A stretch of DNA of 64,000 nt from Methanobacteriaceae archaeon (GTDB lineage Archaea > Methanobacteriota > Methanobacteria > Methanobacteriales > Methanobacteriaceae). Location: the NCBI GenBank assembly GCA_029219465.1, contig JAQXTL010000006.1, positions 1 to 64,000 on the forward strand. Reading direction: 5' to 3'. Shown piece after piece: positions 1-64,000 of the stretch (its first letter is position 1; every line of letters starts with the position of its first letter). Position numbers and translations under genes: made by a program. The notes under the pieces are model-generated. The model made no database searches, was not told the DNA's origin, and was given only the letters and a program-made list of their open reading frames with translations.

Positions 1-131
<131 letters not shown>

Positions 132-713
132 TGAACACAAAACAGAATACACTAATTATTAGCATAATTGAAGTACACATAAAAAACATAGACGAGTATA
201 ATATATTACACATAAAATAAAATCTAATTCATAAAAACCAAAAGTTTCTATAATCAAATTTCACCACATCTACAAAACGTACATCATATCCGAAAAACTC
301 AGATACTCATAAAAGCACATTCATTAATAATATAATAAACATGATAAAATTATAGCTACATGCGGAAAAAAGCAGTCATCATAGTCATAAATTGCTCCAT
401 GCAATAATTGACTTAAACCATCGCCATAAACATATAGCACATACTATAGAAACAAAAATGGCATTAACAAAGATAATTAAAAAATATTGCAAAATTAATT
501 AATACATCAAAATAAGATAAATTAAAATTAATTAAAATAAAATAAATAAAAATAGCTAAAAAATAAAGAAATAAATAACAAAAATTAATATTTCTATTAC
601 AACTTTCTTAATAATAAATATTATAATAAAGAATGAAAATAAGTATTACTAAAAATAAATTTTTTAATAAAAGGCTATTTTTAATGCATATGTTCAGAAA
701 AAATACAATACAT

Positions 714-721
714 TATATAAA
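714..721 (-). promoter_or_regulatory. Candidate rRNA operon promoter (box A)
   Basis: On the minus strand the sequence is TTTATATA, the archaeal box A consensus and the only good match in that direction between here and 16S. A start near 690 would give a long leader. A closer rRNA promoter with a poorer box, for example around 195-207, cannot be excluded. Confidence 0.45.
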
Positions 722-750
722 ATTTTCTATCTAAATCAAATAAAAATTAC

Positions 751-758
751 TTTATATA
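751..758 (+). promoter_or_regulatory. mer promoter (box A)
   Basis: TTTATATA lies about 39 nt upstream of the mer start. This predicts a start near 779 and a very short leader that is essentially the GGTGAT ribosome binding site at 779-784. Confidence 0.6.
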
Positions 759-786
759 TTACTAGCCAAACTATTACTGGTGATAA

Positions 787-1749
<963 letters not shown>

Positions 1750-1759
1750 ACTTGCTTAC

Positions 1760-1780
1760 TTTTTCTTTTTTTATTTTTTT
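1760..1780 (+). terminator. U-tract terminator after mer
   Basis: Just past the mer stop there is a run of T-rich blocks (ttttt-c-ttttttt-a-ttttttt). This is the oligo-T signal that ends archaeal transcription; I see no hairpin. Confidence 0.6.
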
Positions 1781-1886
1781 AAACCAGATATACACAACTT
1801 ATTCATAAACTATTTTTTTCAACAATAATTTTTAATTAGAAAAACATCATAATAATATAATATTACATTAATAAATTGCAGGTATT

Positions 1887-2972
1887 ATGATGGAAATTGA
1901 AAATATAACAAAAGAGATAAGAACTAGAGCTTTTGATAGAAAAGATCCAAAAACTCCAGAACAAGTTGGTGCAAGTTGGTATAATGATGATTTAACTTAT
2001 GATGGAATTGCAAAAACATTATTTATTATATTACCAACACCAGGATGTTCCTGGGCACTTGGAGATAGTGGTGGATGTACAATGTGCAGCTATGTTTCTG
2101 ACTGTACATTAGAACCAATTGATTCTCAAACAATTATTAGAATTTTTAATGAACATTTATCCAGACATCCAATTAGTGAAGAAGATAAAATTTCAGTTAA
2201 ATTATTTGCATCAGGTAGTTTCTTAAACCCATATGAACTTCCAAAAGATGCACGTGATGAAATTTTAAAAACATTAATGGATTTAGGAAATGTTACAGAA
2301 ATCATTGTTGAGTCAAGACCAGAATATGTAAAAGAAGAATACTTAGATGAAATCTTTGATATTATCGGAGACACATTATTTGAAGTAAGTATTGGACTTG
2401 AAACATCAAATGATTATACAAGACTTAAAAAAATCAATAAAGGTTTCACTTGCGAAGACTTTGAAAATGCTACAAAATTAATGCAAGATTTAAGAAAAAC
2501 AAAAGGATACAACTTAAAAACAAAAGCATATGTCTTTGTAAAACCTATTCTTGTATCTGAAAAACAAGCAATAGATGAGGCAATTGAAACTGCAAGATAT
2601 TGTGATTCTATTAATGTAGACAGACTTTCATTTTGTCCAGCAACCATACATGGTGGAACTGTAATTGAAAGATTCTGGAGAAAAGGAGCATACCAACCAC
2701 CTTGGATTTGGTCATGTGTTGAGATTATAAACAAAGTGCGTGATGAATTAGATATACCTGCACTTTTAGATACATCCGGATTTGGATCAAGACGTGGTCC
2801 ATACAACTGTAAGAAATGTAATAAAGATTTAAAACACATGATAATTGATAACAATTTGACACAAACCAAAATTGAATATGAATGTGAATGTAAAAGTGAA
2901 TGGTTGGCTGAAATTAACAATTCCGATATGAATAAATCCACTGTCGAAGTTAAACATATCCCATTATATTAA
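1887..2972 (+). CDS. Archaeosine biosynthesis radical SAM protein (RaSEA-like)
   Basis: This is a radical S-adenosylmethionine protein of 361 residues. The cluster-binding cysteines lie in CSWALGDSGGCTMC near residues 55-68 (Cx9CxxC), the spacing of the family related to Elp3 rather than the classic Cx3CxxC. The C-terminus carries a zinc-ribbon-like set, CKKC ... CEC. In this family RaSEA works with ArcS to convert lysine-modified preQ0 at tRNA position 15 to archaeosine. It starts at ATG after GCAGGT and has its own short upstream AT-rich region. The assignment rests on motif order and family memory; the substrate is not visible. Confidence 0.75.
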   Translation: MMEIENITKEIRTRAFDRKDPKTPEQVGASWYNDDLTYDGIAKTLFIILPTPGCSWALGDSGGCTMCSYVSDCTLEPIDSQTIIRIFNEHLSRHPISEEDKISVKLFASGSFLNPYELPKDARDEILKTLMDLGNVTEIIVESRPEYVKEEYLDEIFDIIGDTLFEVSIGLETSNDYTRLKKINKGFTCEDFENATKLMQDLRKTKGYNLKTKAYVFVKPILVSEKQAIDEAIETARYCDSINVDRLSFCPATIHGGTVIERFWRKGAYQPPWIWSCVEIINKVRDELDIPALLDTSGFGSRRGPYNCKKCNKDLKHMIIDNNLTQTKIEYECECKSEWLAEINNSDMNKSTVEVKHIPLY

Positions 2973-3011
2973 TATAATTAAAAGTGCCAATATTATTATT
3001 AGGAGGAAAAT

Positions 3012-3494
3012 ATGAAAACTAAATTTGTTAGTTTACTAGCTGTATTTCTCGGATTAATAATTATAGTATTCCCGTTAATGGGAGTTATCGGAGCTAGTTC
3101 ATTAATTGGATTATCCGCATTATTAATGTCCATTTATTTACTTGTTACTGGAATTACAATTATTGATTATAATAGTAGAGGAGCCATACTTGATTTAGTG
3201 TTAGGACTTTTACTTTTATTTGTAAGTATTTGTTTGATATTCAATCCAGCATTACTTGGATTTTTAACAGAACTATCAATGTATTTCTCAGGAATAATGT
3301 TAATCATTGTTGCTGTTGTTTCATTAATTAATAACCGCAATTCCAGATATGGATTTTATACTGGAATTCTTGGAATAATACTTGGTTTATTATACATAAT
3401 CGTTGGAACTTACCTTTCAAATCCAATTATTCTCGGTACTTTTATTGGAGTATGGTTAGTGATAAATGGTATTTTAAATTTTATGGATAGATAA
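3012..3494 (+). CDS. DUF308-type small integral membrane protein
   Basis: A 160-residue, strongly hydrophobic protein with about five to six membrane helices and almost no soluble part. The pattern of paired helices with glycine-rich turns (VFLGLIIIVFPLMG, GLLLLFVSICLIFNP, GILGIILGLLYIIVG) fits the DUF308/HdeD-like family. The start is well supported by GGAGG 5-6 nt upstream of ATG. No function can be given. It follows the archaeosine gene by 39 nt and may share its transcript. Confidence 0.7.
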   Translation: MKTKFVSLLAVFLGLIIIVFPLMGVIGASSLIGLSALLMSIYLLVTGITIIDYNSRGAILDLVLGLLLLFVSICLIFNPALLGFLTELSMYFSGIMLIIVAVVSLINNRNSRYGFYTGILGIILGLLYIIVGTYLSNPIILGTFIGVWLVINGILNFMDR

Positions 3495-3520
3495 ACTATC
3501 CAAATTTTTTTCTTTTTTTG

Positions 3521-4789
3521 GTGTTAATATTGATTGGAATTAGTGCAGATTTTGACCCTGTTCACAAAGGTCATGAAAAATTAATTAAAGAAGCTAGAAA
3601 ACTTGCTGATGAAAAAAACAAAAAAGTTGTTGTTTATTTAAATAAAGGATTTAGTGCAAATCATGCTCCTTTTTTTGCAAGTTTTGAAGCTAGAAAAGAA
3701 ATGGCATTAGCATTAGGTGCTGATGAAGTTAGATGTTTTGAAGGACTTCATCACAGATTAGTTTTATCATATAGTGTGCCAATCAGACTCCAACAGATGA
3801 TTGATGATGGAGTAACTGATTATATTACCTCAGCAAGCATTTCACTTGATGAGATTAAATCAAAAGCACAGAAGTTTATTGATGAGGGAAATTTCGTTGG
3901 AATGCCAAAACACTATACAAACAGAAATGAAATCAGATGGTATGCTATAAATCAGTTTCTTGGATCAAAACTAGAGTATCATGTTGTAAAGGAATTAAAC
4001 AAAGACAAATATTCCGGAAGATTAATCAGACAATCCATTATTGATAATGACATGACAATAACTGATGATGTTAAAAAAGTACTTCCAAAATCAACAGTTG
4101 ATATTCTTCAGCGCGAAATTGATGCTGGAAATATTCCTGAAGAGAGAAACTGGGATGATATTTATAAAAGAATGAACACCTATTCTAGAGGAAATCTTGA
4201 AAAAATAGCTTATCTTAATGGTAATACAATAAACGAAATTATTAAAAAAAGAGTTTATAGAGACCCAGAATCCATTTGGGCTGTTTTTAGAAGATCAAAC
4301 TACGGACCAGTAATGACCAGATTGGCAATTAGTGCAATTGAAATGGATGTTACAAAAAAAGAAGTAATGGATTTAATGAAAAGCTATGAATCCAAAGGTG
4401 TTATTCCTGATAATCAGAAAGTCCAAAGAGTAATTGACAGAGCATGGTATGTTGCAAGCAGCGATTTAGATGCTCGTGAGGCAAATGAAAAATTCAGAAG
4501 TGAATTTATTGAGGTTGATGCTCCGCTAAAACTTGAAGCAGGACTAAATTTAACTAAATTTGAAACTAAGATTACAAAAGAAGGAATAAATACTGATTTA
4601 TATGTGGATAAGAAAGGTAAGATTTCTGTTCAGTTTAAAAGTGAAGGTAAAAAAATTAAAACAAATTTAAGACTTCCTGCTGTAGAGGTTACTTATCTAA
4701 GATACATTATGGATGCTCATTTTATTCCTGTTAGTGGAAGTATAAAAAAAGCTAAAAAAGGATTTAAAGTTGAAGTGGTTATTGGTTAA
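3521..4789 (+). CDS. TmcAL/YlbM-like nucleotidyltransferase
   Basis: The N-terminus has an HxGH nucleotidyltransferase motif (FDPVHKGHEKLI) and then the ALGADEV segment typical of HIGH-type nucleotidyltransferases. The whole resembles bacterial TmcAL/YlbM, which makes acetylcytidine in elongator tRNA-Met using acetate and ATP. The protein is about 422 residues, near TmcAL length. The start is uncertain: GTG at 3521, TTG at 3518 and TTG at 3530 are all in frame, no ribosome binding site is clear, and the upstream sequence is the T-tract of the previous gene. The archaeal substrate may differ from the bacterial one. The last 11 bases overlap the convergent DUF1932 gene. Confidence 0.6.
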   Translation: MLILIGISADFDPVHKGHEKLIKEARKLADEKNKKVVVYLNKGFSANHAPFFASFEARKEMALALGADEVRCFEGLHHRLVLSYSVPIRLQQMIDDGVTDYITSASISLDEIKSKAQKFIDEGNFVGMPKHYTNRNEIRWYAINQFLGSKLEYHVVKELNKDKYSGRLIRQSIIDNDMTITDDVKKVLPKSTVDILQREIDAGNIPEERNWDDIYKRMNTYSRGNLEKIAYLNGNTINEIIKKRVYRDPESIWAVFRRSNYGPVMTRLAISAIEMDVTKKEVMDLMKSYESKGVIPDNQKVQRVIDRAWYVASSDLDAREANEKFRSEFIEVDAPLKLEAGLNLTKFETKITKEGINTDLYVDKKGKISVQFKSEGKKIKTNLRLPAVEVTYLRYIMDAHFIPVSGSIKKAKKGFKVEVVIG

Positions 4790-5513
4790 GCTTTTTTAGA
4801 GCTGCCTTAACCATAATTAACTCATTTTTATCAAAACACTCAATTATTTCTTCAAGTTCTTCAGATTTTCTTTTTGAATTATTTAAAGTATTGTTTATTC
4901 TTGATAGAGATTTTTGTCTAAAATCATCTCCTTCAGTCAAAGTAAGTATATCAAAAAACTCTTCTTCTAAACCATATTGTTTTGCAGTTTCAGTCGTTTC
5001 AATCAATAGTGCTGATAAGGATTTTGTATAGCTACTTCTAAGTAGTTTTAAAATAGCTACCTCACCTAGATTATCACTGATTTTTCTTGTTTGAATAAAC
5101 TCATCTAAAAATAACAACTCATCAGATTGTTCACCACAAATATATAAACTTGGATTATCGGAGTCAATTTTTCCAATAATTGCACCATCAACAAGATTAT
5201 CAACATATTGACTTATTTTAAAAGTAGTTTCAGGAGATATATTATTTAAATCCAGATAAATTCCTTTGGCAAATTTTCCATAGTTTTTTGCAACTTCAAG
5301 TGCATTTTTTGGAGAATTTGCAGAAATTAGAATATCTGAATCAATAGCTACCTGCTTAAATGTGTCTTTAACTTCAATTCCTGATTTTTCAATAGCTTCA
5401 ATTGTTTTATGAGATCTATTTTCAGTTGAAGTTAAAAAGGTGATTTCATCAGACTTAATTATCTTTGTAAGATTTTGCAAAACCTTTCCAAATCCAATAA
5501 GTCCTATAATCAT
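4779..5513 (-). CDS. NAD(P)-binding reductase with DUF1932 domain
   Basis: The N-terminus MIIGLIGFGKVLQNL is a Rossmann nucleotide-binding loop (GxxGxG-like), and residues about 150-240 look like the helical DUF1932 domain of 6-phosphogluconate dehydrogenase-like proteins. The start is placed at the ATG at 5513 because GGTGAT lies 4 nt before it; upstream ATG/GTG codons overlap that site. It is the last gene of a six-gene operon, 3-12 nt behind DUF89, and overlaps the convergent TmcAL-like gene. The substrate is unknown. Confidence 0.7.
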   Translation of the reverse strand: MIIGLIGFGKVLQNLTKIIKSDEITFLTSTENRSHKTIEAIEKSGIEVKDTFKQVAIDSDILISANSPKNALEVAKNYGKFAKGIYLDLNNISPETTFKISQYVDNLVDGAIIGKIDSDNPSLYICGEQSDELLFLDEFIQTRKISDNLGEVAILKLLRSSYTKSLSALLIETTETAKQYGLEEEFFDILTLTEGDDFRQKSLSRINNTLNNSKRKSEELEEIIECFDKNELIMVKAALKKLNQ

Positions 5514-5525
5514 AAACATCACCAG

Positions 5526-6386
5526 TTATTTTCTTAAAAGAAGCATGTCATGTAAGTTTGCACCAATATGCCTTGCAATAGTATTACATTTTACACATAA
5601 CAAAAAGTAGATGTCTTTTTTGGATAAATCAATTTCAGTTAAACCTTCATAGTTTCCCATACCTTTTGAGATTACAAATTCATGATCATCGAAGATTTGT
5701 CTAAATTCGTCTGAAATTTCACTATCAACATAACCTACAGTTCCAGCACCGATTTCAACAAGTTTTCCAAATTCATCAAGTCCAACGTCAAGTGCTTCAA
5801 CCATAGTAGCATCATTTAAAATAGGTTCTGATTTAACAGCAATTGTAATATCCAAATCATATTCTTTTAGTTTAGCTAATAATAGCTTGTCAAATACAAT
5901 TTCTCCAGTATTATCTACTAAATACAATACTTTATCATGAGTTTTCAGAGAGTTTTCAAATTCTTCAATGTCTTTAACTGCCAAATCTTTTTTTAGTGAA
6001 CTTTTAATTACACCTTCAATATCATCATCTAAGGTAAAAGCTCCAAAATCCAAAATATTACCTATAATAGCTATTTTAACATAGTTTTCTAAACTGTCAT
6101 CTTCATCCAATATTTTTTTGACTTCAGGCAAGTATTTAAGTGCAATTTCATTGCCTTCAACTTTTTCTTTGTAATATGGATCCATACAGCCGGTTTTTTG
6201 TTTGATGATTTTATGCATTGAAGAACCAGTACTGTTTGAATTGGTTCCTGCTTTGAAAGTAGTGCTTAGAAATTTGAAGATTTCTTCCATTACTTTCATT
6301 TTAACATTTTCATCATCAGTTGATAAATCTAAAGCTTCACGAGCCTGTCTTAAAAAACAAGGCCCACATTCATAACTAATATCCAA
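5526..6386 (-). CDS. DUF89/ARMT1-family metal-dependent phosphatase
   Basis: A 286-residue protein with the family N-terminus YECGPCFLRQ (cysteines near 7 and 10) and the central motif LVDNTGEIVFDKLL near residue 155, which carries the metal-binding Asp and Asn of DUF89 proteins. Known relatives hydrolyse damaged or side-product phosphometabolites such as sugar phosphates and phosphopantetheine. It lies 2 nt downstream of the sulfur carrier gene. The substrate here is not predictable from sequence. Confidence 0.8.
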   Translation of the reverse strand: MDISYECGPCFLRQAREALDLSTDDENVKMKVMEEIFKFLSTTFKAGTNSNSTGSSMHKIIKQKTGCMDPYYKEKVEGNEIALKYLPEVKKILDEDDSLENYVKIAIIGNILDFGAFTLDDDIEGVIKSSLKKDLAVKDIEEFENSLKTHDKVLYLVDNTGEIVFDKLLLAKLKEYDLDITIAVKSEPILNDATMVEALDVGLDEFGKLVEIGAGTVGYVDSEISDEFRQIFDDHEFVISKGMGNYEGLTEIDLSKKDIYFLLCVKCNTIARHIGANLHDMLLLRK

Positions 6387-6388
6387 AA

Positions 6389-6592
6389 TTAACCACCATA
6401 TATAATTTGAACTAATTGAATTTCATCACCATCTTCAATTACAGTATCTTCAATTACAAGTTCTCCGTTTTGTTTTGATACTATAGTTTGAGCAGATAAT
6501 CCTAATTCAGTGAGTACATCTTTAATTGTGTAATTATCATTTGGCAATTCTCTTTTTTCATCAATTGATTTGTATTTTAATGTAAATTCCAT
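6389..6592 (-). CDS. Ubiquitin-like sulfur carrier (ThiS/MoaD/SAMP type)
   Basis: A 67-residue beta-grasp protein ending in the diagnostic Gly-Gly tail (IIYGG), which is adenylated and thiocarboxylated in this family. Only 4 nt separate it from the NcsA/TtuA-type thiolase upstream, so it is the likely sulfur donor for that enzyme, as SAMP2 or TtuB is in other organisms. A role in thiamine or molybdopterin synthesis is possible but less likely from context. Confidence 0.85.
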   Translation of the reverse strand: MEFTLKYKSIDEKRELPNDNYTIKDVLTELGLSAQTIVSKQNGELVIEDTVIEDGDEIQLVQIIYGG

Positions 6593-6596
6593 TTTA

Positions 6597-7514
6597 TCAC
6601 AATCCTAATTCTTCTAAAAAGGAACATGCTTTACATAATTCATTAGCTGAAGGTTCACCACATCTTTTGCATCTTCCATGATTGAAATCTTTTTTAAAGT
6701 CTTCTTTCAATACATTTTTAATTTTATCATATCCTCTAAGAGTAGAGTATTTGATTGTAGGATGTTTTTCTGCAAGCTGATTTATAACCTCAGAAACTTC
6801 TCCTCTAAATGATTGCATTGCATAAGGACAACTGTCAAAGTGAACTTCCAGTTCTTTTGCAACAACATATAATCCAATTTCACGTTCCGGAATTTCACGT
6901 AAAGGTTTAATCTTAACTGTAAACTCTTCAGCTTTGGATTCTGTTTTTGCACCTAATTTAGTTAAGTTATCAGTGTTTCCTTCAAGATAATTCATTAAAA
7001 TTCCCTGAACTTCATCATCAAGGTTATGTCCTGTAGCTATTTTTGTTGCTCCCATTTCACGAGCTGCTTTATTAATAATGGTTCTTCTAAATACTCCACA
7101 GTAGGTACAGGAACCTTTATGATTTTCTCTTTGCATTATTTCATCTAAGGTAATTCCATATTCGTCTTTAAGTGAAACTACTTTGTGTTCAATACCTAAT
7201 CTCTCAGCATGCCTAATAGCTATATCAACACCGTCTTGGCGATAGTTATCAATTCCTTCATCTACTGTTACTGCACACAAGTCAATAATGTGCATTTCAC
7301 GAAATGTATTTAAGATTTCAAGTGTTGTTACACTGTCTTTTCCACCTGAAAGAGCAACTAAAACCTTATCTCCTTTATCTAACAGTTTTTCTTTTCTAAC
7401 GGTTTTAATAGCTTTTTTCTCAACTGATTCAATAAAACAATCCTTACATAATAGCTGGCCGGACTGTTCTTTTTTAATAATAACTTTAGGATTACCACAT
7501 TTACTACATTGCAT
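6597..7514 (-). CDS. NcsA/TtuA-type tRNA 2-thiolation enzyme
   Basis: A 305-residue PP-loop ATPase. An N-terminal zinc ribbon (CSKCG, CKDC) is followed by the PP-loop [11 protein letters not shown] near residue 52, an internal CTYC pair near 136 that with a later Cys would bind an Fe-S cluster, and a C-terminal zinc ribbon (CKRCG, CKAC). This layout is that of NcsA/TtuA proteins, which adenylate a tRNA uridine and exchange oxygen for sulfur. The adjacent Gly-Gly carrier supports that role. I do not see which tRNA position is modified; U34 or U54 are the known options. Confidence 0.85.
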
Positions 7515-7523
7515 AATTATTAC

Positions 7524-8675
7524 CTACATTTGTTCTACAAATCTTGCTAGTTGATTAAGAGTATTAACTTCAAAAACCTGTGCTCCAGCGTCTCTGTAGA
7601 GTGAAACACAGCTGTCTACAACATCCCATTTGTTTTTATCTTCAGGGTTTAAAATTACAACTTTTTTGGAATCTCTTACCATTTCCTCAACAATATCCAC
7701 ACTGGCAGGAACTCCATTTACTTTTGGCCCTGCCCAATCACGACAATCAGATAAAATAATAACATGGGATTTGTTATTTATATTTGCCATCTCCTGAAAG
7801 CTCTTAAATGCTGTATACATGTTTGAGGTACCATGAACCATCATATTTTTAACACGTAAATCTTTCACTTTAACAAATGCATCTAAGAGATACTCTTCTT
7901 TTAGAGCAGAAGATGTTTCAATTACTTTATTGTCAAATTCAAATGTTCTAGAACGTTTGAATGCTGTTTGAGCTGAAAACATCAACATGAAAAACCAGCT
8001 ACTAATCCATTCACATGAACCACTTATGTCATTTAAAAATAAGTGTTCATTCTTATGAGGCCTTGGTTTTGCTTTAATAAGCTCTAGCGGAACCCCACCA
8101 TATTTTAAATTAACTCTTATGGTTCTTCTAATATCAATTTTGTTACAGTTCATTTTAGATTTTCTTCTTGAACGCTTATTAGCTATTCTTCTACCTAACT
8201 GCTGACAGATTTCAAGCATTCTTGGATCAAAACGATTTAATTTGGTTAAGTCTTTATTCATTAATTCCCCATCGCGTTCGAGTTTTTTAGCTTCCTCAAG
8301 TAATGGTTGGCCTGAAAGCATTTTCAATTTTTCATTAGTAATTTTTTCTTTTCTAATACTTTGAGCCATGCTTTCCTGTTTTTTAATGATATATTTATTT
8401 GATTTAGGACCTCTGCCCTCATATGCTTTACTTCTTTTAACTTCTTCAGGCATTTCAACTTTTTTAATAGCAAATATTTCTTCAAAAACCTTATTGAATT
8501 TAGGAATATCATACTTGTCTTTAACATAAACTGCCATCAGTGCAGTTTTAAGCAAGTTTCTGTCTTCCTCACCCAAGTCCTCATAAACCTGTATAGCTGC
8601 CTTAGTACTTCTAATACTTACAGGGACATCTTTTTGCCTTAACTGGGCGGATAAATCTACTATTTTATTTATCAT
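7524..8675 (-). CDS. VWA-domain protein (CoxE-like)
   Basis: A 383-residue soluble protein with a von Willebrand factor A domain in its second half. The MIDAS metal site is visible as NDISGSCEWIS near residue 215 (DxSxS) and a later HVIILSDCRDW strand near 305. The N-terminal half is charged and basic, rich in Arg/Lys. It starts 1 nt after the MoxR ATPase stop, the standard MoxR-VWA pairing in which the ATPase remodels a target bound through the VWA protein. The target is unknown; the rest of the operon suggests something in tRNA thiolation or repair. Confidence 0.85.
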   Translation of the reverse strand: MINKIVDLSAQLRQKDVPVSIRSTKAAIQVYEDLGEEDRNLLKTALMAVYVKDKYDIPKFNKVFEEIFAIKKVEMPEEVKRSKAYEGRGPKSNKYIIKKQESMAQSIRKEKITNEKLKMLSGQPLLEEAKKLERDGELMNKDLTKLNRFDPRMLEICQQLGRRIANKRSRRKSKMNCNKIDIRRTIRVNLKYGGVPLELIKAKPRPHKNEHLFLNDISGSCEWISSWFFMLMFSAQTAFKRSRTFEFDNKVIETSSALKEEYLLDAFVKVKDLRVKNMMVHGTSNMYTAFKSFQEMANINNKSHVIILSDCRDWAGPKVNGVPASVDIVEEMVRDSKKVVILNPEDKNKWDVVDSCVSLYRDAGAQVFEVNTLNQLARFVEQM

Positions 8676-8676
8676 T

Positions 8677-9546
8677 TTAATCCTTATCTAAAACATCTTT
8701 TAAAACTCTTTTTCTATCGCTTTCTGTTTTAATAGCTACACCAACACTGTCTTTTAAAGATTTATCCAAATCATCAGTGCCTAAACTCATGACTGACTGA
8801 ACCCAATCAACAGTACCTCTAACAGAAGGTTTTTTCATTAAGTTAAGATTACGAATATCATGAACAATCTTAACAATATGTGAAATAATGCCCTCATCTG
8901 CATGAGGTAATTTGGATTTGACGATTTCAATCTCACGTTCGACAGTTGGATATGGGATGTATAAAAACAAACATCTATCCTTAGTCTCATTAAGTAATGA
9001 TCTTTGAGAGTTTGATGTTAAAATAACAATCAAATCGTTTTTTAATTGGAAAGTTCCCAAATCATTAATTGTTATTTCTTTTTCACCTAATGCCTGAAGT
9101 AAGAAGCTTTCTACTTCTTCATCTGCTTTGTCAATTTCATCAATAAGTAATACTGAGTCATTATCATTTAAAAATGCATTAAGTAAAGGACGTCTTATGA
9201 AAAATTCCTCATCAAATATTTTATCTTCTTTAACGGAATCATTTTTAGCAGCTTCCAAATGAAGAAGTTGTTTTTGATAGTTCCATTCACCGACAATTTG
9301 TTCGAAGTTAATTCCTTCATAACATTGTATCCTGAAAAAGTCCCTATCAAAAGTCTTTGCAATTACTTTTGCAAGCTCTGTTTTTCCAACACCAGGAGGT
9401 CCTTCAATAAGCATTGGTTTTCCAAGTAATAAGGATAAATATAAAGTAGTTGAAATTTCATTATTTGAAACATAATCTGCACTTAACAGACTTTTATCAA
9501 TATCTTTAATACTAATATTTTCAATTTGCAATTTTAAACCTTCCAA
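8677..9546 (-). CDS. MoxR-family AAA+ ATPase
   Basis: A 289-residue single-domain AAA+ protein. Walker A is [12 protein letters not shown] near residue 49, Walker B is [12 protein letters not shown] near 129, and sensor 1 is ILTSNSQRS near 175. This is the size and motif set of MoxR ATPases, which act as chaperones for insertion of cofactors or assembly of complexes with a VWA partner. It is the first gene of a six-gene minus-strand operon in which all gaps are under 13 nt. Confidence 0.9.
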
Positions 9547-9631
9547 TCTATTATAAGTTAAGATTTAATCTAAATTTATTTAAAGTTTATGCAACAATAT
9601 ATTAATAATAATTCAAAAATGGGGGTGGATT

Positions 9632-10015
9632 ATGGAAACTGAAGACATGATTATTGTAGGATTAGTAGTCTTAATCGTGATTTGTGGAGCACTTGCATTT
9701 TTTGTTACAAGCAGTGGAATTTCATTCAATAATGATCCAGTACCTGTAATGAACAATACCACAACAAACATTACAACCAATAATACAGTTAATAATACAT
9801 CAGATGACACTTCTGTTCGCGATACCGGTGCTTCAAGTCCAGAAAGTAGTGGTACAAGCAGTGTAAGCTATAGTAATCAAGGATACTATAGTGGTTCACA
9901 ATCCAGCTATTCATACTCAAGCAGCAGTAATAGTGAACCAGTAGAACAACCAACTGAATCTGACACACAAGCCGGACAAAACGAAGGCACAATTGATCCA
10001 GAGGATTTCAGTTAA
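9632..10015 (+). CDS. Membrane-anchored Ser/Asn/Thr-rich surface protein
   Basis: A 127-residue protein with one hydrophobic helix (residues 7-29, IIVGLVVLIVICGALAFFV) and a long low-complexity tail outside the membrane. The tail runs from Asn/Thr-rich (several N-x-T glycosylation sequons near 42-58) to Ser/Tyr-rich (80-103) to an acidic end. The ribosome binding site GGGGGTGGAT is strong. I recognise no family. It looks like an exported, probably glycosylated surface or pseudomurein-associated protein. It is convergent with the DHPS-like gene, 2 nt apart. Confidence 0.7.
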   Translation: METEDMIIVGLVVLIVICGALAFFVTSSGISFNNDPVPVMNNTTTNITTNNTVNNTSDDTSVRDTGASSPESSGTSSVSYSNQGYYSGSQSSYSYSSSSNSEPVEQPTESDTQAGQNEGTIDPEDFS

Positions 10016-10017
10016 TA

Positions 10018-11634
10018 CTATTTTTTAAGTTCGTCAGGATTTTTGAATAATTCAAAATCCTGAACATATTCTTTTCCAGTAATCATTGCAATTTCTGCTT
10101 TTTGCAATTCGGAACCTAAATATGCAGCGTGTTCCATTCTTGTAACTAATTCTTTTTCAATGATTTCTTCATAGATTTCTTTAGCAGAATGTCCAACAAT
10201 TACAAAGTCAGGTTCATTTTTCTTAAAATGAGTAGCAGTAATTCTGCTGTCCTTTACAGTAGTTGCATAGTCAACATGAATTTTAAAACTGCCTGCTTTA
10301 TCTCTTATGAATTTCATTGGTTTTTTCTGGCGAATTTCAGGAACTCCATCTCTTTCGTTTACTATGATATCATTTCTTTTATGTTTATCTTTAAATTCAA
10401 CCAAATTGATTCCTAAATCTTTTGGAATGGATTTTCTGTGTTTTGCAAGAAACATCATTTTAGATGCAGTAGCTAATTCACGAACACTACCACGTGTTTT
10501 TCCACTTTCTTCAGGAGTAAATAATATACTTACTCCAAGTTCCATACCAATACCTGCCAATAAAACATTGACTCCCCCTGAATCTGCATCCATTAGCTCG
10601 GTAACATTTCCAACACCGAAAAACATTGGTGCAGGGTTTGTTTTGTGAAATTCATTACATGCGATTATTGACTCTACAATACTTGCACTGTTAACAGGAT
10701 CTAAAATTAAATCTGCAACGTATTTTACTCCTTCAGTGTCTTTTATTAACTGATGCATTGCTTCAACACGTTCACTTGGAGATTTTGGAGATTTACCTTG
10801 AGAAAAGTTTGTTGGAAGTAAAACTGCAGGAATCTGTTTTTCTTTTAATACTTCTTTAACTTCACTGTTGTTTCCTAAATCAAGACTTAATACAAAATCA
10901 ATTCCATTTTCTGCAGCTGTTTTAATCTCATTTGGATTTAATGTATCAATGCTTAATGGTCTATCGCCCACAATAGGACGTAATGTTTCAATTAACTCAG
11001 GAATTTTATCTGAAAAATCTTCACCAGCAGCCATTCCTATATCAATCATATCTGCTCCAGAATCAACGAAATACTGACATTTGTTTATTAATGCTTCTTT
11101 TGATAAGAATGGTGCATTAGCTATTTCAGCAAGTACTCTCATTGGGAAGTCTTCACCAACCGGAAGATTTCTAATTAGGATATTATTTGGTTTTTCAAGA
11201 AGTTTTTCAATAGTCTCAGTGTCATTTTCAAAATCTTCAATGAATTTTAAAGCCTGTTTTCTTTTTTCTTCATTAATCAGTTTATCTGCAGGGGTGGTTT
11301 GTGACAATTCAATTTTTTCAATTAAGTCTAAAACCATTGCCAAGTCTGCACCGTCAGTGGATCCTTTAAATGTTGGAATTCCAAGTTCTTTTGTAATTTC
11401 TTTTGTTCCTTTTTTAATTAAACCTGGAACTAAAATCATATCAATTTCATCCATTTGGTCTGCAAAACATTTCTTAACTTCATTAATAATTAATCTTGGA
11501 GTTAAAAATGCTGCAACCTGAGTATTGTCAACAATATGTACAATGATATCTTCTTTTGAGTTTGAAACAACATCTTTTATTAAAGGATATGCCAACTCTC
11601 CTGTGATAATTAAAACTTTCATAATACCTTCCAA
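10018..11634 (-). CDS. Dihydropteroate synthase-related protein
   Basis: A 538-residue protein. The first ~150 residues form a separate N-terminal domain, and residues about 170-400 carry the TIM-barrel pattern of pterin-binding enzymes (a [16 protein letters not shown] strand, then PLSIDT and LILDPV). This is the archaeal DHPS-like family, usually linked to methanopterin synthesis; true folate is not made in these archaea. The exact reaction is unsettled. The C-terminal ~130 residues are an additional domain. Translation starts at ATG 11634 or at the internal ATG five codons later. Confidence 0.75.
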
Positions 11635-11739
11635 TGAGATTTTTCTAATTATATTATATGACTAAACATTATTATTAAATTCTTTTAAAATTTTGAAATT
11701 TTCACAATAAAAATCAGAGTATAAAAAGTAACATAAACC

Positions 11740-11747
11740 TTTATATA
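11740..11747 (+). promoter_or_regulatory. por operon promoter (box A)
   Basis: TTTATATA lies about 52 nt before the porC start. This predicts a start near 11770 and a short leader ending in the ATGGAGG ribosome binding site. Confidence 0.6.
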
Positions 11748-11798
11748 TTTTGGAATTTATAATGATTATACATGATAAATATATGGAGGAAAAATTAA

Positions 11799-12320
11799 AT
11801 GATTGAAATTCGTTTTCATGGAAGAGGAGGACAAGGAGCTGTAACCGCTGCTGAGATTTTAGCTAAAGCAGCTTTCAAAGACGGCAAATATTCTCAAGCT
11901 TTTCCATTCTTTGGAGTAGAACGTAGAGGAGCTCCAGTTATGGCGTTCACCAGAATTGATGACAAGCCAATTGATTTGAGATACCAAATCTACAATCCGG
12001 ACTATGTATTAGTATTAGATGATGGATTATTAAACGTAGTGGATGTATTTTCAGGAATCAAAGACAATACTGAAGTTATTATCAACACCGAAACTTTTGA
12101 AGGTAGTGGAGAACATACCGTCCACAGTATTGATGCAACCGGAGTTGCATTAGACATGTTAGGACGTAACATTGTAAATACTATTATTTTAGGATATTTT
12201 GCTAAAAAAACCCAACTTGTAAGTATCGAATCATTACTTGAAGTAATTAGAGAAACATTCCCTGGAAAAGTTGGAGAACTAAATGTAGAAGCTACTAAAA
12301 AAGCTTATGAAATGGGATAG
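11799..12320 (+). CDS. porC: Pyruvate:ferredoxin oxidoreductase, gamma subunit
   Basis: A 173-residue subunit with the family N-terminus [18 protein letters not shown], the glycine-rich loop of gamma domains of 2-oxoacid oxidoreductases. It is the first gene of an operon in the order gamma-delta-alpha-beta followed by two ferredoxin-like genes, the order known from Methanobacteriales. The enzyme makes pyruvate from acetyl-CoA and CO2 with reduced ferredoxin, for carbon assimilation. GGAGG precedes the ATG. Confidence 0.95.
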
Positions 12321-12335
12321 AAAAGGGTGAAGAGA

Positions 12336-12578
12336 ATGGTAAGCATAGGATGCGTAATTAAAACACCAGGTAATAGTAGAATTAACAAAACTGGAAGTTG
12401 GAGAACTTTTAAACCAATTTTAGACAAAGAAAAATGTATTGACTGTAATAATTGTATTATCTTCTGTCCAGATTCCAGTGTAAACAAACAACATGACATA
12501 GATTATGATTACTGCAAAGGATGTGGAATTTGTGCATATGAATGTCCTTCCGATGCAATTGAAATGGTAAAAGAATAA
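12336..12578 (+). CDS. porD: Pyruvate:ferredoxin oxidoreductase, delta subunit (2[4Fe-4S])
   Basis: An 80-residue ferredoxin-type subunit with two clusters: [12 protein letters not shown] near residue 36 and [12 protein letters not shown] near 62, each CxxCxxCxxxCP. It carries electrons between the catalytic core and free ferredoxin. The start is placed at the ATG at 12336 because GGGTGA directly precedes it; the GTG at 12327 lies inside that site. It lies 15 nt behind porC. Confidence 0.95.
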
Positions 12579-12591
12579 AGAGAGTGATTTA

Positions 12592-13737
12592 ATGATAAAA
12601 GAAGTAATGACCGCAAACAAAGCAGTTGCAGAAGCTGTAAGATTAGCTAAACCACAAGTTATTCCCGTTTATCCAATTACTCCACAAACTACAATTTCAG
12701 AATACTTAGCTCAATACGTTGCAGACGAAAAAATTGATGCTAAATATGTTAAAGTAGAATCAGAACACAGTGCAATAAGTGCTGCAGTTGGAGCTAGTGG
12801 TGCTGGAGTAAGAACCTTTACCGCAACATCCTCCCAAGGATTAATGTTAATGCACGAAATTTTATTCGCAGCAGCAGGTATGAGAACTCCTATTGTTTTA
12901 GCAGATGCAAACAGAGCAATTTCTGCACCCTTAAACATTTGGAACGACCAACAAGACTCCATTGCACAAAGAGATGCTGGATGGTTACAAATTTATGTTG
13001 AAAATGCACAAGAAGCATTAGATACTACTTTAATGGCATATAAAATTTCAGAAAACCCAGATGTATTACTTCCATCAATGGTATGTTTAGACGGATTTAT
13101 TTTAACTCACACTGTAGAACCTGTTGAAATTCCAGATCAAGAAAGTGTAGATAAATTCTTACCTCCATATGTTCCTAAACATGCATATCTTGATCCAAAT
13201 GACCCAATGTCCATTGGTAACTTTGCAGATACTCACTACTATACAGAAGCAAGACATGATATGGAAGTTGCAATGACCAAATCCATTGGAGTTATTGAAG
13301 AAACCTGTAAAGAATTTGCTGAAATCTTTGGAAGAGAATATGGTCTTGTTGAACCATACAAAACCGAAGATGCAGATATTGTTATTGTTGCAATGGGTTC
13401 ACTTTGTAGTACCATTAGAGTTGTAGTAGACCAATTAAGAGAAAAAGGAGAAAAAGTAGGTTTACTTAAAATTAGAGCATACAGACCATTCCCTGTTGAA
13501 GCAATCAAAGACGCAGTTAAAAACTGTCAAAAAATTGCTGTTATTGATAAAAACTTCACCTTCGGAATTGGTGGAGCATTATATGCTGATATGAAAGTTA
13601 AAATTGATAAAGAAATCTATGGATTTGTTGCAGGTTTAGGTGGAAGAGACATTATACCTGAATACATTGTTGAAGCTTATGAAAAAACAAAAGTACCTGA
13701 ACAAGAAGTTACATGGATTGGACTTAAGGAGGAATAG
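12592..13737 (+). CDS. porA: Pyruvate:ferredoxin oxidoreductase, alpha subunit
   Basis: A 381-residue alpha subunit. The conserved segment [15 protein letters not shown] near residue 25 and [17 protein letters not shown] near 57 belong to the pyrimidine-binding domain of 2-oxoacid oxidoreductases, and the C-terminal third is the transketolase-C-like domain ([13 protein letters not shown]). The acetyl-CoA/pyruvate specificity comes from context with porB and the delta gene. A GTGAT ribosome binding site precedes ATG, 13 nt after porD. Confidence 0.95.
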
Positions 13738-13739
13738 AT

Positions 13740-14606
13740 ATGGATATACCTGATAAAGATTTATTAGCACCAGGACACAGAGGTTGTGCTGGTTGTGGAG
13801 CATCAATTGCTGTGAAATTAGCTCTTAACGCATTAGGCAAAAACACTGTAGCTATTTCTGCTACAGGTTGTCTTGAAGTAATGACTACCCCATACCCAGA
13901 AACTTCATGGGAAGTACCATTCATTCACGTTGCATTTGAAAACTCCGGATCAGTTGCATCTGGTGTAGAAAGTGCATTAAGAATCCAAGGAAAAGATGAT
14001 GTTAACGTTGTTGCTTTCGGTGGTGACGGAGGAACTGTAGATATTGGTTTACAATCCTTATCCGGAGCTATGGAAAGAGGCCACGACATGCTCTACATCT
14101 GTTACGATAACGAAGCATACATGAACACTGGTATCCAAAGAAGTGGAGCTACTCCATACGGAGCAAGTACAACTACTTCACCAAAAGGTATCGGAAGTTT
14201 CGGAGAAGACAAACCTAAGAAAAACATGCCAATGATTATGGCAGCTCATGGAATTCCATATGTAGCTACCGCATCTATTGCATATCCTGAAGACTACGTT
14301 AAAAAAGTTAAAAAAGCAGCTTCAATTAAAGGTCCTGCTTACATACACTTACAACAACCATGTACTACTGGTTGGGGATACCCATCTGAAAAAACCATTG
14401 AAATGGGTAGATTAGCAGTAGAAACCGGATCTTGGGTATTATATGAAATTGACCATGGAAACTTCGATATTACCTACAGACCAGATGAAAGAAAACCTGT
14501 TAAAGATTACTTATCTGTTCAAAAAAGATTCAAACACTTAGATGAAGAACACATTGAAAAAATCCAAAAATATGTTGATGCACAGTGTAAAGAATTAGGA
14601 TTATAG
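13740..14606 (+). CDS. porB: Pyruvate:ferredoxin oxidoreductase, beta subunit
   Basis: A 288-residue thiamine diphosphate-binding subunit. The N-terminus [15 protein letters not shown] has two of the cluster cysteines, and [13 protein letters not shown] near residue 99 with the later [11 protein letters not shown] form the GDG...N motif that binds Mg-thiamine diphosphate. It starts 2 nt after porA behind GGAGG. It completes the catalytic heterotetramer. Confidence 0.95.
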
Positions 14607-14617
14607 GAGGAATATCA

Positions 14618-15115
14618 ATGGAAAGTATTCTTGTAAATAGCAACTTATGTGACGGATGTATGAATTGTGAAAACATGTGTGCATCTGTACATAATGCTAG
14701 TAGGATAAAAATTATTGAACATGATTCTTCCTTTTACTCCATTGTATGTCAACATTGTGAAAGTGCACCATGTAAAAAAATCTGTCCAACCGAAGCTATT
14801 AGCGACGAAGGCGTTGATGGTGAAAAATGTATCGGTTGTGGATTATGTGTAATGGTTTGTCCATTTGGTGCAATGACTTTCCAATCTAAAGTCGCAGAAA
14901 AATGTGATCTCTGTGCAGACAGAGAAGAAGGTCCTGCTTGTATTAAAGCATGTACTAAAAGAGCTATCAGTGTTGCAGACCCTCAAAAAGTTAAAGCTAA
15001 AAACCAAGAAAAATTCTTGGCTAAACTTAGTGGAGTCTATGAACCTGAAAGCCAAAAAAGTGGATTTGTTCATGTTGTAACATGTCAAGCTAGAGTAAGC
15101 CACTTTTTAGAATAA
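14618..15115 (+). CDS. porE: Por-associated polyferredoxin subunit
   Basis: A 165-residue iron-sulfur protein with four cysteine groups: CDGCMNCENMC (residue 12), CQHCESAPCKKICP (44), CIGCGLCVMVCP (71) and CDLCADREEGPACIKAC (93). This is the HycB/FdhB-like four-cluster layout. In Methanobacteriales the two genes after porB are porE and porF, thought to link the enzyme to electron carriers. GGAGG precedes ATG, 11 nt after porB. Confidence 0.9.
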   Translation: MESILVNSNLCDGCMNCENMCASVHNASRIKIIEHDSSFYSIVCQHCESAPCKKICPTEAISDEGVDGEKCIGCGLCVMVCPFGAMTFQSKVAEKCDLCADREEGPACIKACTKRAISVADPQKVKAKNQEKFLAKLSGVYEPESQKSGFVHVVTCQARVSHFLE

Positions 15116-15123
15116 AAAGAATT

Positions 15124-15363
15124 ATGTATAACTTAGGAAATTGTACTGATTGTACAACATGTGGAAGTTGTCAACAAACACCAAATGTTGACACTCCAAT
15201 TTTATTTTGTATGCACTGTCAACCATCAGATGCGCCATGTTTAAAAGTTTGTAAGCAAAATGCAATTGAAATCATGGGCGGAGCCATAACCATTAATAGT
15301 AAAAACTGTACCCGATGCAGAGATTGTGTTAAAGTATGTCCTATCGGCATAATTAAAATTTAA
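15124..15363 (+). CDS. porF: Por-associated small ferredoxin-like subunit
   Basis: A 79-residue protein with cysteine groups CTDCTTCGSC near residue 7, CMHCQPSDAPCLKVC near 29 and CTRCRDCVKVCP near 61. It is the last gene of the por operon and probably works with PorE. The ATG follows only a weak ribosome binding site (AAAGAA), 8 nt after porE, so translation may be coupled. Confidence 0.88.
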   Translation: MYNLGNCTDCTTCGSCQQTPNVDTPILFCMHCQPSDAPCLKVCKQNAIEIMGGAITINSKNCTRCRDCVKVCPIGIIKI

Positions 15364-15413
15364 ATATCTTAAAATCAAAAAATAAGATTAATTAAATTTT
15401 ATAGGGTTTTATT

Positions 15414-16256
15414 TTGATTACTAAAGATACTATTAAAGAAACCGTTTATGAACTTTACAAAAAAGCAGCAATTGTTTTAGGTGATGACGTAAGAAAATCA
15501 CTTGAAGATGCTCTCAAAAATGAAGAACATGACCTTGCAAAGTTAAATATTGAAGCAATATTGAAAAATATTAAACTTGCAGAAGAAAAGCAAATTCCAA
15601 TGTGTCAAGATACTGGATTACCTGTTGTTTTTGTTAAATTAGGAAATGTTGAAGTTGAAAATTTACGTGAAGGTATTGAAGAAGGGATTAAAAAAGCAAC
15701 AAAAGAAATCCCAATTAGACCTAACATCGTTGATCCTTTAACAAGAGAAAATACTAATGTTAATGTTGGAGACTTCATTCCTCCAATCGATATAGAATTA
15801 GTAGATGAAGATTATCTTGAAATTACAATAATGCCAAAAGGATTTGGTTCTGAAAACAATAACGCTTTGAAAATGGCACTTCCAGCTGACGGAATTGAAG
15901 GAGTCAAAGAATTTGTAGTAGAATCAGTTCTCAAAGCAAAAGGAAAACCATGTCCTCCAACCGTTGTTGGTGTTGGAATTGGTGGAACATCCGATTTATG
16001 TTTAAAACTTGGTAAAAAAGCTTTACTTGGTGAAGTAGGTAAAAGAAATCCTGACCCACAAATAGCTAAACTTGAAGAAGAAATTTTAGCAGAAATCAAT
16101 AATTCAGGAATCGGACCAATGGGTCTTGGTGGAAAAACAACATGTCTTGATGTTAAAATCTTAAAAGCACATACCCACACTGCAGGATTACCTGTTGGTG
16201 TTTGTATCCAATGTTGGGCAGATAGACATGCAACAACAAAAATATATGATAATTAG
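15414..16256 (+). CDS. Fumarate hydratase class I, alpha subunit
   Basis: A 280-residue N-terminal half of the iron-sulfur fumarase. Conserved cysteines appear in MCQDTGLP near residue 63, in [10 protein letters not shown] near 190 and in the C-terminal [11 protein letters not shown], matching the three cluster ligands of class I fumarases. It interconverts fumarate and malate in the reductive branch of carbon assimilation. The start is TTG. The beta subunit is not in the window. Its place just after por suggests coordinated assimilation genes. Confidence 0.9.
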
Positions 16257-16282
16257 ATTATTTTTAATCTAATTACTTTTTT
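16251..16282 (+). terminator. Hairpin terminator at end of fumarase alpha
   Basis: AATTAGATT (16251-16259) and AATCTAATT (16266-16274) form a 9-bp stem with a 6-nt loop, followed by AC and seven T. The stop codon TAG lies inside the left arm. The convergent PhoU gene ends here too, so the hairpin may serve both strands. Confidence 0.65.
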
Positions 16283-17166
16283 TAATATCTGAAAGTTCTC
16301 GGAGTAGTTGATCTTGGAATATTTTCATGAAACTCAATGGAAACATCCATCATTTCAACAGAAATATCTCCCATTCTTTCAAATGCTTTAATAACTCTAA
16401 ATAAATAAATAAAATAATTTGAACGCTCTTTTTCATCAAATGAACTTTCAGCCATTTGTTCTGCAATCAAATTAATAGCTTTAGTTTGAAGAATATGAAT
16501 TGATTCTTCTAACTTCATTAAATCATCTTTAAGCTCGGTTTTACCTTCAAGAAAAGAAGTAATAGCTAAACGAATCATTTTTCTAGCAATTTTATACATC
16601 TTTTTTAATTTCTTTAAAACATTTTCCTCAATTTTGTAGATGTCATTAATTACAAATTTAGCAATATGAGCACAATAATCTCCAATACGTTCTAAATCAT
16701 AGGCAATTTCATTGTAAAGCATTGGTTTAGATATTTCAGAATGTTTATTCATACTAACAATAGTCTCAACAGATGTTCTTATCTTTTCAACCATATTGTT
16801 AGTAGCAAAATCCATCTCAAGAGCTTTATTTGCCTTTTCGTTATCATATTCTAAAACTGCATCAAATGAAACCTCAATTTGAGAGTGAACATGCTTTGCC
16901 ATATTGTTAATCATATCATTGACAATAACATTTCCTTTGGTTTCATTAACATGATAGTCACTTAAAGACTCAGCAATACTTTCATAACTTTTTAAGTCAA
17001 TCATATATGCTCTTTTTACAGTTCCGTCCTTAACAAGAGGTTGTAGAAGTTGAGCAACATATCTGCGAGTTATACCCAACTTTAAAGCAATCTCATCTTG
17101 AGTTGCAGGATTTTCATATAAAATGAGATCCAAAATATCTTTCAATGTTTTATCTTTTTTACCCAT
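16282..17166 (-). CDS. PhoU-family regulator with N-terminal winged helix
   Basis: About 294 residues. The first ~65 (NPATQDEIALKLGITRRYVAQLLQPLV) form a helix-turn-helix DNA-binding domain, followed by two PhoU helical bundles (about 75-285) with the E/D-rich ERIGDYCAHIAKF and ERMGDISVEMMD metal-binding motifs. In bacteria PhoU relays phosphate transporter state; here the DNA-binding fusion suggests direct transcriptional control. The start is set at the ATG at 17166, which has GTGGT upstream; the ATG at 17187 has no such site and overlaps the upstream gene. No pst genes are adjacent. Confidence 0.8.
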   Translation of the reverse strand: MGKKDKTLKDILDLILYENPATQDEIALKLGITRRYVAQLLQPLVKDGTVKRAYMIDLKSYESIAESLSDYHVNETKGNVIVNDMINNMAKHVHSQIEVSFDAVLEYDNEKANKALEMDFATNNMVEKIRTSVETIVSMNKHSEISKPMLYNEIAYDLERIGDYCAHIAKFVINDIYKIEENVLKKLKKMYKIARKMIRLAITSFLEGKTELKDDLMKLEESIHILQTKAINLIAEQMAESSFDEKERSNYFIYLFRVIKAFERMGDISVEMMDVSIEFHENIPRSTTPRTFRY

Positions 17167-17173
17167 TATACCA

Positions 17174-18028
17174 CTATTTATACTCATCTAATAAATCATT
17201 AGATTCAAATTGAATATTTTCAGAGGATGTATTAATTCCAGTTTCTGGTTTAACCTCTTTTTTAATTGTTTTTTCATGATTAAGATTATGTTGTGATTTA
17301 TTGAAAGATTCTTTTAGACTTCTTCCTTTTTCAGCATAATCAAAATCTTTATGTATTTTAGAATGGCGCACTTTGTGAACCTTAGGAGTAGAGAAATTTT
17401 CCTCATTAATTTTATGATTAATTACATTTGGTGTATCATCAGAGTCTCTTGAGTGGATAAGAATACTCAATATTACCTCACATAATAATCCAAATGCAAC
17501 AATAGCTATAGGTAAATCAAAATATTGGAACACAGTACCATAAAGTTCTGTAATACTATTTCCCCAATCTACAAAACCACGTGCTAAAAAGATTAATCCA
17601 ACAAAAACAATAGTTGCTACACTTACTTTTTTAACAACGACTCTTTTTAATACAAATGAATATCCTGCCATAACCAATAATGCTAAACCTAAAATTCTGT
17701 AGAGGTTATTATTAACTGCATCTTGAATTGACAAGTACACATTAACAAAAGTATAAGGGATAGTACCTTGTTCAGCCAATAGTGCTAAAATTAGAAGTAA
17801 TTGAATAATTGCAATAACAGCAATAGGGAATATATATGCAAGTTCCCATTCAAAACTTGAAGTAAAACTTTTATTTCCAATTGGTTTTTCTAAAGCTTCA
17901 GTTAACATATTATAAAGAACAGAAGAGATAACTGAACCTATAATTGTACCTGTAACACCCATAATAGAAGTTAAAACAGCAACGAGTGCAGAAATACAAC
18001 CTACCAATGCAAGTTTTTTATAGTTCAT
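17174..18028 (-). CDS. Membrane protein with long cytoplasmic tail
   Basis: A 284-residue protein with about five membrane helices in residues 5-205 (first helix LALVGCISALVAVLTSIMGV) and a charged hydrophilic tail from about 210 to the end. I do not recognise a family. It is immediately upstream of, and nearly abuts, the HTH-PhoU gene, so it may be its membrane partner or sensor. An AT-rich promoter region lies at 18029-18100. Confidence 0.6.
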   Translation of the reverse strand: MNYKKLALVGCISALVAVLTSIMGVTGTIIGSVISSVLYNMLTEALEKPIGNKSFTSSFEWELAYIFPIAVIAIIQLLLILALLAEQGTIPYTFVNVYLSIQDAVNNNLYRILGLALLVMAGYSFVLKRVVVKKVSVATIVFVGLIFLARGFVDWGNSITELYGTVFQYFDLPIAIVAFGLLCEVILSILIHSRDSDDTPNVINHKINEENFSTPKVHKVRHSKIHKDFDYAEKGRSLKESFNKSQHNLNHEKTIKKEVKPETGINTSSENIQFESNDLLDEYK

Positions 18029-18115
18029 TAATTCACCTTAAAAAAAATTTATTATTAAATAATAAAATAGTATAGTTAATACTATTTAATATTATTTATT
18101 TTAATAAATTTAAAC

Positions 18116-18132
18116 TTTAAGGAAACCTTAAA
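18116..18132 (-). terminator. Short hairpin at the end of hcgG
   Basis: TTTAAGG and CCTTAAA form a 7-bp stem with a 3-nt loop, and the hcgG stop codon TAA lies in the stem. No strong T-tract follows, so termination here is plausible but not certain. Confidence 0.45.
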
Positions 18133-19624
18133 CAATAGTTAAAGCATTAGGAACTTTCTTTAAAATATTATCTTTAACAGGAATCATTGTTGATGAAGCA
18201 ATTGAGAAATCTGCTTTATCTGCAGCAACTTTATCATCACTTTCAGGAATGATAGTAGCGTTCAATACATCTTGTAAATTATCAACAGTATTGTCCAATA
18301 CCCATTTGTCCACATCAGCAATAATAATTTCATCAACGTGTTTATCTAATTCTTTAGCCAGAACCCAGGAGATGAATCTTCCACCATGTAAAGAAATGGT
18401 GTTTCCATCAGCCATATTTACGATATCATCTAAGGTGTGTTTTAATTCAATGTTTTCATACATTCTTGAATTAACCAAAGTTGCCCAGTGAGCATCTCCA
18501 ACATGATATGAACCGATTTTGTTTGGATAAATATTATCTGGACCTGCAAGTTTAACAGCAGTAGCTATTGCAAGTAAATCGTGCTTTTGAGCTGGAAGAC
18601 CTCTGTTTGGGAATTCTTCGTTGATTATTTGAATTATTCTTGGAAGACCAAATTTTCCTCTTCTTGCAGTACCTGGTTCAAATCCACACATGTATCCATG
18701 GTGGTTTTTAGGAAAACCAGTGATGACCATGTTTAAACCAGATCTAAGACCTGCTCTTACTTCATTTTCATAAGCCCCATTGGTAGCTACAACTTTACCC
18801 GGAGATAAAATTCTTGCAGCAGCAATTGCTTTTGCAAATCCTTCTGTTGTATTTTCACATCTGTTGAATGGTCCTCCTTCGACTACAACAACATCAGCAC
18901 CAAGTTTGATTGATTTTTCAAAACCGGTAATTACTTCATCATAACCATCACCAACAAACATGATGGATTCTACACCTTTACCGTATTTTTTAGCCAAATC
19001 CGCAATGTCTTGTGCTTCGCTTAATGGTGCTGCATGAGCATCACCAGTTTGTTCTGATGAAACATTAACTGCAACAGATGAAGCTAATTTAACCCATTCT
19101 TCCTTATCGCCTTTTTGTTCTAATTCTTTATCAATTAATCTTTCATGGATTCTTCCACGAGGACATTCAGTAAATCCAGGACCTTTATTGTAACATTCCC
19201 CACCACACCCTGAGATGTTTTTTGGAAGCCTCATAGCACCATTTACACCAAAGTGATCCAAATCAAGAGGAACATCAACAATTTCGTGCACTTTTTTCAT
19301 TACGTCAAGCCCAGTCATTCCAAATTTTTCACCAATATCTGAAAATGCATAAGCACAAATGTGAATTGGAGCACCTATCATATCAGATAAGCGGCAGTTA
19401 CCTAATAAATCCATTAATTCTAAATCAGAAGCACAAGTACCTGCAACAACTTCTGTTAAATCACATCCTAATGGGAATCTTTTAAATTGCATTCCCAATT
19501 TCATGGTTTCTTCTAGTGAAAGTTCTGATATTGCATCAACAACAGAACCAACATCTTTTTTCATCTTTGATATTGCAATAGCAGCATCATCGTCATAAAC
19601 TGCCTTTTTAATTAAATCATACAC
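18128..19624 (-). CDS. hcgG: FeGP cofactor biosynthesis protein HcgG (HmdC-like)
   Basis: A 498-residue protein, divergent from hmd by 294 bp. A cysteine group, NISGCGGECYNKGPGFTEC (Cys140, 144, 154), could hold a metal or cluster, and residues about 215-240 (ESIMFVGDGYDEVITGF) look like a nucleotide-binding fold. Together with hcgA-F on the other side of hmd it completes the seven-gene hcg set, which is the main reason for the name; HcgG is the least understood member. The start is GTG at 19624 with GGAGG 8 nt upstream. Confidence 0.68.
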   Translation of the reverse strand: MYDLIKKAVYDDDAAIAISKMKKDVGSVVDAISELSLEETMKLGMQFKRFPLGCDLTEVVAGTCASDLELMDLLGNCRLSDMIGAPIHICAYAFSDIGEKFGMTGLDVMKKVHEIVDVPLDLDHFGVNGAMRLPKNISGCGGECYNKGPGFTECPRGRIHERLIDKELEQKGDKEEWVKLASSVAVNVSSEQTGDAHAAPLSEAQDIADLAKKYGKGVESIMFVGDGYDEVITGFEKSIKLGADVVVVEGGPFNRCENTTEGFAKAIAAARILSPGKVVATNGAYENEVRAGLRSGLNMVITGFPKNHHGYMCGFEPGTARRGKFGLPRIIQIINEEFPNRGLPAQKHDLLAIATAVKLAGPDNIYPNKIGSYHVGDAHWATLVNSRMYENIELKHTLDDIVNMADGNTISLHGGRFISWVLAKELDKHVDEIIIADVDKWVLDNTVDNLQDVLNATIIPESDDKVAADKADFSIASSTMIPVKDNILKKVPNALTIV

Positions 19625-19655
19625 GATGCATTCCTCCAGTTAACATAAATTTAGT

Positions 19656-19663
19656 ATATATAA
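19656..19663 (-). promoter_or_regulatory. hcgG promoter (box A)
   Basis: The minus strand reads TTATATATA around here, about 32 nt before the GTG start. The predicted start lies almost at the GGAGG site, so the hcgG leader would be very short, in contrast to hmd. Confidence 0.5.
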
Positions 19664-19691
19664 GTAACAAGTTTAATAAAAACTTTTTGTT

Positions 19692-19709
19692 TTGATTTTA
19701 CAAAATCAA
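19692..19709. promoter_or_regulatory. 18-bp palindrome between hcgG and hmd
   Basis: TTGATTTTACAAAATCAA consists of two 8-bp arms around a 2-bp centre. It lies between the two divergent promoters, 29-36 bp from the hcgG box and about 52 bp from the hmd box. It could be an operator controlling both directions; hmd-type genes are often induced when nickel is scarce. No regulator is visible nearby. Confidence 0.45.
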
Positions 19710-19760
19710 GAAAAAAATATATCGAATATAAATAAGTTGCATTACGACACGATATAAAAA

Positions 19761-19768
19761 TTTAAATA
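19761..19768 (+). promoter_or_regulatory. hmd promoter (box A)
   Basis: TTTAAATA is the best box on this strand. It predicts a start at about 19791-19793, giving a leader of about 126 nt before hmd. Confidence 0.5.
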
Positions 19769-19792
19769 GTATCAAAATTTTAAGTATAACTA

Positions 19793-19888
19793 TTACTACA
19801 TGTTTAACTACCAAAAAAAATGCATACTCTTTTTTTTAATAGCACTGTAGTAAGATTAAATGTATCTAATATATGTGTAACATATATT
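19793..19888 (+). promoter_or_regulatory. Foldable 5' leader of hmd
   Basis: TTACTACA at 19793-19800 pairs with TGTAGTAA at 19846-19853 (8 bp). A second perfect hairpin, AATATATG / CATATATT with loop TGTAA, lies at 19868-19888, just upstream of the AAAGGAG ribosome binding site. The first arm coincides with the predicted transcript start. Pairing was found by eye only. Confidence 0.4.
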
Positions 19889-19918
19889 GAATAAAAAAAT
19901 ATAAAAGGAGACTGAAAA

Positions 19919-20932
19919 ATGAAAGTAGCAATTTTAGGTGCAGGATGTTACAGAACTCATGCTGCAAGTGGAATTACCAACTTCGCAAGAGCTTGTGAAG
20001 TTGCTGAAGCAACCGGAAAAGAAAACATTTCAATGACCCACTCAACTATCGAAATGGGTGCAGAATTATTAGAATTAGCTGGAGTGGACGAAGTTGTTGT
20101 ATCCGACCCAACTTTTGACGGCGATTTCACTGTAGTAGACGACTTTGACTATGCTGAAGTAATTGCAGCACACAAAGCTGGAAACCCTGAAGAAGTAATG
20201 CCTGCAATCAGAGCAAAAGTAGCAGAATTAGCTGAAACCGTACCTAAACCATCTAAAGGTGCTATCCACTTTACTCACCCAGAAGATTTAGGAATGAAAG
20301 TTACCACCGACGATTCTGAAGCTGTTGCTGACGCTGACTGGGTAATGACCTGGTTACCAGAAGGAGGTATGCAACCTGACATCATCAAAAACTTCGCTGA
20401 TGATATCAAAGAAGGAGCTATCGTAACTCACGCATGTACTATCCCAACTACCGGATTAAACAAAATCTTCGAAGACTTAGGAACCAACGTAAACGTAGCT
20501 TCCTACCACCCAGGTGCTGTACCTGAAATGAAAGGACAAGTTTACATCGCTGAAGGTTTCGCTGACCAAGCTTCCATCGACACTTTAATGGACTTAGGTC
20601 AAAAAGCAAGAGGATCTGCATTCACTTTACCAGCTAACATGGTTGGTCCTGTATGTGACATGTGTTCCGCAGTAACTGCAATTACCTACGCAGGTATCTT
20701 AGCTTACAGAGACACCGTAACTCAAATTTTAGGTGCTCCTGCAGGATTCGCACAATCTATGGCTAACGAAGCTTTAACCCAAGTAACCGCTTTAATGAAA
20801 AACGAAGGTATCGACAAAATGGATGCTGCTTTAGACCCAGCTGCATTATTAGGTACTGCTGACTCAATGAACTTCGGTTCCTTAGCAGAAATCGTTCCTA
20901 CCGTATTAGACTACTTAGGTAAAGACGAATAG
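19919..20932 (+). CDS. hmd: H2-forming methylene-H4MPT dehydrogenase ([Fe]-hydrogenase)
   Basis: This enzyme reversibly reduces methenyl-H4MPT with H2, using an iron-guanylylpyridinol cofactor and no nickel. The 337-residue protein starts MKVAILGAGCYRTHAA, with His14 at the known catalytic position. The iron-binding cysteine is seen in THACTIPT as Cys173, matching Cys176 of characterised enzymes. Codon use is that of a highly expressed gene. GGAG precedes ATG. The hcg genes lie on both sides. Confidence 0.97.
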   Translation: MKVAILGAGCYRTHAASGITNFARACEVAEATGKENISMTHSTIEMGAELLELAGVDEVVVSDPTFDGDFTVVDDFDYAEVIAAHKAGNPEEVMPAIRAKVAELAETVPKPSKGAIHFTHPEDLGMKVTTDDSEAVADADWVMTWLPEGGMQPDIIKNFADDIKEGAIVTHACTIPTTGLNKIFEDLGTNVNVASYHPGAVPEMKGQVYIAEGFADQASIDTLMDLGQKARGSAFTLPANMVGPVCDMCSAVTAITYAGILAYRDTVTQILGAPAGFAQSMANEALTQVTALMKNEGIDKMDAALDPAALLGTADSMNFGSLAEIVPTVLDYLGKDE

Positions 20933-20950
20933 ATGCGAACAAAGTAAGTT

Positions 20951-20980
20951 AATTGTTGATTTTATATCAACAATTTTTTA
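20951..20980 (+). terminator. Hairpin terminator after hmd
   Basis: AATTGTTGAT and ATCAACAATT form a perfect 10-bp stem with a TTTAT loop, then a T-run. It would end most hmd transcripts before hcgA, keeping the hydrogenase far more abundant than its maturation proteins. Confidence 0.75.
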
Positions 20981-21070
20981 ACTTATTTTTTAATCGTTAG
21001 TAAAATAGCTATTAAAAAATAAGTTAAATGCTATTTTCTAAACTAAATACAAAATATATACTATAGAGAG

Positions 21071-22075
21071 ATGTTTATGATTGATGAAATTTTAAAAAAA
21101 GCAGAAAATAATCAAAAATTAACAGATGAGGAATTTTTAGAATTACTAAACATAAGTAATGATGAAGACTTGAATAAACTATTTGAAACTGCTGCAAAAA
21201 TAAGAGATCAACAATCAAAAACAATCAAATTAACTTCAACAATCCACATTACAAATAAATGTCAAATCCAACCTAGGTGTGAATACTGTGGATTTGCAGA
21301 AGAGACTTCTTCTAAAGGATATTATAATGCATTTTATAAATCAAATGAAGAAATTTTATGCGCTGTTAAATCCATCCAAGAAGCAGACATACCTCGTGTA
21401 AGCTGTTCTGGAGGATATGGTTACAAAGGAAAACAGGCTGTAAATGCATGTAAAATAGTTAAAGAAAACTCTGATTTGGAAATTTTAGTTAATGTGGGTG
21501 GAGATTTAACTGAAGAATCCATTAACAAACTTGCAGAGCTAAATACTGATACAATATGTTGTAATCTTGAAACCATCAACGAAGAAGTATTTTATAAAAG
21601 AAAACCTGGAGATTCACTAGAACAAAGAATATTAACCTGTGAAAGAATTAGTAAAGCAGGAATAGGATTATCCTCAGGATTACTTTTAGGAATTGGGGAA
21701 AGTGTTGAAGATAGATTAAAACATTTACGCTTTTTAGGTACTTTTGAAACCTTAGAAGAAATCCCAATAATGGGTTTTAATCCTTATGATGATACTCCAA
21801 TGGCAAATGAAGAACCATTCCCATTACAAGAACAATTAAAAATGGTTGCTATTACACGTATAATGTATCCTCATATTAGAATTACAATGCCAACACCAAC
21901 TGTTGGTCCTGAAAATGTGGAATTTTCACTAAAAGCAGGTGCAAACAATTTAGCTACTGTAATTGCAGATAATTACCCACATGAAGTAAAAGGTGTAGGA
22001 GCACCAGAATACGGTAATTACAACAAAGTAGTTAATGTAATTGAGAAATTAGGCTTAATACCTCAAACCATTTAA
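21071..22075 (+). CDS. hcgA: FeGP cofactor biosynthesis radical SAM protein HcgA (HmdB)
   Basis: A 334-residue radical SAM enzyme of the BioB/HydE type. Its cluster motif is CQIQPRCEYC near residue 61, the unusual Cx5CxxC spacing diagnostic of HcgA. It is thought to start building the pyridinol ring. It begins 138 nt after hmd, behind the hmd terminator, so it probably has its own promoter. It starts the hcgA-F run in which genes overlap or touch. Confidence 0.92.
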   Translation: MFMIDEILKKAENNQKLTDEEFLELLNISNDEDLNKLFETAAKIRDQQSKTIKLTSTIHITNKCQIQPRCEYCGFAEETSSKGYYNAFYKSNEEILCAVKSIQEADIPRVSCSGGYGYKGKQAVNACKIVKENSDLEILVNVGGDLTEESINKLAELNTDTICCNLETINEEVFYKRKPGDSLEQRILTCERISKAGIGLSSGLLLGIGESVEDRLKHLRFLGTFETLEEIPIMGFNPYDDTPMANEEPFPLQEQLKMVAITRIMYPHIRITMPTPTVGPENVEFSLKAGANNLATVIADNYPHEVKGVGAPEYGNYNKVVNVIEKLGLIPQTI

Positions 22076-22096
22076 TCTTTTTTTGAGAGGGATATT

Positions 22097-22576
22097 GTGG
22101 CATTTGAAAAGATGATACAAAATGCATTTGAAGAATCTTTAAACGACTCCAGATTTGGAGATACTCTTGAAGAAATACAAGAAATTCAAAACTATATAAA
22201 AAATGCTAAAAAAGTATATATCCCCAATAAGAACGGAATTAAAGTAGAAGTATTAAATAAAGTTTTAGAAGAATATAATCTTCCCCAAGCTGAAATACTT
22301 CAACTTAATACTAATACTGCTGATACCAGTAGAATTCCTGCTCTTGCAAAAGCATACATTGCACTTGATCAAAGTGATGCTGATTTAATTATAGCAAGAG
22401 GACGCTTAGGTATTCCTGGATCAGGCTCATTACTTATTTTTATAGATAATAAGGGAAGAATATTAACATGCGGTACTTCCCCGTCACATGTAATTCATAA
22501 AAAAACTATCGAAGAAGCTGTTTATAATGAAGCATGTGAAGCATTAGAAAAAATAGGATTCAATAAAGAAGGATAA
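22097..22576 (+). CDS. hcgB: Pyridinol guanylyltransferase HcgB
   Basis: A 159-residue protein matching HcgB, the enzyme that joins GMP to the pyridinol to give guanylylpyridinol. The segment IIARGRLGIPGSGSLLIFID near residue 96 and CGTSPSHVIHKK near 125 are characteristic. The start is GTG at 22097 with GAGAGGGA upstream; there is no ATG at that position. It lies 21 nt behind hcgA. Confidence 0.88.
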   Translation: MAFEKMIQNAFEESLNDSRFGDTLEEIQEIQNYIKNAKKVYIPNKNGIKVEVLNKVLEEYNLPQAEILQLNTNTADTSRIPALAKAYIALDQSDADLIIARGRLGIPGSGSLLIFIDNKGRILTCGTSPSHVIHKKTIEEAVYNEACEALEKIGFNKEG

Positions 22577-22579
22577 AAA

Positions 22580-23371
22580 ATGAATATTGATACTGGAATT
22601 ACATCTGAAGTGCTAACTATAAAATCTGAAATCAAACTAATTGACATTTTTAATGAAATTATTGATAAAAAATCCAATGCTGTTTTTAATTATATAAATG
22701 AATTAGATATAAAAAAAGATGCTAAAATAGTAGTTATTGGAACTTATTTTACAGGAGTAGGTATTGTAAAGAAATTAAGTGAAAAATATGAAAATATCTT
22801 ATTAATTGACATATATCCTCACTTAAAAGAATTATTAGACACACCACTTGGTGGAAAATTAGCAAATTCTGTTGAATTTTCATCTGATTTGGATTTAATA
22901 TATAGTGGAGATGTTGTTATTGACACTACTGGTTTTGGAGGGATAACTCCTGAACAATCTGAAAAATTTGATGTTGACACATTTATTATTGAAGATCCTG
23001 TAGCTGAAGATAACGATGAACTTTTAGCTAATAAAAATAATATTCATAAAAGATTAAGTTGTGCAAAAGCAAACAACAAGGCAATAATTAAAACTAAAGG
23101 AATTGACACAAAAACTTCCGGAACAATGACATTAACAATTGGCGTTTTAACCAATGTCTTGAATAAATGCCTAGAAAAAGAAGGTGTACTATACAGTGCC
23201 TGTGAAATGGGCTTTTTTGAAGAAGTTATCTTTAAAGAAAAAAATATTTCTAAATTTATCGAGTTAGTTGACACTCAAGCTCTTAAAATTTCTACAATTA
23301 ATCCATTTAGTTGTGATGAATTACTTATAGATGAAATCTCTAAAATAAAAACTGATTTAAATGAAGCTTAA
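22580..23371 (+). CDS. hcgC: SAM-dependent pyridinol methyltransferase HcgC
   Basis: A 263-residue protein with a Rossmann segment IVVIGTYFTGVGIV near residue 50 and an acidic LIDIYPHL strand for SAM binding. In the cofactor pathway HcgC methylates the pyridinol ring at C3. It lies 3 nt after hcgB and overlaps hcgD by 11 nt. Confidence 0.85.
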   Translation: MNIDTGITSEVLTIKSEIKLIDIFNEIIDKKSNAVFNYINELDIKKDAKIVVIGTYFTGVGIVKKLSEKYENILLIDIYPHLKELLDTPLGGKLANSVEFSSDLDLIYSGDVVIDTTGFGGITPEQSEKFDVDTFIIEDPVAEDNDELLANKNNIHKRLSCAKANNKAIIKTKGIDTKTSGTMTLTIGVLTNVLNKCLEKEGVLYSACEMGFFEEVIFKEKNISKFIELVDTQALKISTINPFSCDELLIDEISKIKTDLNEA

Positions 23372-24047
23372 AGAGATTATTTCATTTTTAGAAGAAAAAG
23401 TACCAACTAATTTAGCTTTGGATTTTGATAATGTTGGATTAATGGGAGATTATGATTTAGATTCTCAAATTAATTCAATTAAGATTTTTATGGATTTAAC
23501 ACCTGATTTTGACAATTTTAACGATAATACATTGATAATTACACACCACCCGCCAATATTTACTCCAAAAACACCAACATATACAATTCATTCAAATTGG
23601 GATATTATTGATGGTGGGGCAAATGAAGCATTATGTGAAACTTTAAAATTAGATGTAATTGATTATTTTGACGATAAAACACATATTGGACGAGTTTGCA
23701 AATCAAATCATAGTTTAAAAGAAACTGTTTTAGAAAATTTTAAAAACATTAGAATTGTAAATAATTTCGATGACCACAAAAATCTAAAAGTTGGAGTAAT
23801 ATCAGGTTTTGGTTTGAAAAATCCAGATTATATAAAACTTGCCAAGAAAAAAGATTTAGATGTACTTATTTCTGGCGATTTATGTCAGGAAACTGCAATT
23901 CTTGCAAAGAATTTAAACATTACTCTTATTGACTTAGGACACCACGAAAGTGAAGTTCCAGGATTATATGAACTTGAAAAAGTAATTAATGAATTAAATA
24001 TTGATGTTGAAATCATTGATAAAAATCCAATTGAGGTAATAAAATGA
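23361..24047 (+). CDS. hcgD: Nif3-like protein HcgD
   Basis: A 228-residue Nif3/YbgI-family protein. Metal-ligand motifs appear as ITHHPPIF near residue 58, a DKTHIGRVC segment near 112 and LIDLGHHESEVPG near 195. HcgD binds two irons and is proposed to deliver iron to the cofactor. It overlaps hcgC and hcgE (ATGA), which indicates translational coupling. Confidence 0.88.
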   Translation: MKLKEIISFLEEKVPTNLALDFDNVGLMGDYDLDSQINSIKIFMDLTPDFDNFNDNTLIITHHPPIFTPKTPTYTIHSNWDIIDGGANEALCETLKLDVIDYFDDKTHIGRVCKSNHSLKETVLENFKNIRIVNNFDDHKNLKVGVISGFGLKNPDYIKLAKKKDLDVLISGDLCQETAILAKNLNITLIDLGHHESEVPGLYELEKVINELNIDVEIIDKNPIEVIK

Positions 24048-24694
24048 TTGACGAAATACAAAAAATGGAAGATAACAAAACACCAAAAGGAAGAATTGAT
24101 TTAATTGGATGTGGAAGATTAGGATTAAGAGTTGGTATCAATTTAATGCAAGTCCATAGAGGAGGACCTAAAGTTATTGGTGCTTTTGACGGTCAAAAAA
24201 TTGATGGTGGAGACGTAATATTTACCATGCTAGGTGCTAAAAACGGACAAAACAAAACTGACTTTGTAAAAAAGTTATGTACCCATGATGAAAAATTCAG
24301 AGAAATTAAAAGTTTTCCAGAATACATCAGCGAAGATAATTTAGACTTAATTGAAGGTGACGTTGTAGTTATTATGGTTGCTGGTGGAAATACAATTGAA
24401 ACTGCATCAAATATTATAAAACACGCACACAAAAGAGGAGCAAAAACAATAGGAACTGCAGGAATATTCGGATTTGGAGATGAAAACATTGAAGTAAAAG
24501 ACATATCCGAATTTGACAACACAAACCCTGCTGTTGAAGAATTAAGAGCACAAGGAATTACAAAAGACCATCTTATTGTAACTACAAATAAGTTCATTAG
24601 AGATAATGAGCCTATTACACCATACACACTTGATGAAATTGCAAAAGTCCTTACAATTAACGCATTAAAACAACTAAGAGATAAAAATGATTAA
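24044..24694 (+). CDS. hcgE: E1-like adenylyltransferase HcgE
   Basis: A 216-residue ThiF/E1-like protein. The nucleotide-binding segment is IDLIGCGRLGLRVGINL near residue 19. HcgE activates the carboxyl group of guanylylpyridinol as an adenylate and hands it to HcgF. Start and stop overlap neighbouring genes by 4 and 8 nt. Confidence 0.88.
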   Translation: MIDEIQKMEDNKTPKGRIDLIGCGRLGLRVGINLMQVHRGGPKVIGAFDGQKIDGGDVIFTMLGAKNGQNKTDFVKKLCTHDEKFREIKSFPEYISEDNLDLIEGDVVVIMVAGGNTIETASNIIKHAHKRGAKTIGTAGIFGFGDENIEVKDISEFDNTNPAVEELRAQGITKDHLIVTTNKFIRDNEPITPYTLDEIAKVLTINALKQLRDKND

Positions 24695-25247
24695 AATAGC
24701 TACCGCCGAGTGTTTCACACAGGGAAAAATCGGAAGAGAACTACATGCTTTAGCACAAAACTACGAAGGAAACTTCGGAAGAGATTATATTGAAAATCCT
24801 TGCGAATATGGGGATTTTGACTATAATAAACTTAGTGTAACATGTAGTTTATTTATCCCTACAATTGAAGCTGTAAAAAAGATACTAAAAATAGATAATC
24901 CTCCAAAACCTGACACTTTAATTAAAGGAATAAAGGTTTATGACGAAGAAGGAGATAAAAAAGTAAGTAAGCTAATGGCAAAAGCAGTTAGAGATTTAAG
25001 TGACTGTGATATTGCTATTGGAACTACAGCAGGAGTTGGTCGTGGAGCAATAACAATCATCACTAAAGAATATGAAATAACCACCACCACAAACGTTTAT
25101 GCTGATTTAAATGAGTTAAAAAGCGATGATTTGTATAACAGATCATATTCCGGAATTATAAAAACATTAGAAATAGTTCTACTTCTTTTAAATGATAATA
25201 TCGATAAAATAAAAACTTTAGAAAATATTGATATTATAAAAAAATAA
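24687..25247 (+). CDS. hcgF: Guanylylpyridinol thioester carrier HcgF
   Basis: A 186-residue UPF0254-type protein. The reactive cysteine of the family is Cys9, present here in MIKIATAECFTQGKIGREL. It forms a thioester with the cofactor precursor that becomes the acyl ligand of iron. It closes the hcgABCDEF run and is followed by two tRNA genes on the other strand. Confidence 0.9.
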   Translation: MIKIATAECFTQGKIGRELHALAQNYEGNFGRDYIENPCEYGDFDYNKLSVTCSLFIPTIEAVKKILKIDNPPKPDTLIKGIKVYDEEGDKKVSKLMAKAVRDLSDCDIAIGTTAGVGRGAITIITKEYEITTTTNVYADLNELKSDDLYNRSYSGIIKTLEIVLLLLNDNIDKIKTLENIDIIKK

Positions 25248-25271
25248 TTATTAAAAAAAAATCAGTTAGAA

Positions 25272-25344
25272 AGCCTTAGGGGGGATTCGAACCCCCGACT
25301 TCCACCTTACCAAGGTGGCGCTCTACCGGCTGAGCCACTAAGGC
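25272..25344 (-). tRNA. tRNA-Thr (GGU)
   Basis: On the minus strand a cloverleaf forms: acceptor GCCTTAG/CTAAGGC, D-arm with GGCTCAGCCGGTAGAGC, anticodon stem CCACC/GGTGG with loop TTGGTAA, and T-arm GGGGGTTCGAACCCCC. The anticodon GGT reads Thr codons ACC/ACU. No CCA is encoded and no intron is seen. Confidence 0.95.
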
Positions 25345-25376
25345 ATAGTCAAGAATCAATAAAAATTATAAAATAG

Positions 25377-25459
<83 letters not shown>

Positions 25460-25489
25460 ATACAACAATAATAATATTTGTTTTACTAG

Positions 25490-25497
25490 TATATAAA
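25490..25497 (-). promoter_or_regulatory. tRNA-Leu/tRNA-Thr promoter (box A)
   Basis: The minus strand reads TTTATATA, which puts the start about 5-6 nt ahead of the tRNA-Leu 5' end. No other box A precedes tRNA-Thr. Confidence 0.6.
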
Positions 25498-25609
25498 CGT
25501 TTCTGTTTTTCAGACATATACTCAAAAAAACAATAAAACTACAAAATAATATTTGATGGACAAACTATTTAAATATTTACCATTAATATTATTTTAAGAG
25601 GTGTATTAA

Positions 25610-25777
25610 TTGAAAATTGACGTTGAAGAATGTGGAGTTTGTGAAGACTGCATTGATGTTTGTATAGAAGAAGCAATTCAAAGAAAAGCATATACAGTAA
25701 CAATCGATAGTGAAAAATGTACTGATTGCGGCGAATGTGTTGATGTTTGCCCAGTTGGAGCTATTTTTGATGAGTAG
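25610..25777 (+). CDS. Small 2[4Fe-4S] ferredoxin
   Basis: A 55-residue ferredoxin with two clusters: CGVCEDCIDVC near residue 8 and CTDCGECVDVCP near 36. The first group lacks the usual proline after the last Cys. The start is TTG at 25610 with GAGGTG 6 nt upstream; no ATG exists. A TTTAAATA box lies at 25568-25575. It is 8 nt ahead of a DUF4330 membrane protein, an unusual neighbour for an electron carrier. Confidence 0.9.
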   Translation: MKIDVEECGVCEDCIDVCIEEAIQRKAYTVTIDSEKCTDCGECVDVCPVGAIFDE

Positions 25778-25785
25778 GATAAAAT

Positions 25786-26559
25786 ATGAAACCAAAATTT
25801 ACTTTAATTGATTATTTGATAATTATTTTAGTCATATGTGCTATCGCATTTGCATTTATACATATTACAACAGATGACTCTTCAAATATTAAAAAAACCG
25901 CATTTGATGCATCAACAATAAATAAAATTCCAGATACTTATTCAAATTACTATAAAGATGGATTTATTGTAAAAGCTAATGTTGATGGATTTAATGCAAC
26001 CAATAACGAGAAAACAACATTAAACGGTACTGTAAAATGGATTGGAAACAATGGTGGAACAGATGTCAGGATTTTAATTGAATCTAATAATTCAACTTAT
26101 CTTGCAGGATTGTATAAAAGTGTTCCAGAAGCAGATATTTACATAGATAAAATTTCACTTGAAACAGATGGAAGCACATATCCAAATTTAGTGGAAATTA
26201 AAGCAAATCAAGAAAACATTACCTCAATTAACGACTTGAATAAAAATATATCAAATTGTGATTTTGAAATGTCTACAACAATCTCTCTTAACCCGTTTGA
26301 CATAGTAAAACTTCAAGAGATTCAAAATATAATTAATTCCAATGATAAGAGAGTAGCTATTAAAGCACCAAATGTTGGAGTATGCAATAGCTTAATATTG
26401 GAAAATGCTAACAAAGAAACATTAGATATTAGTGATTCAGTTTTAGGCAATATAAACGGACTTAGCGAAGAAATTACAATTAGAGTATACAATTGCAGCG
26501 ATAGTCAGTTAGAACAGATTAAAAGCAGCTACGATGTTGCAAATATAAGAACTTTTTAA
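25786..26559 (+). CDS. DUF4330-type single-pass membrane protein
   Basis: A 257-residue protein with one N-terminal membrane helix (residues 7-27, TLIDYLIIILVICAIAFAFI) and a soluble domain outside the membrane. The N-terminus FTLIDYLII is typical of DUF4330. Its function is unknown. It lies between a ferredoxin and a polysaccharide-polymerase-like gene with gaps of 8 and 13 nt, so the three are probably one operon. Confidence 0.65.
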   Translation: MKPKFTLIDYLIIILVICAIAFAFIHITTDDSSNIKKTAFDASTINKIPDTYSNYYKDGFIVKANVDGFNATNNEKTTLNGTVKWIGNNGGTDVRILIESNNSTYLAGLYKSVPEADIYIDKISLETDGSTYPNLVEIKANQENITSINDLNKNISNCDFEMSTTISLNPFDIVKLQEIQNIINSNDKRVAIKAPNVGVCNSLILENANKETLDISDSVLGNINGLSEEITIRVYNCSDSQLEQIKSSYDVANIRTF

Positions 26560-26572
26560 GATGTGTTAGATA

Positions 26573-27853
26573 ATGAGCATCATTTATTCAAAATTAACTT
26601 CAGTGATAAATAGGATTAGTGATGAATTTCACAAATCTTTTTTATTCACAACAATATTTTCTATTTTGGCATTTATTGAAAAGCAATGGGTTAACAGCTT
26701 TTTTAAAGGATTGTATCCTGATGAAAACTTTTTAGGACTTTTAAATAAAATAAACATTTTAAAAAATCATTTATTCAACCCATTAATTGTGCTTTTATTA
26801 TTTGCAATGTTTTTAATTTTATCACTAAATGCTCCCTCAACAAGTTTAGTGATTACTCTAGCCATTGCTTTTATTGCATTTTTTATTGGATCCGCAATAC
26901 TTCCAAGATACATATTAAATAGCAAGAATATTAAAACCATAACCTTTGATAAAAAAGACATTTATTCAATTGGATTTTGTTTAATATTAGTAAGTTTCGT
27001 ATTTTTTGGAATATGTATTGCATCTGTTGGAGGAATTCCACTTTTAAAACCATCTATCAGATATTTATTAAAACCAATCTTTACAATGCCAGTATTTTTA
27101 ATAATACCTGGAACATGTCTGGTTGCTGGTTATTATCTAAAAGAATTCCAATTAAAAAACATCACCAGATCACAGGCAAGATTCAGATTCCTTGTATTGC
27201 TCGCAATCAACATTGGCATATTATTACTTTTAGGTTATAGGACACCACTACTTGCAGCATTTCTCATCATAATTATCATAGGTTTCTATGGAAATATTGT
27301 ATCTCTTTGGGAAGTTGTAATGGGAGGAGTGATTGGTGTAGGTGCAATCATCGGAATTGGTTATTTTAGATCACTTGGAGAATTAACAATAACTTCATCA
27401 ACAAATCCATTCTACACATTACAGTCAAGAGCTGATTTTACTTTACATGTATTAAACCTACTTGACTTTATTGGTGGAAACTTTGGACTTACCCACGGTA
27501 AATTATTGGCAAGTTCTATTCCAGGAAGTGATTTAGGACCAAGAATGCTTGTTGGAAAGATTATTGCATGGAGAACAGAAGTTACAGTTACCCCTACACT
27601 TATCGGACAGATGGTAGTGGACTTTGGAAAATTAGGTGTGGCAGTTGAGATGTGTCTTTTAGGATTTATTTTAGGTACTGGATTTAAAATAATGCAGAAG
27701 ACCAAAGATTACTTCTACATTGCTATTTACGCATTGATTTTAACATACTCAATTTTAGGTATAGAAACTGGAATTTTAGACATACAGGTTTTATTATACT
27801 TTGCAATAGCTATTCTAATCTATTTGACAATCATTAAAAAGAACTTAAAATGA
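26573..27853 (+). CDS. Oligosaccharide repeat-unit polymerase-like membrane protein
   Basis: A 426-residue protein with about 11-12 membrane helices. The pattern of a Wzy/O-antigen-polymerase-like protein is seen: a cluster of helices, then a larger outer loop around residues 270-345 (SRADFTLHVLNLLDFIGGNFG ... GPRMLVGKIIAWRTEV), then further helices. It probably polymerises or ligates surface glycan units. Archaeal members are poorly studied. It ends 261 nt before the nickel/cobalt transporter. Confidence 0.65.
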   Translation: MSIIYSKLTSVINRISDEFHKSFLFTTIFSILAFIEKQWVNSFFKGLYPDENFLGLLNKINILKNHLFNPLIVLLLFAMFLILSLNAPSTSLVITLAIAFIAFFIGSAILPRYILNSKNIKTITFDKKDIYSIGFCLILVSFVFFGICIASVGGIPLLKPSIRYLLKPIFTMPVFLIIPGTCLVAGYYLKEFQLKNITRSQARFRFLVLLAINIGILLLLGYRTPLLAAFLIIIIIGFYGNIVSLWEVVMGGVIGVGAIIGIGYFRSLGELTITSSTNPFYTLQSRADFTLHVLNLLDFIGGNFGLTHGKLLASSIPGSDLGPRMLVGKIIAWRTEVTVTPTLIGQMVVDFGKLGVAVEMCLLGFILGTGFKIMQKTKDYFYIAIYALILTYSILGIETGILDIQVLLYFAIAILIYLTIIKKNLK

Positions 27854-27870
27854 CTACTATTTTTTACATA

Positions 27871-27913
27871 AAGTAATACATAAAATGTAAAATAATACAA
27901 AAATGTATTACTT
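27871..27913. promoter_or_regulatory. Inverted repeat operator upstream of nik/cbi promoter
   Basis: AAGTAATACA (27871-27880) and TGTATTACTT (27904-27913) form a perfect 10-bp inverted repeat with 23 bp between. It lies directly upstream of the TTTATATA box at 27922-27929. A second copy of the same repeat lies at 28048-28089, which argues for a protein operator rather than a terminator of the preceding gene. Confidence 0.55.
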
Positions 27914-27921
27914 TAATAACA

Positions 27922-27929
27922 TTTATATA
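27922..27929 (+). promoter_or_regulatory. nik/cbi operon promoter (box A)
   Basis: TTTATATA predicts a transcript start near 27954, about 160 nt before the first gene, leaving room for a structured leader. Confidence 0.5.
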
Positions 27930-27953
27930 CTCCAACCACCCAATATAATTAAA

Positions 27954-28016
27954 TATCAAGACAAAATAAGGATTTTGTTTTAGTTAAACATGAAAAACTA
28001 AAAAATAATCTTGATA
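27954..28016 (+). promoter_or_regulatory. Three-way-junction-like leader element before nikM
   Basis: TATCAAGA (27954-27961) pairs with TCTTGATA (28009-28016). Inside lie ACAAAAT-AAGG-ATTTTGT (27961-27978) and TTTAGTT (27979-27985) with AACTAAA (27996-28002). Together these make a closed three-way junction starting at the predicted 5' end of the transcript. It matches no riboswitch I recognise. Pairings were found by eye. Confidence 0.4.
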
Positions 28017-28047
28017 ATTAATAAATAAAACGCAAATAAGCGAATTT

Positions 28048-28089
28048 AGTAATACTTAGTATATAAATAAAAAATAAAAAAGTATTACT
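28048..28089. promoter_or_regulatory. Second copy of the AGTAATAC inverted repeat
   Basis: AGTAATACTT (28048-28057) and AAGTATTACT (28080-28089) form a 10-bp inverted repeat with 22 bp between, flanking a TATATAAAT box at 28060-28068. Arms and spacing match the copy at 27871-27913. The enclosed box could act in either direction; on the plus strand it would start transcription near 28088, just before the ribosome binding site. Confidence 0.55.
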
Positions 28090-28114
28090 CACTTAAATAT
28101 TGGAGGAATTTAAT

Positions 28115-28741
28115 TTGCATATACCTGATGGATTTATACCAATCGCACAATGTTTAATATATTATGTAATTTTAATTGTTGCATTGTACTTCTCTGTAAA
28201 ATGGGCTAAATCAAACTTAGATGAAAAACGTATCCCACTTTTAGCAGTACTTGCAGCAGGTATCTTTGCAATCATGTCCATGAACATGCCAATTCCATTT
28301 GGTACCAGTGGTCACATGGTTGGAGGTGCACTCGTAGCTATTGTATTTTTAGCACCTGAAGCAGCTGTTTTAGTATTCACAGTTGTATTACTCATCCAAG
28401 CATTAATATTCGGAGACGGAGGACTTACTGCATTAGCAGCAAACGTAATTAATATGGGTATCGTTGGAGGAGCAGTAGGTTTATACACATTTAAAGCATT
28501 AAACACCAAAATCGGAAACTACCCTGCAGTAGGAATCGCAGCATGGTTAGCTACAGTACTTGCAGCATTAGCATGCGCTATTGAAATGAGCATTGCTGGA
28601 ACTTTCCCAATAAATATCGGTATCCCTTCCATGGTATTATACCACTTCTTTATTGGAATAATCGAAGCAGTATTAACTGTAGTTGTTGTTGCAGCATTAG
28701 ACAAATTTAGACCAGACTTACTTGCATGGAACAAAAATTAA
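28115..28741 (+). CDS. nikM: Nickel/cobalt ECF transporter substrate-binding protein
   Basis: A 208-residue CbiM/NikM membrane protein with about six to seven helices. The mature N-terminus MHIPDGFIP is the family's metal site: the amino group and His2 bind Ni or Co. This fixes the start at the TTG at 28115, with GGAGG 8 nt upstream; a TTG at 28100 is in frame but would bury the motif. The MHIPDG form leans toward nickel rather than cobalt. The operon continues with the N, Q and O components. Confidence 0.85.
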   Translation: MHIPDGFIPIAQCLIYYVILIVALYFSVKWAKSNLDEKRIPLLAVLAAGIFAIMSMNMPIPFGTSGHMVGGALVAIVFLAPEAAVLVFTVVLLIQALIFGDGGLTALAANVINMGIVGGAVGLYTFKALNTKIGNYPAVGIAAWLATVLAALACAIEMSIAGTFPINIGIPSMVLYHFFIGIIEAVLTVVVVAALDKFRPDLLAWNKN

Positions 28742-28754
28742 AGGAGAGATATAA

Positions 28755-29060
28755 ATGGATAAAAAAGATGTATCTTTAATTATTGTTGCAGTTGTTATTT
28801 GTGTCGTAATAAGTTGTCTTTCACCATATATTGCATCTGGTGATCCAGACGGTCTTGAAAAATCTGCAGAAGACGCAAATGTTCCTGAAGGATACCAAGT
28901 TGAACAAATTAACGGAATTCCTGAAGCAATCTTCCCAGATTACGCATTTTCAAATGCTCCAGATAACCAAGTATTACAAATTGTAGCACTGGTAATCGGT
29001 ACAATTTTAACTCTTGGAATTGGATATGGAGTTGCAACAATTTTAAAAAGTAGAAATTAA
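28755..29060 (+). CDS. nikN: PDGLE-domain component of nickel/cobalt transporter
   Basis: A 101-residue protein with helices at residues 6-26 and 76-95. The segment between them has SGDPDGLEKSAED near residue 30, the PDGLE motif, and FPDYAF near 58. PDGLE proteins are the N-type auxiliary component of Ni/Co ECF transporters. It follows nikM by 13 nt behind GGAGAG. Confidence 0.85.
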   Translation: MDKKDVSLIIVAVVICVVISCLSPYIASGDPDGLEKSAEDANVPEGYQVEQINGIPEAIFPDYAFSNAPDNQVLQIVALVIGTILTLGIGYGVATILKSRN

Positions 29061-29144
29061 ATTATATTAATTTCTTCTTTTTTTTACATAAAAAACAAAA
29101 TAATAATATATTACTATTTTTTAATATTATATTAGTGAATTAAT

Positions 29145-29975
29145 ATGGTAGATATAACACAAATAATGAGGTTTGATGAACTTGCATCCAAGCAAAGTCC
29201 AATTCATAATCTCGAAGGAAGAATTAAATTAATAACCTCAATTTTAATAATACTCATTTGTGTTACCTCAAAAGAACTTTTTATACCAATAATTTTAGAG
29301 ATAATGTTATTAATTATCTTAAAAATAGCTAATTTATCATATATTGATTCAGCAAAAAGATTATTAATGTTACTTCCATTTGGAGGAGCAATAATAATAT
29401 TCCAACCATTTATTCAACCGGGAAATATAATTTGGAGTTATTCCTGGTTACATATTACTGATTTTGGACTTAACTGGGCAATTTTATTGTTTGTACGTAT
29501 GATTGTTTGTTTAACAACAATTATTATCTACTCATCAACAACACCGCTACAGGAAATGGCAAGTTCATTTAGAAAATTAAAAATGCCAAGAGATTTGGCA
29601 ATGATTTTATCAATTATGGTAAGATTCTTGTTCTTATTTATTGATGAGCTTACATCAATTAGAAAAAGTCAAAAATCAAGGAATTTTAACATTCATTCCA
29701 AAAATACCCCATATAAATGGAGAGTAAAACAAGTTGGATACACAATAGGAATGATGTTTTTAAAATCATATGAACAAGGAGAACGTGTTCACAGAAGTAT
29801 GGTTAGTCGTGGATTTTCTGATGCATCAGAAATGTTTGATGAAAAAAAATCTCCTGAAAAAAGCGATTATGCATTTATTATTTCAATTATACTTATCATA
29901 ATCATACTTGAAATTATTATATTCAAATACAGTGGTCAATTAGGTTATATTGGTCAAAACTTATCAATTAATTAG
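29145..29975 (+). CDS. nikQ: ECF transporter transmembrane protein (NikQ/CbiQ)
   Basis: A 276-residue EcfT-type protein with about five to six helices. The coupling motifs on the cytoplasmic loops are visible near residue 176 (RKSQKSRNF, an Ala-Arg-Gly-like box) and near 216 ([10 protein letters not shown]), where the ATPases bind. An 84-nt gap with a T-rich stretch separates it from nikN, so partial termination or a second promoter is possible. Confidence 0.85.
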
Positions 29976-29983
29976 GTGACATA

Positions 29984-30823
29984 ATGCAACAAATTCATTT
30001 AGAGACAAAAAACTTATCTTTTACTTATCCTGATGGAACTGAAGCTTTAAAAAATGTAAATATTCAAATTAAAAAAGGAGAAAAGATTGCAATTATGGGA
30101 CCTAATGGTGCTGGAAAATCAACATTATTTTCCCATTTTAATGGTTTAAGCGAACCTACATCAGGACATGTTGAAATTGATGGTGAAAAGATAGTTTTTA
30201 CAAGAGAAGAGTTGCTTAAAGTAAGACAAAAAGTAGGAATTGTGTTCCAAGATCCAAATGACCAGTTATTTGCACCTACTGTTAAAGAAGATGTTGCATT
30301 TGGACCAATGAATTTAGGTCTTGACTATGATGAAGTAAACGCAAGAATCAAAGAAGCATTGGAAATGGTGGGTATGAGTGGTTTTGAAGATAAAACTCCT
30401 CATCATTTAAGTGGAGGTCAGCAAAAAAGAGTAGCTATTGCAGGAATTATTGCAATGAGACCAGAAATAATGATTCTTGATGAGCCAACTGCAGGTCTTG
30501 ACCCAGAAGGTGTTGATAAAGTATTAAACATTTTAAACAAGCTTAACGAAGAAGGAATGAGCATTATTATCTCATCACACGATATTGAAATGGTTAATCA
30601 CTTTGCAGATAAAATATTTGTTTTATATGGTGGAGAAATAATAGCTAAAGGAGATAAACACCAAATATTCTCTGATAAGGAATTATTAAAAAAAGCTCAC
30701 CTAAAAGCACCAATAACAACTGAAATTTTATACAAATTAAAAAAAAATGGACTTGATGTCGATACTCATAAAATAACAGTTGATGAACTGGTTAATGAAA
30801 TTCTTGACATCACAAAAAAATAA
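29984..30823 (+). CDS. nikO: ECF transporter ATPase (NikO/CbiO)
   Basis: A 279-residue ABC ATPase. Walker A is [13 protein letters not shown] near residue 38, the signature is [13 protein letters not shown] near 143 and Walker B is [13 protein letters not shown] near 162. It energises metal uptake through NikQ. The gene starts 8 nt after nikQ. It ends convergently with a small zinc ribbon gene. Confidence 0.9.
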
Positions 30824-30825
30824 GA

Positions 30826-31014
30826 TTATTTTCTTTTTTTAAATTTATTTTTAAGTTTTTTAATAAATTCAAATTCTTCATCAAGTTCCAGAGAATTCCC
30901 AAATCCGCAATTAGGACAGTGAACCTGATTACAGTTATGTTTTCCACAACTACTGCATCCACGGTTTTCTAACTTATTTTCATCAAATTCAAAACCGCAC
31001 ATTCTACATTTCAT
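30826..31014 (-). CDS. Small zinc-ribbon protein downstream of feoA
   Basis: A 62-residue protein with four CxxC-type pairs or singles: CRMCG (3-7), CSSCG (20-24), C28 and C33, and CPNCG (33-37). It ends in a basic Lys/Arg tail. It probably binds one or two zinc ions. It lies 49 nt downstream of feoA on the same strand and is likely co-transcribed, which suggests a role in the iron system; that is inference. Confidence 0.7.
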   Translation of the reverse strand: MKCRMCGFEFDENKLENRGCSSCGKHNCNQVHCPNCGFGNSLELDEEFEFIKKLKNKFKKRK

Positions 31015-31063
31015 ATTATGACCTTTAATAAAAAGTATTTAAAAAAAAATAAAAACATTGAAG

Positions 31064-31291
31064 CTATTCAACTTCAATATTTCCAGCTTCTTCTTTACGA
31101 AGACAAATATCATATCCTTTTATAGTCATTTCAATAGGATCTCCTAAAGTAGCAACTTTTTTAAGAGTAATTTTTGCTCCTTTAACAAAACCCATCCCTA
31201 ATAAATGCCTTTTTAAATCAACATCCCCAGTGTCATGATATTTAACTATTGTTACAGTCTCACCAGGTTTCGCATCTTTTAAGGTTTTCAT
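31064..31291 (-). CDS. feoA: Ferrous iron transport protein A
   Basis: A 75-residue FeoA of the SH3-like fold. The typical segments are GETVTIVKYHDTGD near residue 10, KRHLLGMGFVKGAKITLKKV near 28 and MTIKGYDICLRKEEAGNIEV at the end. FeoA binds the FeoB transporter and modulates it. GGTGAT precedes ATG. It has its own promoter (box at 31358-31366) and an operator near the start site. Confidence 0.92.
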   Translation of the reverse strand: MKTLKDAKPGETVTIVKYHDTGDVDLKRHLLGMGFVKGAKITLKKVATLGDPIEMTIKGYDICLRKEEAGNIEVE

Positions 31292-31310
31292 TTTATATCA
31301 CCAAATAATA

Positions 31311-31330
31311 ATTTTTAGGTATCTAAAAAT
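31311..31330. promoter_or_regulatory. Iron-box operator at feoA transcription start
   Basis: ATTTTTAG-GTAT-CTAAAAAT is an 8-4-8 inverted repeat containing TTTAGG. It lies just downstream of the predicted feoA start (about 31336), where a bound repressor would block transcription. It belongs to a set of related sites in this locus that resemble DtxR/IdeR operators. Confidence 0.6.
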
Positions 31331-31357
31331 TCTTATTTAATAGTTTATTACAAGACA

Positions 31358-31366
31358 TATATAAAG
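31358..31366 (-). promoter_or_regulatory. feoA promoter (box A)
   Basis: The minus strand reads CTTTATATA. The start is predicted near 31336. It is bracketed by operator-like repeats at 31370-31385 and 31311-31330. Confidence 0.55.
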
Positions 31367-31369
31367 ATT

Positions 31370-31385
31370 TATAGTTTATCCTAAA
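31370..31385. promoter_or_regulatory. Degenerate iron-box upstream of feoA promoter
   Basis: TATAGTTTATCCTAAA differs from the feoB site TTTAGGTTATCCTAAA at two positions, both in the left half. It sits directly before the feoA box A and ends at the stop codon of the downstream micro-ORF. Confidence 0.4.
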
Positions 31386-31436
31386 TTATTTTTTATTAGG
31401 AGTTTTGACTCCACTAATACCACTTCTACTACGCAT
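31386..31436 (-). CDS. Micro-ORF, 16 residues, second of a tandem pair
   Basis: The minus strand encodes MRSRSGISGVKTPNKK followed by TAA. GAGGTG lies 5 nt before the ATG. It is a near copy of the micro-ORF at 31468-31521: the first seven residues are identical, and residues 9-13 (GVKTP) are kept although the GTC/GTT and AAA/AAG codons differ silently. Kept frame, kept ribosome binding site and silent changes argue that it is translated. It lies between feoB and feoA on the same strand. I recognise no family; the peptide is basic and soluble. Confidence 0.6.
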   Translation of the reverse strand: MRSRSGISGVKTPNKK

Positions 31437-31467
31437 AATTACACCTCATAAAATTAAATTATAATAA

Positions 31468-31521
31468 TTATTCATCATCTTTAGGAGTCTTAACTCCTCT
31501 AATACCACTTCTACTACGCAT
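31468..31521 (-). CDS. Micro-ORF, 17 residues, first of a tandem pair
   Basis: The minus strand encodes MRSRSGIRGVKTPKDDE followed by TAA. GGAGGT lies 7 nt before the ATG, one of the best ribosome binding sites in the window. It is driven by its own promoter (box at 31588-31596) with an upstream TTTAGG-N4-CCTAAA operator, so expression is probably controlled by iron or a similar metal. The 31-nt gap to the second copy has no promoter. A 6-bp hairpin (AGGAGT/ACTCCT, 31483-31498) lies in the coding part. No known small protein matches in my memory. Confidence 0.65.
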   Translation of the reverse strand: MRSRSGIRGVKTPKDDE

Positions 31522-31541
31522 AATATAAACCTCCATTAAAA

Positions 31542-31557
31542 TTTAGTTATGACTAAA
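31542..31557. promoter_or_regulatory. Degenerate iron-box near micro-ORF transcription start
   Basis: TTTAGT-TATG-ACTAAA differs from the consensus in one base of each arm and keeps the symmetry. It lies just downstream of the start predicted near 31565, as the intact sites do in the feoA and tctA-side promoters. Confidence 0.45.
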
Positions 31558-31587
31558 AATACTTAATCAATACTTTGTTGCAAGTAA

Positions 31588-31596
31588 TATATAAAT
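31588..31596 (-). promoter_or_regulatory. Micro-ORF promoter (box A)
   Basis: The minus strand reads ATTTATATA. It predicts a start near 31565 and a leader of about 44 nt before the first micro-ORF. It lies after the feoB terminator, so the micro-ORFs form their own transcription unit. Confidence 0.55.
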
Positions 31597-31597
31597 A

Positions 31598-31613
31598 TTT
31601 AGGTATGCCTAAA
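31598..31613. promoter_or_regulatory. Iron-box operator upstream of micro-ORF promoter
   Basis: TTTAGG-TATG-CCTAAA is a perfect 6-4-6 inverted repeat abutting the box A at 31588-31596, over the position of the TFB-recognition element. It is of the DtxR/IdeR type. Confidence 0.65.
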
Positions 31614-31628
31614 ACTTAAAAATTTAAA

Positions 31629-31656
31629 AAAAAATAATGGATAAATAAATTATCCA
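31629..31656 (-). terminator. Hairpin terminator after feoB
   Basis: TGGATAA (31638-31644) and TTATCCA (31650-31656) form a 7-bp stem with a 5-nt loop. On the minus strand it is followed by ATTA and nine T. The feoB stop codon lies in the stem. Confidence 0.7.
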
Positions 31657-33668
31657 AATCCTAACAATAAACCAATGTTATAGATTAAAAATGATACAAT
31701 GTATGCAGTTGTAACAGTAATAGCACACATGGTCAATGCCCATTTATATCCGTTTGTTTCACTTTTAATTGCACCAATAACTGCCACACACGGAGTGTAT
31801 AACAATGTAAATGCCATAAATGAAAATCCTGACAATGGAGTAAATGAAGTTTGAATCAAGTGAGTTATTCCAGTATGATCATCTGCACTCATTCCCGCAA
31901 GAGTACCAAATGTAGAAACTACAACTTCCTTAGCAGCCAATCCAGACAAGATTGCTACTGCTGCCTGCCAGGTTCCAAAACCTAATGGAGCAAATATCGG
32001 AGCAATAGCTGTACCAATCATTCCTAAAATACTCATTTGAGGATCAGTTCCTCCAAATGGATAAATGTTTTCTAAAAGCCATAGCAAGATTGCAAAGGTA
32101 AGAATAATTGTTCCTGCTTTTTTCAAGAATCCTTTGGTTTTATCCCAAGCATGCAATAATGTTCCTTTTACAGAAGGTACTTTATAGGTTGGAAGTTCCA
32201 TAACAAATGGAGTAGACAATCCTTTAAACATTGTTCTTTTAAGAATAGCTGCAACAACTAATGCTACAACAATACCTAACAAGTAAATTGAAAGTAATAC
32301 TAAACCACCATTTTCCGGGAAGAATGCTGCAACAAATATTGCATAAATCGGCAATCTAGCAGTACAGGACATGAACGGAACAAGCATCATTGCAAGCATA
32401 CGGTCCCCTTCATTTTCCATGGTTCTTGTTGCCATAATAGCCGGTACACCACAACCAAAACCTAAAATCATTGGAATAAATGCTTTTCCATGAAGACCAA
32501 CAATTTTGTGCATGAGTTTATCCAAAGTAAAAGCTGCTCTTGCAAGATATCCACAGTCTTCCAAGAAACTTAGGAATAAAAACATCAGGAAGATAATTGG
32601 AGTGAATGTTAAAACACCACCTACACCACCAATAATACCATCACAAATAATTGATGAAATTACCCCAGGACCTAACTGTGCGGCTAACCATGAGCTTAAT
32701 GCTGAAAATGCTTCTTCAATTACAGTTTGGAAAGGAGCACCAACAACAAAGGTTACCTGGAACATTATAAACATGACAAGAACGAATATGAAAGGTGCTA
32801 AAATTCTGTTAGTAACTACCTTATCAATTCTATCAGAAAGGGTTTCTATTTCCACTTCAGGTTTTGCTACTACCTCAGCAACCAAACCATCGATAAATGC
32901 ATACCTTGCACTTGCAATAACTTCTTCTGGACCATCATTATAAACATCATACAAATGTTTACTTACTTTATCGGCTTCAACCATGATTCTAGACCCATTA
33001 GGAGCATGTTGAACCTTATCTATAACAATGGTGTCTTTTTCTAATAATTTGATAGCAGTCCAGATAGAAGGAACATTTAATAACCCTTCATCTTGTTCAA
33101 TGAAATCCTGAATCTCAAACAAGTGACCTTTAATATCATTACTGTATGAGAGTTTTTCACTTGAATCTTTAGGATTTGCAGCTACTTTTTCAACAGTACA
33201 GAGCAATTCTTCAAAGCCCTCTTTTGTTTTTGCATTGATTTCAATTACTGGAAATCCTAAAAGCTCACTCATCAAATCCATATTGATAACATGACCTTTT
33301 TTTAATGCAAAATCATTCATATTTACTGCTAAAATTAGATTAGCTCCAAGTTCCATCATTTGAACTGTTAAATATAAATTACGCTCTAGATTAGCCGCGT
33401 CAACCACATTAATAATAACATCAGAATCATCATCTACAATGAAATCACGAGAAACAATTTCTTCCATTGTATGAGCACTTAAAGCATAATTACCTGGCAA
33501 ATCAACAAGATCATATTCATATTCACCATGAGTAAAGTGACCTTCAGCTTTTTCAACAGTTTTCCCAGGCCAATTACCTACATGTTGATGCATACCAGTT
33601 AATTGATTGAAAACAGATGTTTTACCTACATTAGGGTTTCCTGCTAATCCAACAATTAATTTCTTCAT
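31650..33668 (-). CDS. feoB: Ferrous iron transport protein B
   Basis: A 672-residue iron transporter. The N-terminal G domain has GNPNVGKTSVF (G1, near residue 10), DLPGNYAL (G3, near 56) and NMND (G4, near 114); a helical linker follows; the last ~400 residues have about eight to ten helices with the two Gate repeats (GCGVPAIMATRTME, SCTARLPIYAI). It takes up Fe(II) for the many Fe-S enzymes and the FeGP cofactor. The ATG at 33668 has GGTG 7 nt upstream; an in-frame TTG two codons earlier is less likely. Confidence 0.95.
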   Translation of the reverse strand: MKKLIVGLAGNPNVGKTSVFNQLTGMHQHVGNWPGKTVEKAEGHFTHGEYEYDLVDLPGNYALSAHTMEEIVSRDFIVDDDSDVIINVVDAANLERNLYLTVQMMELGANLILAVNMNDFALKKGHVINMDLMSELLGFPVIEINAKTKEGFEELLCTVEKVAANPKDSSEKLSYSNDIKGHLFEIQDFIEQDEGLLNVPSIWTAIKLLEKDTIVIDKVQHAPNGSRIMVEADKVSKHLYDVYNDGPEEVIASARYAFIDGLVAEVVAKPEVEIETLSDRIDKVVTNRILAPFIFVLVMFIMFQVTFVVGAPFQTVIEEAFSALSSWLAAQLGPGVISSIICDGIIGGVGGVLTFTPIIFLMFLFLSFLEDCGYLARAAFTLDKLMHKIVGLHGKAFIPMILGFGCGVPAIMATRTMENEGDRMLAMMLVPFMSCTARLPIYAIFVAAFFPENGGLVLLSIYLLGIVVALVVAAILKRTMFKGLSTPFVMELPTYKVPSVKGTLLHAWDKTKGFLKKAGTIILTFAILLWLLENIYPFGGTDPQMSILGMIGTAIAPIFAPLGFGTWQAAVAILSGLAAKEVVVSTFGTLAGMSADDHTGITHLIQTSFTPLSGFSFMAFTLLYTPCVAVIGAIKSETNGYKWALTMCAITVTTAYIVSFLIYNIGLLLGFG

Positions 33669-33698
33669 TAGCAAACACCATAATTAAATAAAATATTC

Positions 33699-33714
33699 TT
33701 TAGGTTATCCTAAA
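33699..33714. promoter_or_regulatory. Iron-box operator at feoB transcription start
   Basis: TTTAGG-TTAT-CCTAAA is a perfect 6-4-6 inverted repeat that overlaps the feoB start predicted near 33714-33716. It lies 31 nt before the ATG. Confidence 0.65.
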
Positions 33715-33738
33715 TAGATATTAATTTCCATTTTATAT

Positions 33739-33746
33739 TATATAAA
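33739..33746 (-). promoter_or_regulatory. feoB promoter (box A)
   Basis: The minus strand reads TTTATATA. The predicted start coincides with the operator at 33699-33714. Confidence 0.55.
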
Positions 33747-33813
33747 TATTTGGCTTTTTATAAAGGACAATTGAATTATACACAAAATTTCTAAAAAGAA
33801 TTTTAATAATAAA

Positions 33814-33829
33814 TTTAGGCTAACCTAAA
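33814..33829. promoter_or_regulatory. Iron-box operator upstream of rightward promoter
   Basis: TTTAGG-CTAA-CCTAAA is a perfect 6-4-6 inverted repeat 12 bp before the box A at 33842-33849. Confidence 0.6.
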
Positions 33830-33841
33830 AAAATAGAAACA

Positions 33842-33849
33842 TTTATATA
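33842..33849 (+). promoter_or_regulatory. Rightward promoter of the tctA-side leader (box A)
   Basis: TTTATATA on the plus strand, bracketed by two perfect operator repeats. It predicts a start near 33874, about 300 nt before the next gene. Confidence 0.5.
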
Positions 33850-33883
33850 CTATTAAAACAAACTTTAATACAAGTGACATATA

Positions 33884-33899
33884 TTTAGGAGTACCTAAA
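33884..33899. promoter_or_regulatory. Iron-box operator near start of rightward transcript
   Basis: TTTAGG-AGTA-CCTAAA is a perfect 6-4-6 inverted repeat about 10 bp downstream of the predicted start. An alternative is that it serves a second leftward feoB promoter with a box at about 33876-33883. Confidence 0.6.
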
Positions 33900-33926
33900 T
33901 ATATCACTTTAAAAAAATTATTAGCC

Positions 33927-34093
33927 AAAGAGAGAATACAATCTCCAAAATATATATCTTTCATATTAAATTAGGTTTACACAATTTACTAATTTAATAA
34001 AAATCTGCCAAGATTTAAAAACGGTGTTGTAAGACACCATCTATCTCTCTTTTTATGATTCTTCTCAATTGAAGAGTCATAATATCTCTCTTT
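33927..34093 (+). ncRNA. Candidate structured RNA or leader with four tandem hairpins
   Basis: Four hairpins follow one another: 33964-33974/33989-33999 (11 bp perfect); AAATCT-GCCA-AGATTT at 34001-34016; GGTGTT-GTAA-GACACC at 34023-34038, closed by a GNRA-type tetraloop; and a 12-bp stem with one G-U pair at 34053-34064/34071-34082. The last two are each followed by TCTCTCTTT (34044-34052, 34085-34093), and upstream AAAGAGAGA (33927-33935) can pair with either copy. No good open reading frame exists. It may be a separate small RNA or the 5' leader of the tctA-like gene. Confidence 0.45.
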
Positions 34094-34175
34094 ATTTCTA
34101 AATTTTATTAAATCAATTAAATTTTCTCGTTTTACTTAAACAAAGCTTAAATTACAGTTTGATTAATTAATAGCT

Positions 34176-35429
34176 ATGATAGAACTAGTAATTGCATGTT
34201 TTATAGGAATATTAATTGGAACAACAACAGGTTTAATACCAGGAATACATGTTAATACAGCAGGAGCAATACTGTTTGCATCATCAGCCTTTTTATTATC
34301 TCAAGTTTCAGCCGAATTTCTTTGTGTTTTAATGGTTTCAATGTCAATAGCTCACGCACTGATTGAATTTGTACCTTCAATGCTTTTAGGAGTTCCACAG
34401 GAAGGAACCGCAACATCAATACTTCCAGGTCACAGAATGGTACTGGAAGGGCGATCAAAAGAAGTAATCAGAATTGTATCAGTAGGAGGATTTGGAGCAA
34501 TATTAGTCACAATAATAATGCTTCCAATCTTTTCAATAGCCCTACCATTTTTACATGGAATTTTAAAGCCATACACATGGATAATTCTTCTTGTAGCTTC
34601 AATTTACCTGACATATAACCTAACAGGCAATTTTAGAGACTTTTTATGGTCACTACTTTTATTCATATTATCCGGAGTTTTAGGATGGATTACCTTTCAA
34701 ACACCCATATCCTCAGGAGTTACATTAATGTGTACATTCTCCGGGCTTTTTGGAATAAGTACAATATTATTTAGCTTAAATGACTCATCGACACTGCCTG
34801 CACAAAACCCATTTTACACATTAAATCTTGATTATAATAAATTCAAAAGCATTTTTGCCGGAGGAATAACCGGAGCAATTTTAGGATTTCTTCCAGGATT
34901 TGGACCTGCACAGGGAACAATAATAGCACAAGCTGCAAGTGGAACAAATGATAATGAAGATGACGATACAGTAAATTTCCTGCTTGCAACATCAGGACTT
35001 AACATTTCCGATTGTCTTTTTTCTTTAATTGCAATATACATTATTGGAAATCCTAGAAGTGGAATTGCAGTTTATATGTCTTACTTGATTTCAGAAATGA
35101 ATATTAATCATCTTGCAATCTTTATTTTTGCATCACTTCTTGCAGTGTCTGTTTCACTGGCATTGTCTTTAAAATTAGGAGATTCATTTTCTAAAATAAT
35201 GAGAATGGTTGATTATAAAAAATTGTCAATTGGTGTTATTTTACTTCAGATTGTAATATTGTATGTGTTTATCTTTTATTATGAAGCACCTGTGGTTTAT
35301 ATGACAATTGCACTTATTACCTCAACTGCTCTTGGAATGCTTCCCCACTACATAGGTGTTGGAAAATCCCATTTAATGGGTGTTTTGATAATTCCTGCAA
35401 TTGTAATTTATATGAAAATGTTTATTTAA
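34176..35429 (+). CDS. TctA-like (DUF112) permease
   Basis: A 417-residue membrane protein with about ten to twelve helices, related to TctA of tripartite tricarboxylate transporters. The two glycine/proline-rich signatures are present: GTTTGLIPGIHVN near residue 15 and GAILGFLPGFGPAQG near 234. It is shorter than bacterial TctA (about 500) and no TctB or TctC gene is adjacent, as usual for archaeal members. Its leader starts from a promoter bracketed by iron-type operators, so a link to iron (for example an iron chelate) is possible but unproven. There is no clear ribosome binding site before the ATG. Confidence 0.75.
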   Translation: MIELVIACFIGILIGTTTGLIPGIHVNTAGAILFASSAFLLSQVSAEFLCVLMVSMSIAHALIEFVPSMLLGVPQEGTATSILPGHRMVLEGRSKEVIRIVSVGGFGAILVTIIMLPIFSIALPFLHGILKPYTWIILLVASIYLTYNLTGNFRDFLWSLLLFILSGVLGWITFQTPISSGVTLMCTFSGLFGISTILFSLNDSSTLPAQNPFYTLNLDYNKFKSIFAGGITGAILGFLPGFGPAQGTIIAQAASGTNDNEDDDTVNFLLATSGLNISDCLFSLIAIYIIGNPRSGIAVYMSYLISEMNINHLAIFIFASLLAVSVSLALSLKLGDSFSKIMRMVDYKKLSIGVILLQIVILYVFIFYYEAPVVYMTIALITSTALGMLPHYIGVGKSHLMGVLIIPAIVIYMKMFI

Positions 35430-35433
35430 TAGC

Positions 35434-36342
35434 TTAGATAACTACTACATTATCAGCTATTTTTTCTGCTTTTTTTACAATTTCAGAGGTGTCTGCACCA
35501 GGATAAGCATCAATAACACATAAATCCACATGTTCAACATCCAAATCTTCAAAAGCTTTGTTGAATACTTCAAAACCATCATCAATATTATTGAGTTTTA
35601 GGTTTTTATTTAAGTTTTCAATCATTTCAGGATTTATATCATTAAATATTACATTTTCAAATCCGTATTTTTTAAGATAAATCCCTAAAGCACCAAGACC
35701 ACACATTGCATCAATAGCTACGCCTTTTTTGATATTGTTATTGTCTAAATAATTATGTAATCTTAGTAATTTTTCCTCAATAGTCATTGCTACTTCTATA
35801 TGGTGTTTTGACTGATTTTTTACTAAAATTATTTTCTCATCAATTAGTGTTCTCATAACATTAATCTGTTCATCATCACCAACAAGAAGTTCAAAGTGAT
35901 TAATTTGAGAATCCTTGTCAAACTGACCAATATTTTCCTGTGGAGATCCTTTTAAAACACATTTTACTTCAGGAACTTCATTAACTAATTTTAAAGCAAC
36001 ATCTGAGTTGAAATCCGGATGAAGCAATATTAATGTATCCTCACCAATAAATTGAGGGTTTAGATTACTGTAGTAGAATTCTGATAATGGTACTGGAGTA
36101 TTGTGCCTTAATGTTGCAGTTTCAGGAACAATTTTTCCTTCAATCATTACTTTTAGTATATGACTCATTACAATATCAAGAGGTCTTTTTCCACACTCAC
36201 ACCTCATGTAATCGCCATCAAGTTTATCAAAATCAATTAATTCAGCTAAAGGATTGAATTTTTTTATTTGAACATCCTTACAATTGCTACAATAGTCCAA
36301 TGCATTTATCTTTTCATCTAAATCTATCATATAAAACACCAA
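35434..36342 (-). CDS. Class I SAM-dependent methyltransferase with N-terminal zinc ribbon
   Basis: A 302-residue protein. The first ~55 residues have CSNC and CEC pairs of a zinc ribbon. Residues about 180-300 are a Rossmann methyltransferase: AIDAMCGLGALGIYL near residue 208 is motif I, followed by VIFNDINPEMIENL. This combination looks like an archaeal RNA or protein methyltransferase of unknown target. The best start may be the ATG at 36330 (MIDLDEK), which follows a GGTG site, rather than 36342. Confidence 0.7.
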   Translation of the reverse strand: MVFYMIDLDEKINALDYCSNCKDVQIKKFNPLAELIDFDKLDGDYMRCECGKRPLDIVMSHILKVMIEGKIVPETATLRHNTPVPLSEFYYSNLNPQFIGEDTLILLHPDFNSDVALKLVNEVPEVKCVLKGSPQENIGQFDKDSQINHFELLVGDDEQINVMRTLIDEKIILVKNQSKHHIEVAMTIEEKLLRLHNYLDNNNIKKGVAIDAMCGLGALGIYLKKYGFENVIFNDINPEMIENLNKNLKLNNIDDGFEVFNKAFEDLDVEHVDLCVIDAYPGADTSEIVKKAEKIADNVVVI

Positions 36343-36490
36343 TATTTAATTGTTTATTGTTGCTTTTTTATAATGATTATGGATTTTAAATATTATTAAA
36401 TATCAAAAAAAAGTATGTATGATAAGAATACCTTTATTTTAAAAAAACTAGCTACTTCTTTTCATATACAACTAATAAAGGAGGCCATAT

Positions 36491-38020
36491 ATGAATAACC
36501 AGGTTAAAGATAACACCAAATCATTTGACCATTATCGTCGTATGATTGGTCTTATTGGAGGCCCACTACTTGCTATTTTAGTGTTTTTAACACCAATCTC
36601 AGGTATTAACATGGCTGCTCATAAGCTATTGGCAATTATGGTGTTTGTTTCATGTTGGTGGATTACAGAACCAATTCCAATCCCTGTTACTTCACTTATA
36701 GGCCCAACGTTAGCTGTTGTAACTGGAGTAGTAAATGTAAATGATGCTTTCAGTTCCTTTGCAAATCCTATGATTTTCCTTTTTATTGGAGGATTCATTA
36801 TGGCTGCTGCAATGATGAAACATGGACTTGATAAAAGATTTGCTTATTGGTTATTATCCCGTAGATGGGTCGGTTCAAACCCTAAACGTATCTTAATCGT
36901 TATTGGTATTGCAGCATGTCTTTGTTCAGGTTGGATTAGTAACACAGCAACTGCTGCTATGATGCTTCCTATTTGTGTAGGACTTTTGGAATTAATTAAA
37001 GAAATGTTTGCAGCAAACGGAAGAGATATTGATTTAAACAACTACAAATATGCAACAGGTTTAATGTTGATGACTGCATATTCCTGCTCAATTGGTGGTG
37101 TATTAACTCCTATTGGAACACCTCCAAACACAATAATGCTTAGTTTTTTACATGACATGGCTAAAGTCAACATTTCCTTTTTTGAATGGATGACTTGGGG
37201 ATTTATTGCAATGGCATTATACTTTGTTCTTGCTTATATTGTAATTTCACGTTTCTTCCCTGCAGATGTTAAGGAAATTGAAGGAGCTAAAGAGTATATC
37301 AGTGCAAAACGTGCAGAACTTGGAAAATGGACTAAAGCTCAAAAAAACACATTATTCTGTTTTATGCTTGCAGTTACCCTTTGGGTATTACCTGGAGTAT
37401 TATCAATAGCTCTTGGAAATGATCATCCAATAACTCAGACTTATAATCAGTTAATTCCTGAATCAATTGCTTCAATGCTTGGAGCTTTGCTTTTATTCAT
37501 AATTTCGACAAATATAAGAAAACATGAAGTTACACTTAACTGGGAAGAAGCAAAAGAAGGAATTGAATGGGGAACTTTAATCTTATTTGGTGGAGGTCTT
37601 GCTCTTGGAAGTATGATGTATAAAGTAGGTCTTTCCAAATGGTTTGGAGATGCAATTGTAGGATTCTTAGGTGGAACACCAACATTATTCGAGTTAATCT
37701 TGATTTTCTCATTATTAGCACTTTTCCTCTCAGAGCTTACAAGTCACACTGCAGCAACAAACATGATTGGTCCTCTTGCAATTACAACCGCAATGACTGC
37801 TGGAATTAATCCTATTCCAGTTGCAGTAGCTATTGCACTTGCATCATCTTTAGGATTTGTCCTTCCTGTGTCAACACCGCCAAATGCGATATTCTATTCA
37901 TCAGGAAAAATACCAATTACTAAGATGATTAAGACGGGAATTTTCATTGATATAATAGGTATTCTTTGCATAACAATTCCATTAGTAATGTTCTTTGTTA
38001 CTTGGATACTTGGAATATAA
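36491..38020 (+). CDS. DASS-family (SLC13) anion transporter
   Basis: A 509-residue protein with about 11-12 helices of the divalent anion:sodium symporter family. The two substrate motifs are IGTPPNTIML near residue 216 and LPVSTPPNAIFY near 459 (Ser/Thr-Pro-Pro-Asn), and a LTSHTAATNM segment lies near 418. It probably imports a dicarboxylate, citrate, sulfate or phosphate; the substrate cannot be read from the sequence. A strong AAAGGAGG site precedes ATG. Confidence 0.85.
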   Translation: MNNQVKDNTKSFDHYRRMIGLIGGPLLAILVFLTPISGINMAAHKLLAIMVFVSCWWITEPIPIPVTSLIGPTLAVVTGVVNVNDAFSSFANPMIFLFIGGFIMAAAMMKHGLDKRFAYWLLSRRWVGSNPKRILIVIGIAACLCSGWISNTATAAMMLPICVGLLELIKEMFAANGRDIDLNNYKYATGLMLMTAYSCSIGGVLTPIGTPPNTIMLSFLHDMAKVNISFFEWMTWGFIAMALYFVLAYIVISRFFPADVKEIEGAKEYISAKRAELGKWTKAQKNTLFCFMLAVTLWVLPGVLSIALGNDHPITQTYNQLIPESIASMLGALLLFIISTNIRKHEVTLNWEEAKEGIEWGTLILFGGGLALGSMMYKVGLSKWFGDAIVGFLGGTPTLFELILIFSLLALFLSELTSHTAATNMIGPLAITTAMTAGINPIPVAVAIALASSLGFVLPVSTPPNAIFYSSGKIPITKMIKTGIFIDIIGILCITIPLVMFFVTWILGI

Positions 38021-38025
38021 ACACA

Positions 38026-38057
38026 GAGCCTTTAATTAGGCTCACCATCTTTTTTTA
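38026..38057 (+). terminator. Hairpin terminator after DASS gene
   Basis: GAGCCT (38026-38031) and AGGCTC (38038-38043) form a GC-rich 6-bp stem with loop TTAATT, followed shortly by seven T. Confidence 0.65.
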
Positions 38058-38173
38058 CTCTAAAAAACCATTATTGCCATTTAATTGTAATTTTGATGTC
38101 AAAAGTAATAAAAACTATATAAGTTAGTATTACTAATCTGTATTTGTAACTAAAAATCGCCATTGGTGAAAAT

Positions 38174-39571
38174 ATGGACAAAGACATAATACCACAATAT
38201 AACATCACAAAACAAAATTACACCACAAAAGAAAAAGAACTGCTTGGAGAAATACGGGAAAATCTTGTTGACTTAGCAATATCAACTGGTGAAAATATTC
38301 AGGCAAACGAAGAGAAGTTATTAAATAACATTAAGAGCTTTTTATTTGATAGGTTAGATGATGTTCCTATTGAATACATAAACAAACTATCAAGAAAAAT
38401 ACTTCGAGACATTGCAGGATATGGAGAAATTGATCCACTAATCCAGGATGATGATTTAGAAGAAATCATGATTATTGGAATAAATAAACCAGTTTTTGTT
38501 TATCATCGCTCTTACGGGATGATGAAAACAAATATTACATTTACCAATGAACAGGACCTTCTGGATTTAATTGACACAATTGCAAGACAGATTAACCGTC
38601 GCATCGACCAGGAATCACCAATTTTAGATGGCAGATTAACAGACGGATCAAGAATAAACGCCACAATACCACCAATATCTGCTGACGGACTCTCACTTAC
38701 AATAAGAAAATTTAGAAAAGACCCATTTACAATCGTTGATTTGATAAATTCAAAAACAATATCTGTTGAACTTGCAGCGTTCTTCTGGCTTTGTTTTGAC
38801 GGATTAGGAGTCAAATCAGCAAATGCAATAATTTCTGGAGGAACCAGCTCCGGAAAAACAACTACACTAAATGCTCTTTCAGCCTTCATCAACCCAAGTG
38901 AGAGAATAATCACCATTGAAGATACATTAGAACTGCAAATACCTCATGAACACGTTATTCGAATGGAAACAAGAGTAGCAAATGTTGAAAACAAAGGAGA
39001 GTTAACAATGAATGATTTGGTAAAAAACTCCCTTAGACAACGTCCAGACAGAATAATTGTTGGAGAAGTAAGAGCCGAGGAAGCAATAACACTATTTACC
39101 GCACTTAACACAGGACATTCAGGATTTGGAACTCTACATTCAAATGATGCAAGAGAAACAATAACAAGACTTACAAATGAACCAATGTCAGTACCTGAAA
39201 TAATGATACAGGCAATTGACTTTATTATAATGCAAAACAGAATTTACACACCATCTGGAAAGTCCTTTAGAAGAATCAATGAAGTAGCAGAAGTTGTGGG
39301 AATTGAAGAAGGAGTAGTTCAACTAAATAAGATTTTTCAGTGGACTCCAGAAACAGATACAATTGATAATGTAAGCATTACAAGTAAAACACTCTCACAA
39401 ATTGCCAATTTAAGTGGAAAATCAATGAATGAATTGTATCATGAAATTGAAAAACGGGAAATGGTTTTAAGCCATATGGTGAGAAACAATATCCGTTCGG
39501 TTAGTGAGGTAAATAACATTTTAGAGAGATATTACAAAAATCCTGAAGAGATTTTAAATGAAATAAGGTGA
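38174..39571 (+). CDS. Type II/IV secretion (TadA/PilB-like) ATPase
   Basis: A 465-residue secretion ATPase. Walker A is [16 protein letters not shown] near residue 220, the Asp box and Walker B are [12 protein letters not shown] and [12 protein letters not shown] near 245 and 288, and the His box is [13 protein letters not shown] near 312. It would power assembly of an archaeal type IV pilus or similar system together with the next gene. A TATA-like box and the repeat AGTAATA...TATTACT lie upstream at 38104-38132. GGTGAAAAT precedes ATG. Confidence 0.9.
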
Positions 39572-39579
39572 TTTAAATT

Positions 39580-40410
39580 ATTTCAAAATTCTTTATAGCT
39601 ATTGGTGATGCAGCCATTAGCTTTATTACCTTATTTAAAAAAGTACCGAATGTAAAACTCAAATCAAATGCTGTTAAAGTACATCAAAGTGAAGAGGACA
39701 AAATTAAAGAACTTCTAATAAAAAAACCAGTTGTTGGAATCGATATAGTAATTTTCATATTGTTAATCTTATACACAAGCCTTGAAATAGCTGGAATTTA
39801 CGCCATACTTGTTTTAATGACCTACACATTTGTTTTTTACTATCCGCAAATCAAAAAGAATAGAATTTATGAAGATATCAATCAGGAATTGCCATATGCA
39901 TTAAGACATATGGGAATTGAATTAAAATCCGGAAAAGGACTTCATGACACAATGATTACAATAAAAAATGCAAATTATGGATCCATTTCAGAAGAATTTA
40001 CAAGAGTACTTGAAGAAATTAAATTTGGAAATTCAACAGAAGATTCATTGCTTGAAATGTCTTCAAGAGTCAAATCAGATGGACTTACACGTGCAATACA
40101 CCAAATAATAAGTACACTAAGAGTAGGTGGAAACCTTGCAAACAGTTTAGATATAATTGCAAAAGACATTACATTTGATATGCAGATAAAACTAAAGGAA
40201 TATTCTCAAAAACTAAATTCATTTATCTTGATTTATACATTTATTGCCATTTTAACACCAGTAATTAGTTTAATAATGTTAATGGCAGGATCAACAGTTT
40301 TAGGAGATGTAATTTCTTCAGAATTACTGTTTGTAATCTACGGATTGTTTTTCCCTTCAATTGTGATATTTATGGGAGTGTTTATTAAAAAATTAGAACC
40401 TAAAATTTAA
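39580..40410 (+). CDS. TadC-like (T2SSF) membrane protein with probable ATT start
   Basis: A protein of about 276 residues: a soluble N-terminus, two hydrophobic helices (about residues 55-90), the T2SSF domain (ELPYALRHMGIELKSGKGL near 100) and C-terminal helices. It is the platform partner of the upstream ATPase. The frame opens right after TAA at 39574, the first ATG/GTG/TTG is the TTG at 39760 inside a membrane helix, and GGTGAT at 39567-39572 lies 7 nt before ATT at 39580. An ATT start therefore fits best. No pilin gene is nearby. Confidence 0.75.
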   Translation: MSKFFIAIGDAAISFITLFKKVPNVKLKSNAVKVHQSEEDKIKELLIKKPVVGIDIVIFILLILYTSLEIAGIYAILVLMTYTFVFYYPQIKKNRIYEDINQELPYALRHMGIELKSGKGLHDTMITIKNANYGSISEEFTRVLEEIKFGNSTEDSLLEMSSRVKSDGLTRAIHQIISTLRVGGNLANSLDIIAKDITFDMQIKLKEYSQKLNSFILIYTFIAILTPVISLIMLMAGSTVLGDVISSELLFVIYGLFFPSIVIFMGVFIKKLEPKI

Positions 40411-40452
40411 ACAACTTTAAAAACAGTAAATAAAACAAAAATAGAGTAAAAA

Positions 40453-40498
40453 AGAGTTATTAAAAAATAACTCTATAAAAAATTGGTATAAACCAATT
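40453..40498. terminator. Two tandem terminator hairpins after EF-1beta
   Basis: On the minus strand AATTGGT/ACCAATT (40481-40498) is followed by six T, and then AGAGTTATT/AATAACTCT (40453-40474) is followed by another T-run. The second hairpin can also serve the convergent TadC-like gene. Confidence 0.7.
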
Positions 40499-40767
40499 TA
40501 CATTAATCTTCCGACACCAGTAATTTCGATACTAGCTACGCCGTCAATAGCTTGAACCATTTCTTCTACAGGTTCAGATCCACCTTCACCATCATCAGTG
40601 ATGAATTGTAAGATAATAGCAACTAAACCGAAAGCGATTGGTTCTTCAGCCATGTCGTGGAGTTTTGCTCCTTCAGGCATGGAACTTTCAATAGTAGCTT
40701 TAATAGCATCTAAATCTACATCTGGACTGTCAGGCATAATTTTCATAGTAGTTAATACGTCACCCAT
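40498..40767 (-). CDS. Translation elongation factor 1-beta
   Basis: An 89-residue archaeal EF-1beta, the nucleotide exchange factor of EF-1alpha. It keeps the compact ferredoxin-like fold with the typical starting segment VLTTMKIMPDSPDVDLDAI and the end EEMVQAIDGVASIEITGVGR. GGAGG precedes ATG. It follows a small zinc-finger gene by 22 nt, the common archaeal pairing. Confidence 0.93.
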   Translation of the reverse strand: MGDVLTTMKIMPDSPDVDLDAIKATIESSMPEGAKLHDMAEEPIAFGLVAIILQFITDDGEGGSEPVEEMVQAIDGVASIEITGVGRLM

Positions 40768-40789
40768 TCTAATTCCTCCATATCAAAAT

Positions 40790-40951
40790 CTATGGTCCTT
40801 CGAAACCACATTCACATTTGTATGCGTGGCCAAAAGTACGACATTTTTCACATCTTGCGATTTTTGCTCCACAAATTGGGCATTCGAATTCTACGAATGT
40901 TCCAGTTAATGGAATTTCTTGTTTACATGAAATGCATTCTACAGTTTTCAT
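40790..40951 (-). CDS. Small zinc-finger protein (HVO_2753-like)
   Basis: A 53-residue protein with four CxxC-like knuckles: CISC (6-9), CPIC (25-28), CEKC (35-38) and CECG (48-51), which can hold two zinc ions. It starts at the ATG at 40951 with GGTGAT upstream. Its place in front of EF-1beta is conserved in archaea. Relatives are implicated in translation and surface traits, but the molecular role is open. Confidence 0.88.
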   Translation of the reverse strand: MKTVECISCKQEIPLTGTFVEFECPICGAKIARCEKCRTFGHAYKCECGFEGP

Positions 40952-40953
40952 TT

Positions 40954-41616
40954 TTAATCACCTATTATTTGTGTGTAATCGAAGTTATAATCATTTATAT
41001 TATCATCTATTAAAGATAAAACCCTTTCAGGGTACTTCCCATTCACAACATAACAATTAGTCCCGAACTTTAATAAAAGAGTTGGTAACATTACATCAAT
41101 TGATGACTCTGGAAAATTTAGCATAGTTTTTGCATCAATTTTACTTATGAATGTTGAACCTGACTCTTTAGGTTCTTGGGTATATATACCATTTACATTT
41201 GTTACTATTAAAAGGTTTGCATTTAGAAGGTGTGAAATGTAAGCTGCAATTGAATCTGAAGTTACATCCCATGAGCATTCAAAGGGATCATCTTCACGCA
41301 AGAACTTTGAAACTACAAAAATCGGAGTAAAACCTTCATCTGAAATAGCTATTGCATCATCAATTGAATATGCTAATTTTGTAGACTCAACTTTATCATT
41401 TACAAGTTTTGCAATTATATCCATACAATCTATTGCTGTCCAATGATTAGTTTCTTGACTAAAGTTAATTTCACTGTCGTATTTACGAATAAGATTTGCA
41501 AATTCACCACCACCCAAAACTATAAGTGAATTGGTGTTTTCAAGTTTTTTAGCCAAATCTATTGCATAATTTGGAAATAAACTTCCCCCAATTTTAACAA
41601 CCTGTTTAATGCTCAT
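40954..41616 (-). CDS. Amino acid kinase family protein (MfnE-like)
   Basis: About 220 residues of the amino acid kinase fold. KIGGSLFPNYAIDLAK near the start is the phosphate-binding loop, VLGGGEFANLIRKY near 35 and LLIVTNVNGIYTQEPK near 145 are the other family loops. In methanogens this gene encodes the kinase that phosphorylates aminomethyl-furanmethanol phosphate for methanofuran synthesis. The start is set at ATG 41616, with a GTG four codons upstream as the alternative. It lies 2 nt upstream of the zinc-finger gene. Confidence 0.72.
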   Translation of the reverse strand: MSIKQVVKIGGSLFPNYAIDLAKKLENTNSLIVLGGGEFANLIRKYDSEINFSQETNHWTAIDCMDIIAKLVNDKVESTKLAYSIDDAIAISDEGFTPIFVVSKFLREDDPFECSWDVTSDSIAAYISHLLNANLLIVTNVNGIYTQEPKESGSTFISKIDAKTMLNFPESSIDVMLPTLLLKFGTNCYVVNGKYPERVLSLIDDNINDYNFDYTQIIGD

Positions 41617-41653
41617 AATTACAACCACATTTAATAAAAATAGCTATCATTAA

Positions 41654-41992
41654 CTATAAAAGTTTTAAATCCCCAGTTATTTTGTCAATTATTTCATCTT
41701 CATCAGGACCAAGTGCCAAAACTGTAACACTTGATGTAGGTATCTGAGTTCTTCCAGCATCAACAACAAGATAATTAGGAACTTTATTTATGTCTGCCTG
41801 TTTTTTAAGTTCACTTAATTCTTCTAGTGTCTTAACTTTTAAAACTACCTTAGCATAACCTGTTGTTTCCCATTTTCTAATCTTTTCAGGTGAAGCTTTT
41901 TTATAAGAACCAATAGAACCATGACAACATTGGGCAGCTATTTTTCCTTTACCCATCTTTAACTCTGTTCTAACAATCATCACTTGTTTCAT
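41654..41992 (-). CDS. pth2: Peptidyl-tRNA hydrolase, archaeal type
   Basis: A 112-residue Pth2 enzyme that frees tRNA from stalled peptides. The family motif KMGKGKIAAQCCHGSIGSYK near residue 13 and DAGRTQIPTSSVTVLALGP near 78 are intact. It lies 37 nt upstream of the MfnE-like gene on the same strand. Confidence 0.95.
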   Translation of the reverse strand: MKQVMIVRTELKMGKGKIAAQCCHGSIGSYKKASPEKIRKWETTGYAKVVLKVKTLEELSELKKQADINKVPNYLVVDAGRTQIPTSSVTVLALGPDEDEIIDKITGDLKLL

Positions 41993-42094
41993 AACATTAA
42001 ATATTAAACTATTATGTTAAAAAATTTTTGAAAATAAGGTTTAATTATTATAATAAACATAACTATTAATGATTATATTTTTTATGTGATTATA

Positions 42095-43873
42095 ATGACT
42101 CGTATTTCAATTTTAGACAAAGATAGATGTCAACCAAAAAAATGTGATTATCTTTGTATCAATTACTGTCCAGGTGTTAGAATGGATGAAGACACCATCA
42201 TAATTGACGAAGATACTAAAAAACCGTTGATATCTGAAGAATTATGTGAAGGATGTGGTATTTGTACAAACAGATGTCCTTTTGATGCTATTACAATCAT
42301 TAACTTACCAGAAGCAGCAGGAGAGCCAATACATAGATTTGGTCAAAACCAATTCGAATTGTTTGGACTTCCAACCCTTGAAGAAGGAACTGTTTTAGGT
42401 CTTCTTGGACAAAACGGTATTGGTAAATCTACAATCATGAATATCTTGTCCGGGAATTTAATTCCAAACTTCGGAGACTTTGAAAACAATCCTGAAAACT
42501 GGGATGCAGTTATTGATTTTTATAAAGGATCATCTCTTCAAAAATACTTCAAAGACTTATCAGAAGGTAAAATTAAAACTGTTTTAAAACCACAGATGGT
42601 GGACCAACTTCCAAAAGTTGTAAAAGGAAAAGTTAAAGACTTACTTAACAATGTAAACGAAAGAGACAAATTAGAATTCGTTACAAAAGAATTACAACTT
42701 GAAAACGTATTAGATAGGAAAATGGAAAACTTAAGTGGTGGGGAACTTCAAAGAGTTGCAATAGCTGCAACCGTTTTAAGAGAAGGAGATTTCTATTACT
42801 TTGACGAACCAACATCATGGCTTGACGTATCTCAAAGATTAAATGCAGTTAAAGTAATCCGTTCTCTTGCTGAAGAAGGAAAAAGCGTTCTTGTAATTGA
42901 GCACGACCTTGCTACCTTAGATGCACTATCCGATAACATCCACATTCTTTATGGTCAGCCTGGAGGATACGGGGTTGTATCCGGAAGAAAAGGTGTTCGT
43001 TTAGGAATCAATGCATACATCAACGGATTCTTATCAGAAGAAAACGTAAGAATCAGAAGAAATCCAATTGAATTTACAATCAGACCCCCAACACCTGAAG
43101 ATGAAGGAGATGCACTTTCAAGCTATTCTGATTTAAACAAAGATTACGGCGGATTTAAATTAACCGCTGATGCAGGAGAAATCTTTTATGATGAAATTGT
43201 AACTGCATTTGGTTCTAACGGTATTGGTAAAACCACCTTTGCTAAATTACTTGCAGGAGTTGAAGAACCAACTGACGGAGAAGTTGACAGCGAAGTTACA
43301 ATTGCATACAAACCACAATACATTGTATCCAACTTCGAAGGAAGCGTTAGTGACTTCTTATACATGAATGCTCCTAGTTTCGGAAGTAAAATCTTTGAAA
43401 GTGAAATTATGAAACCATTATCCTTAGATGATATGTTAGATAAACCAGTTAAAGGATTAAGTGGTGGGGAACTTCAAAGATTAGCTATTGCTGCAACATT
43501 ATCAAAAGATGCTGAAATCTATCTTTTCGACGAACCAACAGCATTTTTAGATGTAGAACAAAGATTAATAGCTGCAAGAGTAATCCGTAAAATGGTTGAA
43601 AGTAGAAACGCAGCTTCACTTATCGTTGATCACGATATTGTATTTATCGATTACATCTCCGATAGAGCAATGGTATTTAACGGAACTCCTGGTTTAAACG
43701 GTCATGCATCAAAACCAACTGATTTAAGAAATGCTATGAACGAATTTTTAGGAAATCTCAACATTACATTTAGAAGAGATAAAGAAACAAAAAGACCAAG
43801 AGTGAATAAACTTGACAGTTATAAAGACCGTGAACAAAAAGAGAAAGGAGAGTATTATTACTTATCTGATTAA
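42095..43873 (+). CDS. ABCE1/Rli1 ribosome recycling ATPase
   Basis: A 592-residue protein. Two N-terminal [4Fe-4S] clusters ([25 protein letters not shown]) are followed by two ABC domains: Walker [13 protein letters not shown] and [12 protein letters not shown], and two LSGGELQR signatures. It splits ribosomes after termination. The start is the ATG at 42095, since GTGAT precedes it and the in-frame GTG at 42086 overlaps that site. A repeat of more than 20 nt at the two signatures reflects the internal duplication of the ABC domains. Confidence 0.96.
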
Positions 43874-43889
43874 GTATCTCCTTTTTTTA
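43844..43889 (+). terminator. Hairpin terminator at the end of the ABCE1 gene
   Basis: AAAGGAGA (43844-43851) pairs with TCTCCTTT (43877-43884), stacked on TACTTA (43859-43864) and TAAGTA (43871-43876), and a T-run follows. The stop codon TAA is in the 3' arm. Confidence 0.6.
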
Positions 43890-43900
43890 TTTTATTTTTT

Positions 43901-44278
43901 TTAGATATTTTCAAGTTCTTTTAAGATATATTTTTTCAAAACATCAACTGCTTTTTCACCATCTTCATCTAAACGAACAGCATCCAATGGTTCTAAATCA
44001 TATGCTTTTACAACACTATCAGCAGAAATGTTAATAATAGGATTTACATCCTTATCTTTTAAGATAACAGCAGCACAGTCATCTCCACAACCTGTGATTG
44101 TAACGATTTTTGCATCTTCTAAAATTGGAGAACAATCTTTTTGTTGTGCAGAATACTCAGTAATACATGCTGCAACAATATTATCATTTTCCAAAGCTAA
44201 TTCAACACTAGCTGCTCTTACAACTAAACCTAATGGACTTAAACCACTACATGCAACTAAAGCAATTTTATCACACAT
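43901..44278 (-). CDS. Putative zinc-binding DGC-domain protein
   Basis: A 125-residue protein with Cys in ALVACSGLSPLG (residue 10) and in the TGCGDDCAA segment (residues 65-69), and CITEYSAQQKDC between. This looks like the DGC family of putative zinc-binding proteins. It lies 8 nt downstream of a QueG-like ferredoxin gene in a three-gene run. The function is unknown. Confidence 0.6.
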   Translation of the reverse strand: MCDKIALVACSGLSPLGLVVRAASVELALENDNIVAACITEYSAQQKDCSPILEDAKIVTITGCGDDCAAVILKDKDVNPIINISADSVVKAYDLEPLDAVRLDEDGEKAVDVLKKYILKELENI

Positions 44279-44286
44279 TTTTACAC

Positions 44287-45021
44287 CTACTTTTTCATTC
44301 TTTCGTATCGTTTTTTAACTTTATCATAACCTCTTTTAAAGAAAGGACATCTTAAAATACAAACATTACAACCTTCCTTGTGGGCAGTACAAATTTTACG
44401 CAAGACTTTTTCATTTTCATCAAATGCATCTTCAGGACACATATCAATACAAACACCACAGGTTGAGCAGAAGTCTTCAACCCATAACATTTCATTTTCA
44501 TTTTTAAATGGTAAGTTGTCTATTGATGTGTGAATCATAAAAAAGCCATTGTGCAAACCATCTTTAAATAAACATATGTTGCTTCTAGTAATTATACACT
44601 CACAAGATTGCATAGCAATTGCCCTTAAACTTAGACCATCATCTAAAGGATGTAACAAATCTGCTTGAAATCCGTTTTCTCTTAAAAAGTCGGCAAATTC
44701 ATAAATATGAACCCCATAGTCTTGGAATTCCTCATCCATCAATTTGCATTTCTCACGGGAGGGTTGCATCTTTAATAACTCATCACCCATAAGAAATTTA
44801 AAAATAATTACATTATCAAAATCAATATTAAAATCCTTTTTAAACTCATCAGACAATTTTGAATAGCTAATTGATGAAAAATTATATTTTTTAGCAAGCT
44901 GATTTAATTCATCTAATAACTCATCTGAAATTTCACGTTTAGGATTTTCAGGATTATTTATTTTATAAAAATTAGGAAGAGGTTTGTGGTATCTAAACCC
45001 CTCAAAATCTACATTAATCAT
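44287..45021 (-). CDS. QueG-like ferredoxin-domain protein
   Basis: A 244-residue protein. The C-terminal half has two [4Fe-4S] motifs: CSTCGVCIDMCP near residue 189 and CNVCILRCP near 220 with an upstream C. The N-terminal part resembles the catalytic domain of epoxyqueuosine reductase-like proteins but lacks the full length (about 350-380). Since archaea make archaeosine, not queuosine, its substrate must differ. It starts at ATGA overlapping the aminotransferase stop. Confidence 0.6.
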   Translation of the reverse strand: MINVDFEGFRYHKPLPNFYKINNPENPKREISDELLDELNQLAKKYNFSSISYSKLSDEFKKDFNIDFDNVIIFKFLMGDELLKMQPSREKCKLMDEEFQDYGVHIYEFADFLRENGFQADLLHPLDDGLSLRAIAMQSCECIITRSNICLFKDGLHNGFFMIHTSIDNLPFKNENEMLWVEDFCSTCGVCIDMCPEDAFDENEKVLRKICTAHKEGCNVCILRCPFFKRGYDKVKKRYERMKK

Positions 45022-46187
45022 TTTCTTAAAGCTTCAACAGCCTTAGGGAACTCTTCACAGAATACTTTGATTTCTTCTGTTGGAATTGAGAAACTAATAC
45101 GTAAGTATCTGTCTCCAAATTTATCAGAAGTGTATTCACCTTCTCTTGTGAAAAGTCCTTTTTGAATCAAGTAATTTGACATGTCTTTTGGATTGATTCC
45201 AGCTTCATACAAATCAATAACCATCATGTTTGCATCAGACGGATAAACTGGTAAGAATATTCCATCAACTGTATCAACCATTTCTTTAATTAATCTTTGA
45301 TTTTCAAAACAGGTATTTCTCATGTCTTCATACCAAAGATCTTTTGATTTAAGACCTGCAATAGCTCCGTATTGAGAAATAATATTTACTCCCAAATCGT
45401 TTACAACAGCGTTTTTAATAGCATCAATAATTGGTTTTGAAGAAACAACTCCACCAATTCTTAAACCTGCCATTCCAAATATTTTAGAAAAGCTGTAAAT
45501 TGTTAAGGTTTGACCTGGAGCATAATTTTCTAAAAGGAAATGTTCTCTTGCAAAGTCTTTGTAAGTAACATCATGTAAAAGATATAAATCATTTTCTTTT
45601 GCAATTTGTGCGAATTCTTTTAATTCATCTTCATTGTATGAGGAACCTAAAGGATTTAATGGATCAATTAAAACTACCATACGAGTATTTTCATCCATAT
45701 TTTCTCTTAAAAGATCAGGAGTTAATTTATACCCATATTTTTCATCATAAATAGGAACATATCTTACTTCATGTGCAAATCTATTTGCAAAGTCCCCAAT
45801 AATGAAATAACCTGGATCAGATAAGATTACATTGTCTTCAGGAGCTAATAATGCTTGCATACATAAATATAATGATTCGGTCGCACCAGAAGTTAATAAT
45901 ACTTCAGAGTTTTCAAAACCTAAATCTTCTAAAACTAATTTTCTAAGTTCTGAAAATCCTTCTGGGGCAGGATATCTACAGTAAGTTTTTTTACGAATAG
46001 CTTCAACCATGGCGTCAGCTATTGTATCATCATGTAAATGGTTGGTGTTTTGACCCATCCAAATCATATCTTCATCCATGTACATATCCTCAAAAAAGTC
46101 ATTTGAATTATCATAACCTTTTGGAGGCACCCTTTCAGTTTTTTTAAACTTTTTTGGGGGATTTTTTATATCAAAATTAGTCCTCAT
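45018..46187 (-). CDS. PLP-dependent aminotransferase (class I/II)
   Basis: About 389 residues of fold type I aminotransferase. The segment LTSGATESLYLCMQALL near residue 92 binds the cofactor phosphate, and IYSFSKIFGMAGLRIG near 230 holds the Schiff-base lysine (SFSK). The C-terminal Arg for the carboxylate is seen in DRYLRISFS. The start is taken as ATG 46187, with GTGAT upstream. The amino acid substrate is unknown; HisC-like or aspartate-type are both possible. Confidence 0.8.
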   Translation of the reverse strand: MRTNFDIKNPPKKFKKTERVPPKGYDNSNDFFEDMYMDEDMIWMGQNTNHLHDDTIADAMVEAIRKKTYCRYPAPEGFSELRKLVLEDLGFENSEVLLTSGATESLYLCMQALLAPEDNVILSDPGYFIIGDFANRFAHEVRYVPIYDEKYGYKLTPDLLRENMDENTRMVVLIDPLNPLGSSYNEDELKEFAQIAKENDLYLLHDVTYKDFAREHFLLENYAPGQTLTIYSFSKIFGMAGLRIGGVVSSKPIIDAIKNAVVNDLGVNIISQYGAIAGLKSKDLWYEDMRNTCFENQRLIKEMVDTVDGIFLPVYPSDANMMVIDLYEAGINPKDMSNYLIQKGLFTREGEYTSDKFGDRYLRISFSIPTEEIKVFCEEFPKAVEALRK

Positions 46188-46244
46188 AAATATCACTCAA
46201 CAATTCCAAAATAGATATATATAATTAATTATTAATAAAAGTAC

Positions 46245-46949
46245 CTAAATAATTCCCCTTGAAGTAATTGAGAAAATAGCTTGTTTTCCTTCAGGAATAC
46301 TTCTATGACGTTTTAATGTGGCAATTCTCTGGTTGATATCATCACCACGTTCAAGTTGAATTATTGCTTTACTCCAGTACTGTAGAATAGTTCCGCCAAC
46401 AGCTTTAATATCGTTGTTTCCCTCATCATCATATGAGCTGTAAATTTGATTTGTTAGAATAACTGCAACATCATATTGTCTTGCGATTTTAGATAAAATT
46501 CCCATCTGTTTACCTAATTCCTTATTTAGACGAGAGGATTTCATATCATCTACTCTGTATAATGCAACAGCAGAATCAACGATAATTAAATCAACATCAT
46601 CGTGGTTTTTTCTAAGCCATACATCAATTGATTTGATTGTATCGTTTTGTTCTAAAAAGTTTGTTGGTTCGAAAACGATTATATTATTAGCAACTTTTGA
46701 GAAATCCTCACCAGAAATTTGTTTAATCCTATCAATAGATATACCACCTTCAGTGTCAATGTAGATTACTTTTTTATCTGATTTAGCCACATTAACTGCT
46801 AAGGATAAAGCGACATTACTTTTACCTGAGCTTGGTGCTCCAAAAATTTGAGTAATTGTTCCTTTTTCAAATCCACCACCTAACATAACATCAAGAGCGG
46901 AATTTGATAGGATTTTGTGAGTATCTTCAAAATTAGCTAATACTTTCAT
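46245..46949 (-). CDS. radB: DNA repair and recombination protein RadB
   Basis: A 234-residue RecA-family ATPase without the N-terminal helix-hairpin-helix domain of RadA, as expected for RadB. Walker A is GAPSSGKSNVALSL near residue 37 and Walker B is DLIIVDSAVALY near 120; the L2 region is short. RadB helps load or regulate RadA during recombination. It stands between an aminotransferase and a Sua5-type gene. Confidence 0.9.
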   Translation of the reverse strand: MKVLANFEDTHKILSNSALDVMLGGGFEKGTITQIFGAPSSGKSNVALSLAVNVAKSDKKVIYIDTEGGISIDRIKQISGEDFSKVANNIIVFEPTNFLEQNDTIKSIDVWLRKNHDDVDLIIVDSAVALYRVDDMKSSRLNKELGKQMGILSKIARQYDVAVILTNQIYSSYDDEGNNDIKAVGGTILQYWSKAIIQLERGDDINQRIATLKRHRSIPEGKQAIFSITSRGII

Positions 46950-46979
46950 AATATAAATATTGTAGTGTATAAATATATA

Positions 46980-47561
46980 TTATTTTCTTATTATTTTTGG
47001 TTTAAAACCAGATAAATCAATAATAGATGACGGATTATTAGAATTTAAATTGCCAACATCAATTACCAAATCAACTTCACAATCCAATTGTTCCAATATC
47101 TCATCAGGATTATCTAAAACCTCATCATCAGAAAGATTTGCACTAGTTGTAGTTATTGGAAAAATTCTTGCAAGATTACGTGCAATATCACAATCCGGAA
47201 CTCTCACACCAACACTATTTAATCCGCTTGTGATTGTTCTTGGTACAATAGGACGTTTGTTTAAAATAAATGTGTATGGTCCAGGTAAATACTCTTTAAG
47301 TTGTTCTTTTTGACTTAATGAAACCTTAGCGACCAAATTAATAGCTTCAATATCATGTACAAGTATAGATAGCGGTTTAAGTAAACTTCTCTGTTTAATA
47401 TCATAAACTTTTTTAACTGCATTTTTATTAAAAATATTGGCTCCAAGTCCATAAACAGTGTCAGTAGGATATAATACAACCCCACCATCAGCCAATACGC
47501 GAATAGCTTCAGTTATTATTTCTTCATCAATACAGTCAATACTTGTTTTTAAAATCTTCAT
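46980..47561 (-). CDS. Sua5/YrdC/YciO-type threonylcarbamoyladenylate synthase
   Basis: A 193-residue protein of the YrdC fold. The core segment GGVVLYPTDTVYGLGANIFN near residue 27 and the later LLKPLSILVHD near 60 are typical, and the basic KQRSLLKPL is the KxR-like ATP site. It makes TC-AMP for the t6A modification of ANN-decoding tRNAs. The C-terminal Sua5 domain is absent, so it is of YrdC length. Confidence 0.85.
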   Translation of the reverse strand: MKILKTSIDCIDEEIITEAIRVLADGGVVLYPTDTVYGLGANIFNKNAVKKVYDIKQRSLLKPLSILVHDIEAINLVAKVSLSQKEQLKEYLPGPYTFILNKRPIVPRTITSGLNSVGVRVPDCDIARNLARIFPITTTSANLSDDEVLDNPDEILEQLDCEVDLVIDVGNLNSNNPSSIIDLSGFKPKIIRK

Positions 47562-47608
47562 TTAAACTACCTAACAAATATATTATATAAAATCTTTATA
47601 TATAAATT

Positions 47609-48175
47609 ATGCTTCAAAGTTTAAGACCCTTATTAACTAAAATATTGAACCCTGTTGCCAGTAGATTAAATATTAATCCAAATATTGTAACGGTGATTTC
47701 TCCGTTTGTTGCACTTGTTGCAGCGTATGGATTTGCAAATAAATTACTGATTTTAGGAACAATAGCTATTCTTCTTTCCGGATTTTTAGATGTTGTAGAT
47801 GGTGCTGTTGCACGTTATCATAACAGATCATCTAAATTTGGTGCATTTCTTGACTCAACAATGGACAGATTTGCAGATGCTATTATTTACATTGGAATAA
47901 TATTTGGTGGATATTGTGACTGGTTTGTTGGAGTGCTTGCAATTCATTCTGCAATATGTGTAAGCTATGTAAGAGCAAGAGCAGAATCTCAAGGTGTTGA
48001 ATGTAATATTGGAATTGCAGAGCGTGCGGTTCGTATGATTATTTTAATGGCTGGAGCAATTATCGGATATTTCGCAGGAGATATCTACTTTACATACATA
48101 ATTTACATATTAGTAATCTTATCTTACTTTACTGTTGGACAGAGAATATTACATGTTTGGAGGCAGTTAAAATGA
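47609..48175 (+). CDS. CDP-alcohol phosphatidyltransferase (archaetidylinositol phosphate synthase-like)
   Basis: A 188-residue membrane enzyme with about five to six helices. The family motif DVVDGAVARYHNRSSKFGAF continues as LDSTMDRFAD near residues 62-90 (D-x2-DG-x2-AR-x8-G-x3-D-x3-D), intact in all metal-binding Asp. Archaeal relatives couple CDP-archaeol to inositol phosphate or a similar alcohol, so it is a polar lipid gene. It is followed at once (ATGA overlap) by a DUF357 gene. Confidence 0.82.
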   Translation: MLQSLRPLLTKILNPVASRLNINPNIVTVISPFVALVAAYGFANKLLILGTIAILLSGFLDVVDGAVARYHNRSSKFGAFLDSTMDRFADAIIYIGIIFGGYCDWFVGVLAIHSAICVSYVRARAESQGVECNIGIAERAVRMIILMAGAIIGYFAGDIYFTYIIYILVILSYFTVGQRILHVWRQLK

Positions 48176-48414
48176 GCGAACTTGAAAGTCCTGAAAAAAT
48201 AGCAAAAGATATTGCAAAATTAGAAAGAAATCTTAATCAGGTAGCACATATCACTTTTGAAGGAAAAGAAAAAGAAGTGTATGACAGAGCTATTGATTAC
48301 TGGAACGATTCCAAATATTATCTTGAAAAAGAAGATATGAGGACTGCATTCGGTTGTATTGAATACAGTCACGGATTATTAGATGCTTTAAGGATGATTC
48401 ATGGAATCATCTAA
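48172..48414 (+). CDS. DUF357 protein
   Basis: An 80-residue, mostly helical, acidic protein (EKIAKDIAKLERNLNQVAH ... DRAIDYWNDSKYYLEKED) of the archaeal DUF357 type. The start is the ATG at 48172, with GGAGG 8 nt upstream; it overlaps the preceding stop as ATGA. No function is known. Its last 4 nt overlap the convergent ABC ATPase gene. Confidence 0.8.
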   Translation: MSELESPEKIAKDIAKLERNLNQVAHITFEGKEKEVYDRAIDYWNDSKYYLEKEDMRTAFGCIEYSHGLLDALRMIHGII

Positions 48415-49109
48415 ACATCAATTTTACTATTTATCAAAGAGTCATCACCAACTGAAATTATTTCACCATCTAAAACTTCGATAACTCTATCAGCTAGTTT
48501 AGCTACATCCATATCATGAGTTACAATAATTAATGTTACATTTTTATCTTCGTGTAAATCAATTAATTGCTTAAGGATTTTACTACTTGTCTTTGAATCT
48601 AGTGCTCCTGTTGGTTCATCTGCCAATATAATTGATGGTTCGTTAGCAAGTGCACGAGCAATAGCTACTCTTTGACGTTCACCACCAGATAATTTATTTG
48701 GCAAGATTTTAGCTTTACCATTAAGACCAACATCATCCAATAATTTCAATGCACGAGCTCTCATGTCCTTTGAGGAGATTTTTTGAGTATACATTGGAAT
48801 TTCAACATTTTCAACTACAGAAAGGTTTGGAATCAAGTTGTGTAATTGGAATATAAAACCAATTTGATTTGATCTAAACTCATTTAACTTTTTGGATGTT
48901 TTTAAGTCCTTACCAGCAACAGATATTGATCCAGAATCAGGAATATCTAATGCACCAAGCATATTAAGCAAAGTGGATTTACCAGAACCTGACGGTCCGA
49001 TAATTGATACGAATTCCCCTTCTTTGATTGTGAGATTAATTCCATTTAATGCTTTAATTTTTCCATTTTCATAACTTTTGTATAAATCTTTTATTTCTAC
49101 AGCATTCAT
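48411..49109 (-). CDS. LolD/MacB-type ABC transporter ATPase
   Basis: A 232-residue ATPase with Walker A GPSGSGKSTLLNML near residue 38, signature LSGGERQRVAIARAL near 141 and Walker B IILADEPTGALDS near 161. It is of the lipoprotein-release/MacB exporter type and works with the adjacent permease, 9 nt upstream. Substrate unknown. Confidence 0.88.
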   Translation of the reverse strand: MNAVEIKDLYKSYENGKIKALNGINLTIKEGEFVSIIGPSGSGKSTLLNMLGALDIPDSGSISVAGKDLKTSKKLNEFRSNQIGFIFQLHNLIPNLSVVENVEIPMYTQKISSKDMRARALKLLDDVGLNGKAKILPNKLSGGERQRVAIARALANEPSIILADEPTGALDSKTSSKILKQLIDLHEDKNVTLIIVTHDMDVAKLADRVIEVLDGEIISVGDDSLINSKIDV

Positions 49110-49118
49110 AAAATCACC

Positions 49119-50273
49119 TCACTCATACCTTAATGCTTCTGTTGGAGGAAGTTTAACCGCTTTAATAGCAGGATACAACCCACCAATAATTCCAACAACT
49201 ATTGCAATTGAAAATGCCTGGATGAAAATTTTAGGACTAAACAGTGGGGTAATTCCCATTTGCGGACCAAGTAAAGTACATGCTCCAAATCCAATTAATG
49301 AACCAATAATTGCAGATACAACTGTAATTACAAGTGATTCACCAACAATCATGGTTAAAATCTTTTTATTGGACCATCCAACAGCTTTTAAAACTCCAAT
49401 TTCACGTGTTCTTTCAAATACAGACATTAACATTGTATTGATAATTCCTAAACCACCAACAACAATAGCTAAAAGTGAAATTGCCCAAGTAGATGCCTGA
49501 AGCATATTTAACATATCAGCCATCTGACCCATTTCCATAACTGAAGTCACAGTAGTAATGTTTTCCCCATACATTGCATCAATTCTATCTGCAACAGTTT
49601 GAGGATCTTCACCTTTGTTTACTTTAACATAAATATTTGAAATGGAATCTTCATCATCCATTAATTCTCCAACTTTGGAAATGGAAGTAAATACTCCACC
49701 AGCCATGTTTTGATCACCGGTTTGGTAAATACCAACAACTTCAAAGTCTTCACCATTGATTACAATATTATCTCCAACAGAATAATTGTTGTCATCAGCA
49801 TATATTTCACCTAAAATAGCTTCAGATGTATTATCTTCAAACATTCTTCCGTCTTTGATTGAAATATCTGCCAACTCACTACCGGACGGGTCAATACCGA
49901 TTAATGTATTCATATAATCATCACCAACCGAGGTCAAAACAACATAAATTGCATAAGCCTTATCTACACCAGACACATTGGCAATCTTTTCTGTCCAATT
50001 TGCATCAATCGTATTGGTTCCGTATGCAGAATCTCCAGTTTCTTTTCCAGAAATTGAAAAGTCCGCACCTCCCGCGTGAATTGTTTCTTCAAAAGTATCT
50101 ATTAAACCATCAGTAATTCCACCAAGAGCAACAATAACGACAATTCCTATTGCAATCCCTACAATAGCTAAAATTGCACTATTTTTCCTCCTAAATGGAT
50201 TTTTAAGAATAAATTTTAAAAATGACATATATAATAAATAGATCAAGAGTATATAAATAAGTAAGTATAGCAT
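49119..50273 (-). CDS. MacB-like ABC transporter permease
   Basis: A 384-residue permease with one N-terminal helix, a large outer domain (about residues 55-245, MacB_PCD-like), then three helices (AISLLAIVVGGLGIINTML and later). This is the FtsX-fold of MacB/LolC proteins, which act by mechanotransmission rather than transport through a channel. The start may be ATG 50228 (MSFLKFILKNPFRRKN), since the 15 residues before it are only a hydrophobic run. Confidence 0.85.
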   Translation of the reverse strand: MLYLLIYILLIYLLYMSFLKFILKNPFRRKNSAILAIVGIAIGIVVIVALGGITDGLIDTFEETIHAGGADFSISGKETGDSAYGTNTIDANWTEKIANVSGVDKAYAIYVVLTSVGDDYMNTLIGIDPSGSELADISIKDGRMFEDNTSEAILGEIYADDNNYSVGDNIVINGEDFEVVGIYQTGDQNMAGGVFTSISKVGELMDDEDSISNIYVKVNKGEDPQTVADRIDAMYGENITTVTSVMEMGQMADMLNMLQASTWAISLLAIVVGGLGIINTMLMSVFERTREIGVLKAVGWSNKKILTMIVGESLVITVVSAIIGSLIGFGACTLLGPQMGITPLFSPKIFIQAFSIAIVVGIIGGLYPAIKAVKLPPTEALRYE

Positions 50274-50281
50274 TTACTAAG

Positions 50282-50542
50282 ATGCAAAAAATGAGTGATA
50301 AAATGCATAAAGAAGAATTATTAAAAAATGTTGATAAAATCCACACAACTGAAATGGGTGTTGGAAGAATACAAAAAAATCTTGAAATAAGTGAAGAACC
50401 TGTTAGCTATTGTATTTCAAAACTTAAAAAGGAATCATCAAAAGTTGATAAACAGGGAAAAAACTATTATGTTGAAGTTGATGATTGTAGAATTACAATT
50501 AATTCCAGCAGTTTTACTATTATAACTGCTCATAAAAACTAA
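50282..50542 (+). CDS. DUF3781 protein
   Basis: An 86-residue protein with the DUF3781 pattern (ELLKNVDKIHTTEMGVGRIQKNL, then CRITINSSSFTIITAHK at the end). Its function is unknown. Three in-frame ATG codons (50282, 50291, 50303) are possible; the third lies behind GTGATAAA. It lies divergently next to the MacB-like permease, 8 nt apart. Confidence 0.7.
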   Translation: MQKMSDKMHKEELLKNVDKIHTTEMGVGRIQKNLEISEEPVSYCISKLKKESSKVDKQGKNYYVEVDDCRITINSSSFTIITAHKN

Positions 50543-50561
50543 TTTTAAAAATTAAAAAAAG

Positions 50562-50582
50562 AAGAGATAAATTAAATCTCTT
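50562..50582. terminator. Bidirectional terminator hairpin
   Basis: AAGAGAT (50562-50568) and ATCTCTT (50576-50582) form a 7-bp stem, with A-runs on the left side that give T-runs for the minus-strand FBPase gene. Confidence 0.55.
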
Positions 50583-50587
50583 TAAAT

Positions 50588-51682
50588 TTATTCCATATCT
50601 TCGAATCTGGATTCTAATTTTTCCATTACACCAGGTAATGAAGTGTATTCCATTTCCTCAGCAGGTAATCTGTGAGGTTCGAAAGGACCGTGTCTTCTGA
50701 GGTAGCTTGCAATGTTTGCTGCTTGTTCACGAGCAGGGTCGAATGCAGGGTCATCGAATAAGTCTACAGGACCGATTAATTGACCGTTAGCTACTTGGAA
50801 ACCTAAACCAACTACTCTAGGTGGTCCGTCAAATCTGATTGGGTTTGCTTCTGCTTCAGATACAGGCATTAATGGACCGTTGTGTGATCCTCTCATCCAT
50901 CCACTTACGATGTGTGGGAATGCGAATGGGTCAACACATTCTCCGTTTGCAGGGAAACCAGATTGTGCTCTTACAATACATACTGGGTCGTCTTTACCAA
51001 CGTATTCTCCAGCCATTAAGTTTAATTTTTCAGTACTTACTGCAGCTGCGATTTCACCGTTTTTCTTCCATACTCTTTTAATTACGTATCTTCCAGTAGA
51101 ACCGATTAATGCAAGTAAATCGTACATTTCTTCAGGACAGTTTAATACAACTTTTCTGTGTTCGATTACGTCGAATACTTCAAATTTGAATCCTTCGTGT
51201 AAACTTGGGTCAATTACAAGACCTGCAGTGTTGAATGGGTCTGCAAACATTCTAAATACTGGTAAGTTGAATGCACCAGGTTCAGTTTTGTCACAGCAGA
51301 ATACGAGTACTGGATCAGATGGTCTTTCTTCGAATTCAAATTCAGCTACACCAGGACCCATACCTTTGATGTTACCTGAGAAAGTATCAGATAATAAGTC
51401 TTGACCTGCACCGTATAATTTTAATTCACGTGCTCTTTCGGTAGCTTTCATGAAAGCATCGTATGCAGCTTTGTGTACTTCTTCGTTTTCTTCCCCTTTG
51501 TCGTGGGTCATAATCAAGTCAATGTCGTCTCCACAACGGGATATATAATAATCTTTTATGATACCTGCTTCTAAAGCTTCGTTTAAAACTTCGTCACAAA
51601 TATCAATTAATTCTGGGTGTGCTACACAGTGTCCAGACACACTTCCAATATCAGCTTTAATTACACTAACAGTAGTTTTCAT
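50588..51682 (-). CDS. fbp: Fructose-1,6-bisphosphate aldolase/phosphatase (bifunctional)
   Basis: A 364-residue bifunctional gluconeogenic enzyme that makes fructose 6-phosphate from triose phosphates. The start TVSVIKADIGSVSGHCVAHPEL is the first Mg-binding part, and DIDLIMTHDKGEENEEVHKAAYDAF near residue 50 and FCCDKTEPGAFNLPVFRMF near 128 hold the other metal and lysine sites. Codon use is that of a highly expressed gene. The start is ATG at 51682 and the length matches the family. Confidence 0.95.
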   Translation of the reverse strand: MKTTVSVIKADIGSVSGHCVAHPELIDICDEVLNEALEAGIIKDYYISRCGDDIDLIMTHDKGEENEEVHKAAYDAFMKATERARELKLYGAGQDLLSDTFSGNIKGMGPGVAEFEFEERPSDPVLVFCCDKTEPGAFNLPVFRMFADPFNTAGLVIDPSLHEGFKFEVFDVIEHRKVVLNCPEEMYDLLALIGSTGRYVIKRVWKKNGEIAAAVSTEKLNLMAGEYVGKDDPVCIVRAQSGFPANGECVDPFAFPHIVSGWMRGSHNGPLMPVSEAEANPIRFDGPPRVVGLGFQVANGQLIGPVDLFDDPAFDPAREQAANIASYLRRHGPFEPHRLPAEEMEYTSLPGVMEKLESRFEDME

Positions 51683-51785
51683 ATTATTAACCTCGATTAG
51701 TAAATTTCCATTTACTATACATTTATTAATTTTATATTGTATAGTATTTAATTATTATGATTAAAAAAAAGTATAAAAAGAAAAC

Positions 51786-52940
51786 TTAATCAAGTCTTCT
51801 AATATTTTCAAAAGCTTTTTGAACTTCAGCGTCCTGATTCATATCTTCACATGCCTTTTTAACACGTTCTAAATCAGCACGGGTTTCAGGATATTTAGGA
51901 ACTGCACTACACCCTCCATCATCGATTTTGGATATTTCAAAAGTTCCTATCTTTTTAGCTATTTTAGTGATTTCCTCTTTATCAAGACCAATTAAAGGTG
52001 ATAAAATAGGCATTTCTACACCGTATCTTGTAGCTAAAATATTTGATAATGTTTGTGAAGCAACCTGACCGACACTGCTTCCATCAACAATAGCATCAGC
52101 ACCAAGTTTTAGAGCTAATTTTTCTGCAATATGATACATTCCTGATTTACATAATACACAGGTCATTTTTTCAGGAGCAGTGCCCTTAGCAGTCTGTAAA
52201 TATTCTCCATATGGAACAACACGTTTTTTAATAGGAACTCCTTTTGCATATTCATTTAACTGATCAACTAACTGTTCGAAAAGTTCAGCTGCTTTAGGTG
52301 TTGTAAACGGAGCATTATCACAGTTAAGTGCAATAACTTCACATCCTCTTTTCATCATCAGATAAGCAGCAACAGGAGAGTCTATTCCACTGGATAAAAG
52401 CACAACAACTTTTCCTTGTGTTCCTAATGGAAGGCCTCCAGGACCTTTGATTTTTTCATGGAAAATATAAGTATCATTTTCTCTAACTTCAACAAATATT
52501 GTTAAATCAGGATTTGTTAAATCAACAGGAGCCATTACAACTTTTCTTACAACTCCACCACAATGAGCAGCCATTTCCTGGGAAGTAAATTCATGTTTAC
52601 CTACACGGCGGCATTTAATTGCAAATTTAGTATTTTCATCAATTAATCCTTTTTCAACTAAGCTTTCAACATATTTTGTTAAAGTCTCATCAATATCTTC
52701 ATAGCTTGTTTTGGTTGAGGTTGCAGGAGAATAAGAAACAACTCCGAAAACCTTGTTTAATTTTTCAATTCCATCTTCAAAGTTTTCAGGGAAAATATAG
52801 ATTCTTCCTTGATTTCTATCAACACTGCATTCAAAAGTAGCTTTAATATTTTTAACTAGCTTTTTTTCAAAGCGAGACCTTATTTTTGGACTTTTCAATC
52901 CAATTTCACCATATCTGGCAATAATTAAATCATAATTCAT
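51786..52940 (-). CDS. thiI: tRNA 4-thiouridine synthase ThiI, rhodanese-less form
   Basis: A 384-residue protein with an N-terminal ferredoxin-like and THUMP domain (about residues 1-165) and a PP-loop ATPase domain with VVLLSSGIDSPVAAYLM near residue 180. It makes 4-thiouridine in tRNA. The rhodanese domain carrying the persulfide cysteine in E. coli ThiI is absent, as is normal for archaea; the Cys in TCVLCKSGMY (near 260) may take over. Confidence 0.92.
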   Translation of the reverse strand: MNYDLIIARYGEIGLKSPKIRSRFEKKLVKNIKATFECSVDRNQGRIYIFPENFEDGIEKLNKVFGVVSYSPATSTKTSYEDIDETLTKYVESLVEKGLIDENTKFAIKCRRVGKHEFTSQEMAAHCGGVVRKVVMAPVDLTNPDLTIFVEVRENDTYIFHEKIKGPGGLPLGTQGKVVVLLSSGIDSPVAAYLMMKRGCEVIALNCDNAPFTTPKAAELFEQLVDQLNEYAKGVPIKKRVVPYGEYLQTAKGTAPEKMTCVLCKSGMYHIAEKLALKLGADAIVDGSSVGQVASQTLSNILATRYGVEMPILSPLIGLDKEEITKIAKKIGTFEISKIDDGGCSAVPKYPETRADLERVKKACEDMNQDAEVQKAFENIRRLD

Positions 52941-53065
52941 TTAAAACAACTCTTTTAATTAGTTCGCGCTGAAAAAATAGTAATCCCTTCAATACTAGTT
53001 TTTTAAAATATAACAGCAAGTATAATTTTTAATTTATACATTAATAAAAGTTTTCTAAAAAAAAG

Positions 53066-53087
53066 AAAGGATAAAAAATTATCCTTT
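53066..53087 (-). terminator. Hairpin terminator at the end of alaS
   Basis: AAAGGATAA (53066-53074) and TTATCCTTT (53079-53087) form a 9-bp stem with a 4-nt loop, followed on the minus strand by C and eight T. The alaS stop codon lies in the stem. Confidence 0.7.
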
Positions 53088-55772
53088 AATTAAATCAATA
53101 GCGGTTTGGATAGCTTCATCCATTTTGTCTGTGTTTTTACCTGCACCTTGTGCTAAAGTAAGACGGCCACCACCGCCACCACCTAATACACCAGCTGCAG
53201 TTTTGATAACTTCATTGATTTTAATTCCATTATCAATTGCGTTTTGAGAAGCTGCACCAACTATTTTACCATCGTTGTTTCCCATAATAACTATGTCTGC
53301 TTTTCCATTGTCGGTAAAGTCAGTAGCTATTTTTTGAAGTTCCTTGAAGTCTGATTCCATTAATTCAGAAACAACTTTTAATCCGTTGATTTCTTCATAG
53401 TCATCAGCAAGTGAATTCATTTTAAGAGAAGCAATTTGTGATTTTAACCTGTCGATTTCGTTTTTCTGTGCTTTCCATTCACTAAAGAATCTGTCACATG
53501 TTTTTGGAAGCTGATCATTGTCAACTTTAAATACTGCAGAACTTTCTCTTAAAAGTTCATTGTCATGTTGCATTGAATCAATTGCAGCAAGACCTGCTGA
53601 GAAATCAATTCTTTCTACACCATCTTGAACCCTTTCGGTTTTGTTGATTTTAATTGGTCCAACAACACCAGTTCTAAGTACGTGTGTACCTGCACAAGCT
53701 TGAACATCTACACCAGGGATTTTAACAACACGAATCATTTTACCAGGAACAATACCTCCTTGGTAGAGTACGAAACCATATAATTCCTGTGCTTCATCTC
53801 TTGTATGGAATTGAATATCTAAATCAATATTTTCCATTACGTATTCGTTTGCTAATTTTTCAATTTCGTTTAATTCTTCTTGAGTAATACGTTTGTAGTG
53901 AGATAAGTCAATACGTGCCCTGGTAAGTCCGTTTTGAGATCCTGCCTGCCAGATGTGTTGACCTAATACTTTTCTTGCAGCTGCAATAACCAAGTGAGTT
54001 CCAGTGTGGTGACGTGCAAGGGTTATTCTTCTTGTCCAGTCGATTTTACCGGTTGCAGTTTTTCCAGCTACATCATCAATATCTCCTTCAATATGGTGTA
54101 ATACGACATTGTTGATTTTTTCTGCGTGTTTAATTTCATATGATTTGCCATCAATTACAACTTCACCAATATCAGAAGGCTGACCTCCTCCTTCAGGATA
54201 GAATGAGGTTTTATCAAAGATTAAACATTTATCGCCGTCTTTTTCGATTAATCCTAAAACTTCGGCTTCAAATTCTTGTTGGTAGAAATCTTTATAGAAT
54301 AATAAATCAGTTTCAGGGAAATCTAATTCAAATGCGGATTTTTTATTGGAAGTATCTTTTTCGTGTGCTCCTGCTACTTGAGTAAAGAAGTTATCTGGAA
54401 CATTAACAGTGAAGTTATCTCCTGCCATTTCAACAACGGTTTCAGGAGGAATTCCGTGAGCATCATATAAGTCAATTAACATGTCAAGAGGCATTTCGTC
54501 TTTGCCTTCTTTTTTAAGTCTTTTAATGGATCTTTTAACAATACTTTTACCTTTTTTAACTGTAGCAGCATATCTTTCTTCTTCTAAAGTGATAATATTC
54601 ATGATGTGTTCTTCACTGTCACGAATTTCAGGATAGAATTTGGATAAGAAATCAAGTTGGATTGCCATTACATCTGCAAGGGATTCTTCCATGTTTAATT
54701 CTTTCATGAAACGAATTGTTCTTCTTAATACTAATCTTGCAAGATATCCTTCTTTTACGTTGGATGGAATAATACCATCAGCAATCATGAATGCAAGACA
54801 ACGTGTGTGGTCTGCAATAATGTAAATTGCTTCCATTGGTTCTGCTGCTTTTAAGTAGTCTTCTAATGTAAGACCTAAACTGTCTGCAACTTGTTGACGG
54901 AGTTCTTTTAAGTCTCCAATATCTTCAATATCCATCATTCCTGCAATTTGTGCATTTCTTCCTTGGACATCTTCATTGATTTCTACACCAGTTAATTCTC
55001 TTAATTTATCAACAACAGGTGCAAAACAAGCATCGTAAGCTGTTGGAGTTCCTTGAGAAATCCATGCAATTCTTTCAAGACCATAACCAGTATCTACAAC
55101 TTTAATTGGAATTTCTTTTTTAGATCCATCTTCTAAAGTTTCGTATTGGATAAACACGAGAGTTGCAAGTTCTACTCCTCTACAACATACTTCATAACAA
55201 GGTCCTTCGTTACCTCCACCAGACCACCATGATTTGATGAAAGTAATCTCTTCAGTATTAATTCCAATTGAGTTGAAAAACTCGTGACATATTCTGATGG
55301 TTTCATCTTCCCAGTAAATGAAGTCATCTTCTTTGTTGATAACTGTATGAGTACCCATAGTAAAACAGGTCATGTGTCTTCCGGTTCTTCCAACATTGTC
55401 AACGTCGTTAAGTCTGATTGAAGGTTGAGCCATTGCAATAGGGTTTGCAGGTGGTTTAACAAGTCCAGATGTAATCCATGGTTGGAAACAGAAAATTGAT
55501 GCTCCAACTAAAAATACGTCATCTCTCCATCTTTTAGCAAGAACTGGATATCTTGGGACGTGTACATGTCCTTCACTTTCTAAAAATTCTCTGAAAACTT
55601 TTTGGATTTCATATAAGTTGTATGGTTTATCAGTAGCAGGATTTGCAATAAAACCGTACTCGTCACATGGAGCGTCCCCACAAGTTTCCCTATCAACTTG
55701 AGAGTAAAACTCTTGTCCACAAGTTTTACAAGTTTGTAGTTTATAACCAAGTTTATCAAAAATTTCTACCAT
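53079..55772 (-). CDS. alaS: Alanyl-tRNA synthetase, archaeal type
   Basis: An 897-residue synthetase. An N-terminal zinc-like group (CKTCGQEFYSQVDRETCGDAPC) typical of archaeal AlaS is followed by the class II catalytic core (RTGRHMTCFTMGTH near residue 128), the editing domain with RHHTGTHLVIAAARKVLG near 595 and VQACAGTHVLRTG near 695, and a C-Ala domain ending in GGGGGGRLTLAQGAG. Complete and of normal length. Confidence 0.97.
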   Translation of the reverse strand: MVEIFDKLGYKLQTCKTCGQEFYSQVDRETCGDAPCDEYGFIANPATDKPYNLYEIQKVFREFLESEGHVHVPRYPVLAKRWRDDVFLVGASIFCFQPWITSGLVKPPANPIAMAQPSIRLNDVDNVGRTGRHMTCFTMGTHTVINKEDDFIYWEDETIRICHEFFNSIGINTEEITFIKSWWSGGGNEGPCYEVCCRGVELATLVFIQYETLEDGSKKEIPIKVVDTGYGLERIAWISQGTPTAYDACFAPVVDKLRELTGVEINEDVQGRNAQIAGMMDIEDIGDLKELRQQVADSLGLTLEDYLKAAEPMEAIYIIADHTRCLAFMIADGIIPSNVKEGYLARLVLRRTIRFMKELNMEESLADVMAIQLDFLSKFYPEIRDSEEHIMNIITLEEERYAATVKKGKSIVKRSIKRLKKEGKDEMPLDMLIDLYDAHGIPPETVVEMAGDNFTVNVPDNFFTQVAGAHEKDTSNKKSAFELDFPETDLLFYKDFYQQEFEAEVLGLIEKDGDKCLIFDKTSFYPEGGGQPSDIGEVVIDGKSYEIKHAEKINNVVLHHIEGDIDDVAGKTATGKIDWTRRITLARHHTGTHLVIAAARKVLGQHIWQAGSQNGLTRARIDLSHYKRITQEELNEIEKLANEYVMENIDLDIQFHTRDEAQELYGFVLYQGGIVPGKMIRVVKIPGVDVQACAGTHVLRTGVVGPIKINKTERVQDGVERIDFSAGLAAIDSMQHDNELLRESSAVFKVDNDQLPKTCDRFFSEWKAQKNEIDRLKSQIASLKMNSLADDYEEINGLKVVSELMESDFKELQKIATDFTDNGKADIVIMGNNDGKIVGAASQNAIDNGIKINEVIKTAAGVLGGGGGGRLTLAQGAGKNTDKMDEAIQTAIDLIKG

Positions 55773-55927
55773 ATGAATCAGTTCAAATTATTTATTAGTA
55801 TATACTATGAATTTTGTTAAATAAATAATTAGTGAAAAAATGTCAGAAAAACTTTGATTTTTAGTAAAAATAGCAGTAAATAAATAGTTGGTTTTTAAGT
55901 AAAAATAAGAATTATTCAGTTATGTAA

Positions 55928-55967
55928 ATAAAAAAAAAAGAAAGGTGATAGATTTAAAAAACCTATC
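55928..55967 (-). terminator. Hairpin terminator at the end of rpl12
   Basis: GATAGATTT (55947-55955) and AAACCTATC (55959-55967) form a 9-bp stem with one G-U pair on the minus-strand RNA and a 3-nt loop, followed by a long T-tract. The rpl12 stop codon TAG lies in the stem. Confidence 0.65.
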
Positions 55968-56265
55968 CGAAGAGAGCACCTAATCCAGCTGCTGCTTCTT
56001 CTTCAGAAGCTTCTTCTTCCTCTTCTTCTTCCTCTTCTTCTTCAGCTGCTTCAGCTGCTACAGGAGCTGCTGCAGGAGCTGCTGCTGCCATAGCAGTAGT
56101 TTCCATAGCTTCGTCAATGTCAACATCTTCTAAAGCTGCGATTAAAGCTTTGATTCTAGCATCATCAGCTTCAATACCTGCTGCTTCAATAATACTTTTA
56201 ACATTTTCTTCGTTAATCTCTTTTTCTGCACTGTGCAAAATCATTGCCGCATATATGTATTCCAT
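55963..56265 (-). CDS. Ribosomal protein P1 (archaeal L12)
   Basis: A 100-residue stalk protein: a helical N-terminal dimerisation domain ([21 protein letters not shown]), an Ala-rich hinge, a run of glutamates and the conserved tail [13 protein letters not shown] that binds elongation factors. The same tail ends the P0 protein encoded just upstream. It is the last gene of the ribosomal stalk operon. Confidence 0.97.
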
Positions 56266-56321
56266 GTTATCACCATTAATTTTATAAAGTGTTAGTTTTT
56301 ACAATAAAAATTATAATAATT

Positions 56322-57329
56322 TTAACCGAAGAGAGCTCCTAACCCAGCTGCTGCTTCTTCTTCACTACTTTCTTCTTCTTCCTCTTCTTCCTCTTCTTCA
56401 ACAACTTCTTCAACTACTGGAGCAGCTGCTACAGCAACGTTGGAAAGTTTGTCAGCTAATTCGTCGTCAATTGCGCCTTCAGTATCAGCTACTTCGGATG
56501 CGATTGCTAACATTTTAGCTTGAGCTAAACCAATGATCGGTTCAGCAGTTTCAGAGGTTACAATTGCTCCTTCTACACCAACATTAATAGCTCTGGTGTA
56601 TGCGAGAGTAATGATAGTGGAAATAGTTTCATCAGTAGGGATTGCTGCGTTTACAGATAAGTTAAATGCATTTCTGAATGCATTTTGAACGTCAGCTAAT
56701 GTTTGTTCTTCGTCGATTGCAAGTATGTCGGAAGTATAAACTGCTTCTTCTTCATATACTGCTTTTAAATCGATTCCTACTTCCATAGGATTAATATCCA
56801 TTCTGGATAAGGTTGCTGCTACTTGTTTGGAAACTTCTTCGCCAGCTTTTACGACGACAGTTTCTTTTTGTACGCAGATTTTACCTTTATCAATTTTAGC
56901 AGGAATTCCAACTTGTTGTAATTCACCTAAGAAAGGACCTGGTTCAAAACCGGTGTCTCCTTCAGGTACAATAATATCATCAGAAGCGATAGATCCTGGT
57001 TTAGCAGGAGCTGAAGTTTTGCTGTCTTCTAATATTTTGTATAATCTGAAAGGATTCATTTCAGTAGCAATAATTGCAACTTGACCTTCCATATGTTCGG
57101 ATAAATCAACAATGTTGTTTTTATCAGCATTACAATCTTCAAGAGCTAATTCAATAAGATTGATTTTAGACATTCTGATTACAGCTTTACCGTTGAGAGA
57201 TTTTCTCATTTCTTGGAGCTGTTTTGCAGGAATGTTCATTAAGTCAACAATACCGATTACTTCGTGTTGATTAATGAGTTCTTTGAGCTCTTGGACTTCT
57301 TCCTTTTTCCATTCTGCAACATGAGCCAT
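56322..57329 (-). CDS. Ribosomal protein P0 (archaeal L10)
   Basis: A 335-residue P0 protein with the rRNA-binding domain at the start ([21 protein letters not shown]) and the stalk domain and helical spine for P1 dimers at the end. The C-terminus has an acidic run and the same GLGALFG tail as P1. Its start overlaps the L1 stop by one base. Confidence 0.97.
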
Positions 57330-57967
57330 TAGATCACCCTCACTACTGGTCCCATAGTTGTTTTAATAAACATGGACTTGATTTGACTTCTTCCTTTTTC
57401 TAAATTGCGGTCTAAGACTGTAAGAACAGTTTCCACATTTTCAGCTATATCCTCGTCTGACATGTCTTGGCTTCCAACAACAATTTGAATACTTGCTTGT
57501 TGTTTTACACCAACTTTGACAGTACTTTGTAATCTGTCTAAAAGAGGAGCTAATTTAATACTTGCAGGTACTGGTTTTGGCATTTTACCACGAGGACCGA
57601 GTACTGGACCTAAGAACCTACCAACAAGTGGCATCATATCAGCTTGAGCTACTAAGAAATCAACAGAGTTTGCCATTTTTTTAGCGGATTTTCTGTCTTT
57701 TCCGAAAGCTTCTAAATCTCCTTTATTAATTACAGTGTCAAGACCAGCTTCTTTAGCTTGAACAATGAGTTCCCCATCAGCAATGACTCCAATTTTAACA
57801 TCTTTGCCACGGCCGTTAGGAAGAGTAACTTCCTCATTAAACCTATTTTCTGGTTTTTTGACATCTAAGTCACGGATATTAATAATAATATCTACGGACT
57901 CAGTGAAGTTTCTCGGCTTAGATTGTTCTTTTGCCTCCTTCACCGCGTTAATTACATCTTGTGTCAT
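57329..57967 (-). CDS. Ribosomal protein L1
   Basis: A 212-residue L1 of the large subunit's stalk. The segment [20 protein letters not shown] near residue 125 is the RNA-binding hallmark of L1. The 177-nt gap to rpl11 and a hairpin right before the start suggest feedback control of this operon by L1, as known in methanogens. GGGGGAT lies before ATG. Confidence 0.97.
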
Positions 57968-57969
57968 AT

Positions 57970-58003
57970 TAATCCCCCATGAACATAATGTTCATTGGAT
58001 AAA
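57970..58003 (-). promoter_or_regulatory. Candidate L1-binding hairpin in rpl1 leader
   Basis: On the minus strand ATCC/GGAT (58000-57997 with 57975-57972) and ATGAAC/GTTCAT stack around an asymmetric internal loop (A opposite GGG), ending at the ribosome binding site. Two short helices flanking an asymmetric loop is the general shape of L1 mRNA targets, which in Methanothermobacter lie in the leader. The exact sequence rule was not checked. Confidence 0.4.
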
Positions 58004-58144
58004 TTTGGTTTCATGAGTATCGATTACAAGAAAAAAATTCTTAAACGATTGCATGAATTAAAAACAGTATATCAATTATAATCGTAATTATAACGTCATA
58101 TACACTGTATTTATTAACTTAATTTAAATTTAACAATATAATAT

Positions 58145-58627
58145 CTATTCTACTAAGATATCATCATATTTTCCAGCATCAACATCTTTTTGTGCTTCTC
58201 TTGGGTCTTTACCATCAACAGATAATCCCATACTAACACAGGTTCCCATGACTTCTTTGATACCTGATTTGTAATCGTTAGCGAGTAATGAATCGAATTT
58301 CATTCTAGCGATTTTAAATGCAGTTTCAATTGGCAAGTCATTAACAATATCTAAACCTGGTTCATGAGAAGCTTTTTCGATGCCTAACTCTTCCATGATA
58401 AGAGCAGTTGTAGGCGGAGTACCAATTTCAATTTCGAAATCTTTAGTATCTCTGTCGATAATAACTTTAACAGGCACTTTCATACCTGCGAAATCAGCAC
58501 TTTTCTTATTAATTTCTTCAACTACTTGCATCATGTTAATACCGAAAGGTCCTAAAGCTGGACCTAATGGTGGACCAGGAGTAGCAGTTCCACCCTCGAT
58601 AAGAACTTCGACTGTATCTTTAGCCAT
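58145..58627 (-). CDS. Ribosomal protein L11
   Basis: A 160-residue L11 of the GTPase centre. The start [29 protein letters not shown] is the proline-rich motif near the thiostrepton site of the family. It overlaps the Spt5 stop by one base, showing coupled translation with the transcription factor gene. Confidence 0.97.
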
Positions 58628-59097
58628 CAGTCAGCCTCCTTTTGAATTATTCTAATTTGATCAGCTTTAACAGTAACTGGTATAGGTACTGCAGCTTCTA
58701 TTAACTCAAGAACGACTTCTTCACGTGATTCGTCAATACGAACCACTTTTGCTCTTTCTCCTTTAAATGGACCAGAAATAAGCTCAACAATACTTCCTTT
58801 TTGAATAGAGGAAATAATAGGCTCTGGTTTTAAGAATCTTTTAACCTCTTCGAAGCTAATGGTAGCATTACCACCAACAACACCTCTTAAATGTTGTACC
58901 TTCAAATCAGGGTTTCTAAGATCTATTTTTGTTGAGGATTCAACTAAAATATATCCTTTTAAAGATTCCGGAACAAGAATTGATGAAATGCCTACGCCTT
59001 CAACGGTCCTAGCCTTACGAGCTAAGAGCCTAGCAACATTCCTTTCCTGTCCTGCGGATGTTTTAAGAGCATATATGGAACTATTAGTATCTTCCAT
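58627..59097 (-). CDS. spt5: Transcription elongation factor Spt5 (NusG)
   Basis: A 156-residue archaeal Spt5 with the NGN domain ([17 protein letters not shown] near residue 15) and a KOW domain ([25 protein letters not shown] near 95). With Spt4 it increases RNA polymerase processivity. It stands between secE and rpl11 as in most archaea. Confidence 0.95.
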
Positions 59098-59340
59098 AAA
59101 AAATTCACCTATTTTTAAAATTTTTTCTTGTTAATAAAATCATACATTAAGTTAAAAATATTATAAAAGCCATAATTTTCAAGAAGAAAAATATCTTGAA
59201 AATGGAATTCTATAATATGAATATCTATATAAATAATAGTATTTAAAAGTTTTTAAAAAAATGATATTTTTAACAAAAATCAAGCATTACAAAAATTTTA
59301 TTATAATTAAAAAATATCAAAAAAATAAAAAAGTTGGGTT

Positions 59341-59520
59341 TTATAATCCGATTAAGGATCCTAATAAAACAATAACAAACCCGATTACACCAATAACTGC
59401 AACTCCTAATAAGGAAATTTTAGCTAATTCAGTGTATTCTCTTCCATCAGGTTTTTTAGCTACTTTCAATACTCTTTTAGCATCTTTGATAAATTTATTA
59501 AAACTTTCTTGAACATTCAT
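59341..59520 (-). CDS. secE: Protein translocase SecE/Sec61 gamma
   Basis: A 59-residue protein: an amphipathic N-terminal helix (NKFIKDAKRVLKVAKKPDGREY) followed by one membrane helix (ISLLGVAVIGVIGFVIVLLG, residues 37-56). This is the size and layout of archaeal SecE, which clamps SecY. It starts at ATG 59520. It lies in the ftsZ-secE-spt5-rpl11 order conserved in archaea. A 243-nt AT-rich gap separates it from spt5. Confidence 0.93.
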   Translation of the reverse strand: MNVQESFNKFIKDAKRVLKVAKKPDGREYTELAKISLLGVAVIGVIGFVIVLLGSLIGL

Positions 59521-59637
59521 TTAAATAACCAAAATTAAAAATTTTTATAAAATATAATAAAATAATAGTAATAAGTTAATTTTTAGTTTAAACATTAATA
59601 AATGTTTGCATTTTTCAAAAAAAATAAAAAATTAAAA

Positions 59638-60774
59638 TTAGAAGACTCCATCAATGAAATCATCTAATTGGTCATCAGCAGATTTGCTTTCTGATTTTTC
59701 TTCAGCATATTCAAGCTCATACTCTTTATCAGAGCTATTGCCTGTTTTAATACCTGAAACAACCACAGTGGTTCTAACAGTATTTTGAAGACTTTCATCA
59801 ATTTGAGTACCCCAAATAATGTTAGCTTCAGGATCTAATTTATCAGCAACAACTTGAACGATTTTTTCAGCTTCATGTAATGTTAAATCAGAACTACCAG
59901 ATATGTTAACTAATGCACCAGTAGCATTTGAAATATCGATATCTAATAATGGGCTGCTTAATGCTTCATGTACAGATTCTAAAGCTCTGTCGCCGGTATC
60001 GGATTCACCCATACCAATCATAGCCATTCCAGAACCACCCATGATACTTCTAATATCAGCAAAGTCTAAACTTACAAGACCTTTTTTAGTAATTAATTCT
60101 GTAATTCCTTTAACAGCTCTTCCTAAAATTTCATCAGATACCATAAATGCTTTGTTTAAAGGTAAGTTAGGTGCAACTTCTAATAATTTATCATTTGGGA
60201 TTACAATAACAGTGTCAGCAGAATCTTGAAGTTTTTCTAAACCTTGTTCAGCATTTTCTCTTCTCTTAATACCTTCTGCTGAAAATGGCATGGTAGCCAC
60301 AGCAACAGTTAATGCACCTAATTTTTTAGAAAGTTTAGATATGATTGGTGCAGAACCAGTTCCAGTTCCTCCACCAAGACCACAGGTAACAAATACCATG
60401 TCTGCGCCTTCTAATTCATCTCTAATTTCATCTTCACTTTCTTCAGCACATTCTTCTCCAACAGCAGGTTCTCCACCAGCACCTAATCCTTTAGAAGTTT
60501 TTCTACCTAAGAGGATTTTTTTAGTAGATTGGCTGTAAAATAAATCTTGAGCATCAGTATTTACTGCAATTGTAGTTGCTCCTTCAATACCCATCTCATT
60601 TAATCTTGAAATAGTGTTGTTTCCAGCTCCACCAGCACCAACAACATAAATATTAGTTTTAGCGCCTTTAATCATCTCAATAAGCTCATCATCAATATCA
60701 GAAGAGAGCTTTTCAGGAGCTTTTTCTTCCATTCTTTGTTCAGATTCTTTGATTGCATCATCTATAATTTTCAC
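59638..60774 (-). CDS. ftsZ: Cell division GTPase FtsZ
   Basis: A 378-residue tubulin-like GTPase. The GTP loop [17 protein letters not shown] near residue 134 is the tubulin signature, and [15 protein letters not shown] near 45 and NTDAQDL near 73 are other nucleotide contacts. The N-terminal ~40 residues are acidic and variable, as in the archaeal FtsZ1 type. It forms the division ring. It is 118 nt upstream of secE and ends in a T-rich region without a hairpin. Confidence 0.95.
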
Positions 60775-60897
60775 GAATTAACCCCACAGTCTCGCTTTTA
60801 AAATAAATTGTTAAGTATTTCTATTTTTACTAATATTTAAATGCAACTAATCATATATAAATATTACAAATTTTTTAAAAACATGGATAATAATTAA

Positions 60898-61467
60898 TTA
60901 ATCCCTTGGCATAGCAATAATCTCATGAATTTTCAAATCAAATAGATTTTTAGCATTAACCGGAGTTAAAATAACTGCACTGTCAATACCATGAGCCCTA
61001 CCACCAACAGCAATTATCTCTTCACCAACAGGAATTAAACCTGCATCAGCAGCCATAATTGAAATTTCTGCACCTACTTTAATACCATGTGAGAACATTC
61101 TAAAGGTATCAGCTACAACATCCAATGGAGAAATTCCGCCGTACTTATTGGTGACTCCTCTTGCAGCACCACTGAATGCATGGCATCCAAAGTATGTTTT
61201 AATTCCAACAGCTTCAAGTTTTTTAAGCATTTCTTCAGAAATATCTGATTCATTATCCCCACTAAATCCCATGTGGTGAGTTACATTAATAATTTCTACT
61301 TTATCACCAACAGCCTCATGCAATTTTAATGCAGATTCGCCTGTAGCGGAAGCTATTAAAATTCTTTTAATGTCAGTCATGTCTAATTTATCTTTAATTG
61401 CTGAAATTAATTCATCTGTATAATCATTACCTTCTTTTTCAAAATATGTAATAAATTTTCTTGCCAT
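60898..61467 (-). CDS. Pyruvate kinase C-terminal-like domain protein
   Basis: A 189-residue protein matching the alpha/beta C-terminal domain of pyruvate kinase without the catalytic barrel. The segment RILIASATGESALKLHEAV near residue 33 and the following THHMGF form the core. The ATG at 61467 (MARKFITYF) is preferred over the upstream in-frame codon, because the extra 38 residues are unlike the family and overlap the divergent gene's region. Role unknown. Confidence 0.75.
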   Translation of the reverse strand: MARKFITYFEKEGNDYTDELISAIKDKLDMTDIKRILIASATGESALKLHEAVGDKVEIINVTHHMGFSGDNESDISEEMLKKLEAVGIKTYFGCHAFSGAARGVTNKYGGISPLDVVADTFRMFSHGIKVGAEISIMAADAGLIPVGEEIIAVGGRAHGIDSAVILTPVNAKNLFDLKIHEIIAMPRD

Positions 61468-61543
61468 AACAATACATCCCAAATAGATAATATAAAATAG
61501 TCTATGATATATATTATTCATATCAATATAATTAAAGATTTTT

Positions 61544-62404
61544 ATGAGCGATAAAAAATTAGAAAATATAAAACATGTCATTAACGGAGATTACATAGTA
61601 ATCCCAATTGAAACAGGTTATATTAAACCAAATGACGATTTAGATGTGATTATCGAACCTGCAAAAGAATTGATGCAAGACGGTGATTACTTAGTAATTG
61701 CAGAAACACCTATTTCAGTTTCACAGGGCAGATTAATCGACGAATCAGAATATTCTCCATCACTTACTGCTAAATTGCTAACAACAGTATGGAGTAAATA
61801 TTTATGGGGATATGTCTTAGGACCACTTTTAGGAATTAAAAAAAGAACCATTAAAAACCTAAGAAAACTACCTAAAGAAACTTATGCTCACAAAGAAGTA
61901 GTTTTACAATTATATGGTCTTAAACATGCTCTTAAACCAGCATCAGAAGCAGGAATTGATTTAAGTAATGCGCCTGGAACCTGTGTTTCACTTCTTCCCG
62001 AAAATCCTGAAAAAGTAGCTAAGCAATTGAAAAACAGGATTGGTAAAGATGTATGTGTTATGATTATTGATACTGATGCAACATATATGAAAAATGGAAA
62101 TTACTTTACAGGACTTCCTATTGCAATTGATGGAATTGATGCAGACAATGGATTTTTCGGATATGTGAAAGGACAGTTATGTGAAAATATGGGATCAACA
62201 CCATTGGGATGCAGTGAAAAGATGGATGTTGAAAGTGCTTTAAAAATAGCCAACATTGCAGAAGATTATCAAAAATCACTTTCCACTGAAATGAAAACCA
62301 TTCACAGCGTTAAAGAAGTTCTTGGAACTGAATTTGACGAAGTAACAATAGAAGCACTTGATTCTATTACTCATACTCCCGCAGTGATTATACGAAAAAT
62401 CTAA
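61544..62404 (+). CDS. CofE-like (F420-0:gamma-glutamyl ligase superfamily) protein
   Basis: A 286-residue protein with the CofE-like start (YIVIPIETGYIKPNDDLDVII), the segment DYLVIAETPISVSQGR near residue 48, and DVCVMIIDTDATYMKNG near 170. It is longer than typical CofE (about 250) and diverged, so it may be a second, specialised member adding glutamate to F420 or a related cofactor. No clear ribosome binding site precedes ATG. Divergent from the PK_C gene. Confidence 0.65.
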   Translation: MSDKKLENIKHVINGDYIVIPIETGYIKPNDDLDVIIEPAKELMQDGDYLVIAETPISVSQGRLIDESEYSPSLTAKLLTTVWSKYLWGYVLGPLLGIKKRTIKNLRKLPKETYAHKEVVLQLYGLKHALKPASEAGIDLSNAPGTCVSLLPENPEKVAKQLKNRIGKDVCVMIIDTDATYMKNGNYFTGLPIAIDGIDADNGFFGYVKGQLCENMGSTPLGCSEKMDVESALKIANIAEDYQKSLSTEMKTIHSVKEVLGTEFDEVTIEALDSITHTPAVIIRKI

Positions 62405-62524
62405 CCATTACCAATTAATTTTATTATTATATAATACACATTAAGAAAATTTTATATTAATCAAGTAACATATATTATATGATGAATTTTTTTCATTATA
62501 AGTTATAAGTACAGGATGATTTAA

Positions 62525-64000
62525 ATGAATGTAGATAGTTTCGGAAGATATAGAAATTTATTACTACCATTGATGGATTGTGTTTCTGTAGTCCTAGGAT
62601 ATTACTTTATGTTTGCTTTAACTACAGATTCTTTCATAATACATCAAACAAACATAATATCGATTGACAATTTTATAACAAGCATTATTCTTGCTATAAT
62701 TATTTTGCAAATTGTTTTTAGACTAACAAAAAGACACACAAATATCATCCGTTACGAAACTAATCAAGACTACATTATGTATATCATTCTTTCAGTAGTG
62801 TCTCTTCTCATAGTTGCAATTATTGAAGATATAATGGGTATAAACAATCCTTCAATTAAGTTCAACTTAGCAACAGGTATTGTAATAGGTGCAATAACTG
62901 TAGTTTACCGTTTAGGAATAAAATATGCATTATTATCCGACCTTGCTCACAGAGGAATCAATTATGCGCCTAAAAATCAGAAAAGATTACTCATAATTGG
63001 TGGAGGGTATTCTGCAAACAATATTATCAAAACACTTCAAACTTCCCTTAAAGGAAAATACGAAATTATTGGTATTATTGACGATAACAAGAAACGTTTA
63101 GGTTATTCCGTTGCAGGAGTAAAAATTATCGGTAACAGAAACCATATCCAAAAAATATGTGAAAACGAAGATATTGACACAATATTCTTTACAATCGTAA
63201 ATATCGATAACAAGAACAAAAAAGAGATTTTGGAAATCTGTAGTAAAACTTCTGCAAAAGTAAAAACATTACCGGATTTAAGAGAAATCATCTCTTCTGA
63301 AAACTTATATGGAAAATTAAAAGACATTGAGATTGAAGATTTACTTGGAAGAGAACCAGTAGAGCTTGACAACAACAATATTCAAAGTATTATCGGAGAT
63401 AAAGTTGTTTTAGTAACTGGTGGAGGAGGATCTATCGGATCTGAACTCTGCAGACAGGTAATGCTTCACCATCCAAAGAAATTATTGATGATAGATATCT
63501 ATGAAAATAGCTTATACGATATTGAATTGGAACTTAAAGACAAATATCCAAGTGAAAATATTAAAGCAGTTGTTGCAAACATCAGAGACAGAAGAAGAAT
63601 GTTGGAATTATTCGAAGAACATCAACCAGAAGTTGTATTCCACGCAGCAGCACACAAACATGTTCCTTTAATGGAAAATAACCCAACTGAAGCTATTAAA
63701 AATAATATCTTTGGAACTTACAATTTAGTAAATGCAGCTGATAAGTACAATACAAGTCGTTTTATATTAATTTCAACAGATAAAGCTGTTAATCCGACAA
63801 ACATAATGGGTGCTACCAAAAGATTATGTGAAATGATTATTCAGGCAAAAAATAAAGAAAGTGAAACTGACTTTGTAGCAGTTCGTTTTGGAAATGTTTT
63901 AGGAAGTAACGGATCTGTTGTACCATTGTTTAAAAAACAAATCGCAGAAGGCGGTCCAGTAACTGTAACTCATAAAGACATAACAAGATTCTTTATGACA
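62525..64000 (+). CDS. NDP-sugar epimerase/dehydratase, membrane type (partial)
   Basis: The first 492 codons of a CapD/PglF/WbpM-like protein; the gene runs off the right edge. Residues about 10-150 hold four membrane helices, 155-290 a CoA-binding-like Rossmann domain (RLLIIGGGYSANNIIKTL) and from about 293 the SDR catalytic domain with VLVTGGGGSIGSELCRQ and HAAAHKHVP. It probably makes a deoxyamino sugar for surface glycans. The start is the ATG at 62525, with GGATGAT upstream. Confidence 0.88.
   Translation, partial: MNVDSFGRYRNLLLPLMDCVSVVLGYYFMFALTTDSFIIHQTNIISIDNFITSIILAIIILQIVFRLTKRHTNIIRYETNQDYIMYIILSVVSLLIVAIIEDIMGINNPSIKFNLATGIVIGAITVVYRLGIKYALLSDLAHRGINYAPKNQKRLLIIGGGYSANNIIKTLQTSLKGKYEIIGIIDDNKKRLGYSVAGVKIIGNRNHIQKICENEDIDTIFFTIVNIDNKNKKEILEICSKTSAKVKTLPDLREIISSENLYGKLKDIEIEDLLGREPVELDNNNIQSIIGDKVVLVTGGGGSIGSELCRQVMLHHPKKLLMIDIYENSLYDIELELKDKYPSENIKAVVANIRDRRRMLELFEEHQPEVVFHAAAHKHVPLMENNPTEAIKNNIFGTYNLVNAADKYNTSRFILISTDKAVNPTNIMGATKRLCEMIIQAKNKESETDFVAVRFGNVLGSNGSVVPLFKKQIAEGGPVTVTHKDITRFFMT

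Follow-up and report, generated by a model that had tools for sequence, protein, structure and literature searches.

Archaeal methanogens have a high iron requirement, and iron sensing and FeoB regulation in these organisms are poorly understood (PMC8351635). The roles of FeoA, FeoC and small FeoB-linked ORFs, and whether tiny ORFs make functional peptides, are also open questions (PMC8749426). The feo locus in a 64,000-nucleotide stretch of a Methanobacteriaceae archaeon (hereafter, the window) poses these questions in a concrete form: do two open frames of 16–17 codons lying between feoB and feoA encode a peptide and, if so, on what does the peptide act? A comparison across the order Methanobacteriales confirmed that the two ORFs are tandem copies of one micropeptide family encoded beside feoB. 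This family has not been annotated before, and human gut species are among its carriers. Its ORFs, at 10–33 codons, are below the usual annotation limits, and no paper on the peptide was found in the open-licence literature.

The feo locus and its two micro-ORFs

On the minus strand of the window, the genes are arranged in the order feoB, micro-ORF 1, micro-ORF 2, feoA and a Zn-ribbon gene. feoB (31650–33674) is a frame of 674 amino acids counted from a TTG codon, with a likely start at ATG 33668; the product contains the Pfam domains FeoB_N, Gate and FeoB_C and scored 646 bits against NCBIfam TIGR00437. feoA (31064–31291) encodes 75 amino acids (Pfam FeoA, 72.5 bits). The Zn-ribbon gene (30826–31014; 62 amino acids), for which no Pfam model scored above the cut-off, is the second conserved neighbour of the feo genes in Methanobacteriales. 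Zn-ribbon proteins of this type (62–76 amino acids; MKCRMCGFEFD.../MIQCMLCGCKFDE...) are encoded next to feo genes throughout the order, often 3' of the micropeptide (in the window, L250, L256, L064 and others). On the plus strand, ECF-type cobalt/nickel transporter-like genes (CbiM, CbiN, CbiQ and CbiO-like; 28100–30823) adjoin the feo locus.

Micro-ORF 1 (31521–31468; MRSRSGIRGVKTPKDDE, 17 amino acids plus stop) and micro-ORF 2 (31436–31386; MRSRSGISGVKTPNKK, 16 amino acids plus stop) are present on the minus strand where an earlier interpretation of the DNA, made without database searches (the sequence-only reading), had located them. That reading credited both with strong, well-spaced ribosome binding sites, and these were found 7 nt (GGAGGT, 31529–31534) and 5 nt (GAGGTG, 31442–31447) before the respective ATG codons, the former being kept in relatives. 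As it also noted, the first 23 nt of the two ORFs are identical, and a Val and a Lys codon differ silently between them (GTT/GTC and AAG/AAA). Homologues beside feoB and purifying selection, both described below, identify micro-ORF 1 as a gene, with micro-ORF 2 as its tandem copy.

The T-rich 3' end of feoB lies ahead of the micro-ORF operators. The perfect palindromic operator reported earlier after feoB was located at 31613–31598 (TTTAGGCATACCTAAA), just upstream of a TATA-like TTTATATAT, and marks the micro-ORF promoter. A second operator-like site, TTTAGTCATAACTAAA (31542–31557, minus strand), lies between the TATA-like element and the ribosome binding site, and most Methanobrevibacter loci have the same palindrome ahead of feoA. 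Upstream of feoB in the window, there are three perfect TTTAGG-N4-CCTAAA palindromes (33699–33714, 33814–33829 and 33884–33899). Sites of the form TTTAGK-N4-MCTAAA occur 15 times genome-wide; five of these are at the feo locus of the window, two of them ahead of the micro-ORFs and the other three ahead of feoB. Given that a control operator pattern had 11 matches in the same AT-rich genome, such sites are not rare by chance, and their weight therefore rests on their clustering at feo genes. The window's genome encodes one protein with a Fe_dep_repr_C domain, and the palindromes are probably the binding sites of a DtxR-type iron repressor.

A peptide family beside feoB in Methanobacteriales

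The search pattern proposed in the sequence-only reading, MRSRSGI[SR]GVKTP, had no match in about 150 other Methanobacteriales genomes, even when one mismatch was allowed. The pattern was too strict to find anything outside the window, and relaxation to the true core uncovered the family. The relaxed pattern had 17 matches in 16 of 152 genomes of the phylum; 16 of the matches were located beside feoB, and a reversed control pattern had 0 matches in the same genomes. Inspection of the feoB–feoA intergenic DNA of relatives likewise revealed homologous ORFs directly 3' of feoB, e.g., MRSKSGIKGVKIPKNDED, MLSRSGIRGVKLPKDDD and MYSRSGIKGVKFPRKDSEDE.

Members were found in Methanobrevibacter, Methanosphaera, Methanothermobacter and four further genera (MTTKSGIIGIKNLNNVYMDKDDYPSENSELDDN, MKSRSYIKGIKLEENEEKDQDNQK, MRSKSGIKGIKISEIIEKRNLEDKKSSK and L288), the genus names of several relatives being putative assignments. 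A micro-ORF follows feoB in all eight Methanothermobacter genomes (MVSRGGIRGARKPVKPED, MVSRGGIRGGRKPKN), and one is present in 18 of the 19 Methanosphaera genomes with this feoB (MIIGVNTKKYPNKNKK, MIIGASPEVIKKIKKE, MIRGVNTKKYHKKDDE) and in about 20 of the 66 Methanobrevibacter-type genomes. The predicted family peptides of M. thermautotrophicus dH and M. smithii are MVSRGGIRGGRKPKN and RSKSGIRGIKIPKNKKVEGKSPSK, respectively; we take genomes G148, G046, G127 and G151 to be those of M. thermautotrophicus dH, M. smithii, M. stadtmanae and Methanothermus fervidus. The usual arrangement is a single copy with its own ribosome binding site directly after the feoB stop codon. Thus, the tandem pair and its own promoter, both described in the sequence-only reading, are real in the window but are local variants rather than family traits. 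An independent tandem pair, MIRGANTKKNNKD and MIRGANTKKSNKKE, each with its own ribosome binding site, was found in the Methanosphaera-type locus L274 (G123). The independent occurrence of pairs in the window and L274 suggests that the dosage of the micropeptide may matter.

The proposed link to the Feo system was supported across the order and could be narrowed to feoB, as the ORF lies 3' of feoB whether feoA is upstream or downstream. In all cases, the partner is the feoB of one subfamily, and genomes with only a remote FeoB have no ORF, with the exception of L288. In L288 (G139, minus strand, ~1498–1742), feoA and feoB have both been lost through an internal deletion that fused the first part of feoA with the last part of feoB; the micro-ORF and the neighbouring Zn-ribbon gene are intact despite this deletion, which may be recent.

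Under a fixed scoring rule (ORF of 8–45 amino acids, core motif, ribosome binding site and at least two Lys/Arg residues), 49 of 168 feoB 3' flanks passed, or 48 after L147 was judged to be false. The corresponding numbers were 50 of 3360 for Markov-shuffled flanks and 2 of 168 for reverse strands (1.2%–1.5%). Copies that the rule missed or that are located elsewhere include L248, L239, L188 (shortened to MRSKSGIKG) and L173 (decayed). A ribosome binding site is present throughout the scored family members.

The silent differences within the window had been interpreted as a sign of selection on the peptide, with the silent/replacement ratio in related genomes suggested as a check. The order-wide comparison upheld this interpretation. 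Based on pairwise counts that ignore the tree and therefore carry approximate intervals, pN/pS was 0.26 in the true frame (bootstrap over codons, 0.13–0.44; 20 distinct Methanobrevibacter-type cores), whereas pN exceeded pS in both shifted frames of this set. The values for the other two groups were 0.21 (0.05–0.67) and 0.37 (0.17–0.57), and the frames contrasted less clearly in the Methanosphaera and Methanothermobacter sets, which are short. Synonymous codons vary freely while the amino acid core is kept. As judged from these comparisons, the micro-ORFs are almost certainly coding and selected at the peptide level. The earlier reading of them as translated ORFs is likewise supported by the ribosome binding sites and the frame-specific selection, and a selected peptide is, with high confidence, predicted to be translated from them.

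It is very improbable that the conserved entity is an RNA or DNA element (a hairpin, terminator or operator) and not a peptide. In several Methanobrevibacter species (L025, L040, L049 and L013), the Asp-Asp-stop codons form the 5' arm of a 12–15 bp hairpin, which is probably the feoB terminator and persists in species that have lost the ORF, as an element of this kind might. However, the conserved core lies upstream of this hairpin and exhibits frame-specific synonymous change, and the Methanothermobacter and Methanosphaera versions have only the peptide core in common. An added RNA role had also been proposed for a GGAGT/ACTCC hairpin within each window ORF. Although this hairpin folds, each ORF folds no better than its shuffled versions (z −1.0 and 0.1), and the hairpin is absent from relatives; it arises incidentally from the codons GGA GTY AAR ACT CC, found only in the window, and an Rfam search had no match. 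The RNA role is thus unsupported.

Two residues, the initiator Met and a Gly, did not vary among 42 aligned peptides, and Ile occupied the position two places before this Gly in at least 90%. The peptides are basic and 10–33 residues in length; Cys is absent from 41 of the 42, the other having a single Cys, and no hydrophobic stretch or membrane segment could be recognised in their sequences. They are best explained as soluble, cytosolic peptides. Pfam and NCBIfam scans of three longer members yielded no match (most members have fewer than 20 residues), and a PDB search yielded no relative of the micropeptide.

Candidate role and evolutionary history

What such a peptide might do was considered in light of its gene neighbourhood. 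A regulatory leader peptide, whose translation would control the downstream gene in cis while the peptide itself has no function, is quite unlikely. In the window, as in many Methanobrevibacter genomes, the ORF does separate feoB from feoA, and a very short ORF with a strong ribosome binding site is typical of leaders. However, the next gene 3' of the micro-ORF varies (feoA in 16 cases, the Zn-ribbon gene in 20, and another gene or none in 12), and Methanothermobacter has no same-strand partner downstream, where the apparent frames resemble the shadow of a convergent gene. Moreover, the ORF is upstream of a feoB in L239 and between two feoB copies in L217/L230, and it contains no regulatory codon run, its amino acid core being kept while synonymous codons are free to change. 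Readthrough from or fusion to FeoB was also rejected, as the ORF is in frames 0, 1 and 2 relative to feoB 10, 20 and 18 times, respectively. The varied downstream genes, the use of all three frames and the restriction of the GGAGT/ACTCC hairpin to the window together make a leader, readthrough and an RNA element unlikely. No longer protein encoded at the fetched loci contained the motif; the sole two longer frames that turned up were upstream-open readings of the same micro-ORF.

A peptide acting in trans in the iron response could have another target, such as the DtxR-type repressor, FeoA alone or the Zn-ribbon protein. Iron-type operators flank the window micro-ORFs, the Zn-ribbon gene lies 3' of the ORF in Methanosphaera and other genera, and in L288 the ORF has outlived feoA and feoB along with the Zn-ribbon gene, all of which would fit such an effector. 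Nevertheless, feoB is the sole constant neighbour; feoA adjoins the ORF in Methanobrevibacter, and neither feoA nor the Zn-ribbon gene follows it in Methanothermobacter. A target other than FeoB is therefore doubtful.

Linkage to feoB, the FeoC and PF12669 neighbours of bacterial feo genes and the precedent of sP36 (see below) favour an accessory or regulatory peptide of FeoB. The sequence-only reading had named a FeoB regulator and an iron-responsive signal as candidate roles, and both are conjectural. We consider it reasonably likely that the micropeptide acts in the cytosol in this capacity, and its direct target would probably be FeoB or the FeoA–FeoB complex. The micropeptide would be made from the FeoB mRNA or, in the window, from a neighbouring promoter that carries the same operators. 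Its production may be under iron control. The I-x-G core and the basic residues might bind FeoB on its cytosolic face, perhaps together with FeoA, and binding could then adjust transport activity or assembly. Points against this view are the many Methanobrevibacter-type genomes that have FeoB but no ORF, the survival of the ORF in L288 and the outcome of a residue comparison. Among 511 FeoB alignment columns, no residue significantly tracked the loss of the peptide (best column, 6.7 vs. 1.3 of 15 independent pairs); thus, roles as an inhibitor, an activator or an assembly factor are not separable.

In a tree of 153 FeoB sequences, accounting for where the ORF is present takes 20 changes, of which 15 or more fall on well-supported branches. 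The ORF is widespread on the deep branches. Almost all members of the Methanothermobacter and Methanosphaera branches have it; in Methanobrevibacter, it occurs sporadically and decayed copies can be seen. Gain and loss are not separable by the tree alone; the decayed copies favour loss, and the simplest view is that of an ancient gene that has been lost many times. Genomes without the ORF at feoB had no copy elsewhere when the 152 genomes were searched with the relaxed pattern. Approximately 70% of Methanobrevibacter-type genomes have no ORF yet encode FeoB and FeoA, indicating that the micropeptide is not essential for transport.

The comparative support for the micropeptide is strong enough to plan experiments. 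Methanothermobacter is genetically tractable, with published deletion methods (PMC10370314, PMC12131731), and the family provides a precise target in this genus and in the human gut species M. smithii and M. stadtmanae.

Comparison with known accessory proteins and small peptides

In bacteria, a small ORF just after feoB, encoding a Cys-rich PF12669 protein, is regarded as a possible FeoB accessory, and the roles of this protein and of FeoC in bacterial feo operons are still debated (PMC8749426). The micropeptide is similarly encoded just downstream of feoB. In contrast to the PF12669 protein, which is longer and has a membrane segment, the micropeptides have 10–33 amino acids, are apparently soluble with no membrane span and lack the Cx3-5Cx2-3Cx6-8C motif. 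In L085, the slot after feoB is occupied by a protein that, judged by its sequence, is of the PF12669 type.

FeoC, at about 80 amino acids, has a winged-helix fold. It resembles the proposed micropeptide in being a small cytosolic accessory encoded with feoAB, but the micropeptide is too short for such a fold and has no sequence or size relation to FeoC. FeoC is found mostly in Gammaproteobacteria (PMC8749426). One tentative possibility is that the micropeptide is a dedicated FeoB subunit or allosteric regulator that functionally replaces FeoC in Methanobacteriales; it would then be among the shortest dedicated transporter partners known, with its dosage raised in the window by the tandem copies and the iron-controlled promoter.

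Attenuation leader peptides share with the micropeptide a very short ORF, a strong ribosome binding site and a location near regulated genes. They differ in that the micropeptide has no constant downstream gene and its peptide sequence is under selection. A parallel in function might be sP36 of Methanosarcina mazei, which binds and inhibits the transporter AmtB1 (PMC10714827). In keeping with a small-protein regulator of this class, the micro-ORF has the marks of a coding sequence whose peptide is under selection (pN/pS of 0.26, ribosome binding site and conservation), and the micropeptide would be a small soluble methanogen protein acting on a membrane transporter. By contrast, sP36 has 61 amino acids, is under nitrogen control and has no known sequence relation to the micropeptide; its function was established experimentally, whereas that of the micropeptide is suggested by genomic comparison.
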